DNA of 64,000 nt, taken from assembly GCA_022829145.1 (NCBI GenBank), contig CM040753.1, forward strand, positions 3,521,149 to 3,585,148, written 5' to 3'. Positions 1-64,000 of this stretch are shown in pieces. Position numbers and translations under genes: made by a program. The DNA comes from Albula goreensis. Lineage: Eukaryota; Chordata; Actinopteri; Albuliformes; Albulidae. The first letter of the stretch is position 1; every line of letters starts with the position of its first letter. The notes below the pieces were generated by a model that was not told the DNA's origin, ran no database searches, and was given only the letters and a program-made list of their open reading frames with translations.

Positions 1-1130
1 ACAGGTGTCCGCATGCAGAGTCCATACAAAGGATGCATACCTCATACACACACTATGCCAAAATCCGGTACAACAGGAAGGTTGAAACCAAGTCATCTCT
101 TTATCTTTGTAAAGTACAGGTTTTGTAAAGTCCATTGGAGGGTGGGGGGTGTAATTTAAGCAAAAGTATTCTACACTTGCACTGTGCAATTAAAATGCAT
201 ATATAAACTTGGATTCATATAATGAAGAGACCTACACAGCCGAAACCTTTAACTTACATGTTTACATGGTAAACAACCAGTTGGTGCACAAAGCATGCAG
301 GTGATTGAAACGGCTGCAAGATAACTGAACTCCTTAAACTATTATTTTCAGGACAGAGTAGTGGGCTGATTCATGAGAGCTATCATCGGAGAGAAAATTA
401 TTCAAATACGGTGCTGTACTGTCAGCAAATCCCTTCAGAAAATTACGAATCTAATAATACTCGCTGCGGGGCTGCATCCGGCGTGCCATCTGTTTGATTT
501 ATTGCTTGTATTTTTAAAGAGACTTGCAAACAAATAGCTGAAAGAATCGATCCAGCAGGCGTTAACTCTCGACTCCATCACACACCTTTGTCACAGCGGT
601 AACTAGTGAGTACAGCGACATGCACTCATTTCTGAATATGCCTCTGCATATTCAGAAATATGTTTTTGGATAGTTATTGGACAACTTGGCAGGATTTTTA
701 CTCTGAGCAAGGGATTTAGCGCTTTGACACATAGAACATTCAGTTTGGGAATGCATAAGTTAAAAGAACATAACCATTACAAATCACAACAGCTTTGAAA
801 ACGAGCCAACTTTTAAACAATAACAGATTAATTTCATAAACGGAAAAGGCATGAGATAGACGGGGGTGCATCTGCTCCATCTGCAGGCTCAAATGCGAGA
901 TCTATAAAAATGGATATATGAATAGATGTTTGTTCCATTTTTATTAACACGCTATGAATATGTAAGCCCAAACAATACAAAGTGCGTGTATGCATTAGCC
1001 TAACTGATGGCCTGGCTGGTTACTATCACACCTGGTTAAAACAAGTCTGACACCAACGGCGCAGAGCATTTTCTACATGCACTCCTACAACTGACAACAC
1101 ATCAGAGGGGTAGAACAAGATTTCTCTTAC
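1..1130 (-). other. dpp6: dpp6 intron downstream of the long-isoform first exon
   Basis: This stretch follows the splice donor of the exon at 1131-1325 on the minus strand, so it is the 5' start of the next dpp6 intron. No further exon was recognised. It holds one notable structure: a perfect inverted repeat with 13-bp arms at 628-640 and 647-659 and a 6-nt loop. The remainder is unique-looking, moderately AT-rich sequence without microsatellites. Confidence 0.7.
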
Positions 1131-1325
1131 GTCCTCATCTTCGCATTCACTCCTGCTCTGCTGATAATGGAAACGGGGACGGATTTCTTGCAAGGGGCGT
1201 GGGGTCTTTCCTGCATTGTCCTCCTCCGCGCCCTGTCCCCCGAGCAGATGACTGGCCTCCGGAAGAACGGGGAAAGACCTGTTCGTATTAATCTTTCCCG
1301 TAAATCTCTGATACAGTGAAGCCAT
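1131..1325 (-). CDS. dpp6: dpp6 first coding exon, long (DPPX-L type) isoform; cytoplasmic N-terminus
   Basis: Minus-strand exon of 65 codons, starting MASLYQRFTGKINTNRSF and ending ...SRSECEDED. It matches, from memory, the N-terminus of vertebrate DPP6-L: the MASLYQRFTGKIN start, PEASHLLGGQG, RPRF-YQ and an acidic end before the junction. DPP6 is a catalytically inactive S9B prolyl-oligopeptidase-family type II membrane protein that binds Kv4 channels, increases their surface expression and speeds gating. This exon supplies only the cytosolic tail; the transmembrane helix and ectodomain are encoded further along the minus strand, outside the window. The exon is followed immediately by GTAAGA, a good donor, and ends in phase 0. 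The ATG at 1325 is chosen because the family starts there. Codons upstream are open for ten residues but have no ATG, and the base at -3 is C, a weak initiation context. The segment between GGQG and RPRF looks shorter than the Gly/Ala-rich mammalian one. Whether this is dpp6a or dpp6b cannot be told. Confidence 0.9.
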
Positions 1326-2140
1326 AAGTAAAGCTGAAGTACTACTGCATGTCACAACTGAAGTCTTCTGGTTCTCTTCTGATGAAGCAACTTATATTTC
1401 CTGCTTATTGTTTTGACGTTTTCACAAGAGTTGATGGCCAATGATTCCTTCTGTTCTCGCTCCTTTTGGGGACAGTACCGAAAGCTGTCCGGTAGGGACG
1501 TTCAGTTAATAAGATGTACTGAGAGCAAACATTTCAACATAGGGTATAAAATATCCCAAACGCTTTCTGCTCAGGATGCTGGCGTTTGCACAATAGCAAC
1601 GCGCGATTCAAAATTTGCCAGTATTAGTTTAAATCTGCTCTATATTCAAAGCACGTTGTTTCTCCTCTGAAGTCCGTTGGGGGTATAGAGATCCGTCAGT
1701 CCAGGCGACGCAACAGCAATTTAGTTTTTTTTTCACCCTCAAAACTTGACAGGAGAGGGACGTCTGGACGTCAGTGTTAAATACACACAGCTTTCAAAGC
1801 CACGAGTAACCGGAATTGACGACGAAGAAGCCTGCAAAACAATCGTATTATTCTGGCGATGCTTTCTGCATTTGAAGTGACCACTATGAAACTGTTCAAA
1901 GACTAATCTCCACAACACATCGCTCTACTAACGCACAAATTAACGGAGCGGTAGTGCTGGGCTTCTCAAGCTAACCTATACAATGCAAAGAAATAAAACA
2001 GCGGTTTTTTCACCCAGAGAAGAAAGAAGATTCATCGCTGCATAACAGCTTGCCGGGCTTCGCGGAATTTGTATTCCTAGTTTATAATCTTCTCGTCTTT
2101 TTTCTCCACAACGCTGCAGCCGCAGCCATAAAAAATGCTC
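1326..2140 (-). promoter_or_regulatory. dpp6: Presumed 5' UTR and promoter region of the dpp6 long isoform
   Basis: Sequence directly upstream, in minus-strand sense, of the long-isoform start codon. It has scattered CpG dinucleotides, no recognised repeat and no convincing TATA box in the dpp6 orientation. A TATAAAATA string near 1544 reads on the plus strand and so faces away. The transcription start cannot be placed from sequence alone, so this is a positional inference. Confidence 0.35.
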
Positions 2141-2160
2141 GAGTGCCCCCTTGTGGCGAT
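2141..2160. promoter_or_regulatory. Candidate CTCF-binding site upstream of the dpp6 long-isoform exon
   Basis: Positions 2143-2158 read GTGCCCCCTTGTGGCG, close to the reverse of the CTCF core (GCGCCCCCTGGTGGC). It sits about 0.8 kb upstream of the long-isoform start codon. The motif match is seen directly; occupancy is inference. Confidence 0.4.
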
Positions 2161-2934
2161 TGTAGGTACAGTACCTACAAGAAAATGAAAACCGTCATCC
2201 GTCCATGATACCACCTGCTGTTCCCTATAAACGACTGATAAATAATATAAATACGCTTGAGTTCTTTGAATGAAAGATCAGAAGAATCAACTTAGAGGGA
2301 AAGCAGAAAAAGAAATACAACGACGGTCAAGTGATAAGATAATAAATTATAGATAGCAATAGCTCTGTAAAAAGGAGACTGTAGCCTTGCCTTCATTTCT
2401 CCACAAAATTAATGAGCACATTTAATATGACCTTATCATTTCCAATGCTAAAATATGGATTGCATTTATCTATGCAATCTTATATGTAAAGATTCCACTC
2501 TTCAGCCCTGCACTTTGTGACAAAAGTGCATACAGTCCACTGCAAGTCTTATAGAGAACAAAACTTAAAAGGGAACGGTTTTGGAGACCATCACATGATT
2601 ATGTAAAAATTTCTTATGACCGTTCAAACATTTCAGTTCAATGGCTTCAACAACTCCACTATCATAGTCATGAAATTGGAAAAACAAATACTTAAAAATA
2701 CATATTTTTTAAAGTTGGTGCTTGATTATTAAGAACATAAAAACAGGAGCCGCATAACTTCAGACAAGGTTTCAGCTGAAAAAAAATGAGCATGCAGAAT
2801 CCGTCTGACAGCCGAGATATAAAGGGGAGATAAAAAAAGGGCCAAAAGGCAGCCGAGCGCATTGGAATGAGCCACACATCTCACTCTTTAATTAAAGCTT
2901 CTGATCTGAAACACCGCCAAAGAGATCCTGCGAC
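2161..2934. other. Non-coding sequence, nothing recognised
   Basis: AT-rich sequence upstream of the dpp6 long-isoform exon. No supported exon, tandem repeat or mobile element was seen. A short open frame on the minus strand has no family resemblance. Confidence 0.5.
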
Positions 2935-3260
2935 AGCAGTTTGAGCCAGAGCGCGAGGCGAGCCGGTCACGTCACGGCGGCCAATGGGCCGAATGCTCAC
3001 CTCTGGCTCCTCGCCTGAGCGATACTGTACTGGGGACGCATGGGCCAGTCACCCCGATACAACACAGACCTGCACGGCAGAACGGCTACGTATGCGGGGC
3101 AATTATCGGAACGCATAGTGTCTGTTGCTGAGCTGCGAACGGAATTAATTGGCTCGGTTCGTAATTAATTACGATTTCGCCCGACAGTCAAAGCCCAATC
3201 TCTCACCATTGTGCATGAGCTGAGGAGAGCTCATTAGCTTTGATTCATCAGAGGCTGTCA
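2935..3260. promoter_or_regulatory. CpG-rich block with homeodomain-type sites, candidate enhancer or distal promoter
   Basis: This block is markedly richer in CpG than its surroundings. It carries a CCAATGGGCC box and a CRE-like GTCACGTCAC at about 2966-2990. An inverted pair GAGCCAGAG/CTCTGGCTC lies at 2943-2951 and 3001-3009. Two clustered AATTAATT homeodomain-type cores fall within 3142-3173. It lies 1.6 to 1.9 kb upstream of the dpp6 long-isoform start. Motif density is visible; enhancer function is inference. Confidence 0.35.
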
Positions 3261-4105
3261 CTCCACGCTTTAACCGCTCTGAATTGCAGTCACGGATCTG
3301 GCGAGACACTCAAAAGTTCAGCGATGGATCTTTAGTGGAATGTCTGTATATACAGAATGTGCTCGTTCACTTTGATGCCAGGGAGTGCAAACACCGTTTC
3401 ATGGTCATTATGTTAATCCCTAAGACTTTGCATAGTACGCTTTTCGTATACACTACAGTTGTGTTTTTCACCCCTGGGTCACAGAACCCTCTCAGTCTCT
3501 GACTCAGACCCCCTCGCTTGTGAGAATGAGCTCTCATTTAGGGCCTGGAAATGTGAAAGCATGTGACACAGATCGCCACTTCCACCATTCGCCACACTAA
3601 ACAAATCACTTCTTTCCTCTGCCATGATCAATGGTTCAGCTTTCACAGTCCATGTGAACAACGTGCCAGTCCACAACAAACTGACAAACAGGCGAATAAT
3701 TCTCAGGCCATGGAAAGAACACTCCACTCTCTCTTACGGATGCTTCTCCATAAACTCATCAAATACGCCCAGTTATGCATCCTTACAAAGCTCACAGTCT
3801 TCCTTCAGTGTGCAGTACAGCGCCGGTATCATGGCTGGAAAGGGAAAATCATAAAAGCCAAATTAAAACATCGTTACAAAATGTGTTGAATACAATCCAT
3901 GTCTTAATTGAGCTACACGCTCTACCAATGTTACATCGTATTTGTACCTTTCGATAATGACTTACATAAATGAAATACTTTCGCTTAAATTGTTGATCGC
4001 AGAAAAGCAATTCTTCTTGCTTGCTCATTACAGATATTCCTAATTTGTGTAACCCCCACAAGCAAATTATGTACACTATTTCTGCATGTCTACGTTAAAC
4101 TTTTA

Positions 4106-4206
4106 TCACACACATGCACACATACACATACACACGCATGCATGCATGCTCGCACATGCGCATACGCACACACGCCCGCGTACATACATACACACACACA
4201 CACACA
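4106..4206. repeat. Imperfect (CA)n microsatellite
   Basis: About 100 bp of interrupted CA repeat with TG/CG interruptions (ATGCATGCATGC, CGCACACACGCCCGCG), ending in an uninterrupted CA run at about 4190-4206. Confidence 0.9.
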
Positions 4207-4427
4207 GGCAACATTTTGCAACTTTGGCAGGACAAAAACAAAGACATGTGACATCAATGCAAAATTAGTGTATCATTCTGGGACTTCATCTCCTTCGTTG
4301 CTGTTGTTTCTCTCTCTCTGAGCTTTGCACCTGCTGTACAGCTTCTATGCACACAGGACTGTGCTTTGTGTCCTGTGAAGTACTGCACCAACTTCCTGTG
4401 GTGCTGGGGGAATGGGGGGGGGATGTC

Positions 4428-4535
4428 ACCCTGCCTTAAGGAGCTACAGCCACTGTCCCATGCCTGGGGTTGTTTATGTCTCACAGGCCCTACATATGAC
4501 CCTGCCTTAAGGAGCTACAGCCCCATGCCTGGGGT
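4428..4535. repeat. Two-copy tandem duplication, about 71-bp period
   Basis: ACCCTGCCTTAAGGAGCTAC starts at 4428 and again at 4499, and both copies continue into CATGCCTGGGGT. The second copy lacks 6-7 bp in the middle. This is a local duplication. Confidence 0.85.
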
Positions 4536-6372
4536 AGAGTCCCAAACAGCATGGGCTGTTTTTTTTTTTTTAATTTCCTCTCCATCTCCGCTCAAGTAAT
4601 TAGATTTTTGGCCCTTGATTGACCTACTATTTGGCAATATATACAGCTACAGTTTGGCAATGGATCTGGATTTGGCATCTCTTGGACACCGGCCGAATGC
4701 CCTTTCCAAAACAGAAAAACAAAAGGCTTTGTTATTAGGGTGTGAAAAGCACAGCTTTTCTACTCCGAGTCAGCTGTGCAAATGCATACTTCCAAGGAAA
4801 GGTGCAGCGGATTTACATTCAAATGAGCGATGGGACTATCCGATCTCGGAAAGCTCAACGGAAAATCACTACTCAACAGGAAATAGGAGACGGCCCTGGC
4901 CCTTACCCCTTGCTATTATCCTATTTTTCTACAAGCACTTTGTCATATATGTTACAATATTTGATATCATGGCATACATTCTGTGGTATGTATTGGGTTA
5001 GTCATACATGTACAAACTTCTTCACATCAGCTGTAGAGCTGTCAGGGGAATCTTTCAGTATTCGCTACACAATGCTTATAAAATGCTAATTAATGATAAC
5101 ACCTGACAAGCCAGTGTAGATAACATTGCTTTCAAAACTGCATTTGTATCATATGCTTTAGTTATCAAACTGGAGACGGGAAAATACTGGAGATAAATTG
5201 TCAGTATCCGGGGCTCTTATGCACTGGCTAAACTGTTCTCTCTGCTGGTATAACGATCACTGTGTGCCTCCACCATCTTGTGACAACTCGTCCACAGCAT
5301 CCCTTAAAATCTCTCCATCCCCAACTTTTCTGTTCAACTCAATCGTGTATTTGTGCTTTTTTACAGCACGGCTGTCAGGAAGCAGCTTTACATGGACTCC
5401 AGGCCGAAGGCCCCCACTGCTAAAGCCAAAGGGAGAGTGTTCTCTCTCCCAGAACGGCGCAAGTCAACAACCCTGGCCAGGTCTGATCCTGGCCCCTAAC
5501 TACAAGCTCGAGTTCAAATGTACCAAAAATTTTCAAACGCAACGTACAACAATGTCAATAGAACCACTTCAGTGCACATACCCTTTCTGCTACGGCTGAA
5601 TAAAACATAGCATAAAATCATTCAATTTCTGTGTCAGACACCTTGTATCCAAAAGCAATGGAGGTTTTAAAATGGCAGATTTTAAGATGATTTCAATTGT
5701 GTTTCTGAGCTGAGTTCCCAGGACATAATGCGAATCCACTTTTTTAATTTTATGCACAAAAACTGCAGTTCCATGCGCATGTTTTCACATGTGTGCTGGT
5801 GAATGGTAATCTATAATCTCCCACATTCCTCCATGATGCACACTGAATCCCAGCCCAAGACACAGGAGGAATCACATCTGTTGAATGTAAAATCTTCTGC
5901 TCTCAAACGGCATATATAATGCACCTGCACACTTGCGCGTCTTTAATGAAACATCACACACAGATCAGAGGTGGATCGTTTTACGCTCTGAACAGTTGGG
6001 ACGCCTGCAGTTTAAGCATGCCTTTCAGTCAGCTGACTGCAGGAGCCATCCAATTAATGACTCCAATTACGCCATTAATGCCAGAGACTCAAAGACATCC
6101 TCCTCCCAGGAAGACCGAATTTAGCTGCTCCTGCTGGAGACGAACGGCTCCTAAGCCGATGGAAAGCTCTAAATATTCCACAAGGGTGCACGTTCTCTAC
6201 ATGTCCGTGGGAGTGGCGTGTTAACCATGTGTGGATAACAGATGGGAGCACCTGATCTCTTGCAACCGTGTCCAGCAGTGAGGCAGCCTTGACTGGCCTT
6301 ATACCACAAAACATGACATAAAAAGCATACTACCTTAGACAGGCTGAATGGACACCATGGAAGTACAATCAC

Positions 6373-6387
6373 AACACACACACTCAC

Positions 6388-6426
<39 letters not shown>

Positions 6427-6622
6427 CACTCATGCACACACACACACGCACACACACGCATGCACACACGCACACACACTCATGCACACACACACACACA
6501 CGCATGCACACACACACACACACTCACATGCACACACACACGCATGCACACACACACGCACACACACACACACACATGCACACACGCACACACACTCATG
6601 CACACACGCACACACACACTGA
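6373..6622. repeat. Long interrupted (CA)n microsatellite
   Basis: About 250 bp of CA repeat, regularly interrupted by CG, CT and ATG steps (recurring ACTCATGCACACA and ACGCATGCACACA), giving a loose higher-order pattern. It is free of stops in several frames, producing spurious His-Thr and Cys-Val open frames on opposite strands. Confidence 0.95.
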
Positions 6623-6909
6623 CACTTGTCTGCATGCTAATGCAGCCATACACGCGAGCACCACAGGCTCAGTGTGTTAAGTGATGCCTGTAATGATCTA
6701 TGGAATTTGACGTGTGCGCTTATCTCACTCTCAGCGGGGGTCCCTGCAGTGGTAATTGTGATAAATACCCACAGTGCATTTCATTACTCCTGAGCCACAC
6801 ACTTAAAATGGGTAGATAAGGGCATCTGTGAGGCATTTACATGATGAAGCTCTTTAAGATTAAAGGGCATCGGAGCATCAGGGAGAGGGTGCTTATCTGG
6901 CCTCATCAT

Positions 6910-7178
6910 TGGCCAATCAGAGGTGGCACAGACTCCAACAACAAATCAGAGGAGACATGGACTTAAGCGGCCAATAAAGAGGAGGTATGGACTTCAGCAG
7001 CCAATCAGAGGAGTCGTAACTGACTTTGTAAGTCAATGGGAGGAGGCATTGACATAAGCAGCCATCCTGGGAAGCACTGTCATTAACAGCCAATCAGAGG
7101 CTGCACTGCTTTCTGATTTAAACAGCCAATCAGAGAAGGTACAGACTTCAAAAGCCCAATCAGAGCAGGCACTGCATG
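6910..7178. repeat. Degenerate tandem array of about 30-bp units, each with CAGCCAATCAGAG-like core
   Basis: Nine diverged units, spaced about 28-36 bp, share the core (CAG)CCAATCAGAGG followed by a G-rich/ACTTCAGC tail. Good cores are near 6912, 7001, 7090, 7125 and 7158; weaker ones lie between. The core contains a CCAAT box in a context like NF-Y sites. The age and divergence suggest an old minisatellite. Confidence 0.75.
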
Positions 7179-7199
7179 CCAAATTATACCAGTTCACAG

Positions 7200-7400
7200 G
7201 CATCTCAGTTCAATTCTGTGCAAGGTTATTATAGTTCTGTGTTTCAATATTAGTTTCTATTTTAGTATTATTTTCAAATTTTCCTTGAAAATCAGTTTAG
7301 TTTTAGTTAGTTTCACTTTTCTTTTTCAAGTTCCAGTTTAGTTTTTATTTCACAGAGTGATTTTCCTTTTTGTTTTGGTATATATTTATTTCAGTTTTAG
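7200..7400. repeat. T-rich degenerate repeat with recurring TTTTAGTTTTAGTT
   Basis: About 200 bp of strongly T-biased sequence repeating AGTTTTAGTTAGTTT-like words. Similar strings border dispersed elements in many fish genomes, but no element boundary can be set here. Confidence 0.35.
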
Positions 7401-10400
7401 TAATTATTGTTTAATGGACTTGTGAAACATTCTGGGGTTTACTTTTAGTCTGGTGACCTGACAGACATAAACAAATTTCAGCATCCCAATTTTTTGCAGT
7501 TTTGTTAAGTTAGGGGTTCTTGACTGAAAATGTTGTTCATCTGATAGACGTTTTGTTGAACTGTGAATATGAACAGTTAATATCTGTGAAAATGTTAATA
7601 TCTGTAAAATGAACGGCCACCGTAACTGTACCAAACTGTTTAATGAGATAGGGAATTTGACACAGACAATTAATCACCTTTTAATCAACTCTTACAGTTT
7701 ATATGGGATATAAACCATGCAACCAAAAGCACGGCTTGCGAAGACTAAAGTAATACCCATTAAAAACAGCTGCAATCTACTGACGTCTCGTGTCGTGTCT
7801 GCAACCAATCGAGATGTCTGCATATTCATATTGTTTTAAATTATGAGAAAATTAGAGAGAGGAACGGCTGCCTCGAATTATATCTGGCTTGGCTGTGGAA
7901 TTACATTTAGGAACTCATTAGCAACCACACTGAACACGCAGGCACTGACTGGAGACTGTTTTCCAACAGACGTGTGTACCTTTCTGTGATGTTTAAGACC
8001 TAGCTTAGATAAACAGAAACGCTCTATTTACTGCAAAGGACTAGGATGAGTTATTTTAATACATCTGCATCTTCATTACAAAAAAAAAAGATTAATGAGA
8101 GTCTTTTATTAATATAGTTGCAGAATTGCATGTAAACGGAAACACGAGAACATTAGGCTCTTTCCTTTGGAGCCATTTCCAAGTTCCTAGCCGGGCAGCA
8201 GATCCCAGAAAGAGGTTTCCTTATTCACATACTGTAGTGTCTGTCAGCCGCAGGATTTATGTGCTTCATTAGAAATACACTGTGGACTATTAGATGTATT
8301 TTCTGCAATTTTATTGATTAAGGAAAGCCATAACCCCCACCCACCCACCCACACACACACACACACCATGTGCAATGAGCAATAGTGCTCTCCTTTCATA
8401 GAAGGGTGGCTGGAAGACTAATGTCCCTGATGGACGTTTTTAATTTGCTGTGGAATGAGAGGTGCATCATGGGTGGAGGCAGAGCATTCCGGCGGTGATG
8501 TCAGAGCTCTTACACCGTTTGTGGCGTCTGCTCCTGATCGCATTTGTTTTGCTTCCTGTCCTTGGTCGGGCATTCCTCAAACTAATGTCGGTGCGTTTTT
8601 AACCACTTAGATGAGCAGGTGACCGATGTTCAATTTTTTTTTTTTTACAGCCTCCGAACTGACTGAATAAATTCATTCTGAGGGAGCGGCCAAGTGCTCA
8701 CTTCATCCTTTTATAACCCGCATCCCCCTCTCTCTCTCTCCGGGGTCACCGAGTCATTGCACATCACTCAAGGGAACTCATAATTCCCATTCTACATTCT
8801 CAGCACCATGCAACAGGACATGGCCACAGACTTCATTCAGTCTCAGTAAGTTATAGTTGATGTGATGCTTTAGACATGCTATTTAACACTTGATGTCAAG
8901 CCACTGTCTTTTTTTTACACAATTTTCTTCCACAGCTGTGCTCACCCAAATATTAAGGTAGAGGAGACTTTTAATGTGTAGTTTGTACAGGTAGAGTGCA
9001 GGTATCATACCGACCAACAGGGGTCACTAGTGATCCCCCTGTCCAGGCAATGCCCTACATTTGACACACTGAAATGGTATGGATTTAATGCTAGGCCGTG
9101 GCTAGTGCTTTGGGGCCCAAATACACACTGAAACAGTGCCATAAACAGGATGAGTCATTCAGCACCACCCCTCTCGTGTATTTTAGCATATATGTTTGTG
9201 TCAGTCTCATTTACCTACACATTTTCTGATTCTATTCTCACCTATGTCATACTGTCAAGCTTTATATAAACTATGGCACAGCTGACTTCTCACTAAACAC
9301 CTCACAACCATACATATAATATGGTAATTAATTTATTATTACTATTCATCTAAATTAATATAATTTAGATGAAATATCCAAGATTCCATTCATTTCTACA
9401 TTCCGATTGATTAATTTCATCTGTGCAATATTAACCACATCTGAAAAAAATTATATGCAGTCATATATTTTCAGCAAAACAAAAACAATTTTACTTGCAC
9501 AGATGAATCAACACTGGCATCTAGTGGAAGACATAATGATACATTTATTTGATCACTGATGAATGTGTTTTTATTATCATTATTATTATTTAATCTTTGC
9601 AGCCTTTTTCTGGCTCTTCAGATATACACGGAGCCAGCCCTCAAGCATGTAGTCTGCAGGTCTATTTAGTTAACAAAGTCAATTGTGCAGTGATACCAGG
9701 AAGGGCTTTTCCACATGCAGCGTTGCAGTGTAACTGCACAGACTGCACAGACCAGCATGCATGTTAATAACTATTGGTGGTCAGATTCACACTGAAACAG
9801 GCGCTCTAATTGTTAGCAAAACAAGGCGCAAAGGCGGGCTACAAGATTCACACTGAACCCAATTAGTAATCCTTATGTTTCTATCCCAGTGCCTGTGATA
9901 CTCAGACAGTCCGTGGATCCAAACATCTGAGGAGTACTCAGAACAGTTACTTTTTCTAATTACATTACACAGTTGCTTATACCTGCTTCTTAACCTGCAC
10001 ACACTGTAAGAGTCTAAATAGTATCAAATAATCACTCCGTAAATCTGCATTCACCTTCACATGCTCAGGCCATGAAATGAATAATAAAGAACTGCCTGTT
10101 ATTTCACACAGGGTTCAGAGACCCACCTTCATGAATATTGATAAGAATGAATAAAACACTAAATCTGAGTCTTACGTTTAAAAAGGAATATAACCTCTTT
10201 TAACAAATTTACTGTTGATCTTTGGTTATATTCTAGCTATTCTCTTCTGTTCACCAATAAAAAATGAATAAAAGTTATACATCAGTCATTTCAAATAAAA
10301 AAGACAATATTTGAATAAATGTAAGTTTGACACTTCTGGCAGTAAATATGGCAGGTTCATTGGACCATCTATGTTGGATGCCACATTGAGAACCTGCTGG

Positions 10401-12539
10401 AACACTTTCCCATTCCACCTCCTGTTCAGAAGGTCCTACATAAGAAGTGAATATTTCTGTGACTGGCAGTCCATGTGTATGTCCGTCTATGTGTGTGTGA
10501 GCGCCAGTTTTCTCCTCCACGCTTCTCTAAGCGTACAGAAAATCGATACACTGATCTCAATGCTGAAGAAGAAAAATGTCCAGTAATTGACAATTGAAGG
10601 ATTTTCTGTCGTTTCCCATGACGCAGGGCCTGTCCTTGAGCGGGGGAGGTGTTTTTGAGCTCGCTCCAGGATGGCATATGTGCCGGTGTTTGAGAGAAAC
10701 GCTGGCACGCTCATATACTCATTAATCCAGTGGATGACTGCGCGTGAAGTACGCCACGTGCATACAGCTGTCATGGTGCTCATGCGGTGAATGTAAAACA
10801 TGTGAGAGAAAAAAAGAAGCTCTTTTTTAATAGGTATTTTACATTGAGGGGACACTCTGCCTGACAGCTGTGTGATTCAAATTTTGAGCAACACTGGCAA
10901 GCCAGTTGTTACTTTGCAGCAGGGGCAGACGACCTTGGTCCTTAAGTGCTGTAGACATTTCTGCTTTTTGCCCCGGTCGATCCCCAGACTACATAATCTT
11001 ATTAATCTCCAGGCTTAATGAGTGCAGGTGAGCCTGGGCTCGAGCTGGAGGAAATGTCTAAGCACTCTGATGTTTCTTGCTCGGGTTTCGACACTTAAAG
11101 ACTGGTCAAATTGTGATTAAGAAACAATAAACTGTCTGGAACATGAGTCTCCAGGTCCACCCCTTTGCCTACCCCTGCTTTACAGAATATGGCATGTGTA
11201 TGTACTTGTGTTCTATATTGTAAACAGTTCACCAAACTCCTCCCATGACCATTCACTATGCTTCATAACACCTTCATAAGCAAGACATAAGTACTACGTA
11301 CTTTAAAACCAAAGTTTACTTTGCCATTGTTACTTGCAGGCTACTGAATGCTAACCTCAGCAGCTGGCAGCCATTTTTTTCCCACACAAGCAGTTCCTCA
11401 ACTAATTTCACCCCATTTCCTCGTCCTGGTAGTCCAGTGTTCCTCCTCACCTTGGGTGAAAGCAATCAGTCTCTCTGGGTAAATAAACCATCTGGCCCCA
11501 AATGTGCAGTGTGTATAGACACACCTAATGACCTTTACTACTCCAGTCACGGTCCACTGAAGATCGGGGTCATGTCTGCGGGGCCACCCGAATTCTCAGG
11601 TCCCTTCCCAAAAGAGAGACACCACCGCCATCTCACTCCCAACCAGCCCTTTCACACAACTCAGCACAGATGGATTCTGGGAAATAGAGTCCTCTCATGA
11701 GGAAAAAACAGAAAGTAAAAACCTCTGTAAAGAGCTTCAGTCAATATCTGGCTTTGTGAAACCGTAACATAGATGCATTAAAAGTAAAAATGGTAAAAAT
11801 GAGACTCGCTTCATTGTTTTCTGCTGCTTGGATACCAGAGACACATTTGGATTTTAACATACCATTGACAGAAGAAGAAGAAAACCCAAACAACAAATGA
11901 TAAGTGAGTCACTCACTGTTATAATTGGAGAGGCACTAAACTGTGGTTTTGAGGAAAAGGCTTCTAAAGTTCGAGGCCTGTTTCAACACTGAGATGAGCA
12001 CTTACCGGGAGGAACTTGACGTATTTAAGTAGGCTATTTACGACCCAAGAAACCTCTTTCAGTGAAACATCCATCACAGGAAGGCTTGAGGGGTCTGTGC
12101 TAGAGACATTAGATGGTTTGCTCTTTTTTTTACATCAGAAAGTTACAAGTTAATGTTAATATTAGACATCTCTTTCTGTAGCTCTGTCTACTAACATTTT
12201 TATAAACATTAAAACTTGGGGATAATTAAATGTACAGCCAAAACGGTACCTTACTTGTTGTAATTTTTGGCAAATATGGGCAGCACCTTATCACTGAGAT
12301 AAGGGTTGCCTTGTTGGAAATTCATTGCTGGGTTAGTAAATCTCACACACACACCTGGTGTCCAATCACAGCTGAAGCACTGGTGGGAGCCCCAAATCAA
12401 CCTCCATTACTACCCATCAACAAACAGGAAATATAAAACCTTCTTTTCTTGATGACTAATTCTGACAGCTGCACCCCAAATAATTTACCTTACACTAGAC
12501 TGACTGAGTGAAAGGATAGTCTGAGCCATGGCACTGAGT
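7401..12539. other. Non-coding intronic sequence with small palindromes
   Basis: No supported gene. Items seen: a C-rich/(CA)n run at 8337-8366; an imperfect palindrome around ACTAGT at about 9018-9044 (CAGGGG...CCCCCTG); a perfect hairpin with 13-bp arms TTCATCTAAATTA at 9345-9357 and 9361-9373; and a TGGCATCTAGTGG word at 9514-9526 resembling a CTCF core. The remainder is unremarkable unique sequence. Confidence 0.5.
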
Positions 12540-12790
12540 AACAGCATGTGCCCCCAATGCACCAGTAACAGTAACAACGTAAAAATCATAATAGTAACTA
12601 CAATGGACCAGTAACAATAACAATGTAACAATAGTAATAGTAACTACAATGCATGAGTAATAGTAACAACATAACAATAGTAATAGTAACTACAATGGAC
12701 CAGTAACAATAACAATGTAACAATAGTAATAGTAACTACAATGCAACAATAACAATAACAATGTAACTATTGATAGCAACTACATTGTGA
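12540..12790. repeat. 46-bp minisatellite, about five copies
   Basis: The word AACTACAATG recurs at 12596, 12642, 12688 and 12734, an exact 46-bp spacing. Each unit is built from AACAATAGTAATAGT-like trinucleotide-rich sequence. Units alternate between GGACCAGTAACAAT and GCATGAGTAATAGT versions, hinting at a 92-bp dimer. Confidence 0.9.
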
Positions 12791-15700
12791 CAGTAACATG
12801 ACATCAAACAGATATTTTACTGTCAGGAGGGTGCCAAAGCGAGGTAAGCCAGTGACAAGTGGAAAAGTCTCTGATCTTGTTTCATGTGGGTAGCTTCTGT
12901 TACAGTGGCAAACCTGAGAGGACTAGGGCCATACTGACAGTAAACATCAATTACTTTGGAAGCTGCAGAGTTTCCCCGCACACACTGTGTCAGACCTCAG
13001 CTGGCCACAAATTGGGCAGCCCATACCCAGAGATCAATGCTGCCGTTACTCAGGGGGGCTCTGATTGCCTTTCCTTTTGCTCTGAATCATTTCCCAAAAT
13101 CCTTTGTCACCCCCACTCCCGTCGCATAAAGCACTTCAGCAACAGGGAGAGCTAAGAACCACCGGTGTATGGCGGTGTATGGCGTCGAGGTGTGGTCGCC
13201 TATATCATTCAGACGGAGCTGATGATGTGCTATCCAAGCTTCAGGCAGTGGATTATGGGAAGTGCGGTCCTGGAGGTGCTGGAGCCTGACAGAACAGGTC
13301 TGTCTAACAGCTAAGGGGACAAATTAACACCTCCCTTTCATAGGGCCCGATTCACCTTCCTCCCTCTAATCTACCCAAGAGGAAACATCTTTACCTGACA
13401 CCTTTTTCAGACCCGATCCATCCGATCACACACAGAGAATCCCCCTGAGAAGGGCTTCATTAAAGTTAGCAAAAGTTTTTTTTTCTTATTTTATATAAAA
13501 AAACAGTCTGAAATGATTGCACAAGCGCTTACAGAATCAAGCTCTAAACTTCCTGTCATACCGACACGAGGCATGTCAAATTGAGTCCCAATCCTATTTC
13601 AACTTGCCAAGATAAGGTTCTTGGAAAACAGAGAGAAACAGAGAGAAAATGAGAAGGGGGAAGGGGAGGAGGTAGAGTGAGAAAGAGACAGAAAATAAGA
13701 GAACGTGAGGACGGGGACAACAGAAATGTGTTTAGATCTGTTTTTCACACTGAAACTGACCATGTGTGAAAGCACAGTCCCTCGCTCACCAGCATACCCT
13801 GAGGAGTGAGGGGGGCTAAAGGCTCAGAGGGTTTAGACCACCACACTGTCTTATTTGGGGAGCCATCAACATAACCCTGCTTCACGTCCCAAACGTGTCA
13901 TCTGACATATTATTTGAGAAAAACCACACTGCAGTGATTGCCATGATTGTATCTGCATAAGTTTATTAATTAATGAGATTTTTATTGATTTTTACGGCAG
14001 ACGGCTTTGCCCAAAACAGCTTTAAGTAGCTTAAATGTGAACCTCGTATTGTTGGGTATTTGCTAAATCAGTTCATGTTGAGTACTTTGCTCAAGGGTAA
14101 ACTGATCCGCGAGGAAACTAACCACAATGTCACTGCTGCTGAGCCATTAACGAAACAACAAATAAACAAAAACACTGCATTCACAATAAGTGTCTATCCC
14201 TACTGCAGTTAAAACGTATTTTCACAAGGGGATACAGCAAGTGTGTCCTGCCATTTCCATGGATTTTGCAGACCGGGGTAGGATTACAGGCCAGCTTGAC
14301 TCATTCTGACTTTTTTTTTGGAGCTGAAATATCAAATCCTGTAGTTTGAAAATGCTGCTGCACTATGAAATGGTAAGTCCCAAAATGACATGTCAGTAAA
14401 ACTATGAGTTTCTTTTTTTCAGACTTCCCTGACATTTCAGTAAAACTATGAGTACTTTAAAAGCCATAAAAGTATTTTTTCACACTTCCTCCTAAAATCA
14501 TTTTGCATGTGCCGTCACATCCCTTCATACATGTGTAACAGGTGAGCCATAGCTACCTTAGCCAGTAGTAACTGAGCACATGAGGGGGTGTTATCAGTCC
14601 CATTAGCTCCTACCTCACCACTCTCTGCTTCCAATGTATGAGTATTTCTTTGTGTAAAATCAGTACATAGCTTTGGCTGAAGGGGGCCTCAAACAGTAAG
14701 TTTAGTGCATGAAATCAGACAGGGTCCAGCCCAATGGCACTAAAGGGAAGGATGGCTAACCCTTCCCCTGTATGACAGGTACAGGGGTGTGCCTGGCCCG
14801 CGGAAGGACTGCGGAGTTGGGCTGTGGGCTGGGACTGGTAGGTCATGTTCTTCACTGGCCCGCCCTTTCCCTTGTTATTTGTACCTCTGCCCCCGTATAC
14901 TCAAATCAGTACAGGGTCTTAGTGGCTAAGCCTCTCTTCTGGGGCATGGACAGGTGAGGAGGCATGGCAGAGCTATTAAAGTTCCTCTCCAGCCAAAACT
15001 ACTTCCTGAAATCACCCTCAGAGTGAGGTAAGCAGTCACATGACTCCTTGGATGAATAACTAGTAGGGACCCTCATTTGCTCAGTAACTATATAAACAGG
15101 CTGTGGCTACGTCACACCTGTAATGTAAAAATATACCTCATGTCATGTGGGGAATCATTTTAATGAGGAAGGCAGAACACTTTTATGACCAAAATGAACA
15201 TACTTTCACTGACATGTCAATTTTCAGATCACCATGCAACGACATTTTCAAACTGCAACATGAAATACATAGCTGAAAACACGTCGGTATGAGTGAGACA
15301 GGGCTGTAAGGAACCAGAGTAGCTCTGGATCCATTCCCAGGTGGGACAGCCGTATGCTTGGGTAACTCTGGCTTGCTTCAGTGAGTACCCAGCTGTATAC
15401 CAGGATAATATGCTGAAGTGTGAGATCTGTGCTAAATCACCTCACACAAGGACAGTCTGCCAATGAAATAAAAAAATAAATAATGTTTCTGATCATCCAG
15501 GAACGAAAGATGCCTCTTCTCTCAACATTTCATGAAATAAGAATGCACAGGCACATACATACACACGCACACACGGACACACACACACCCACACACACGT
15601 TTCCATAGGGAAAGCTCTTCCATTCCAAACCTGATGATGCCACCACCCAATGCCGCAGCCAATATCGCGCCTTTATTTGTGCCTCAATGCTGGAGTTTAT

Positions 15701-16742
15701 CTCAGTATGCGCTCGTCACTGTGAGCTCTGTGCCTACCGGATCCCTTATCAAAATGTTTTTATTTTCCAAGGTGACTCTACTTATTTTTCTTAGTTCCTT
15801 TTTTACACTGAACAAATACAGAAAGCTCTTGTAGCACCCTTAGGAATCGCTCCCTTTCTCTCTCTCTCTGTTTCTCTCTCTCTCTCTACGTCTTTTCTAT
15901 TTATCTACCTGAGGTATTTTAAAAAGGACACATCTAGTTTTACAAAACAACTTCTTTGGAGCACCAGGATACATTTTGACGGCCACACCCATTCCGAGTC
16001 GTGGGCGATTCGTGACGTGTCAGAAGTGTTTATCCCTCGCCACAGGGGGACAAGAACTCAGAGCATCGTTACTAACATCCTCAGCTCCCCGATTTTTTTT
16101 TCCTGTGTTGGTTTCGGTGAATATAAAACACAGTTAAATGCATGCATAAGGCACTCAGGAGGTATGTGCATTAACTAATCAGCAACCCTTTGAACACAGA
16201 GAGAGGCAGTGGGTAGTATCTGACCGGGTGAGGAGACCAACGGAGCAGGAGAAGTCTTTGGCACTTCATTAAAGCTGAAAAATGAATCATTTGACCACTT
16301 AAATACGCAATCAAGTTCCCTTTTCGGGAGCTTCATATTTACGATTCCGGTTGCTGAGCTTTGAGAGCCACACAGAGCCAGCAACATGCTTATAGTCTAG
16401 TTTTCCACCCTTGTTTTATTGTCTCAAAGCGGATGAGCTTGCTTGTTGAGCTCTTTTTTGTCCGAGCACATGGGAGAGCATTCTGCAGTACGCCGTGGTA
16501 ATAAGGGCCATAATCATAAACCAGCTTAGGTAAGAAAAGCACACACTCAATCTTTAACATTCACCCAAAGAGCGGTAAACAACACTGCATATAAAAAATA
16601 TACATCATTTAGCCTCTTAAGTCAGCATATTACAAAAAACATAAGTACATCACCATCACCACTAACCACTAGTTAGTGATGGGTTTAGAAACACAGTACC
16701 TGAATTTAAGAAAGAAATATACATTATGCATACATATATGCT
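12791..16742. other. Non-coding intronic sequence
   Basis: No supported gene. The region contains the SINE relic at 13992-14150, an interrupted CA run at about 15550-15600 and a short CT run at about 15858-15890. A GC-richer patch at about 14790-14960 has no recognisable coding or repeat identity. Confidence 0.5.
13992..14150 (-). mobile_element. Old SINE relic, minus orientation, with teleost SINE tail motif
   Basis: GGCAGACGGCTTTGCCCAAA at about 13998 is a decayed reverse form of the dispersed teleost tail CTTTGGATAAAAGCGTCTGC. Further in are ACTTTGCTCAAGGGTAA and GCTGCTGAGCCATTAAC, which fit the body and tRNA-like head of the same family read backwards. Copies nearby at 51280-51490 and 49806-49870 share the motif. 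Boundaries are approximate. Confidence 0.5.
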
Positions 16743-16993
16743 CTGCAGGGGGAAGGGAATGTTATTGTCAAATTTGTTTTCTTTTTATTATTATTCTATA
16801 CACAACAGCTCTTAGAACCCCCTTAAGCCCATCTATATATTTATGTTTGTGTATGTATAGTATACATGCACACACATGCACACACAAACACAAACACACA
16901 CACACACACACACACATGCTCTAAGTGTTGTTGTGTAAACAGTAAAAACGAGAAGAAAACAAATCAGGCAATAACATGCCCCTCTCCCAGCAG
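16743..16993. repeat. Fold-back element: ~76-bp inverted arms around a (CA)n loop
   Basis: The arm at 16743-16818 (GGGAATGTTATTG...TTTGTTTTCT...ACACAACA) matches the reverse complement of 16917-16993 at an estimated three-quarters identity or better. The roughly 98-bp loop holds the CA repeat at 16866-16918. This suggests an inverted duplication or a MITE-like fold-back whose spacer became a microsatellite. Confidence 0.75.
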
Positions 16994-17747
16994 AATATTC
17001 CGCTGGTCTCAGATCAGGGGGTAGCGTGGTTTTATGTATACAATACAGGACAGAAAGCGCTGACAAGGCTGCTCTGAGGCGCTTTAATAGAGTGTCAAAG
17101 ACAAGGCAAAAATAAGGTTCTCTGAGGATGATTTAGAAGAGCCGACGGAAGCAGCGCCCCAAGCCCGAGTCTCAATAAGGGATATATCACCCAGAGCCAG
17201 GAGACAACTGTAAACATGAAGGAGAGTTATCCTGCACCCTCCTCTGTAAATTCAGCTCTCTACCCTCCACAACCCATCACCTCCCACCCATATACTCTCC
17301 ACCCCGCCTCACCTCCCGTTAGCAGAGACACTCGTTAACAACTTTCCATTCAGACTTTGTGTTAGCGCTCCACATGCAAAGATAAAACACCAGCACACAT
17401 CCCCCCCACCCCCACACACCATCACCATTTTCTGGTATTCATTGTCATTTTTTTTTTGGTCAGAGAACAATAAACTGTGTACATAGCTGCACCAAAACAC
17501 CTGTTTGTCCAAACGCTGTCTTCAGCACCTCATCACCCTGTACAGAAATGAAAGGCGCACTCAAATCTATGCAAGTCAAGGACAGCCATAGATCTATGTT
17601 GAAATGAAACATTAGGAGTGGGCTCAAGGCAAGTGGAAAATGAAACATCTTCAGCCAGTTTTTTTTTCTTCTCGTTTCCCACGAGGGCTGCAGTGAAGGA
17701 GAGCGATCAGAGAGTGACACTAACGCCGTGCGAAATTAAGCCCTTAC
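16994..17747 (-). other. dpp6: dpp6 intron downstream of the alternative first exon
   Basis: Intronic, following the donor at 17746-17747 on the minus strand. It contains a C run (17401-17415, G-rich on the minus strand) and a TTCAGCACC word at 17522-17530 that equals the left half of an RE1/REST site, without a proper right half. No exon was recognised. Confidence 0.55.
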
Positions 17748-17804
17748 CGTTTTGGAGGATGTGGTGGTGTCGATCTTCTGCTGGGTGACGATCAGAACGG
17801 ACAT
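17748..17804 (-). CDS. dpp6: Candidate alternative first coding exon of dpp6 (short N-terminus)
   Basis: On the minus strand an ATG at 17804, in the context GAACCATGT, opens 19 codons (MSVLIVTQQK...TTTSSKT). These run straight into GTAAGG, a good splice donor, leaving phase 0. The long-isoform exon at 1131-1325 on the same strand also ends in phase 0, so both could join the same next exon. Multiple short alternative first exons encoding different cytosolic tails are a known feature of DPP6 and DPP10. Those tails tune Kv4 inactivation and trafficking. I do not recall this exact tail from a named isoform; its ...SSKT end loosely resembles a DPP10 variant ending PSKTIK. The exon is short and hydrophilic with no signal peptide, as expected for a type II protein tail. 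The structure is seen; assignment to dpp6 is inference from strand, phase and position. Confidence 0.6.
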
Positions 17805-18070
17805 GGTTCACTCGCACGCTCGCGCCCTCGTTCCTCAACTTCGGCTCCAAAAAGTGTTGGCGCTGCGGCGGTCCGGTGAGGTGTGCGTGCGGTGTGTGGG
17901 TTTTTTTTTTTTTTTCGGCTTCTGAGCCGACCCCCTCCTGGAATCTCCACACGAGAGCGAAGCCGCTGAGAGAATCAGTCAGGGAGCCACAAGCGTCCTG
18001 TCTCCGGGATATCGTAATCCATCTGAAGAAGGGTGGCTCTCAAACTGTGCCTACCTCTCCCTTCTCTTCC
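17805..18070 (-). promoter_or_regulatory. dpp6: Presumed 5' UTR/promoter of the alternative dpp6 first exon
   Basis: The sequence upstream (minus sense) of the ATG at 17804 is GC- and CpG-richer than its surroundings: CGCACGCTCGCGCC, GCGCTGCGGCGGTCCGG, CTCCGGGATATCG. It lacks a TATA box, consistent with a small CpG-type promoter. The transcription start is unknown. Confidence 0.4.
17975..18022 (-). other. Possible upstream ORF in the 5' leader of the alternative exon
   Basis: A minus-strand ATG at 18022 opens 15 codons (MDYDIPETGRLWLPD) and stops at 17975, about 170 nt upstream of the presumed main ATG. It matters only if the transcript starts above 18022, which is not known. Its initiation context is moderate (G at +4, C at -3). 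Confidence 0.2.
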
Positions 18071-18300
18071 CCTCTCTAAGCCCTCTCTCCCACAGGCTAT
18101 TACAGGTTCCACTCCTCCAGGAAACTGGAGCTCCAAAACCCCCTCCCCCTTCCCCCGCACACCACACACTCACACACTCACACACCACACACAAGCAAGG
18201 TACGCAACAGTATCTGTCAGAACGCAAAGATCACTGAGAGTCTTCTGCTTCTCCAGTCCCAACTTCAGAGCAGCAGCGGAAGGGAGTGATTTTGGAGCCC

Positions 18301-18402
18301 TTTTTTTTTTTTTTTTTTTTTGGGTTCACCCACGTGTGATCGCGCATGCTTGTGTAAGTGCGTGCATGTGTGCGTGTGTGTGTGTGTGTTTGTTTGTGTG
18401 TG
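18301..18402. repeat. Poly-T run followed by (GT)n
   Basis: A 21-base T run at 18301-18321, then, after about 40 bp, an interrupted GT repeat to 18402. Confidence 0.9.
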
Positions 18403-20053
18403 AGCGAGACAGACAGAGAGTGTATGCCCATGTGTGTTCTGCCCGACTGACAATGGATCAATTCAATCAGTTTTACTGTTAGGGTTTGTGATAAAGCCTG
18501 TGCGATATTTATTCTGTATGTCTAGCACATCGTAAATTATATCTGCTCCTAAGAGGACAGGTCCCTGGCGCAATATGAGATGCTGTTTTATTTATGCCGC
18601 GTTTGTGCCCACGTATCGAATGGAGTACCCAAACTGAATAACCAATTTACGCTCCAAACCTGCACCCCCTGTCCATGTGCTAAACAGCAGAGAGAGGCTC
18701 GGGCGCAGGGGAGCCCAGAGCACACTGAGTAATTGCTTTGGGAAAGATTGTGGCTTTCTCTGCGACACATATTATCAGTTTCCTATTACCACTATTTTGA
18801 GTGACTCCGAAAAAAAATTGGACAAAGTTGAACGGAGCAATGTGAAACAAGACTATTAGACTTTACCTCACAGCATGGTGAAATGTAAATCGCATTCTGT
18901 GCTTCGTAAAGATCCAGCGGATTTACAGTATATGTTTGCTTACAGATTGATATGCAGTACTTACAAGACACACACAATGCTGAATGGTGAGATGGACAGC
19001 TAGCCTCATTAGCGAGCTAATAGAATAACCACTCCCTCAAAGGCCAGTGATATTGTCTAATGACAGATCTGCCACCTGGCCAGCCCAAATATTAATTTGT
19101 TTTATGATGAATTCTTCACATCCTTCAGTGTTACCGGTCATTAGACTGTGCCTTAACTGACTGTCAGATCACACATCCCCCTTTTCTTTGCAGTAGAGAT
19201 CTTTCCTTGCTCAATTCTGAATGCCTTTATTAATTTTTCAGAGCTTGAACATTACAAAATTGGTCTCACCTCAGCTCACACCGGTGAGGAGGAGAGTGAC
19301 GGTGGGAGTAAGGATTGTACCGCCACGCACGCCTGTGCCACCCTCCCATCCTGAATTCTGTCATAAACAAAAGCGCTTCCATAAAACTCCAATACCACCT
19401 CCACATGCTTGAGTGACCTGCAGTGCCACAACTAGTTTCAGTACCAAATTACAGTAACATACCTAATTCCTAAAATGTGGAGGTACCAAATTCCTGTACC
19501 ATCAGAGTTACAGTACCATCATGTACCATCCAGTACCATGAAGTTCCTTCATCAAGTAAAAGTCGTACACCATCCCAGCTTACTATACTGCCCCCAAAAA
19601 TTCATACCACTCACATCTTTGGTTCATGGCATTTTATATTACCTACAGTTCCCACAGCATTTGTCTATAAAGGTGGGTATGTACTGTAAAGACGTTCATG
19701 TTTAGTACCTCACTTTAGAGCATACCACATCTTCTACACTCACTCTATCACTCAAACCTTTGATTCCAAATCGATTCCTGCTTGCCCTTGGTATCTGCCC
19801 AGACAAATACATCACTGGCCTGTAACGGCCTGCAGCCAATCACACAGACTTAGTCTCTTTAATGGTGGATGCATTTCAATCTTAAATGGACTTCAGTCTT
19901 TTTAGAGGCCTGTGCTTTTCTATTTTACAATTAAACGGGTGCTTTTCAAAGGACACCATTGCCTGCCTCCAGTAAAGCAGAAAATACTCAAAGAAACTTG
20001 TGCTATAATGTAATACTGTTTTGATGGAATTTCGTGTGAGTTTCAGGAGACTA
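18403..20053. other. Non-coding sequence
   Basis: No supported gene. A stretch at about 19430-19700 is enriched in AGTACC/GTACCAT words, possibly a very decayed tandem repeat, but no period could be fixed. Confidence 0.5.
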
Positions 20054-20375
20054 CAGGTATGCGTTGCTCAACATCCATGATAAGTTCTGTGAAACAGGAC
20101 GTTATGTGATTTGGACGTTGTGCGAACACCATATTATCAAAGCTATATAGGATATTGTAGTGTACCTGCATTGACTAAATAGCCAAGATGCTGTACACAT
20201 ACAGTACTGTATCTCAGGTAATGCACCTGGCAAGGTAAAATAAGGGTTAAATAGGTTACAACCGCTACGTCCCGTTTTCTGATCAGGATTTCTGACCTCT
20301 ATTATAACCTTATGGAACCACAGACATATATGCAGTTAGATGTTGCTCGAACGGACATTATGTGGCACATACCTG
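20054..20375. mobile_element. Non-autonomous mariner/pogo-like DNA transposon (MITE), 322 bp
   Basis: The element begins CAGGTATGCG and ends GCACATACCTG, giving short terminal inverted repeats CAGGTATG(C/T)G. It is flanked on both sides by TA (20052-20053 and 20376-20377), the Tc1/mariner target duplication. CAG termini plus TA are typical of pogo/Tigger-type elements. The ends contain GGACGTTGTGCGAACA and GCTCGAACGGACATTATG, which strongly resemble, from memory, a repeat common in mammalian genomes with TTGTGCGAACATC and CCGAAACGTCGTTATG. There is no transposase frame. Confidence 0.7.
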
Positions 20376-20377
20376 TA

Positions 20378-21598
20378 CATGCGATTGACTGGGTCCCAAC
20401 TAATGTCTTTAGTCCAACCACAATAAATGGAACTCAATGGGCATTCACTCTGTTATTACACTCACAACTTAACACATGCATTAGTAGTGTTTTCTAAAAC
20501 ATAGTTTGTTGAGGTCAGAACTAATCAAAGTAAACTCAATTAAAACATGTCTGTAGAGAAAAAAGCAATCCTTGCATTTATTTGTCAGCGAAAGTTATGA
20601 GCGAGTTTTGACTGAATAGGGTCACTTGTCTTCTTGACAGCATTCACCTGCAAAGTCATTGGCTATAAAACTCAAATGTGTACTGCCAGCCCTGACTGGT
20701 GCTTACTGAGCTATGGTCCACTCTAATTGTTGCCTAATTAGATTTAATCCACCAAGCTGTTTCACGGATGAAAGTCTTCACTGTGCTTAATTGCCATTTG
20801 CAGTTCTACTGGTTGAATTTGAAAGCTAGTGCTCTCGCAGGTGTGTGTTAACTATTATGCCCATGTCATCATTGCCCTGAAGGCTTACAGCTAAAGTATG
20901 TTGGATGTTTTATGACTTTTTGAGAGTAAAAAACCTTTTAGCGAGAGGTGCCTGAAATTATTTTTTTCTGATTGAATGTGAGCACAGTCAGATCTTACAT
21001 GCTGAGGTCTACCTGAAAGTGGTGCACATTCTTCAGGTCCACAGTGATGGATGGCTCACAGTCTGGAGGGAATATAACCTGGGGCGCAGAACGGCAAATA
21101 TCTATGGGCGTTTAAACCTCCTGTGGATTCGGTAACAAAATCTGATAAGAACATAACTTATAACAGAGAGTAATAGCTCAGCCAGAGTGAAAAGCTCGCC
21201 CAGATAGTTATTTTGTGTTCCCATAAAGCACACAGCGCAGCATCGCTCATGCTCTGTCTGGACTGCCCGCTCCAGCAGCGACTCATTGCCGAGGCGGCCA
21301 ATGAAAACCACAAAATTTTCCTGCGAGGTTATTTATGTCTGATGCGGTTCTCCTCGTACCAAGAAACAGCTCCACGTACCTTTTTAGAAGAGGCCTTTTG
21401 AGGCAAGAGAAGGGGGAGAAGAAGAGACGGTGCTAATCTCACACTGCAACAGGTAGGACGCTGAGATCTCACAGAAACATATTGATTGATTAGCTCATAT
21501 GACTGTAGTGTGCAGGAGAACAAAAAGATGAAAAGGCTACAGAAGGCAAACATTTCACAAACCTGCTACCATGGGTGCCCAGGTGCTGAAGAGGGGAA

Positions 21599-21600
<2 letters not shown>
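20378..21600. other. Non-coding sequence, nothing recognised
   Basis: Unique-looking sequence between the pogo-like element and a GT microsatellite. Short open frames on both strands near 21100-21550 show no family resemblance. Confidence 0.5.

Positions 21601-21687
<87 letters not shown>
21601..21687. repeat. (GT)n microsatellite, about 43 uninterrupted units
   Basis: A pure GT tract of about 87 bp, probably highly length-polymorphic. Confidence 0.98.
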
Positions 21688-21689
<2 letters not shown>

Positions 21690-21710
21690 GACGATCACCA
21701 TTAAACAGTA

Positions 21711-21943
21711 CACTCTAAAAAGCACCAAAAATGGATCCTTTGATTAGCTTTCAGGGGACACCCATTTTTTTGGTACTATATAGAACTGTTAACAAACCAA
21801 TAATTAAACATTCAGTACTACAGACCTGTTAACAATCTATTGTATGGGGCCATGATTTGCTAATAGTCCTATATAGTACCAAAAATGGTTTCTCTTTGAT
21901 TCTGAACAAAGAATCCCCATAGAACCTTTTGTTCTTTAGAGTG
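21711..21943. mobile_element. hAT-like MITE, about 233 bp
   Basis: Starts CACTCTAAAAAGC and ends GTTCTTTAGAGTG, so the termini are inverted (CACTCTAAA-). The interior carries TATATAGAAC, TATATAGTACC and GAACCTTTTGTTC words, typical of a very common teleost MITE group. No clear target duplication remains, suggesting age. Confidence 0.65.
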
Positions 21944-23176
21944 GACTCTATACCACTTTCTCCAAAGAACCCTCACTACAAACATCACTCAAAACAGTAT
22001 CTCCCCCACGAAGAGCCGAAGAAGAAAATTCTGCTGCGATCCGAATGTATAAAGACTCAACAAATTAACCGTGTCAAGCCCCTATTATTGGAATGAACGA
22101 CTCATTAAGATCAAATACCACTGTTCATTCACACATACATCAAATTCACAGTTTCCATTTGTTTATTTGACATTTTGTTCCTCTTGAGGATCCACAGTTC
22201 ATCAGACTCATATTTATAGTCACTCCCAACAGAACTGGCCATAAACAACAAACGGACCATTTGAGCTTCTGGCTAATACAGCAAGTCGCTGTTCTGCCTC
22301 CTAAGTTTGGGACCCATAGGGGCTGGGCCCGGGGCACACTGCAGTCAGATTGCATCTGTGATTTATTTATCGAAGCTAACTTTACTTTGACCTGTCCTTA
22401 AATCTCTTCCTTGAATCTGCACAATTGCAACCTTGCAACTCTCTCTCTGTTCTCTTCCTTCATTGCCTGCCATTGTCAGATTAATTGGGTTACCAGTTTT
22501 TTATTTTTCTGTGATAAACTCCTCTTTATTTAATTTCTTCATGTTGGGAACTTGTCTTTCATTTGTTCTCTGGGTCACAGAGGGAAACATGATCTGGTGT
22601 ATAGAAGCAGTAAAAAGAATTTAATAATATGCAATTACATTATTATTGAGTTGTAAGTTGTTGTAAGGTAATTTTGGATGTCAGGCATACGGGGTGGCCT
22701 TGACGGGCTGGATGTTGATTTCTTTTGACTGATGCTGATTGCTTTTCTCTCCCTTTAATCATTAAAATGTACCAGTCAGGGGTTGTGAAAGTATTGAAAG
22801 CAACAGTGATACGTATGCACGACTGTGTCCTCTATACAAGAACAACTCTTCAAAGACATTAACACAACGTTACCGTACAAGATTTCTATTCTTTTGGTGA
22901 CAGGTGAAAATAGGTTCCTGAGTAACTGTGACTGATAAAGACTCCCAGGCACCTTTCCAGATGATTAGCTTTGAAAGTTTAAGAGTTAATAGTTTACCCC
23001 TCAGTGTTCAGGGTATGTTCATATGAAAACGGGCCGCCTAATTATCACCTATATCTGAACAAGAGGCTGTTGATTCCTCGTAAAGACGTCACCTCAGCAT
23101 ATTCTTATTCAAGATCAGGGAAAACACAGAATCAGGCTCCAGGAGTATTACAGATGAAAGCCCTTCAATTTCAACT
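21944..23176. other. Non-coding sequence, nothing recognised
   Basis: No supported exon, tandem repeat or mobile element. Small open frames lack any recognisable family features. Confidence 0.5.
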
Positions 23177-23620
23177 AAGTAAAGGCTCTGGGTGGCCCAC
23201 AGGGTTAGACGCTTGCCTGGGAGCCCTGAGATCAGGGGTCCAAATCCTGGCTATGGGTGGAGGGCCCCATCGGCAAGGCAACAATTGGCTCAGCCTCGCT
23301 GAGAATGATAAGGGGCAAGCTGGCCAAGTTCGTTGGTCGCATCGCCATAGCGCCCTCTGGTCATACTGGGCGCCTGTGGTGGCACGAGCTGAGGGTACGC
23401 TGACTTCGTCATCCTCTGTCGTCATAGGAGTGTGCGATTAGTGGTGCGGCTGCAGTGTGTGTAGAAGCGAGGTTTGTCGTCACGTGAATCGGATAAGTCA
23501 CATTCTCAGCCACTCCTCCTGAAGCCGGAAGAGCAGGTGCTGCTGTGCCGTCAACGAGTTCAGCTGAGTTTGGGTTGAGGAAAAATTGGGAAAAAACATT
23601 AAAAAAAAACTCCATGAATG
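23177..23620 (+). mobile_element. tRNA-derived SINE, about 444 bp, with target-site duplication
   Basis: A tRNA-like head carries an A box TGGCCCACAGG at 23193-23203, matching the Pol III consensus, and a B box GGTCCAAATCC at 23237-23247 with one mismatch. The body includes AACAATTGGCTCAGC. The element ends in an A-rich tail (GGGAAAAAACATTAAAAAAAAA). TTTCAACT at 23169-23176 is repeated at 23621-23628, a likely target-site duplication. The body also has AGCGCCCTCTGGT, a CTCF-like core. Confidence 0.75.
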
Positions 23621-24713
23621 TTTCAACTTTCTTCATTTATATCTGTACCAAACTAGACACATTAACTGGCCACACAAGCTCATGTGGGAACACAGACCCA
23701 TTATTAAGTGCCAATAGTCATCACCCTGACAGACTGTAATTATCTCGCTGATTACCAGTGTTTGTGACACTATCAGTTTCGTTTATGGAAATGTTCTACA
23801 GAAAGCTCAACTGTGTTTGAGCGCTGTGCCCGCTATAATACCTTGGTTTAGACACACCAATCAGAACAGCTTGGTGAATCACATGCTGGAGGGTGCATCA
23901 TATGAAGAAGTAATTTAACTAGGAAAAATTTCATCAGTTATGCGCTTTTATGAAATGTGTTTTCATTTTTTATTCTTCATATTTCAATTTAGACAGGGGC
24001 TGCGGAGAGAAAAATGTCAGAGTGATGAAAAATATGAATCAATTGGATACGGCTTTGCATTTTTCAATTAGCTGGTGGTTCAATATTTTTTCCTTTTTTA
24101 ATTAGTCTTGTCTAGCCATAGCTAATATATTCACATTTAGCATGCTACTCAGTGCTTTACAAAAATAACCATTCATATATAAATATACATACATATTTTT
24201 TTTTTACACCCATGTGACTTTCATTCCAAATTGGCACATCCCTCATACTGTATCCAATATCGTAACAGAATTCCCTGTCTTTACATTTGCTTTGATTGTT
24301 ATTAATTGGACAATCTGACTTGGGCCCTGAAATGCCGTCTTCTGAAGAATGCATTCCAAAAGTAAATGAGAAAGCTTGTACGTTAAATTGAATTTATGAT
24401 ACATCTCCAGTGTATAAAATATTTTCTTGCCCTGACGCCGGCTCTCTCTGTTCCTGCACCTCATCTCCATTAGTGTAGAACCAGTTTTACAGAACCATTT
24501 GGTAACTAAAACAGGCATCACAGAGGCCATCTGTCCCATACAGAAAAGTGCATCTTTCAGTACAGTTACACTCCCCCATACTGTATATACACTCAGCTGG
24601 ATCTACCAATGCTTGTTGAAAAAGTACATATAAGTCATATATTTTTGTCCAATTAGAAATATTAAAGAAAATACCAAAGAAGGAAATACACTTGGCAAGA
24701 CACGTTTGTATTT

Positions 24714-24724
24714 GTGTGTGTGTG

Positions 24725-24756
<32 letters not shown>

Positions 24757-24811
24757 CATGTGTGTGTGAGCTTAAAAGTGTGTGTGTGTGCATGCATGTG
24801 TGTGAGTGTGT
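24714..24811. repeat. Interrupted (GT)n microsatellite
   Basis: About 98 bp of GT repeat with GCAAG, GCATG and GAGCTTAAAA interruptions. Confidence 0.95.
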
Positions 24812-25075
24812 GTGGTTGATTTTTTACATAAACACACAATTCTTAAACCAAAACGTTTCTCTGGTGGATGTTGGCCTGAGTTCAGTCAGCGTAAACTTTG
24901 TCATAAACTTTGAGTTGAATCAAGTCACTGTCCTCATAAACAATCCTTGTAAACTGGCATGCTGCATATTATAAATTAAAGATTCAAGGCTGGCATACAC
25001 AACAAAAACAACACCTTCCCATGCATAAATAAGTACATTTGAGGACCTGGTCACTAATTAAAGGTGTATGCCAAA

Positions 25076-25088
25076 AGGTCAAAGGTGA
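25076..25088 (+). promoter_or_regulatory. DR1-type nuclear receptor half-site pair
   Basis: AGGTCA A AGGTGA, two nuclear-receptor half-sites separated by one base, is the layout bound by RXR heterodimers, HNF4 and COUP-TF. One base departs from a perfect DR1. Function is unproven. Confidence 0.3.
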
Positions 25089-26236
25089 AACAGGAAATAA
25101 GCAGATGGTACCACCAAATCACTCATCCTTGGGTCTGACGGTGACTCTTTTTCATCTTCCACTTAATTAAAACACAGAGACGATGTCAAAGAGGTTTCAT
25201 GGCAGACACTTGGCTCCATTAGGAGGAAGTAAATGGCTCAGGTAAAAGGCCTTTATGAGTCCTCATAAAGGCTGATATAGAAAGCCCGGATGAAGTTCTT
25301 TAACTGCCCCTATAAAGATCTTTTTAAACAGGACTGCAGTGCTGCGAGTGAGCCAGAAAGCTAACGCCCTGCAGTGGCAGCGGCACAGAAAATCACTCAT
25401 TAATCTTTACAAAAGGTCGTGCGCTGTCTTTATTTTTTCTATGAAAAGTATTGATTAAAATGGCAGGTTACTTCTGGACCGGTGCTTCCTCCATGCAAAT
25501 AAAAAAAAACAAAATAATGACAGGAGTCCGCAGATGAATTTCTTTTTTGGAAAATTACTACGGCAACAACAACACTCAACACAGTGAAATGATTAATTGC
25601 TTTTCCTGCTGATATGAAATTAAAAGGCACCTGAAGCATCCCATTAAATCATAAGTTACTGGTGGGATGTTTGGAGGCTGGGTGTAAGAGCTGTGCCCCG
25701 TACCAATGCACACCCCCCTTAAGGGTGACACAGAGGTTATTTTCCACCAGGTGTCCCTATATGCCTTAGTTAGGGGGGGGGGCAAGGAGGATGTATTTGT
25801 GCCATTAACCATGAATCTGTGAGAAAGCCAAACTGAGACCACCATACTGGGAGCTTGGCTGAGACTTCAGGGGACTTCCTTACACTTTACAGTAGGAGTC
25901 AAAGGATCAGTAATGGCTATGGCCTGACAGGTACATATATCAGAGAATGGCAGATTTTGGCTTTCGGTTTCACTCGTTTCAGTCTTTCTTTGAGACCCTA
26001 ATTCGAGGGATAAATGTTAGAACATGTCTGTTTTTTATGATAGCTCACAAAAATTAAACATTGACAGAAATATTGGTAATCAAAGTATACCATATCGGTC
26101 AGTCCCTGTTAATGACACAGAATGAAGAATCTTGTTTTAATAAGATCTCATACCATAGACGTCAGCTTACATAGTGCAGCATTCATTTTCACACCTCTCA
26201 TTACTGTTCTCTGTTGTGCCTGCTGTTGAGGGAAAA

Positions 26237-26251
26237 GCGCCACCTACTGGC
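26237..26251. promoter_or_regulatory. Candidate CTCF-binding site
   Basis: GCGCCACCTACTGGC matches the reverse CTCF core CGCC(A/C)(C/T)CT(A/G)(C/G)TGG at every position. Such cores also occur inside SINEs, so it may be repeat-derived. Confidence 0.4.
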
Positions 26252-26504
26252 TGACCACCACCAATAAAAACAACCTGCTTTTATGACCCTGTGTCATGCC
26301 TTTGATTATTACTGGACCAATAAACTAGCATCCTGAAGAAAAAAGGATGTTTATCCTAACCTACTAAACAGGTCTTCCCACCAAGTATAACTCACACTGT
26401 AATTCTGCTGTCCCAGGAGGCCAGCTGGGCGGTTAACAGCTTCAGGTGGGATCTGGTCCATAGAGTCCAGGCCAAAGATCAAATACATCAATGGTTTATT
26501 TAAC

Positions 26505-26875
26505 ACTTTATTTTATGTCTGCTTATAAACTATAAATAAGTCATTATTTATAGTTTATAAGCAGACATTAAATTATAAACTACAAATAAATCATTATTTA
26601 ATAGTTTGTGACTACACTGCTTGTAAGTCAGTAACTGTGTCTCATGTATGAATTAACATGAGTAAACTTATATACAAAGGCTGTTGTTCATGATTTATAA
26701 GTAATTACAATTCCTTAATAAACCATTTATAAGCATTCTCATGCTTAACAAAGTATTCAATAATTGTTTATTTATAGTTTATAAGCAGTTTATAAGTCTT
26801 ACCAGTGCAATTTATAGGATGTATTCATAAAACCAAATATTCATGAAATGTGTCTATGTTCTAAGGAAATAAAGT
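26505..26875. mobile_element. MITE-like element with a perfect 24-bp-arm palindrome
   Basis: Flanked by ACTTTATTT (26505-26513) and its inverse AAATAAAGT (26867-26875). Near its left end is a perfect inverted repeat: arms 26516-26539 and 26544-26567 (TGTCTGCTTATAAACTATAA...) with a 4-base loop. More TTATAAACTA/TAGTTTATAAG words follow to about 26800. No target duplication was found. TTATAA-rich sequence at 58010-58220 may be a distant relative. Confidence 0.6.
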
Positions 26876-28127
26876 CTACAGCAATGACATTTTTTTGTGA
26901 TAAGAATGTCTGGCTGAAACGGTGTCTTTACACAGAAAGTGTCTGTTCCTGCTGGGTTTGAATAAAGTGCCGCTTTCAAAGATATTCTTGCATATCAGGT
27001 ATTCTCAAACTGCACCTTTACAAGAATATATAAAACACACTCTGAGGCAGAGCGTGCAGTAAAGGTCAGCAGTGAGCCCATTTTTACTCAAAGCTGGCAC
27101 TAAAGGAGCTTTATGGTCAGCAGAAATGTAGAGGGCTGTAAATTCTAAATTCCAAGAGGAATGGAGACCTATTCATTACTCAGAAACAGAGTTTTTCCCC
27201 ATCTTTTCTCAGGCTTAGGCGTTTCCTCCACAAAGGCCTAAAATATACAAGAAATGTCATACCATCAGTCATAATTTCATAATGTTTAGATTAATTTCAG
27301 GTCAACAGTTTGACCACCTGACCAGCTGGTGCTAAGCGGCTCCATAAAGTACTATAATGGAAGCAAAGACTGGCACACACAGCTATATGGTTCCTCCACA
27401 GCTTTTCCACCGTAGTTCATTCAGGTCTGTTATCTGTCACTGACCAGGCTGGTCTCTGCGCTCAGCCATGACTTCCAGCCACTGCCATTCAGTGTGACCA
27501 GATGTCCCACTTTCCCCAGGACAACCCCATACCTCTGCAACTTTTCCTGTATGTTTTTCAAAAAAAGAACTTGCACCAGTTTTTTTTTGGCAGTGGGTAA
27601 AATGGTTGATTTTTTTTCTCTCCATATCTGTCTAAGTGTAACAAATTTGATGGCTAAGCTATTCATTATATGGCTATATTACACTATATAGCTACAGTAC
27701 TCCATTGCTCAGAGGTGGAATTGGGAGGTTGTTTGTCTTTGTAGTTCTGTGTCACATGCCCTCATCCCCTACCTGACTTAACAATATTCCTCTGGTCACC
27801 AAAACCACAAAATTTCACCATGTATGGCAGCTTGTTGCATAAAGCACTGGTCTTTCTGCCCAGGGACACATGGCCACCCTGCTGCTAAAGTTCCCTCAGA
27901 CATCACACCATAGAAATATGTCACCCCAGAGCAAATGAATTAATCTCTGTTGCGCCACTGAAAAAAATCCCCCGGCACTGACACGTTATAGACCGCACGC
28001 AGCGAGGAGCCGTAACGAGTGGCAGCCCGGATTAACCGCACGTCCGCGCCTCGTAAACAAACAAACAGCGGCGGGTGTCGAAGTCCCCCATTGCATCTCA
28101 AGTTTCTTTTCTGAACACCGAGAAAAA

Positions 28128-28193
<66 letters not shown>

Positions 28194-29455
28194 AAAATAA
28201 GCTCCACATTACAAACCCTGAAACAATACCACTCATTTACCATGGATGTCCCTCCCCCGTGTGGCCACGCCACAATGCTCACAAATTCAAACGTTGTCTG
28301 GATAAGTAATTAACTCTAATGATGCATTGTCTGGGCTGAAACAGTGTTTACTGCAGGGAAATTAAGGGGAAACTCATTTCAGTCTGCATTATTAACTTCA
28401 GGTAATTGTTAGCGCTATGGAATGCATAGGTGACTTGTGGTCTTTTGTAGTTTTTTTTTTTTTTTTTTCCCCTGGTGGTTGTCAAAACAAACAAGGGATA
28501 AAAAAAGCGAGTTATTTCCAAGATAGTGAGTATTTATGGCGTTGTGTACGCTCCCCGTGGAGGCCGCCGCTGGAGCTGGTGCTCTGTTTCTGCTTATATG
28601 GAAGGCTTCCTTTAAAACACCCCCTTGATAAAGGCCCGAACAACAGGTTGAATAATTGGATAGTTTCTAAAACCGAGAGCCTGCAAGATAAACACTTTGT
28701 GACTACCACAGCAGGGACATTAAATCATTTCACCGAGAGTTTTTTCCATTCAGCCAAAATCACTGGAACACACGTAAAAATGCTTCAGCACACAGTCTAA
28801 TGAGGTCCTACTATAATAATAACAATAACCCAGATTTAATACTATCATTATTACTTTTCTTATTATAATATTTTTTAAAAGCCATTATAACTTTTTTTGA
28901 ATGCCATCCAGAGAGAATACACTAGTGTCTAATTAAATTTTTAACAAGTCTGCAATTAGAACAAAACAAACAAACAAAAAAAAGCATGGCAACCAAAATT
29001 AATTATGGCCCTGAGCACAAGGCAAAGTGAATAACCCTCACTACATCTGCACAAGAACGTCTGATTAAGGTCTTGTTGTATTGTCCAATCACGGTTTGAT
29101 CCTGGAGATGTAAATTCCGAAGCAGACAGTGACCTGGAAGGGATTGTTAAACTTTGACCACAATGCAACAGGAAAACAGTGGAATGCTTCTCAGAACAGT
29201 TCCACAAACCCTTAGATCTCCACTCCCTGCTTCTGTCTGCTGGGTGTTTCTTTGAGTAAAATTAGGGAGCAAGTTTGGCAGGAGCGGGCCCTTAGGAAAC
29301 CATTCTCAAAGCCGTATCTAGGGTTTCAGAATGTACTGGAAACAAACAAACAGCTTTGCAAATCTTTGCATATGCCCGTAAAGAGGCTAAAAGCATTTGA
29401 TTAGGTCACAGCCTTAGTGTTCCATCTTCAAAACATGCCTTATTTTCTGGTCACT
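26876..29455. other. Non-coding sequence
   Basis: No supported gene. Holds the AC microsatellite at 28131-28189 and a poly-T run at about 28449-28468. Open frames across the AC repeat are artefacts. Confidence 0.5.
28131..28189. repeat. (AC)n microsatellite, about 30 uninterrupted units
   Basis: Pure AC tract preceded by an A run. Confidence 0.98.
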
Positions 29456-29457
29456 GC

Positions 29458-29499
<42 letters not shown>

Positions 29500-29517
29500 T
29501 CTCTCTCTCTCTCTCCC

Positions 29518-29567
<50 letters not shown>

Positions 29568-29569
29568 CC

Positions 29570-29614
<45 letters not shown>
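29456..29614. repeat. Homopyrimidine (CT)n tract, about 160 bp
   Basis: CT repeat with periodic CCCT interruptions and only one internal purine (near 29557), so almost a pure polypurine-polypyrimidine tract with mirror symmetry. This is a classical triplex (H-DNA) candidate. Ser/Leu- and Arg/Glu-rich open frames across it are artefacts. Confidence 0.97.
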
Positions 29615-29617
<3 letters not shown>

Positions 29618-31406
29618 CCTTCTCTGGCTGCTGGGCTCAAAGAGGTCGATCTGGTAAATGAGGCTGAACCTCAGCCCGCTCCCTCGTTCACTCGGGGTTA
29701 TTGACCGTCTCCTCTTTATGCCGGCTGCAACCAACAGTTAGGCTTTTCTGTGTGTTTTCTTATGTGTGACTGGCTCCTTGCACCTGTATATGTGAGTTCA
29801 CACCTGCGCAAACGTGTACTTATACTTATGTTATTACTATTGTTTTTACTGTGACTGCATCTATTATTAGCATATAACATTGTTATTAACTTGTGATTGA
29901 GTGTTACTACACATCTACAGTTTGCATTCTGTGCTTCCTGTGGTGACACAATGAATTGAGGAAATGGCATAAGTATGAAACCCAAATGAAAATCTGCATT
30001 AAAAAGGGGGAGCAATATTACACAGCAGGAACAGACTAGTGACATGACAAATATTAATATTAAAACAACAAATATTATGAAAACGCCAATGATTGATTGA
30101 CACGACAAATATTAACACAATGCCCATCAGATTAGCCGTTATCAGAAAACACGAGCATCGCAAGGCCGTGGCGTTCAGCCATCTGAGCCAGAAAATGGAA
30201 ACGCCAATGATTGGTCGATTGATTTAATCTTGATTTGAGTTCCACAAGAGCTGTAACTAAGCAGGGAGGAGGAGGAAAATGAGTTTCTTTGCTGGTGGGA
30301 AAGGGTTTGCATTCATTTAGGTGCTGTGGCTCGGAGTACACATTGCAGATGTGTTGTCTCGAGGGACGTTTTGGAGCCTCATTGCTGCGTAGCCTTTCGG
30401 CATACAAATTTCCACGCGCTGAACTTGGAAGCTGAACGCCGTCCAAAGTGTGCATGCATGGGAAACGATCGCATTTAAAATTCATTTCAGAAAACGTAAT
30501 GAGCACCTCATCTGCATGGGACTCAGGAATTAAACGGTGGCACCAAAACAAACCCCTGAAAACCAACACAAATGAATAATACATGCCACATTTCGAGCAA
30601 GGTTAGCATGCTGTTCACAGTGTGGTGAAACACATTTCACTGTAATTAACACCAAAATGGCCCATTTGCCCTGCAGCTAATTTATCTGAGTGCAACAAAC
30701 GCTTTGATACCCCTTACATATTTTCACAATGCACAGAATAGCTGGCAGGTCTGTAGAGAATACCAATGCAAATCAAACATTCCATTAAATGTAACCAAAA
30801 TTTCAGTTTTATTTAAAATGAATAAACTCTGTATAGATTATTGTGTGATGCAATTATACTGCTGCAAAATTTAGAATATACAAAACAGTTCCAGACCACG
30901 GATCCTTGAGAATCTCTGATAGGAGCTCATTGAAAATGGACAACATTTGGGCCTCAATTTTTCCTCACTTCAAGAGTGATGCCATCATTACAGTTGCTTT
31001 ATCTTTTTTCAATAAGCTAGTCTCATTCAGTGGTCATAAACCTTTAGTTTAATTTAATCAGCAAACAAACCAGCAGTAATTGGAATGTTATTAGAACATT
31101 CATTGTTTGTTTTCTGAGGGAAGACTGCGAACAATCTGTGATTTCAGTGACTCGAAATATTAAGCTTTGTCTGTGAACTGTATGAATTGCTTGTCATCTA
31201 TCTCATAATTAATCACAATAAATATTTCACCACATTTTATTATTTTGCAGTTGAAAACAGGACATCCCCCTTTGTCAACTTTGAATTTTATTTTGATATA
31301 CGTTTAATCAATGGGCAGTGTGTCATCTATTACATTTAAAAGTTTGCCTCTTTTCATTAGTGATAATAAAGGCCTTTTATTTTGTTGACCCATAACTGAC
31401 CATGTC
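29615..31406. other. Non-coding sequence
   Basis: No supported gene. The words AACGCCAATGATTG (about 30083 and 30202) and GACAAATATTA (about 30047 and 30103) are each present twice, a small local duplication. Otherwise AT-rich unique sequence. Confidence 0.5.
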
Positions 31407-31884
31407 ACACTTTACTAAAAAGGTTCTAAAGAACAAAAGCAGACTCTTCACTCTTTGTAATATGGGCAAATTCTTAAAAATGTATACACCCATTCTCTAG
31501 TGCCAAACCATTCATGATTCATTATTAGTTCTACATAAGTGCCAAAAAGGTTCCCCTGTGATTACAAACAATGTATGCATCCTTATATCTTTTCTCTTTA
31601 GTTTAGACAGTGGAAAGGCTGAGACAGGTACAGTGAAGAGGAGGCACAGATAGACAGGGTGGAGCCAGCGCCTGAGCCCCGGTCTCCCAGGGATCAACAT
31701 GTGGGAGAGATGGATGCTCAGCTCACTGGGCTAGCCTGGCACCCCAAGGATGCTTTTCTTAATACTTCATAGAGCAATTCCATAGTACCACATCATTTGT
31801 TGATGGTTTGTTAAATGTTCTATGTAGTACTCTTATGATTACAACAAAAGAATTATTGTAAAATGTTTTTTTTTCTTAAAGTGT
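31407..31884. mobile_element. hAT-like MITE interrupted by a nested SINE
   Basis: The outer ends are ACACTTTACTAAAAAGG (31407) and CTTAAAGTGT (to 31884), inverted ACACTTTA termini. The interior words (AGGTTCTAAAGAAC, TTCTATGTAGTAC) are in the style of the MITEs at 21711 and 32731. The SINE-like block at 31590-31745 splits it. No target duplication was confirmed. Confidence 0.5.
31590..31745 (-). mobile_element. tRNA-derived SINE fragment, minus orientation
   Basis: Reading the minus strand gives TAGCCCAGTGA (31733-31723), ten of eleven matches to a Pol III A box. It then gives GACCGGGGCTCAGGCGCTGG around 31668-31678 as a decayed B box. The tRNA-like head faces 31745 and the body runs towards 31590. 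The spacing between the boxes is longer than usual, so the call is tentative. Confidence 0.4.
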
Positions 31885-32730
31885 ACTTCCAGGTTTATAC
31901 CAGCTTGATTGAGCATTCAACCTGTAACTCTTATGTTCTTCTGTACCCGATGATAGTCTGATCTTTGGTACTGGACCACAGTAACGGCAAACGCTTTCTG
32001 TGGGTCTGTCTGCAGCTCAGTTGCGTACCGCCTACACTCTCTGGCCATTCAGGAGTGTGTGAGCTAACACCTGTCAGTCAGCATACCTGACCCCAGGTAC
32101 AGCCTGCGAGGATCACACCTTTTACACAGCACGTCTCGCCCGGGGTACATGCTTGTCAATGCTAACACCTTTCACTGGAACACAGCAAGCAGCAAAAGGA
32201 GCAGAAAATGCCTGGCCCCAGTGCTTCTGCAGTGCTGCAGCATGGATGCTGTAGGCATACACAATTTGACAACCCTCCCGATAGATCATTCCTTAGCCCG
32301 GGAGCGGGGAGGTTTTTTATTTTTTAATTTTTTTCTTTGGCGACAGATATTTCTCTCCACTTTGGCACACCTCCCAGGTGAGCACTGAGAGTGGTGGATG
32401 CAGCCAGCATCCCTGACGCTGTTTAGTGAGATTCAGAGAGCTGGGGGGTGAAGGGAGGGGGAAGGGGAAAAGGGGAGGGGTGACTTTATGCCTTAGCAGA
32501 GGAGAGCGGATCAGAGCCTGCAGCAACAGGGATGAGTTAACCCTCTCAATGCTGGTGCAGGTGTGACAGAAATAAAGCATCCCATTCATGCACAGGTTCC
32601 ATGAGGGTTCTTTGCTGGCCTTGCTGGAGGAACCCCTAAAGCACCACAGTTGAATTCTTTAAGTTAATAAGAGACACAGATTAAATTTTGGCCCCTGAAC
32701 TATTCTCTAATAAATACAGTAAGTATGGCA
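31885..32730. other. Non-coding sequence with a G-rich tract
   Basis: No supported gene. At 32443-32480 the plus strand carries at least five G runs (GGGGGG, GGG, GGGGG, GGGG, GGGG, GGGG) separated by short A/T spacers, a strong G-quadruplex motif. Confidence 0.5.
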
Positions 32731-32950
32731 CACTCCAAGAAATACACGTCTTTTCCTGCTGGGGGAACCCTACAAGGTTCTTCTTTGATATGGATTTCAC
32801 CCACAGGTTCTCTGTAGAACCTTATTCTGAGAGTTACATAAAGAACCCTTTAAAGATATCTGTATCTAAGATGAACCTTTAAGGGTTCCCCCAGCAGGAC
32901 AAATGAGGAACCTTTAAAGGTGCTAGAAAGCACTTTTTTTCCTATGAGTG
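32731..32950. mobile_element. hAT-like MITE, about 220 bp
   Basis: The ends are CACTCCAAGAAATAC and TTTTTCCTATGAGTG (inverted CACTC). An internal inverted pair CCTGCTGGGGGAACCCT / AGGGTTCCCCCAGCAGG is nearly perfect, and AAGGTTC/GAACCTTT words recur throughout. This is the AAGGTTC-type MITE style common in teleosts. Confidence 0.7.
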
Positions 32951-33254
32951 TGGGGATGCATCCACAGCTGAGTTACATCCCATATTAAGTGCATCATCTG
33001 TGTAAGTATATCATAGTAAAGGTTGATCGTTACACAGAAAATGCACTTAGCCTTTTTTGTAGGTAATTAGAAACAGACTATCCTGAAATGTATGCTTTTC
33101 ATTGAAAGAAAAATGTATCAATTTGGCTTTAAGACCATAATCTCTCCTATTCCAGCCCCAAAAATATTAATAAAAAATTGTAATATATTGTTATATTGAA
33201 TCTCCATTCGATAGAAAATATGTTTTTTGTTTTATAAGGGTGCGTTGGGCAATA

Positions 33255-33520
33255 AAGCAGCTTGGTAAAATTGCATACTCCAGAGATCCAGCGTCCTGAT
33301 GGGACACTGTTCCGGTGTGTGGATGGATGACACCCTGAGGTCGGGTTTGAATCCGGGCTGTGCCAGCGCTGGCTCAGTCTGGCGGCCCCGCGGAAGAGAG
33401 CATAATTAGCCTGTCTGCTCCTGTCTGTGCTCTCTGGAATTGATGGAGGAGAGAGGATGCAGTGACTCAAGCAGCCAAGAAATACAACTGGCCTTTCGCA
33501 AACACTATAGAAAATAATAA
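33255..33520 (+). mobile_element. tRNA-derived SINE relic
   Basis: Contains a near-consensus Pol III B box GGTTTGAATCC at 33344-33354 in the context GGTCGGGTTTGAATCCGGGC. A body follows with GCGGAAGAGAGCATAATTAG and TACAACTGGCCTTTCGCAAA, and then an A-rich end. The body resembles V-SINE-type fish elements as I remember them. The A box is not convincing. Confidence 0.55.
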
Positions 33521-35036
33521 ACACATAGTTCACAACTGGTTTAAAAAGAGATATGCAAATTAATGTTAATCAAGGTATTTCTATATGAGGTAAAATAGGT
33601 AAAAAATCACAAAGAATATTAGGTCAAAAGTGATAAAAAAAACTCATCACACCTTCATTCAATATTTAAATTCTCAATATTTAAATTTAAATATTTAACT
33701 GTGACAGTTAAATTTAATGTTAAATTAAACCTAAGATTTCCAGACACTACTTTTTAAAGTTTTGTCTGGACAATTTAATTTTAAAAAATTCAGTTGCATT
33801 AGAATTTGCCTCAAAGATGTCTTGACAAAACATCTTAAGTCTAATGTCAAGATATTAAGAAATGAAAGGTTCTGGTGAATCAGTCCTTCACTTGCATGTT
33901 TATTAGCCAAATAACTTCATGGCAAAACGCAGAAAAAGGGATGACAGAATCCAGCAAAGGCCAATGAAAAATGAATGAGCTGTATCTGACACCATTAGCG
34001 TATATGGTAATGCTTCAGTCCTCCGATACCCTGTTTACCCCATAATTCCAGAAATCACTGTCAAACACTGTACAACAGGGACTGATAACAACGTGACTCA
34101 GCTACAGCAGAGACAAGTACAGCAGACACATACATCACAGATAAAACGGCATATGGCCCTGTGTGGAGAGGAAAAAGAAAACAAACCAGCGGCCTTGATT
34201 AAATCAATGTTTGCCTTTCAGTCACAATTAAAGGGATACTGCTGCCAGGTTACAAACAGTTTGCCCAGTTAATTTCAGTGACCATTTAAAATCGCTAAAC
34301 CATGGATGTAAAGAAAGAAAAAACAACCACTTGCGTCTAGGCCAACTGTAAAATGACAAACGCTGATTTAACACAGACCATCTTGCAGGTTATGTGCCAT
34401 CCCTGGATATGACCACGACAAAGAGCAGACCTGATTTATTCTCTGAAAAAGTCTGAAAATGTCACAGCGGTTTTATACCTACGCGGAAACATGCGCAAGA
34501 TAAGGATTCCAACAGGAGCTGCTTCAAGGTAAGAGCGGGAGATTCCGTATGGGATAAGGAGCTGAGGACCTGTCTCTGCGCAGATCCTGACAGGACCTTA
34601 AGCTCTGTAAGGCTTTAAGCCTGTGATGCCCAATGCAGGCACTCACAAGTTTAATTAAAAGGGAATTAACGGGCAAAACTGACCTTAAAAATCTCACCTA
34701 GGCATGAAATATAATGTAGCAATCACATTACATTAGCAACACACTTCTGGAGATATAAACTTCATATATATATGTATATCACAGCTGTAATTCAATAATT
34801 GTTTTATTACAGTTATTGACAACTGGTACATTTTACTTAGAACATTTTTGGTAGCCAATCTGGTCTGGCACCCAAGTACGATATTAAATGGTAAATCTTT
34901 GGTTATACAGTATGTTGCTATGGCGAAGAGTACCCAGAAACTCCCTAAAATGAGACCGTGTACACTGTCTGTGCTGAACGCACCATTCTGCTAAACCTGT
35001 TGATAGATGGGTTTCATATCTTAAGTCTGGAAAATA
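33521..35036. other. Non-coding AT-rich sequence with palindromes
   Basis: No supported gene. A perfect 20-bp palindrome (AATATTTAAATTTAAATATT) at 33676-33695 is followed by a TTAACTG-tga-CAGTTAA hairpin at 33695-33711. These are likely cruciform-prone. Confidence 0.5.
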
Positions 35037-35192
35037 AGGCCCATATCTCATAAAATGTTTCACAGTAGTCTTGGATCAGTTTTGCCTTTTATCTCACAAT
35101 AGATAATGTTAGAAAAAAAATTCATAGAGGACATACAGTCCACTGATCCAGGATCAGTACTCCTAATCTGAGTTGCTTTATGAATACAGATC
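35037..35192. mobile_element. Small MITE, about 155 bp, TATTCATAAA-type ends
   Basis: The left end AGGCCCATATCTCATAAAAT and the right end GCTTTATGAATACAGATC are inverted. The interior includes CTTGGATCAG and GATCCAGGATCAGTACTCCT, words typical of a dispersed vertebrate MITE. A partial relative may lie near 35590 (GATCCAGGATCTG). Confidence 0.55.
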
Positions 35193-36636
35193 AATGTTTG
35201 AATAATTCCGAAGTATATGAAGTAAGTAATAACGTAATAAACGTTTCATGATATATGAGTTATGACTGATCCACCCAAACCCATTGAGTGCCGCCTACAT
35301 AAGCCCTGTTTTGTGCATGACAGTACTGGTGTGAAGCATGTTGCGTACCTGCTGAAGGTTAAGGGGTGCTCAGGTCCCCAAACTACACAGCACAAACCAA
35401 ACCCAGGCCTCTAAATTAGTACCAGCCCATTAGTACACACCCAGTGAATCATACCAATCCATAAAGATAATAATGAGCAGATTAAAACATCTCAACTCTG
35501 CTTCAGGGGTGACGTCCAAGCGGTGATGTAGAAACAGATTGTTCAAGTAATCCAAAACTCAATCTTAACCATAGGTCCAAATCCAACTGATCCAGGATCT
35601 GCCTCACTGGGCGTAAAGCAGTGGTTCAGCGAGGTCCGGCCCCTGGAATTGAGTACAGTTTTCCATTTGGCCCTTTAATTACTAAAAAAAGTTTGGCAAG
35701 CCCTTACATAAGCATGGGAAGAGAGCACATGCTATTAGTTAAGCACAGGTGATGCAAGACGCACCCACATTATTACCAAACAGCAGAGAATATATCCCGG
35801 CTAACTGGCGAGGGAACCTGTCAAATTATGCCCCAGCCCAGGAAAAAGCAGCTAAGAGATGCTGCAAATAATCACTGTAATGATACTTAGTGTCCTTGAC
35901 CGATTTAAATGATTCTGAAAACGGGGACTGGAATTTCCAACACAATCCCACTCCCCCCTCCACCCCCACCCCCCCGGTAAGCACAAAGAGTCACAGGTGA
36001 GTCACGACAGGTATGGAAAATCACATCCATCTTTAAGACATACCGCACAGGATGAGTCCATTTTCCTACAACACAAATCAACCCCCAATTCTAATTATCT
36101 TTTTCTTTGGGGGTACTAGGGGGTGGAATGGGGGGGGCTGATAAACCCCATCCCTCCTCAGACACGCTTCCTGTTCATTGCGGCAGGTAATTAATTGGCA
36201 CATGGCAGCATGAGGGAGGCACCTGTGAAGCAGGCATCTGCGCTGGCGACAGGACGCCCAGCAGGAGGCGCTAGCGCTCCAGCGACTCATTAAGTCAGGC
36301 TGAACGCACCTTCCACTCTGAAAAAACTCTCCCCCTCTCTACCTTTCCTCTTTGTCTCTATTTCCCCCATCTGACTGTTTCTTTCACTCTCTCTCCCTCC
36401 CTAACTTCCCTTTCTCTCTCTGTTTAAATCTGTCTAACTCTCTCTCTCTCTCTTTCTCCCTCTCAACCTCTCTGTCTTTTCTTCTCACTCTCTCCCTCTC
36501 TCAGCTCAATTCAATATAATTTATCGGCATTATTTGCACTGATTAGTGGAGGAAATAAAGGAACACATCAACATGTAAGGAACAAATTAGTAACAACAAC
36601 AATGAGATGAGATGGGATGAAACAGCAACAACTGTT
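35193..36636. other. Non-coding sequence; C/G-rich tracts and CT-rich lead-in
   Basis: No supported gene. Contains C runs at 35947-35976 (quadruplex motif on the minus strand), G runs at 36109-36137 (plus strand), a CTCF-like CCCAGCAGGAGGCGCTAG at 36257-36274 and an irregular pyrimidine-rich stretch at 36330-36500. Confidence 0.5.
36257..36274 (+). promoter_or_regulatory. Candidate CTCF-binding site
   Basis: CCCAGCAGGAGGCGCTAG fits the forward CTCF core CCA(G/C)(C/T)AG(G/A)(G/T)GGC with a single mismatch. Confidence 0.35.
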
Positions 36637-37300
36637 TGTCTCTCCCTCTCTGTGTCTCAGTCTCTGTCTTTGTCTCTCTGTGTCTCTGTCTTTGTCTCTC
36701 CCTCTCTGCGTCTCTGTCTCTGTCTTTGTCTCTCTGTGTCTCTGTCTTTGTCTCTCCCTCTCTCCCTCTCTGTGTCTCAGTCTCTGTCTTTGTCTCTCTG
36801 TGTCTCTGTCTTTGTCTCTCCCTCTCTGTGTCTCTGTCTTTGTCTCTCTGTGTCTCTGTCTTTGTCTCTCCCTCTCTGTGTCTCTGTCTTTGTCTCTCTG
36901 CGTCTCTGTCTCTGTCTTTGTCTCTCTGTGTCTCTGTCTTTGTCTCTGTCTCTCCTCTCTGTGTCTCTGTCTTTGTCTCTCTCTCTCTGTGTCTCTGTCT
37001 CTGTCTTTGTCTCTCTGTGTCTCTGTCTTTGTCTCTCCCTCTCTGTGTCTCTGTCTTTGTCTCTCTGTGTCTCTGTCTTTGTCTCTCCCTCTCTGTGTCT
37101 CTGTCTTTGTCTCTCTGTGTCTCTGTCTTTGTCTCTCCCTCTCTGTGTTTCTGTCTTTATCTCTCTGTGTCTCTGTCTTTGTCTCTCTGTGTCTCTGTCT
37201 TTGTCTCTCTGTGTCTCTGTCTTTGTCTCTCCCTCTCTGTGTCTCTGTCTTTGTCTCTCTGTGACTCTGTCTCTGTCTTTGTTTCTCTCTCTCTCATTCT
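36637..37300. repeat. CT/GT minisatellite with 50-bp higher-order unit
   Basis: Built from TCTCTGTGTCTCTGTCTTTG modules. GTCTCTCCCT recurs at 37031, 37081 and 37131, an exact 50-bp period made of a 28-bp and a 22-bp module that differ by a CCCTCT insertion. All three plus frames are open through the array, giving Ser/Leu/Cys/Val-rich frames of up to about 330 codons that should not be taken as genes. Confidence 0.95.
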
Positions 37301-37412
37301 CTGCAAGGTTTCTGGTGAGTGCCTGCAGGGGTCTGAGCCAGGTCTGTTGTCTCTATGCACAAAGCAATGCAGACTAAAAGGCCACTACCTGTACTACCGT
37401 AGGAAGGATGAA

Positions 37413-37557
37413 ACGCACACACACGTGCACACGCACACACGCACACACACGCGCACGCGCACACGCACACGCACGCACACACACGCACGCGCACACACGC
37501 ACACGCGCACACACACGCACGCACGCACACACACACACACGCGCACACGCACACACT
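37413..37557. repeat. (CA)n/(CG)n alternating purine-pyrimidine tract
   Basis: About 145 bp of nearly unbroken alternation, with many CG steps among the CA steps (ACGCGCACGCGCACACGCAC). The CG density makes it a stronger Z-DNA candidate than the plain CA repeats in the window. Confidence 0.95.
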
Positions 37558-37665
37558 CATCCAGCTTATACACACATGTCAATTTACAGGTTTCAGAGAC
37601 ATGTCTTTCTTATGAATTAAAGTGATACACAGCTTTATTTATTCACAGCAAAATGTCAAGTGTTG

Positions 37666-37733
37666 ATTTAACACTAACAGTTTACATATGAGAAGAACAA
37701 CTGGACTCATATGTACACTGTTAAGTGTTAAAT
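37666..37733. repeat. Short fold-back hairpin, possible mini-MITE
   Basis: Arms 37666-37692 (ATTTAACACTAACAGTTTAC...) and 37706-37733 are reverse complements with one gap and one mismatch, around a 13-base loop. Confidence 0.7.
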
Positions 37734-37843
37734 AACTGTGCTCTTTGCAGCATAAAATGTATTCACATGTGAAATGCTTGATAAATGAGAATATGTATGT
37801 TTTGTGCATTTATGTATGCATGTGCGTGCGTGCGTTCGCATGG

Positions 37844-37845
<2 letters not shown>

Positions 37846-37924
<79 letters not shown>
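37846..37924. repeat. (GT)n microsatellite, about 39 units
   Basis: Pure GT tract of about 79 bp preceded by a TGCGTGCGTGCG lead-in. Confidence 0.98.
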
Positions 37925-37926
<2 letters not shown>

Positions 37927-40900
37927 ATAGCAGGTAGGCACATGAAGTGAAACAGATGGAAGCTTCTGCCTTCCCTGTTTCTGCATCATCCCTCACCTTG
38001 CACACAGGGACCAGATGCTTTGGTCAGCTGACCTTGAAAGCAGCAGTGTTTCTGCCTTCCAATTTCACATCTCATACCCCTCAACAAGATGAATCAACAA
38101 GATGAGTGCATAAATAAAGAAGTAAAAAAAATAAAATGAAATAAATGGCCAGACTGCGCTCTCTGCATCTTTTCCACTGGAGTGTAAAAGTGAACTACTG
38201 CCTCTTGTGCCATCTAGTGGTACAAATACGGTATTGTACTGACTTTGAGGGAGCTGCTTCATCAAAAAGTTAGAGAGCAAGCAAGGTGTTCCCTTCACGG
38301 TTTGTGTTTTCAACATATGTCAGCCAACATTACCTCTGTGTTGATTTTCATGCAGGTCACATTGGCTGTTGCTACTATGAAAACCAAAGCATAAAAAAAT
38401 ATTACACTGCCCCTTTAAACTTTTCATGTTCTGGAATGATACTGCCAATTGTTAAGGATGTCTTTAATCCAACTAAACGCATTTCAGTGCGGCTCAGGGG
38501 CCAGTTATGGCACTGAATACCCTCTCCGGCTGCAAATCTGCACAGCAGAGAGGAAATCCAGGATCCCTTTCCTTTATGTGCGGGTCCTGTGCGTCACCTT
38601 ACGAGAGGGCAGGACATCGCTAGAAGCAAACTGCCATAGCGGCCGCCGCCTCCACACTCATTCTTACATTTAGCAACAAGGGGAAAGTGCTGACTTAAGC
38701 TGAAACTGAGTGGAAATGTAGGGGGCAGCTCAGGACTTCTGTCCAACGGCTTAGACTATTCATTTCCTTTTTTTTCTGTCTGTTATACTACAGTATGGGG
38801 AGGAAACGGCAGCACCAAGGAGTGTGTGTGTGTGTGTGTGGGGGGGTGGCAGAGGAGTAGAGGAGCAGGTCAGCACAAGGTTACTCTATTTTCCACAATA
38901 AAGGAACCCAGTTTCCTTTCAGACGTTATTTTATCAGAGTGAAAAGCGTTTGATTCACTGCCTTTCTGAAAGCCTTCTTCCACTGTTCGACAATCCTCCG
39001 TGTGTTTAACCACATCGTGAGAGGCTCAGAAAAAAGAAAAAAGAATAAAGAAAATGATTACATGTTGAGCGCCGCTGCATTGAGTGGCCAGGTCGTAGGA
39101 ACTCACCAGGATGCTGCCACTTCTGAGAGCAGCTTAGTCATGAGTAAAATGTCACGTACCGAACTGCTTCCCGTTCCACACTCTCTCTCTCTCACCCGCA
39201 AGAATGTCTCTGCACAGTGAGACTCTTTCTCAGGGCTTTCACACCTGGCAAATGACCTTACCTGCCTGCATCTGCGCAACCGCTGCAGGCCTTTTCCCCA
39301 CAAAAAAAAAAAAATCACTTGTGAAGCGTGTTTAATTCCCACGCGGTCTCAGGATGGAATCGGCAGTGTCACTCCCCCCCCCCACGCACACACACACACA
39401 CACACACACACCACCAACTCCTCCACCACCGATCGCCGTGACAACCGCGACTCCCACCTGCCGCGTTCCATTCCCGTCTCCATGCCCAAAGGGACATCGG
39501 TTCTGCTCTCCTGAAACGGCGCCTCAGAAAATACGCTCTGATACTGAACTAATCTCAACCCGTGACTCACAAACATTCCCGTAAAGGTAGAGGACCACAG
39601 TGTCGAATGAGACACACAATGTCTTTCCGCCTGCGGCACCTCCATGTGAAATCAGCAGTGTATGTGCAGCCCAGACCAACAACGTAGTGCGGCTGAGGAA
39701 GCAAGCGTCTGTAGTTCACAGAGAGACAAAGGGTCCTCAGGTTACATGAGGGTACGGGAGAGGTGGAGAAGTCCTCCGTGGTACACAAAGTCCTGCATTT
39801 GCACTGACAGGATTCCAGCTCTATAAAAGTATAAATTGATTTCTTGAATATGGTCATCAACAATGCCTCGCTTTAGGGAGACAAAAATGTAGAATTCCAT
39901 TAAAAGGAGTGATTCATCAACCCCCCCCCAAACACCCCACAGTCCCTCCCTGCTGTGGAGATGGGGTGCTCGATAGAAATCATTCTGCATCTGGTAGCTG
40001 CACAGCGAGTTCACAGCACCGCTTTTGTCCGTATTGAACAGACTAACAGCCAGTCTCACCAAGGCAATTTAGCAGGTTCAGCCAATAAATCGGCCAATTA
40101 TCAAAATCAAGGTTACATTCAATTAAAACGCAGTCTCTTTAAGGACACATGCAATGCAATCAAAATAGAACAATTTGCTATAATTTACTTAATAAGTTAT
40201 TTTGTTCCTTTCCTTTTGGAAAACAGGAAACGTGTACTTTGGAACGTTTTATTTTCATTCTGAAAAAGAACAGCAAAAAATGTCTGCTTTTACATGAATA
40301 TATACTAAGAACAGATGTTTATTTGACCCAGGGCTTGATAGTTTATGTGGGAACTATTTAAACAATTTAAACTACAGGTAAAGTGTTTGGTTGGGCAGGT
40401 AGAGTTGGGGAACATGCCTGCTTCACATGTCCAAATGTACATTCAGGTCAGGTATCATTTCTGAATGCTAAATGAGCCACACAGAATGAAGCATCATGGC
40501 TGCCAGAGATACCGGGTATACCCGTTATCAGCAGAACACGGCGGAACAGGTTAACAATAATCGAGGCTACACTCCAAACCGATAAGTGGAAGTATTATTT
40601 TACACAGAGAGCCTTCATGGCACAGAGCAGCGTGACGTATCACACAGTAGACTCTGAGACCCCAAGGCCGACTCAATGACAATGACCGTGTTGGGATGTC
40701 TGGCCTGTTGACATAACTATATGTTCTTATATTCTTATGTTGTTAATTTCATTACTTTCCATATATAAGAAGCCACTTTCAGGTACAGTAGCGGAAGACT
40801 AATCTATAATCTACATGTACCTATAAGCTGAATAATACAACAAACAAGGCATTTTAACGATTGATTAGCGACTGACACTAAATCTATTTGTTGGATGTTT

Positions 40901-42065
40901 TCATTCTACCTGAGGGAACTACGACAACTAACACAGCCAGATGAAGGCTGAAGATAGAATGGAGAATGGCATCAATATGACTGACTCTAAATGGACCCTT
41001 TTAACCCTAATTGCATGGAGGTAAAAGTCAAGTGAAAAAGAGCACAAAATAACCTAAGCCAATGATTTGTCCTGTTATTTATTCATATTTATTCAAGTAT
41101 TTGTTAAGGAAGACTCAGTCATAGGGAGGCTTTTTCTGAAGTTTGCTTTGCACAACATGCTGTCAGGGTCATAGTGAATAACATCCTCTCATTTGAAAGG
41201 AAAAAAGATATCCGCATTTCACCCAGCAATCAGTCCACTACCATGTCTTATGAAACCACTACATGTCTAATTAACAAAGCACTTGCACTGCTTCACCAAT
41301 TAAAGTCATCTCACCTTACAAAAACAACACCACACCACCAATCAACACCATCCCACAGATCAGAGGGGCAGAACTGGTGAAAAGACATCCCAAGGGATCA
41401 AAGGTGGCCATGGCAAATCCATCAACACATTTTCAACCCGTTACGACTGAGGACGATTTGGGCAACAGGTCTCCATGGCGACTCCACCTTCCACGCAAAC
41501 AGAATCATGGGAGAGCTAAGCTCTACTCTGCTAGTTAACTGTGCCAGCCATCAATCATGCTGTTCACCTTATCCATATACTACAATGACATCTGCACATG
41601 TTAAAGTGGATGACTGTGGTTTGAATGCCAAAGAAAAAAAAACTTCAAGTGTGTCATCTCCTACTCTCTCATTCCTTTTCTCATTATATGTCTCTCTCAA
41701 ACTCCTTTTCTCTCTGTCCCTCCCACTTGTCATGGCCTCCAAAGTAAGCCAGACAAGTCACCAAGCCCCCCCCCAAATGTATTAAAACCAAGGCGATTAC
41801 AGACAAGAGTCTGTGGCTTTATCATTCTGCGCACACGCGCATATACCCGGCCATGAAATATAATTACACTCAATGGCAGCGGTAAGTGCTGGGAAGCGGC
41901 TCATGGCAGCATGGTCCTTAATGAGCGTGGCTAAGGGATATCCGCACAAAGACGTTCCTCCACTCCGTGGAAAGCGTGGGCTTTCCTTTCTTTCCCCGTT
42001 TTAACCCTATTAGTGGATTGCAGGTTGCGTGTATCTAAACCACACGGTCCCTGGCACACGCTTAC
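37925..42065. other. Non-coding sequence
   Basis: No supported gene. Small items: CTCF-like word at 38206-38223; short GT run at 38821-38840; C run plus CA repeat at 39376-39412; a near-perfect 22-bp palindrome GATACCGGGTATACCCGTTATC at 40508-40529; a C run at about 39921-39930. The rest is unique-looking sequence. Confidence 0.5.
38206..38223. promoter_or_regulatory. Candidate CTCF-type motif
   Basis: TGTGCCATCTAGTGGTAC contains GCCATCTAGTGG, matching the reverse CTCF core except for its first C. Confidence 0.3.
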
Positions 42066-42408
42066 AACATGCACACACATACAGGCAAGTACACATATGC
42101 AGATATATTTGCACACACACACACATACACACACACACACACAAACTCACACATACAGGCACATACACATATGCAGATACATTTGCACACACATACACAC
42201 ATACACACACACACACACACATACAGGCAAGTACACATATGCAGATATATTTGCACACACACACACACACATACACACACACACACAGACACACACACAG
42301 AAACTCACACATACAGGCACATACACATATGCAGATACATTTGCACACACACACACATACACACACACACACACACATACAGGCAAGTACACATATGCAG
42401 ATACATTT

Positions 42409-42454
<46 letters not shown>

Positions 42455-42567
42455 ACACATAGCACTTGGATTCTTTTTGTCACAAATACACACTTGTATG
42501 CAGGCATGTAAACCAGCATGCACATATGCAATTGCCCACACACACATACACACACAAACACACCTTT

Positions 42568-42597
<30 letters not shown>
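42066..42597. repeat. Compound (CA)n array with an embedded ATATGCAGATA module
   Basis: The module CACATATGCAGATA(T/C)ATTTGC occurs five times (GCAGAT at 42099, 42173, 42241, 42331 and 42397), joined by CA tracts of varying length, giving periods of 66 to 90 bp. Two module versions (AGGCAAGTACACATATG and AGGCACATACACATATG) alternate A-B-A-B-A. A further CA run lies at about 42540-42597. Confidence 0.95.
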
Positions 42598-42600
<3 letters not shown>

Positions 42601-42663
42601 GAGAAGAGATGCAGTAAGGAAAGTATGGCCCAAATGCTGCCTTTCATTTCATATCTCTTTCAT

Positions 42664-42760
42664 GTCTCTCTCTCTCTCTCTCTCTCTCCTTCTCTCTCTC
42701 TCTCTCTCTCACTCTCTCTCCTTCTCCTGCTCTCTTTCCCTCCCTCCCTTCCTTCCTCTC
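42664..42760. repeat. (CT)n microsatellite
   Basis: About 95 bp of CT repeat, degrading into CCTCCCTTCC pyrimidines at its right end. Confidence 0.95.
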
Positions 42761-44197
42761 TATTGCAAATACACTGCTAAAATATTCAGGCATTAAAATA
42801 ACATTTCAATGATGTTAACCATTTTTACGTTTACCTCATTTTAGTATGAAAACAAAGCGTTTGGAATAATGACAGCATCAACAGTATTATTTGTACTATT
42901 GTGTAATAATAGTTTATTATAAAATTGTTGTATCGCTCTGTCTCTCCCTTTTTCTCCATCCCCAAGTCTTTCCATCGCTTCCACCTCCTCCCCCCCGCTT
43001 CCTTCCCCTCTTCCTCCCTCGTTAGCATCCCTAAAACAGACTGCCAAATTAGCCTCTAATTGCATTGGGTGCCATTTGTAATGTGAACTCTGGTCTATCA
43101 GAGACTGCCAGTGACTGCTTCAAAAGACTTCCCTGAACCCTGTGTGGGCCAGTGAAATAAATTATTGGTTCCCAAAATGAAAACAGACAACAGGCTGCTC
43201 CAGGATTTGCAGTCCAAATTTGTTTTGTTCTATTCCAAAAAAAACAACAAAAAAAAAAAACTCCACTGACTTGTGTCAAGGACAAGTCGATATGGTTCTG
43301 GAGACAGTCGCCTGTGTGCCAAAAGCACATTAACTAATTAACTCCCATGATTTCAGCGTGCAGAATTTAAGAATGGTGGTATTGATTAGAAATGACTTTC
43401 TGTAGAAAGGAGTGGCAGGCAATGAGCTTTAAGCAAAAAAATCAGTGAAAATACAGCTGCTCAGCTGCTCCGGGGAATTGCAGCTGACAAACACAGAGGC
43501 CAGGTTAAGACAGGGGAAAAGCACAACTCATCATGAAATATTCATCTATTGTAAACTCATTATTTTGCGGGGAGACCAGCCCAGTCCTGGCTGGCTAAGT
43601 TATGATTGATTGCACCGGACCGGGAGGAGCGAGCAACAGACAGGGGTGGATGTGAGGCAGGAAGAAAATGTCTTTACGTGTGCAGGGTTTTATGTGGAAG
43701 CCAATGTCTGTTTACCGTCATGGCAGTACGAAGTAACAAAGCAAAGTCATTTTCATCACAGAGACATGCGGGCTGTTTTGCAATCAGCCCCATACACGAG
43801 CCTGCCAGTCAAAAAACCCCACCGTGTGCTGGACATGCAGGCAAATGGCATTGGCTGCTGTTATTGCTCTTTTTGACAATACAGGGTTAGTCATTTTATA
43901 AACTGGTCATGCAAGCATCTGGGATTTGGGGCAATAAAATAGTAGAAAAAAAAAAACTGTGAGGAAAAAAAAAGTTTCTGAATTCATTCTTGATGCAGAG
44001 TATTTGTAGAAACCCCACTGAAGCTATGCATCGACTGAAGTGACAACATCAAAGGTTTGACTTTAATTATGCAAATGGAGAAGGATTAGATTTAATTACT
44101 CTTGTGCCGTTAGACCGTCCCTGGCTCCCGTGTGCTGGTGTCGTACTCCACTTCCTCTCAGCGGTGTCAAACACACACGGCAGTCTGATAATCAAGG
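42761..44197. other. Non-coding sequence
   Basis: No supported gene. Two overlapping open frames at 43606-43890 have no family resemblance. Short A runs lie near 43245 and 43950. Confidence 0.5.
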
Positions 44198-47100
44198 TGC
44201 TAACGCTGTATCTCTGTACCTGAGACCTGTCCACAGTGCTAACGCTGTATCTCTGTCTCTGTACCTGAGACCTGTCCACAGTGCTAACGCTGTATCTCTG
44301 TACCTGAGACCTGTCCACAGTGCTAACGCTGTATCTCTGTACCTGAGACCTGTCCACAGTGCTAACGCTGTATCTCTGTACCTGAGACCTGTCCACAGTG
44401 CTAACGCTGTATCTCTGTCTCTGTACCTGAGACCTGTCCACAGTACTAACGCTGTATCTCTGTACCTGAGACCTGTCCACAGTGCTAACGCTGTATCTCT
44501 GTCTCTGTACCTGAGACCTGTCCACAGTGCTAACGCTGTATCTCTGTACCTGAGACCTGTCCACAGTGCTAACGCTGTATCTCTGTCTCTGTACCTGAGA
44601 CCTGTCCACAGTGCTAACGCTGTATCTCTGTACCTGAGACCTGTCCACAGTGCTAACGCTGTATCTCTGTACCTGAGACCTGTCCACAGTGCTAACGCTG
44701 TATCTCTGTCTCTGTACCTGAGACCTGTCCACAGTGCTAACGCTGTATCTCTGTACCTGAGACCTGTCCACAGTGCTAACGCTGTATCTCTGTACCTGAG
44801 ACCTGTCCACAGTGCTAACGCTGTATCTCTGTCTCTGTACCTGAGACCTGTCCACAGTGCTAACGCTGTATCTCTGTACCTGAGACCTGTCCACAGTGCT
44901 AACGCTGTATCTCTGTACCTGAGACCTGTCCACAGTGCTAACGCTGTATCTCTGTCTCTGTACCTGAGACCTGTCCACAGTGCTAACGCTGTATCTCTGT
45001 ACCTGAGACCTGTCCACAGTGCTAACGCTGTATCTCTGTACCTGAGACCTGTCCACAGTGCTAACGCTGTATCTCTGTACCTGAGACCTGTCCACAGTGC
45101 TAACGCTGTATCTCTGTCTCTGTACCTGAGACCTGTCCACAGTGCTAACGCTGTATCTCTGTACCTGAGACCTGTCCACAGTGCTAACGCTGTATCTCTG
45201 TACCTGAGACCTGTCCACAGTGCTAACGCTGTATCTCTGTCTCTGTACCTGAGACCTGTCCACAGTGCTAACGCTGTATCTCTGTACCTGAGACCTGTCC
45301 ACAGTGCTAACGCTGTATCTCTGTCTCCGTACCTGAGACCTGTCCACAGTGCTAACGCTGTATCTCTCTACCTGAGACCTGTCCACAGTGCTAACGCTGT
45401 ATCTCTGTCTCTGTACCTGAGACCTGTCCACAGTGCTAACGCTGTATCTCTGTACCTGAGACCTGTCCACAGTGCTAACGCTGTATCTCTGTACCTGAGA
45501 CCTGTCCACAGTGCTAACGCTGTATCTCTGTACCTGAGACCTGTCCACAGTGCTAATGCTGTATCTCTGTACCTGAGACCTGTCCACAGTGCTAACGCTG
45601 TATCTCTGTACCTGAGACCTGTCCACAGTGCTAACGCTGTATCTCTGTACCTGAGACCTGTCCACAGTGCTAACGCTGTATCTCTGTCTCTGTACCTGAG
45701 ACCTGTCCACAGTGCTAATGCTGTATCTCTGTACCTGAGACCTGTCCACAGTGCTAACGCTGTATCTCTGTCTCTGTACCTGAGACCTGTCCACAGTGCT
45801 AACGCTGTATCTCTGTACCTGAGACCTGTCCACAGTGCTAACGCTGTATCTCTGTCTCCGTACCTGAGACCTGTCCACAGTGCTAACGCTGTATCTCTGT
45901 CTCTGTACCTGAGACCTGTCCACAGTACTAACGCTGTATCTCTGTCTCTGTACCTGAGACCTGTCCACAGTGCTAACGCTGTATCTCTGTCTCTGTACCT
46001 GAGACCTGTCCACAGTGCTAACGCTGTATCTCTGTACCTGTACCTGAGACCTGTCCACAGTGCTAACGCTGTATCTCTGGACCTGAGACCTGTCCACAGT
46101 GCTAACGCTGTATCTCTGTACCTGAGACCTGTCCACAGTGCTAACGCTGTATCTCTGTACCTGAGACCTGTCCACAGTGCTAACGCTGTATCTCTGTACC
46201 TGAGACCTGTCCACAGTGCTAATGCTGTATCTCTGTACCTGAGACCTGTCCACAGTACTAACGCTGTATCTCTGTCTCTGTACCTGAGACCTGTCCACAG
46301 TGCTAACGCTGTATCTCTGTCTCCGTACCTGAGACCTGTCCACAGTGCTAACGCTGTATCTCTGTACCTGAGACCTGTCCACAGTGCTAACGCTGTATCT
46401 CTGTCTCTGTACCTGAGACCTGTCCACAGTGCTAACGCTGTATCTCTGTACCTGAGACCTGTCCACAGTGCTAATGCTGTATCTCTGTCTCTGTACCTGA
46501 GACCTGTCCACAGTGCTAACGCTGTATCTCTGTACCTGAGACCTGTCCACAGTGCTAACGCTGTATCTCTGTACCTGAGACCTGTCCACAGTGCTAACGC
46601 TGTATCTCTGTACCTGAGACCTGTCCACAGTGCTAACGCTGTATCTCTGTACCTGAGACCTGTCCACAGTGCTAATGCTGTATCTCTGTACCTGAGACCT
46701 GTCCACAGTGCTAACGCTGTATCTCTGTACCTGAGACCTGTCCACAGTGCTAACGCTGTATCTCTGTCTCTGTACCTGAGACCTGTCCACAGTGCTAACG
46801 CTGTATCTCTGTACCTGAGACCTGTCCACAGTGCTAACGCTGTATCTCTGTCTCTGTACCTGAGACCTGTCCACAGTGCTGTAACCTGAGACCTGTCCAC
46901 AGTGCTCTGTATCTCTGTCTCTGTACCTGAGACCTGTCCACCACAGTGAGACCTGTCCACAGTGCTAACGCTGTATCTCTGTCTCTAACGCTGTATCTCT
47001 GCCTGAGACCTGTCCACAGTGCTAACGCTGTATCTCTGTCTCTGTACCTGAGACCTGTCCACAGTGCTAACGCTGTATCTCTGTCTCTGTACCTGAGACC

Positions 47101-47305
47101 TGTCCACAGTGCTAACGCTGTATCTCTGTACCTGAGACCTGTCCAAAGTGCTAACGCTGTATCTGTCTCTACCTGAGACCTGTCCACAGTGCTAACGCTG
47201 TATCTCTGTACCTGAGACCTGTCCAAAGTGCTAACGCTGTATCTCTGTACCTGAGACCTGTCCACAGTGCTAACGCTGTATCTCTGTACCTGAGACCTGT
47301 CCATA
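44198..47305. repeat. Large minisatellite of 39- and 45-bp units, roughly 75 copies
   Basis: The unit is TGCTAACGCTGTATCTCTG + TACCTGAGACCTGTCCACAG (39 bp). A second form has an extra TCTCTG (45 bp). Copies are almost identical; common variants are GTACTAACG, GCTAATGCT and TCTCCGTACC. Long copies recur as long-short-short, a 123-bp higher-order unit (long copies at 44581, 44704, 44827 and 44950). The right end, from about 46860, is rearranged with truncated units. Both unit lengths are multiples of three and stop-free in several frames, so open frames of over 900 codons appear on both strands. They have no other coding signs and are not called as genes. Near-identity indicates recent expansion. 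Confidence 0.98.
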
Positions 47306-49007
47306 GTCCTGGCAAGCATTTGCCATTTAGCTAAATAGAACGGGACCAACTGAACATTCAACTACATCATAACTACATCATAGCCAGGGGATTCACAGAA
47401 GCTACGGCTGTCCATTGACATTTAGCCTTTACGATTTACATTTCATCACATGTGTGCACAAAGCACTAACAGGAAATACAGATCCCTAGTCATGCTCTCA
47501 TCACTCTCTGCTAAAAAAAACATAAACACTCATTTTTGGATATTAAGGCTGCAGTTACATGGGCAGCAGCCCAAAAACAGGGGGACTGACAGCAGATGGC
47601 AAAATCAGAAGGCTGAAGGCAAAGCACCACAGCATGATGGTGTTACGTGTTAGTAGTGGATGTTTCTGATGTATTCCAAGTCATGTCTCCAGTCATTTAC
47701 TTATTTAAAATCACTTGTGTTCATTGATTTTGATAAACAAAAAAGATGCATGGATGGCTACATTCTTACAAAATTGTTTAATCAAGTCATGTACGGCTTT
47801 TCATTATTCACCATGTTTTTCTCAGAAAGTCGATATCCAGTTTACACAGCGACACCATGACAGTAGATGGAGAAATTTTAAACAAAAGAGCTCTCGGTGG
47901 CAAGGAATGTCGTCATACTCTCATTTTAAAAAATAGTGTCTGGTTTGCGTTACGTGCAAATGTTAGCTCCTTTTCCTCACAAACGGTTTTCTAGTTCAAT
48001 TCACACATCTGTTTGAGAAGAGCATGCTGATACTTTAACTCCAGCAAGTCTGAGTTTTTATTTTTAATTAAAATAACTGAATCCTAATAAATGATCAGTG
48101 ATTCCGGAACACATATTTATGAGGAACAAAAACAAAGAACAAGTTCCCTGACAAAAACCTAATCACAGAACTCCAAAGATTCAGACCGAATATATAACAG
48201 CCGCCCACCCCCACCCCACCCCACCCCACCCCCACCCCCAGTCACCCATAACCATTTAGAGAGGTACTGAGTTTGATGGTTTCTGAGATGCATAATAAAA
48301 CCCACGATGTACAGGCTTAACTTTGAGAAATGGCATCTCATATAAAGGCCACTATAAATCAGAATCCCTTTTTTTTCTGAGGCGGCTTGATTGTCCCACG
48401 GGCTAAAAATGCAACCCAATAAATAAGCACAGAAAGTAATTGTGAATACAAGCTGACGCTTGACAAGACGTGATCCTCCATCAGCGCTAAACTGATAGCC
48501 CCAGGGACAGGGTGGAATGAAAATCACAGCTCTGTAACACTGACCCCAGCCTTATCCTCTAATGAGTCATTGTGCTCCTGCCGTTAAAAGCCAAAGTGCC
48601 AGATCGTGAGCGAAATCCACCTTAAGCCCTGTCACTAGGAACTGAACGGATATGAAAGCGCTCTTATGGATGGCATCAACCACATCTGCAGAGATTTCAC
48701 TTCGCTGAACACCCCCCCCTCCCCATCCCCCTAAAAAAAAAAAAAAGATCACCTTGATTTTTACCTAATCGCATATGAAATTTTAATTAAAACTTCCCCT
48801 AAGGTGGTTATCCTTGACATTAACATCAATGACCTTCTTTACCGTTTGACAAAGAAAGATGGAGGGTTAACAAAGACATTATGGCTTTACACTCATACAG
48901 GTGTACATTGCCGCTACACCGACTCCTTATTATTTCAGCATGCCACACGTCAAAACATAACAGCAAATATGCAGTATTCACGTCACAATACAATGGACAT
49001 CCTGGCC
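47306..49007. other. Non-coding sequence with a C-rich tract
   Basis: No supported gene. CCACCCC repeats at 48204-48239 give a strong G-quadruplex motif on the minus strand, which is the dpp6 sense strand. A C run plus poly-A lies at about 48711-48747. Confidence 0.5.
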
Positions 49008-49870
49008 CGTAGTCTACGGGCTAAGGCACATGACCTGGACCCCTGAGGTTCTAGCTACAGCAACAGCAGTCTACAGGCTAAGGTACATGACCTGGACCCC
49101 TGAGGTTCTAGCTACAGCAACAGCAGTCTACGGGCTAAGGTACATGACTGGGACCCCTGAGGTTCTAGCTACAGCAACAGCAGTCTATGGGCTAAGGTAC
49201 ATGACTGGGACCCCTGAGTTTCTAGCCACAGCAACAGCAGTCTACAGGCTAAGGTACATGACTGGGACCCCTAAGTTTCTAGCTACAGCAACAGCAGTCT
49301 ACGGGCTAAGGCACATGACTGGGACCCCTGAGTTTCTAGCTACAGCAACAGCAGTCTACGGGCTAAGGCACATGACTGGGACCCCTGAGTTTGTAGCTAC
49401 AGCAACAGCAGTCTACGGGCTAAGGCACATGACTGGGACCCCTGAGTTTCTAGCCACAGCAACAGCAGTCTACAGGCTAAGGCACATGACTGGGACCCCT
49501 GAGTTTCTAGCCACAGCAACAGCAGTCTACAGGCTAAGGCACATGACTGGGACCCCTGAGGTTCTAGCCACAGCAACAGCAGTCTACAGGCTAAGGTACA
49601 TGACTGGGACCCCTGAGGTTCTAGCCACAGCAACAGCAGTCTACAGGCTAAGGCACATGACTGGGACCCCTGAGTTTCTAGCTACAGCAACAGCAGTCTA
49701 CAGGCTAAGGCACATGACTGGGACCCCTGAGGTTCTAGCCACAGCAACAGCAGTCTACAGGCTAAGGCACATGACTGGGACTCCTGAGGTTCTAGCCACA
49801 GCAAGAACACCATTGCTGTTGGGTAAGTCACTTTGGATAAAAGTGTCAGCTAAATAATTAGGATGTCAGC
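49008..49870 (+). mobile_element. tRNA-derived SINE whose interior has expanded into a 14-copy, 57-bp VNTR
   Basis: Positions 49008-49806 hold 14 copies of a 57-bp unit (GGGCTAAGGCACATGACTGG, then GACCCCTGAGGTTCTAGC and ACAGCAACAGCAGTCTAC). The last copy runs into AAGAACACCATTGCTGTTGG and then GTAAGTCACTTTGGATAAAA-GTGTCAGCTAAATAA. That is the characteristic 3' tail of a dispersed teleost tRNA-derived SINE. The repeated unit itself resembles the anticodon-to-B-box part of the tRNA head (GGCTAAGG...GACTGGGACCC...GGTTCTAG). So the array appears to be an internal SINE segment amplified in place. The unit is 19 codons long and stop-free, giving a spurious 275-codon frame. The tail is itself partly duplicated (GTCAGCTAAATAA twice). 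Confidence 0.75.
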
Positions 49871-50954
49871 TAAATAACTATAATGACAGGGATGTGATGT
49901 GAATCACAACATAAAGGAAAGAGTGTTTTTGTTTTTATTATTAAATTGTAATTGTAATTAAAGCTGTGACATATGTAACAGTATATAAGTCATGGGGCAG
50001 TGTATATTGGGTCAAGTATTGTCAATCACTGACTAGTTTGAACCAATCAAGAGTGTTTTCTCTCAACAGCCAAAGTGGTCATTGGTTCAAATCATTGAGT
50101 AACTCATACAGAATGGTAGCTCCTCCCATTTTTAGTTCAAGGAGACTTCACTTCCACATTATCAAGATAGATAAGGTAAGACTCTTCTATGTACGCGTAC
50201 CGCAATGATTCAAGAATACACAACTAGTAAATAAAGCCACATAGAGCCTCAGGGTTTTGATAGACTCAGGGCTATAAAGTATTGTCAGCAATCAATTTAC
50301 ACCTCAGAAAGTACAGCTAAGGTGATTTTGTTATTAATTGCTTTAATTAATCATTTAGGTGCTAATGACGGAAATCAGCACTTCCTGTGGCTCTCCAGGA
50401 CCAGCCTTGCGGGTCATGTACGATAATGAGCGTGCAAACACATACGGATAATGACACAGCAGTCATTCAAACAGACTGATACCGCACCGAAGAACATCTT
50501 GTGAGAGGCCCCAACTGACATGACATCCAGCTAGGGCCGCCGGGTTAATCCCCATGAGATTTCTACAGTGTTTACTGCTACATCTGCCATTACTGAAGTG
50601 TATGCTAGAATGAAAATCCACAATCAACAGCGATAAGTCCAACAACAGGGAACTTCGTTAAGGCAACCCGACATTAAAAAAAAATAATTTGTATTCAAAA
50701 TGCAGAGTCTATTTACAGACTCAGGTCAGGGCCTGCCATCTGGTTTTTGGAGGGTCATGTCATCGTTTGCAATAGTGCTCCTCTACATCCTCTTTCCTGA
50801 TATAACCACAGCAATTTCAGCTGACAAACAAACATTACACTGCATTGGCAGTATCCAGTGGTGCAGAAGTAAGTAGTGACTTATGAAACACAAAACACAG
50901 CTACTGACAAGAGACACAACCTTACCTGACTAACATACTTGCACCTGGACAGCT
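49871..50954. other. Non-coding sequence, nothing recognised
   Basis: AT-rich sequence without a supported exon. The SINE relic at 50955-51065 may extend leftwards into its end. Confidence 0.5.
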
Positions 50955-51065
50955 ATACATTTACTGAAGAATCTTCCAGTGGGGGTGCTCTAGCTGGGAA
51001 TTTAGCCTGCAACCTCTTAGTTACACACCCATCACCCTAACCAGTATGCTGCACTGCCACCCCAG
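50955..51065 (-). mobile_element. SINE relic, minus orientation (tRNA-like head)
   Basis: Read on the minus strand from 51063: GGTGGCAGTGCAGCATACTG, then GTTAGGGTGATGGGTG, then GAGGTTGCAGGCTAAATTCC. This is a tRNA-like head with A- and B-box-like parts. Boundaries are uncertain; the body may reach about 50870. Confidence 0.5.
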
Positions 51066-51279
51066 AACACAGGCAGAAGATTGACCCTAATAGCATAGAC
51101 ACCAGTATTTTAGTCTGGAGTATTTAGTTCACTGACCATGACCATGAGTGTACAGTTGAGGCATACCACTAATACCAGATACTGGTGGGTTTTAGTTTGC
51201 CTTGGTTTCTCAGGTTACCATGGCATTAGCTCTCACTAGCCAATCACTGGGCACCTACATGTTGCTGACAGTTGTGTCT

Positions 51280-51490
51280 GCCATTAAATTGTATTTGGCC
51301 ATTTGGCAGACATTCTCATCCAGACTGCCTCACAGTTTACATTTTTCACACTGGCAATATATTTACTGAGGATTTTTGGGTTAAGTGCCTTGCTGCAGGG
51401 TACAAGAGAAGTTGCCTTCCTGGGGAGCATGCAACCTTGGGGTTAGAAGCCCAGCTCATGAACCATTACACTGCACTGCTGGTCCCATCC
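51280..51490 (-). mobile_element. SINE relic, minus orientation, head and tail both visible
   Basis: The left end, ATTTGGCAGACATTCTCATC plus CAGACTGCCTCACAGTTTAC, is the reverse of the teleost SINE tail seen at 49806-49870. The middle has GGGTTAAGTGCCTTGCTGCA. The right end, read backwards, gives GCAGTGTAATGGTTCATGAG and CCCCAAGGTTGCATGCTCCC, a tRNA-like head. This is a full-length but decayed copy. Confidence 0.65.
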
Positions 51491-51653
51491 TATTGGTGCC
51501 AACTGTCCTTCATTTCAATGAGGGGCTCGTATTATGATGTCATAATGACTGCCACACTGTATGCCTCACTCAGGAGTGCGCACACAAAGCTGTTATGTGA
51601 CTGCATAGCCCAAATTATGGTTCAAAAAACACAGGTGGAAAATATTTGGAAAG

Positions 51654-52156
51654 CAGTGGCAGCTGGTGAGCTCAAAACAGGGAGGAACAAACTTTACCTT
51701 TAAACCAATCATTATGTTCAACCTGTTCCCATTTATCTTCCTTGATTAACAATAAAACAGCTAATTCACAGAGTAATCTACACCAATTAATGTAAATAGA
51801 GTAAATGTTTTCCAGTTTAATTTTGTAATAGTAACCTAATATTTATCTTTACTAAAACATGTAGTGTTTGTTAAACCTACAACTTATTGTAGGCTAATTT
51901 ATGTTTTACAGTTATTGATAGATTAAAACAGCCAAAGGATATATCAAATATAACTCCAGTGTGTAAAGAACAGCAATTATATTACAAAATGAAATTGGTA
52001 ACCATTTACTCTAGTTACCTCAGCTGGTGTTGATTACTCCGTGAATAGTTTGTTTTACGTTAATCAAGGAGGATAATTGGGAACAGGATGAAAGTAATGA
52101 AAGGTTTAAAGGTAAAGTTTGTTCCTCCCCTGTTTCAAGCTCAGCAGCCGCCACTG
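51654..52156. mobile_element. Fold-back hAT-like element, 503 bp, 177-bp inverted arms
   Basis: Starts CAGTGGCAGCTGGTGAGCTC; its right end reads, reversed, CAGTGGCGGCTGCTGAGCTT. The inverted match runs through GGAGGAACAAACTTTACCTT and on to TTTTGTAATA, giving arms at 51654-51830 and 51980-52156, 177 bp each, around a 149-bp spacer. Flanking 8-mers TTGGAAAG and ATGGCAAG match at six of eight positions, fitting a decayed 8-bp target duplication as in hAT elements. No transposase frame is present. Confidence 0.85.
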
Positions 52157-55100
52157 ATGGCAAGTGATCTGTGCTGTGACCACTTCCCTAAATTGTTGAG
52201 TGCAATGAGGTAGGGATGGGGAGATAAAATGGATAAGAAGGTGCTTATGTGAAAGAAAAACTTTATCAGCGTTTCTGATTCTATTGTCTTTGAAATGAAT
52301 TTAAACTGCTGCCTTTCTCTGGCACACCTGTCAACTGCAGAATGCATTTTGCATTCAAGGTGGCACTTCACAGCATTCATTTCCCTACATTTTAAAACGA
52401 GACGCCAACAACAACACAGTCTCGATATTACAGTCACTTGTGGATTTTGGTTGCATGATCCACTTCTTAAACGCATTTTATATTCTTAAAAGTTTTAGCA
52501 CGGGGTAGTGGTGCGGAGCGTAAACGTATACTCCGAGGGCCTTGTACGCATCCGCATATTGCACTGACGTGCAATTCTGCATCTGTTAGCACTTCCCCAA
52601 AGTCCAAATGCCACATTATTCTCCATTCATCCCAAGCTCCAACAGCAAAGCCGTGATCTAAAACCAATATCTATGGTAACTGTAGTATACTAAGATTAGC
52701 ATTCGCGGCTCTAGGCGTGGTAAAATTTTAATGACTTCTCTCCCAGCACAAGGGGAGAGGCTGCTTAAAAGGTCACTTTTGCCCGCCAAGCATAATAAGG
52801 AAACATGAAAGAAGTAAAAGGTCAAACAATTTAACCCAGTATTTAAATGAATCACTTTTTTTTTCGCACAAAGGAACATAAATATAACAACTTGTAGAAG
52901 TTGAATTCGTAAAAGATGACCGGGCTTTTTAAAACCACGGGGCAACGCAATTCCCATTGCATTTATTGTGTATTTGAGAGGAAATAACTTTCGCTTTTAT
53001 GAACAGAAATGTGGCTTGTTTTACGTTTAAATTATAGCATCACGTCTCTGCATATTTGCCGAAGGTGGCTTGTCCTTACAAACAACTACCCAGCTGAAAT
53101 AAATGAAAAGATTGGTTGACCGTTCCTGCAGGGAGATGAAAAACGTGCAGAATAAAGCGCTCCTTTGATCACTAACTATACCATTTTCTTCTTTCACCAC
53201 AGTTGCAGTGGGATCCGAATGTGTAAATACAAAACATAGTAAAACCTTTACTTCGCAGGGGAGGATAATATTTCTAGCAATTCATCGCGCAAATAAAATC
53301 GTTAAGATGAAAATCACAACAAAGACCAGCATTTCCACACTTACCATCATATTCCCCTGCATTTTTGCCGTTTCAATTAAATCCTTTTCCCTCATTTTCA
53401 CAGAATTTGTACAATCTTTTCCCAACAAATCATTCGCTCTTTCTGTCCGTGTAAGAGCTCCCTTCCTCTTGTCACCGTCTCCTCTCAGTTTTCCGCCTGT
53501 TCCTAAATCTGTCTAGATAGTTTAGCGAACAGGTTTGCCTGCACCGACATATGATTTCGCCTGCGCTTTGTATGGTCACTATATCCTTCTCATAGATGAC
53601 AGCACACGCTGGACATCTCTTGTCCTCCTGCGCGGCTCGAAAAGGCATCAAACATGGAGGAAACTTGGTTTTTAAATGAAAATATTGACATTTCTAGGTG
53701 CAAAATGTGACAGACTTTACATGTTTATATATCCCACCCAATGTTCCGGTATATTGTTTTAACCGGATTGGGTTGAACTGTTATTAAACTGGGATAGTGA
53801 GGGATTCCAGGACCAAATGGTTTATTATTCTACATGATTAGACAGTCGCAACCAGAACACGTTTCTGAATTTATAATGCGCTTATTTTGTTACGGAACAT
53901 ACGTGTGTGAATTCTGAAGCAACAGCCAGCAGACCAACAAGACGTACAAGAGATGCGGTTTCAGGTAGAAGGAACATGTATGCTTTTGTGTAGCTTACGT
54001 ATTTAATTGATTGTGAATAAATTGTATCTTTTTATTTGTTATAGTAAGGTACATTGATTGCGTTAAACTACCAATCAGATTCACCAAAATTATTAACCGC
54101 AGAAATGTTCCAGCATGATTTACGCACGTCGTGTCCCTATTTTTGCAGACATAACTGATTATATGACAGCGGTGAATCCAACTATACACAATTTGCATTT
54201 TCAGAGTACTTTCAGTGCTAGCCACGCGTGCCTCGCGTAAATAAGCGGCCGGGACACCAGCAGAAAGAAGTATCATACTTTCATGGAATAACACAATTTG
54301 TCTCGCCAAATGAGGCGCTACATGATGTCCTTATCCACAAATTTCTTTGCCCCGCGATTTAAATGAGACGACCGGGTCCGTTTAACTAGCATCGCGAGGG
54401 GCTCAGCAGGAAGCTGATGGTCCATTGACTTTGGATTATGGTTTTTTAGTTGTATTTTGGTGTCGTCTGAGCAATAAGAGATGTCTCAACGTCCGTGTCC
54501 GGACGTTGCAAAAACGTGATTAATATAAATGGTTAAAATACGACTTCAATTAATTTGATAAATTTCAAGACCCTTGCAAGTGACTTTCAAACCAAACCAA
54601 GCGTTGTTTGATGACTTCCTTCTAATCAGGTCTCAGTATACCCTTGGGGAGATGTTTAGACAAAATTTTAATCTTCAGTCTACTGGGACATAAAACTGTT
54701 TCAAGACCTGATATTAAAGTTATTACCAGATGACGTCATTCACGATACGCCAATAAAAATGCAAATTGAACACTGGTTTATTTTTGGTTACGTGGCCATT
54801 ATTTCAACAGACTGCTGTTTCGATAGGCATGTTGGACAATCTGTTCACCAAAGATGTCAGTATACGGTTATACGGTAACGTAGAAATTACTCACATGATC
54901 ACTGGCCAGTGGGAAATATTGCAAAAGACTACATTGTTCTGTTTTTCCACAATATCCTCCAAGTGACTCTCTTAATTTTTATAATTTGGAAGGTGAGTTA
55001 TTTTGTTCTCCCTGAGTAACACCTTTGTGATATGTAAACCTTGTCATATCAGCATACGTCAGTGTTTTTATTCATATCAAGGGAATTCATAGATATATGT

Positions 55101-56210
55101 AGCTCCACGTCTTTCTTCACATTACGAACTGTTGGTCCTTCGTTAACTCTGTCTCAACAATGTCCTCCTCATTCCCTTAACATTACCCTTTCCGTCAATA
55201 AAAGGTTCATTCTCAGCGTTAAAATCCACAAAACATAGTGGACACAAGTTGAAGAATCATCACGTGATTCCATACCAACGTATATAAATGATGACGACCA
55301 CGGTCATCATGACGCCAATCCGTTTCTTACCCAATCACAGAACTGTCATTAGAATGTGCAAGAAAACATCAACTTTCAACCCTCACATTGAGGACAAGTT
55401 AGTGAAACTAACCATGATACATGATTTCGTCCACACTAAGAAAACTATGAATCCACCGGTACAGTTTCACAGTTACACAAAATGTACAGCTGGCCTCCTG
55501 TTGCAATAAAGGAGGTGGTGATATATAATCTTTTTAGGATATTTCTATCTAGACATTGGAGAGACAGAAACACAATGGGACAGATGGACACACAGAACTT
55601 GGGCACATTTCGGTCGTTAAGCAGAGAGCTTAACCACTGTCAGAGGTTTCTATAAATACATTATGAGTCCATTAATGCAGACGATGGAGCAAAATGTTTG
55701 ACTAAATACAATAAAGAACATTTTTATGACAGAAATTGTACTACACATATTTCAACATAAAAACAAATAATGACAATTTATGGCATCTATACAACTGCTT
55801 GCAATGGCAAGTAATGCTGTATGAACAGATGAAAAACATATGGGTCATTTGATGCTTTCCTTGGACATGATGATTCACACATCATACTGTACACACATCT
55901 ATTTCTCAGAGATTGGTTATTATCACTGAAGAAAAGGCACTCTCTCCAATCCCTTCAGCTAATATCCAATCACATTCAAGTCAATGAAAGTGAACTTCTA
56001 CCGCCCTAATGTTCCCTTCATTAATGGAGGGAAGGGAGCTTCCACTTTCAAGTTCAAGGGGTTACATTGAATCAAATGCACTTGGTCTCTTCAAAGGCAT
56101 GTGCAATTCCATCAAAATTCATTTAGTGTCATTCAGGGGAATATACTGCTCTAATTTAAAATAAAAAAAACCCCCATTCCAAGGGGCGTGTGTACTTGTC
56201 TCCTATTACA
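52157..56210. other. Non-coding sequence with small palindromes
   Basis: No supported gene. A CpG-containing patch at about 52495-52570 has a TGCACTGACGTGCA palindrome. A hairpin CAACGTCCG-tgtc-CGGACGTTG lies at 54487-54508. A modestly CpG-rich patch lies at about 54220-54420. ATCACGTGAT (E-box palindrome) is near 55258, and an ATGATGAC/GTCATCAT pair near 55290. None ties to an exon. Confidence 0.5.
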
Positions 56211-56487
56211 AGTGTATACTCAGAGGTAAAGTATGTCATAATGGAATGTCCATTATGACATACTTTACAAGTGTATACTCAAAGGTAAACTATGTCATAA
56301 TGGAATGTCCATTATGACATACTTTACAAGTGTATACTCAAAGGTAAACTATGTCATAATGGAATGTCCATTATGACATACTTTACAAGTGTATACTCAA
56401 AGGTAAACTATGTCATAATGGAATGTCCATTATGACATACTTTACAAGTGTATACTCAAAGGTAAACTATGTCATAATGGAATGTCC
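56211..56487. repeat. 59-bp tandem array, each unit containing a long palindrome
   Basis: AGTGTATACTC recurs at 56211, 56270, 56329, 56388 and 56447, an exact 59-bp period; the fifth copy is cut short at 56487. Inside each unit are inverted arms TAAAGTATGTCATAATGGA and TCCATTATGACATACTTTA, 19 bp each with a 3-base loop. They are perfect in copy 1 and have one mismatch (TAAAC) in later copies. Copies 2-4 are essentially identical, so the expansion is recent. Confidence 0.95.
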
Positions 56488-57095
56488 TTTCTGATTACAT
56501 TGCACATGCCCTGAACTAAGTGCACTCAATTTAAACTGGCCCTCCAATTCCATGCCATGATCTTAAAACAGTACATAAATACTCAGTATGAGATGGTGTG
56601 CAATCAGCCTGATTCGAACCCTGATTCAAACTATCCCACCCAAAATAAAAGACTGTCTACCTGATATGAAAACAAACAAGCACCTCTCCTTGAAACCTGG
56701 AGGGAGATCTCGGGTGAATGTAGTTAGCCCAGCAGTGATGAAAGATCTTTGCTCACGCCCCAATCTGTGATAAATTGTGCTTTGTTCATTCCAGCAAATG
56801 GTCCATGATGCATTTGGTACAGTATGCTTACTGACATCCATAACTTAACACCACAAAGGAGTGACAGGAGCTTTTTGATTAGGTCCACTCTCACCAGCTC
56901 CATGTTTGGATATTTATCAGCAGGAATCACTGTTATCACACAGCTCCGTATCCGAATACCTGACATTGGCCACAGCAATGGCTTTATATTGGCTCTTGCT
57001 AACTAGCATGCTATGTAAATGCATAGCTGTACATCTTAAAAGCTTTAAAAGTTAAAAGCTTTACAAGCGTACATAAATCTTTAAACTGGTAGATT
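56488..57095. other. Non-coding sequence, nothing recognised
   Basis: Overlapping short open frames on both strands at 56588-57006 have no family resemblance. No repeats were seen. Confidence 0.5.
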
Positions 57096-57097
57096 GT

Positions 57098-57166
57098 GTT
57101 GTTTGTGTGTGTGTGTATTGTTCTGTGTGTGCGTGTGTGTGCGTTTGTGTGTGTGTGTGTGTGTGC
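57098..57166. repeat. Interrupted (GT)n microsatellite
   Basis: About 68 bp of GT repeat with ATTGTTC and GCG interruptions. Confidence 0.93.
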
Positions 57167-57487
57167 ATATCCAATGAACCCTAGTGATAACAATGACTGG
57201 ATGTGCCACTAATCTCATTTTAGACGTTAACACTGGTTGGAAGGATGTTGGGGAAACAAATTGAAAAGACATATAGCCCACATTTCCACCACATTGCCAT
57301 TAAAAAAAACTAAACTAAACAAGCGCATAGATTTAAAGTTGCTGTGACAGAAGAAAAATCCAATTCCAAGACAGAATTTATTAAACAGATCTTCCGGTCC
57401 AGCAGCATACGCTGGTAATGCACCGCAGAGTCAGAGGAATGGGGCTCACCTGGTTTCAGGACCGTGGGTGGGCTTGTGGGACAGGAG

Positions 57488-57597
57488 CCCCCCCCCCACC
57501 CCACCCCCCACCCACCTGGCACGGTGGAACTGAAAGGAGGATGAGGAGAGAGAGGGGGGGGCACGGAAGGAAGCCCCCCCCTCCCCCCCCATCCACC
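57488..57597. repeat. C-run cluster; G-quadruplex motifs on the minus strand
   Basis: 57488-57516 holds long C runs separated by single A bases (CCCCCCCCCCACCCCACCCC, then CCACCCACC). A second cluster is at about 57574-57592. Between them is a G-rich AGAGAGGGGGGG run. The minus strand (dpp6 sense) would carry the quadruplex-forming G runs. Confidence 0.9.
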
Positions 57598-60500
57598 TGC
57601 AGGGGCCATAGCTCTCCCTCTCCCGGGGGCTACCATTTTACCGCTCTCAAAAAATAGAGGTGGGGGGCAGGATTGGAGGAAGCAGGAGGGGGAGAGAGTA
57701 CCAAGTGAAGCGGGCAAGAGAACAAGGTGTCACCTGATTTGGAATGATTCCAGTACCTGGGGCGTTCATGGGGAACCATCAACGCTGCTACTGACTGCAG
57801 GAGGTGATTTAAAAAACAACAAAGCAAAAAAAAAAAGAAAAAATACAAAAAGAAAACCTGCTGTAAAATGTCTGGTTGGTAATGCGTAAGGAAGCTGGCT
57901 CATTAGTGCTCATTAGTGGGTGAAACATTGGTCAGGTCTGCCCATCTAAAAACACCTGAAGTGCATTCACACACAGTACTGTGTACTCTCATTCTAAATA
58001 GCTAGGCCTAATAATTATAATTCTTTAATCACCTTTGACCATTAATAAAGCATTATTTACGTTTATAACAGCTTATAACTGTTCATTAGGTGTTGCCTAT
58101 TGTCATTATAAACCATTAAGAATATTTATGAAGGGCTATTTCGCACATTATTACACATAATGGTGGCATTGCATATGCTTCATAAGACTTAATAATGATG
58201 TACCTCAAATAAAGTGATGAAAGGTCACAATTAATAACGTCTGTGCATTAAATGATGGTTAGCCATGGCGCCTCTGTAGTTTCACTGCACACATTCATGA
58301 AATCCGCAGAGCTTTGAACAGTACTGTACTTCAGCGCTGGAGGATCATCGGCTTCAAATAAGAGGGGATAAAAATTCAGGCGACCGTTTCAAGCCCACTT
58401 GACTCATCCTGACAATTTTTCAGCTGTATATTATGTCCGGTCATTTGAAAAATGGTCTTGCACAATGATCCAAGTCTCAAAATTGACATTTTGGTAAATT
58501 ATTTGGAGCATTTTGGCTGCGAAAGTCTAGCTTCCTGACCTCCTAAAATGACTTCCCAAGCGCTGTGACATACATTCTTGCACATGGTACATGTGTGGCG
58601 TAGCTATTGTGTTCAAATAGCTGGTGACATTGGGAATGTATTGTAGTTTAGGAAATACAGTTCACTTTTGAAGTTTTAGACCTGGAAGGTGAGGTAGTCA
58701 CCACTGTTATGTGCTCTGTGGTTCCATGATATCTCATTTTGGTTCCTGGTATTTTCAACAAAATGTTACTTAAATCACAGTTATAAATGCGTGCAGGGAG
58801 TTGTTGTCTTGTGTTTCAGACCCTCTCGGTGTGTCTTTTAGACAAGCGCTTTCACAGAGGTCTCTCTCTCTCTCTTTCTCTCTTGTTCTCTCTCTTGTTC
58901 TTTCTCTCTCTTTCTCTCCCCGGCGGCATGGCCACACAGTTCCTCAGTTGCGCTGTCTACTTTTCAAAGTGAAAGGAAACGGTTGGCGGAGTATCAGAGA
59001 TTGCCCCAGGCCAGCGTTGTCACGGTAGCGGCCTCCGTACCTGGCTCGGTGCCAGCGAGGGAAGAAGAACAGTGATACTGGTGTGAAGAAAGTTCACTCC
59101 AGTACATCCACAAGCACACAAGCGTACATGCGTACGGCAGTCTAAAAATACTTCCTTTTTAAACAAAACGGTTTAAGGACTGTTGCCCCGACTAACGAAC
59201 AGTATGAACGTTATTTCATTTGCTACAAACAAGTCGATTTCCTATTTCACCATCTTACAAATTGGCCCCAGTGTTTTGTAGCCCATGCAAACATGCAGAG
59301 TTAACCACACATTCCCTACAGCTGCCCAGAAGAGCCAAGTTCCTCAAATCTGTGCTTTTCTCACATGCAGATTTCGCAGTTTTTCTCTTATGCACAATTC
59401 AGAATGGAAAACTATTACAACTGGCAGTATAAAAGTTCACCAAACCCGCAGTTCGGTATGTATCTCAGTAGCTGGTTAAAGAAATAAACAGAAAGTCTTA
59501 TACTTAGCTTCCGGTAGCATATAATTCAACGTGTATATATGTGTGTTGCTCCCTGTGCAGTAAGGTCTGAATAACCACTACACCCCTTCCTGCAATTGCC
59601 TTGGACTGTAACCTTGCATAATAAGCATCATTTTCATATATGCATGCTTCAGATTAGTTTAATTAAATGGGCCCCGGGGTCAGTTTGCACGCAAGTCTCA
59701 AGTATTGAAGGAAAGAAAGACTATATAGTGTTTTTATGGCAGTGGAGCTCTCCAATTTTTATTTGTGAAACTGAAAAATCAAATTGCCAAGTATTCATTA
59801 AGCAAACCATTGTACTGAATATGGGAAGAATGTAATTGTGGCCAACAACCTAATGAACAAAAAACAAAGGAGAGGAAAAAAGCTCAATAGTGGGTTAATT
59901 GATTTTTGGGGCGATGAAAAATTGAGCAACTGTAAGAAAGAGAACTTGGAAAACACACAAACACGGAACAGACTGAGCCAGCTTACACCTGCATTCATTT
60001 TAAATGACACATTCCAACCTCATTCCACTTCAGGCAACAACAATAATAATAAAATGTTAATGCAATACATTCTGGTCCATTTTTGGTGAAATACTTAATC
60101 CTGCAAAGTAAACCATGCAAAAAGTTGGCCTTCATCAGAAATCAATGACTTAATGAGCAAATGATTTTAGAAATGATGATTCTGCTTTCTCTTGGGTCCT
60201 TTTTTTTTCACAAAACAATATCGTACATTTAATTTTGCACAGCTTCATATTCTGATGGAAGTGCTGCCGGGGAGAGCATTTAGACTGCTGGAATGAGTCA
60301 CAAATAGTGTCTCTGGCTGAGGGCTTTCCAGTCTGTAGCTCTTCTGCAACACTAAACTGCTCTCTTGGTGCATCATGCAGACATTTTAAATGGCCTATGA
60401 ACACTCATTCTGTTCACAAGTTGACTTCAGTGTTCCTATTTGTGCAGGAGACCTTGGGGCTACATCGAGTGATAAGAAGCAACAATGTCTGACCTTCTCT

Positions 60501-63500
60501 GAAGTCTCAGCGATTTGCTGCTTTCTTTGTTTTCCTACACTGTGTTAGTCAGAATGCTAACCTCAACCGCGTGCGTCAACAACATTTACAGACATCAAAG
60601 AGCTCCACAGCATCACTGGCCGAGGAGTGCCATTTTCTGAGGGTGAATGTGTTGTCACATTCATTTAATGGCTCGCAACAAACAGAACCAGAAACAAAAA
60701 ATCACTTTATCTGAAATTTTTGTGCTTTTATACTAGGGGAATTGATTATCCTCACTGCTACGGTAGAATCATCAACAAGGCATCGGTTTGACTGATGTCA
60801 GAGCCCCAATTTTTTCATCTTTTCCCCTCAATAAACTCAACTGAACAAGGTGCTCATGAGAGTCAGCAGTCCACACTGGCCCAGCTTTGCTAGGGAATAA
60901 AAGGTGGCTAAAGCAGCTAGTTCTTCGGTCTCGTCCCTCTCTCCAGCCAATTGACTTCAGGGTTCACAGTTTGCTTTTGAAACAAGCATCTTTAAAGCAT
61001 GAGCTTCCCAGAGTTCCTCAGAGTTCTCATACTGCTCATTGCATGCTTTAGCAGGTTAATCAGGGTCTGTAACCAAACTCAAATTAACAGGGGTGATCTG
61101 AGTATAACGGATGTAGATGAATTATACTGGCACTTTTGCTCACTCAAATCCAACACATTCCATTTGTTAAAATGTAAATGAACCTGCTTTTGTCTTTTCA
61201 GTTTTGGTTTTTTGTTTGTTTAGGTAACATATGTTATTGTGTGTTTAATTTGTCACCCTTTTTCTCGATCGAAGTGATGAACTGCACTGTCCGGGTGAAA
61301 TATCTGTCCGAGGTCACATTAGAACCTGACTGCACTGACTCTTGTGCCCTTAAAGAGTCTTAGAAATGACAGCTTTGATAAGCCTCTGTGCATTTGAGGC
61401 AGTCTGCCTGCGCACACGCCCTTTTAGCAATCGAGTTTGCGTTTCAGCTCCATTGCCCCAATGTTCCCAATTTGAGTTTCTGGTTTGCTCCGTAATTCGG
61501 TTTGCTGTGATTTGCGGCGGATTGTTAGTGGAGCTGATCTGAGCGCCGGCTCCTGCTGGGGAACTGACTCACTCCTGCTGGCGGGTTTTTGTAGCGCCGC
61601 TAACCCTGGCACATCGACCCATGCTCTGGTTCAAGCTGTGCCACACGCGAGACGCAGAGCCTCGGCTACAGCAGTGTGGGGTGGTCTCCAACCCCCTGTG
61701 CTCCGGGGGAAGGTGGGGGGCGGGGTTGGGTATGGGCTGGGGAGGATCTGAGCCTTATTATAACTCATACTGACTTTCAGTCGAAAGGCCGGATTGCCCC
61801 CCACCGTAACCATGGAAACTTTGGCCATTGCGTTGATAAGAGCGCTACCTGCTAGCTGCTAGCTGCGTCGACCTCTGCAGATGGCAAATCTTCCAATTGT
61901 TCACTGAAGACTCATCTGGTCAGACCGCCTCTTGGTTCAGATAAAGGTTATGGCACCTTATGGTTTTTGTTATGGTAAATTATAGTTATTCATTGTTTGC
62001 ACTCAGGATCCGTAATAGTTCTGGTTGGCGTAGTTAGCTTGCATTCGTGCTCTGCTGTTGTTACGTTAATGCTCAGTGGTCTGAGAATACCGTTAGCCAG
62101 GACTGGCACCACTGCTCATATTAATCAGGTGGATATTCTCCATAACGGTAAGCTGGCCTGGATAAGAGGATCTGCTTAATTACAGTAATGTGCACCAGTG
62201 GTAATCTTAAGGTTTCTCATAACACAAAAGATTCTGCTTATCTCTGGTTCTCAAGTAAAATGGAATATTAAGGGAATATAGAGACGGTTATTAAATAATG
62301 TCCATTGGGAGGTGAACAACAGGTGCATGCAGGCCTCATTTTCAGTATTCATTGCTGTTTATAAGTACATCTCCACTGTATTTGATTTCCAAATCAGTGT
62401 GTTTTGTTCCAGAAATGAAGCAGGTCTCTTCCCCACCAGGATACACATAATCTCAGTTCACAATTCTGGAATAACTCACAACACACAGTTCTCTACTTTT
62501 GACGTATCCCAAGTAATATATTCACTTCTGTTTTCACAAAGACACCACTGCTTTGAGAAATCTAATTTCAGTGATGTAACTGTAGAAACATACCAAAATT
62601 GAGTCTGCCATGTCAGACTTGTAGATGTACTTTGCAGGACTGGTGTAGAGGTGTGGTTTAAGTTAAGGTTTAAGGTTTTGGTAGTTGTCTCTCAGATCCC
62701 TGTGTTAGTGTGTAATCATTTGAAAAAAAAAAACACTCTTAAGTGCATGCGTAAAATGTATTTTCTGATCAGTTGCCAGATATAGACACTATGGCAACAC
62801 AAACTGTGTTTCCAAGGTGGTCTGCACAGCTACAGAGATGCCATCCTCCAGACATATTGTAATATAATAGATTTCTTCAGAAAATAAATGACAGTGGCAG
62901 CACACACTTCCCCTAATGGATAGTCCCCAGAAATATCCAATACTCTACAGACTGCCATTTAGTTTAAAAATGATCAACAGTGAGTGACACATTAAAGGAA
63001 CCTCGGTATTACATTGTCAATACAAAACTCCATGACTGCAACCCCATCAAAATGCACTTCGTCTCTCTATGGGCATATTCCATTCAGTCAAAACAGACTA
63101 TACATTACGACATGCAGTTCTTACAGTAGTGTCCAATAAAATTTCATATTTCATTTGAGATAATCAAACAGGCCCTTTTACAATGTGTTCTTCACATTCT
63201 TAAGTAAAACAGCATTTGCTCTTGAAAAGACTAGCGTCAGTTTTGCTTGAAATAAATTAAAGAGACTAAGTGCAATTGATTTCTTCCCAGCAATGATGTT
63301 TTGTATCGACCAAGGTTTGGACCCCAAAGACATTTTCTTTGTTTGGGTCGTGTCCATATGAAGACTCCCATGCTGATGAAACCACTCCATTTTATTGAAA
63401 GTTGACAAGTTGACCAGAAAAACCAGAAAATAGACAATTGTGTTTTGTACAGCCAGGAAGAATCTCATAATCACTAAGTGCCACTTCCACCATGTGCCAG

Positions 63501-63708
63501 CTGAGAGATGCCAGTGCCGGCCTGCAATGGCGACTCTCAGCCATCCCTTTCCTAATGGCTCGTGTGAAATATCGTTCTGTCTTTAAAATGTCGAGAGCGG
63601 CGATCATCTGCTGCAAGGCGTGACTGACGCGTCCTCTTTTGTGCGTTAAACCAACAAACAAGAAGGACAGGAAGATCAAAGTGACTCATCTACTGACCTG
63701 CACAGCTG
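57598..63708. other. Non-coding sequence
   Basis: No supported gene. Small items: a TTATAA-rich stretch at 58010-58220 resembling the MITE at 26505; CT repeat at 58859-58920; a GC-richer block at about 61520-61830 containing a G run but no recognisable exon; A run at about 62723. Otherwise unique-looking sequence, some of which may be conserved non-coding DNA. Confidence 0.5.
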
Positions 63709-63871
63709 CAAACACACACACACACATCATGTTCAAAGCGGGTGCACACACACACACACACACACACTCGCCATGTTCAAAGCAAGCAAACACTCATGCA
63801 CACAAATGTGCACAAGTATACTTTCTCTTTGTAGCTTTCCCTCACAAACTCTCTCTCTCTCTCTCTCTCTC

Positions 63872-63903
<32 letters not shown>

Positions 63904-63953
63904 CTCTCTCTCTCTCTCTCCCACACAAACACTCACACACACACACTCACCTG
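63709..63953. repeat. Compound (CA)n and (CT)n microsatellite cluster
   Basis: CA runs at about 63711-63726 and 63744-63767; CT run at about 63847-63871; CA run to about 63900; CT run to about 63920; then CACACTCACA. A near-duplicate segment (CATGTTCAAAGC, at 63728 and 63772) suggests local duplication. Confidence 0.93.
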
Positions 63954-64000
63954 CACAACCATGCAGGTTTCTCTCTTGGTCTTTGTGTCTCTCACAAATA

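Follow-up and report, generated by a model that had tools for sequence, protein, structure and literature searches.

The speed of inactivation and recovery of A-type K+ channels is set by the cytosolic tails of DPP6, which neurons combine to tune their firing, according to PMC3366920 and PMC3973911. The first of these papers describes a conserved set of four DPP6 first exons, a, K, L and S, and the second names, as functionally uncharacterised, a fifth mammalian variant, DPP6D. A first-pass annotation of 64,000 nucleotides of Albula goreensis DNA (the whole stretch analysed here, hereafter the window) had proposed an alternative dpp6 first exon encoding a 19-residue tail, which raises the question of whether this gene holds a start beyond the described set. 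One more conserved start would extend by another the four variants (five with DPP6D) counted in PMC3366920 and PMC3973911 and, if real, would say which DPP6 tails a fish neuron can mix. Our analysis supports the proposal, as an exon with ATG, 19 codons and GTAAGG donor recurs, in the same order and orientation, in a dpp6 gene on a second contig. We put the probability that the candidate is an alternative first exon of dpp6 at roughly 0.88, a figure that covers the exon and not the gating mechanism discussed further below. Judged from sequence, dpp6 appears to have one more alternative first exon than the four usually described, from which a further version of DPP6 with a different cytosolic tail is probably made.

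The candidate exon and the first-exon array on C13

Direct inspection of the sequence returned the coordinates, strand, 19 codons and donor as originally annotated (Table 1). The frame opens with an ATG carrying A at -3 (GAACCATGT), in agreement with the context claimed for it, and runs on the minus strand from 17804 to 17748 directly into GTAAGG in phase 0, with the GT at 17747-17746. The recognised long exon whose phase it had been said to share is E1L, 16.5 kb downstream and also in phase 0. The peptide matched no solved-structure sequence up to E 10, Rfam gave nothing above its gathering scores in the window, and ARAGORN, run with the bacterial code, found no tRNA there.

A scan of 264 kb spanning the window and its surroundings, of which 7,500 bases are N, with mammalian DPP6 peptides placed all four known first exons and the shared transmembrane exon 2 on contig C13. 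Exon 2, which includes GAGCTGGTGGGC, was identified as DPP6 by its match to PDB entries 7ukg and 7w6t. Phase-0 GTAAG donors follow E1a, E1K, E1L and the candidate alike, and the acceptor of exon 2 is in phase 0 as well. The candidate thus lies upstream of exon 2 on the same strand, with an ATG start and a donor that fits exon 2 in phase, and its position between E1K and E1L, which holds on both contigs, places it inside the dpp6 first-exon array. E1K had gone unmentioned in the first-pass annotation, though it lies within the window. The cysteine of the C13 E1a stands at position 14, the same as reported for Fugu DPP6a in PMC3968176. The dpp6 intron sequence in the window also holds a tandem array in which a 39-base unit recurs about 76 times (44197-47307) and which stays open in frame on both strands (935 and 919 codons), and further arrays of 57-base and 59-base units at 49011-49804 and 56206-56494.

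Table 1. Positions of the candidate exon, its flank and the dpp6 first exons on the two contigs
Feature	Position	Strand	Basis
Putative alternative dpp6 first exon, coding part, MSVLIVTQQKIDTTTSSKT	window 17748..17804	-	frame, context, C3 counterpart, genome-wide pattern
Candidate exon on the genome contig	C13:3538896-3538952	-	window = C13:3521149-3585148
Splice donor GTAAGG, phase 0, same in C3 copy	window 17742..17747	-	sequence; blastn match 17807 to 17742
CpG-rich 5' flank, putative core promoter with 5' UTR	window 17805..18100	-	CpG o/e; little aligns to C3
Conserved non-coding stretch upstream of the candidate, both copies	window 18345..18604	.	C3:41899553-41899785
E1a, MNQTAGVTNNYRRCSKGGK, then GTAAGG	C13:3601012-3601068	-	peptide scan; outside window
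E1K (known), MREKDLIETAKMQGNMM, donor GTAAGT, phase 0	window 53345..53395 = C13:3574493-3574543	-	peptide scan; C3 counterpart
E1L (known), MASLYQRFTGKINT...ECEDED, donor GTAAGA, phase 0	window 1131..1325 = C13:3522279-3522473	-	peptide scan; C3 counterpart
E1S, MTTAKEQNAPAKPAQQQDQ, then GTAGTG	C13:3468259-3468315	-	peptide scan; weaker donor, our assignment
Exon 2 (shared, transmembrane), TTGCAG then ELVGSNPPQRNWKG...	C13:3423479-3423592	-	peptide scan; acceptor TTGCAG/GAG
C3 counterpart of the candidate, MSVLIATQLKIDTTSSSRT, then GTAAGG	C3:41901204-41901260	+	translated search, frame
C3 E1K, MKEKKLIETAKMQGNVM, then GTAAGT	C3:41880657	+	82% match
C3 E1L	C3:41915255	+	73% match
C3 E1S	C3:41966994	+	89% match
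C3 exon 2	C3:42001330	+	97% match

To ask how much the anatomy of the candidate says by itself, we counted every ATG followed by 10-100 open codons and a phase-0 GTRAG on both strands of the window. There were 62 such structures, 45 on the strand of the candidate and 17 on the other, with A or G at -3 in 21 and 8 of them, respectively. ATG-to-donor anatomy was therefore rejected as proof of an exon, and since it does no better than chance, it is conservation in the other dpp6 copy that carries the case for the candidate. In a 40 kb slice of C3, only 2 of the 62 structures had a tblastn partner at E <= 0.001, namely the candidate (4.5e-6) and E1L (2.1e-27); E1K belongs to the 62 but could not score, its C3 partner being situated beyond the slice. 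A comparison of the window with the slice gave 44 blastn and 1,587 translated matches, of which the best 40 each were considered, and these translated matches mostly reflect CA repeats or E1L read in other frames. Ten of the 62 structures had a blastn match of some kind at E <= 0.01, and among the other eight of these, four overlap two-base-repeat tandem arrays (starts 37757, 37793, 37820 and 42518), one (start 50113) matches at three places in C3 and looks like a dispersed repeat, and three are weak short matches (56757, 41320 and 53307).

A counterpart in a second dpp6 gene

The contig C3 carries K, the candidate, L, S and exon 2 in the same order and on the strand of the gene, as on C13. 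Between the two copies the candidate is identical at 15 of 19 residues, with no indel and with both ATG and GTAAGG donor present, and the distances from its ATG are similar, at 115 kb (C13) and 100 kb (C3) to exon 2 and 16.5 and 14.1 kb to the ATG of E1L. Conservation of the codons and of the donor, on which the original proposal had been made to depend, is thus found within the Albula goreensis genome. We regard the C13 and C3 genes as the two dpp6 copies of a teleost, because they lie on separate contigs and have introns that are mostly unalignable in the compared slice, with dS of about 0.5-1.5.

A search of the whole genome (932 Mb, 208 contigs) with the 19 residues gave one other match, on C3 (79%), with an E value of 0.26 that is weak by itself. 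Searched with a degenerate pattern of 23 bases for MSVLI[AV]TQ, the 932 Mb gave two matches, at the C13 and C3 exons, and the reversed control gave one. Together with the tblastn value in the C3 slice, a blastn E of 2.5e-12 for the exon with its edges and a local alignment score of 82 versus 53 for a reversed-query control, the two pattern matches in dpp6 genes already contradict the reading that the candidate is a chance open frame beside a chance donor. The 62 structures of the same anatomy speak for such an accident, to which we nevertheless assign next to no probability.

Neither the 19-residue search nor the pattern revealed a counterpart in dpp10, their two matches being the two dpp6 genes in each case; the pattern requires a TCN codon for serine, and a diverged dpp10 counterpart could escape both searches. 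Exon 2 had two matches in dpp6 genes and two dpp10-like ones in the genome. Outside dpp6, the transmembrane exon has a third match at C5:16690481-16690573 on the minus strand (61% over 31 residues); a dpp10-like exon 2 match lies 116 kb away on the other strand. Searching the genome with the C13 E1a peptide returned a single match, on C13 itself, although a diverged copy may escape such a search. With E1a seen on C13 only, and K, the candidate, L and S in both copies, the C3 copy may have lost the N-type inactivating tail.

The exon could also be the first exon of another transcript, such as a nested gene, a long non-coding RNA or a short peptide. The C3 gene was compared as far as 41923000, and the roughly 78 kb from there to exon 2 might still harbour a nested gene. 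However, the candidate shares strand and phase with dpp6 and sits inside the first-exon array in both copies, and the frames obtained by reading through the donor without splicing differ, with VRA followed by a stop on C13 and at least 21 further open codons on C3. We consider this origin very improbable, and a dpp6 first exon remains our preferred reading.

Pattern of conservation and the 5' flank

The blastn match between the window and the C3 slice covers 17742-17807 at 83%, so that its edges are the third base before the ATG and the sixth base of the donor. A separate local alignment (72 of 84 bases) is gapped and extends roughly 20 bases beyond the donor, to 17722, and there is accordingly no sharp stop of conservation at the donor. 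Within the exon, 10 of 57 bases have changed, with 0, 4 and 6 changes at the first, second and third codon positions. The Nei-Gojobori (NG86) estimates are a dN of 0.11 and a dS of 0.52, compared with 0.10 and 1.53 for K, 0.19 and 1.10 for L (one codon omitted) and 0.012 and 0.66 for exon 2. The residue identity is similar to that of E1K (14 of 17). By this measure (15 of 19 residues, no indel, changes 0/4/6) the exon is conserved as coding sequence between the dpp6 copies, but residue constraint by itself is borderline, with 4 residue changes versus 6.4 expected (P 0.05), and our claim consequently draws on the combination of position, edges and matching frame.

Conservation alone does not prove that a stretch is coding, because a 260-base non-coding stretch just upstream, at 18345-18604, is conserved as well (187 of 232 aligned bases, score 160 versus 53 for the reversed-query control, blastn E 2.5e-31). 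The end at 18345-18420 includes a CA repeat common to both copies, and the stretch is possibly a promoter or enhancer element. This neighbour, along with the borderline constraint, is what would favour viewing the candidate as a conserved non-coding or regulatory element with a fortuitous open frame. Against that view, the match runs from three bases before the ATG to the donor or shortly after it, the changes avoid first codon positions and introduce no indel, ATG and GTAAGG are both kept, and the exon stands in the first-exon array of both genes; a purely regulatory element is in our judgement very unlikely, and we continue to regard the candidate as coding. Another non-coding stretch conserved in C3 dpp6, at 427-568 in the intron after E1L, is likewise a candidate promoter or enhancer element.

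The CpG-richer 5' flank noted originally was borne out, with a CpG o/e of 1.09 and a GC content of 0.57 at 17701-18000 and an o/e of 0.84 at 17801-18100, versus a window mean of 0.42 (95th percentile 0.94, 99th 1.15). It is not among the 15 highest CpG windows, which include three upstream of E1L (starts 1550, 1800 and 2050) and seven upstream of E1K (starts between 53850 and 54350), as well as others at 3900, 27900 and 37350-37450 that we link to no exon. Between the 18345-18604 stretch and the ATG, no local alignment to C3 exceeded the control. The CpG-rich flank is at most suggestive of a promoter belonging to the candidate.

The predicted isoform and its relation to known DPP6 tails

Should the exon be used as we propose, transcription would begin in the CpG-rich sequence 5' of 17804, from a promoter of its own between those of E1K and E1L, and the transcript would be spliced from GTAAGG onto exon 2, 115 kb downstream, in phase 0. 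The predicted junction would read ...TCCTCCAAAACG followed by GAGCTGGTGGGCAGC of exon 2, and the product would be a DPP6 isoform whose tail starts MSVLIVTQQKIDTTTSSKT instead of an a, K, L or S tail. DPP6a and DPP6K have distinct effects on Kv4 inactivation and recovery (PMC3366920), and on this precedent the new tail may tune both processes. The likeliest site of action of its hydrophobic head (MSVLI[V/A]) would be the cytoplasmic mouth of the pore or the KChIP-Kv4 interface, the polar TQxKIDTTxSSxT segment serving as a linker. True pore-blocking N-type inactivation by this tail is rather doubtful in our view; tests of pore block with internal TEA and high external K+ have been reported for DPP10a (PMC9409431). 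In the cryo-EM structures, most of the DPP6S tail is not visible, and one DPP6S is present per Kv4.2 subunit (PMC8566240). It is tempting to speculate that K and L flank an ancient further first-exon class, dating back at least to the split between the two dpp6 genes, and that the hydrophobic-headed, cysteine-free tail of this class would confer fast, redox-insensitive pore-blocking inactivation on Kv4 and stand in where the C3 copy appears to be without exon 1a, but we hold this full scenario to be a long shot.

A separate question, which touches novelty only, is whether the exon is real but already catalogued, either in an automatic RefSeq or Ensembl dpp6 transcript of fish or as the fish counterpart of DPP6D; to this we give somewhat less than an even chance. 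Automatic annotation often carries such exons. The six peptide fragments searched were absent from the open-access full-text papers covered, and no such first exon was found in the same papers, including passages of PMC7269670, PMC9409431, PMC6531610 and PMC3621905. The naming of a fifth variant in PMC3973911 favours prior cataloguing; its sequence was not found in the open-access texts available. In contrast, PMC3366920 counts a conserved set of four, and the sequence of variants in PMC3973911 is a, K, L, D and S. If this list follows gene order, as a, K, L and S do here, D lies between L and S, unlike the candidate.

Compared with the known tails, the candidate resembles DPP6D, named as a fifth N-terminal variant of DPP6 (PMC3973911), in being additional to the four. 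To DPP6a and DPP10a, the exon 1a type with MNQTA, it is similar in length, in its phase-0 GTAAGG donor (on C13) and in encoding a cytosolic tail, but it contains neither the MNQTA motif nor any cysteine, and thus not the one near position 13 that makes exon 1a redox-sensitive (PMC3968176). C13 has a separate E1a, and exon 1a was found on C13 only whereas the candidate is in both copies. Membership of the K, L or S class is likewise not indicated, as these classes are present elsewhere in the array as different sequences. Like DPP6L and DPP6S, the candidate is an alternative first exon in both gene copies, but E1L encodes 65 residues, E1S has the weaker GTAGTG donor, and their sequences are unlike that of the candidate. 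The likeness to DPP6K, whose exon is conserved from teleosts to humans (PMC3366920), is that both are short phase-0 exons upstream of E1L with comparable identity between the copies. The peptide, however, is unrelated to K and lacks its lysine-rich sequence, as well as the Met-12 and Val-16 that are important in DPP6K (PMC3973911). The candidate tail further differs from those of a, K and S by its hydrophobic head, the mean hydropathy of the first six residues being 2.97 and 2.57 in its two copies, compared with -0.73 for a, -1.62 for K and -0.85 for S. This head may resemble the Kv-beta1 inactivation peptide, a likeness that we did not use as evidence.
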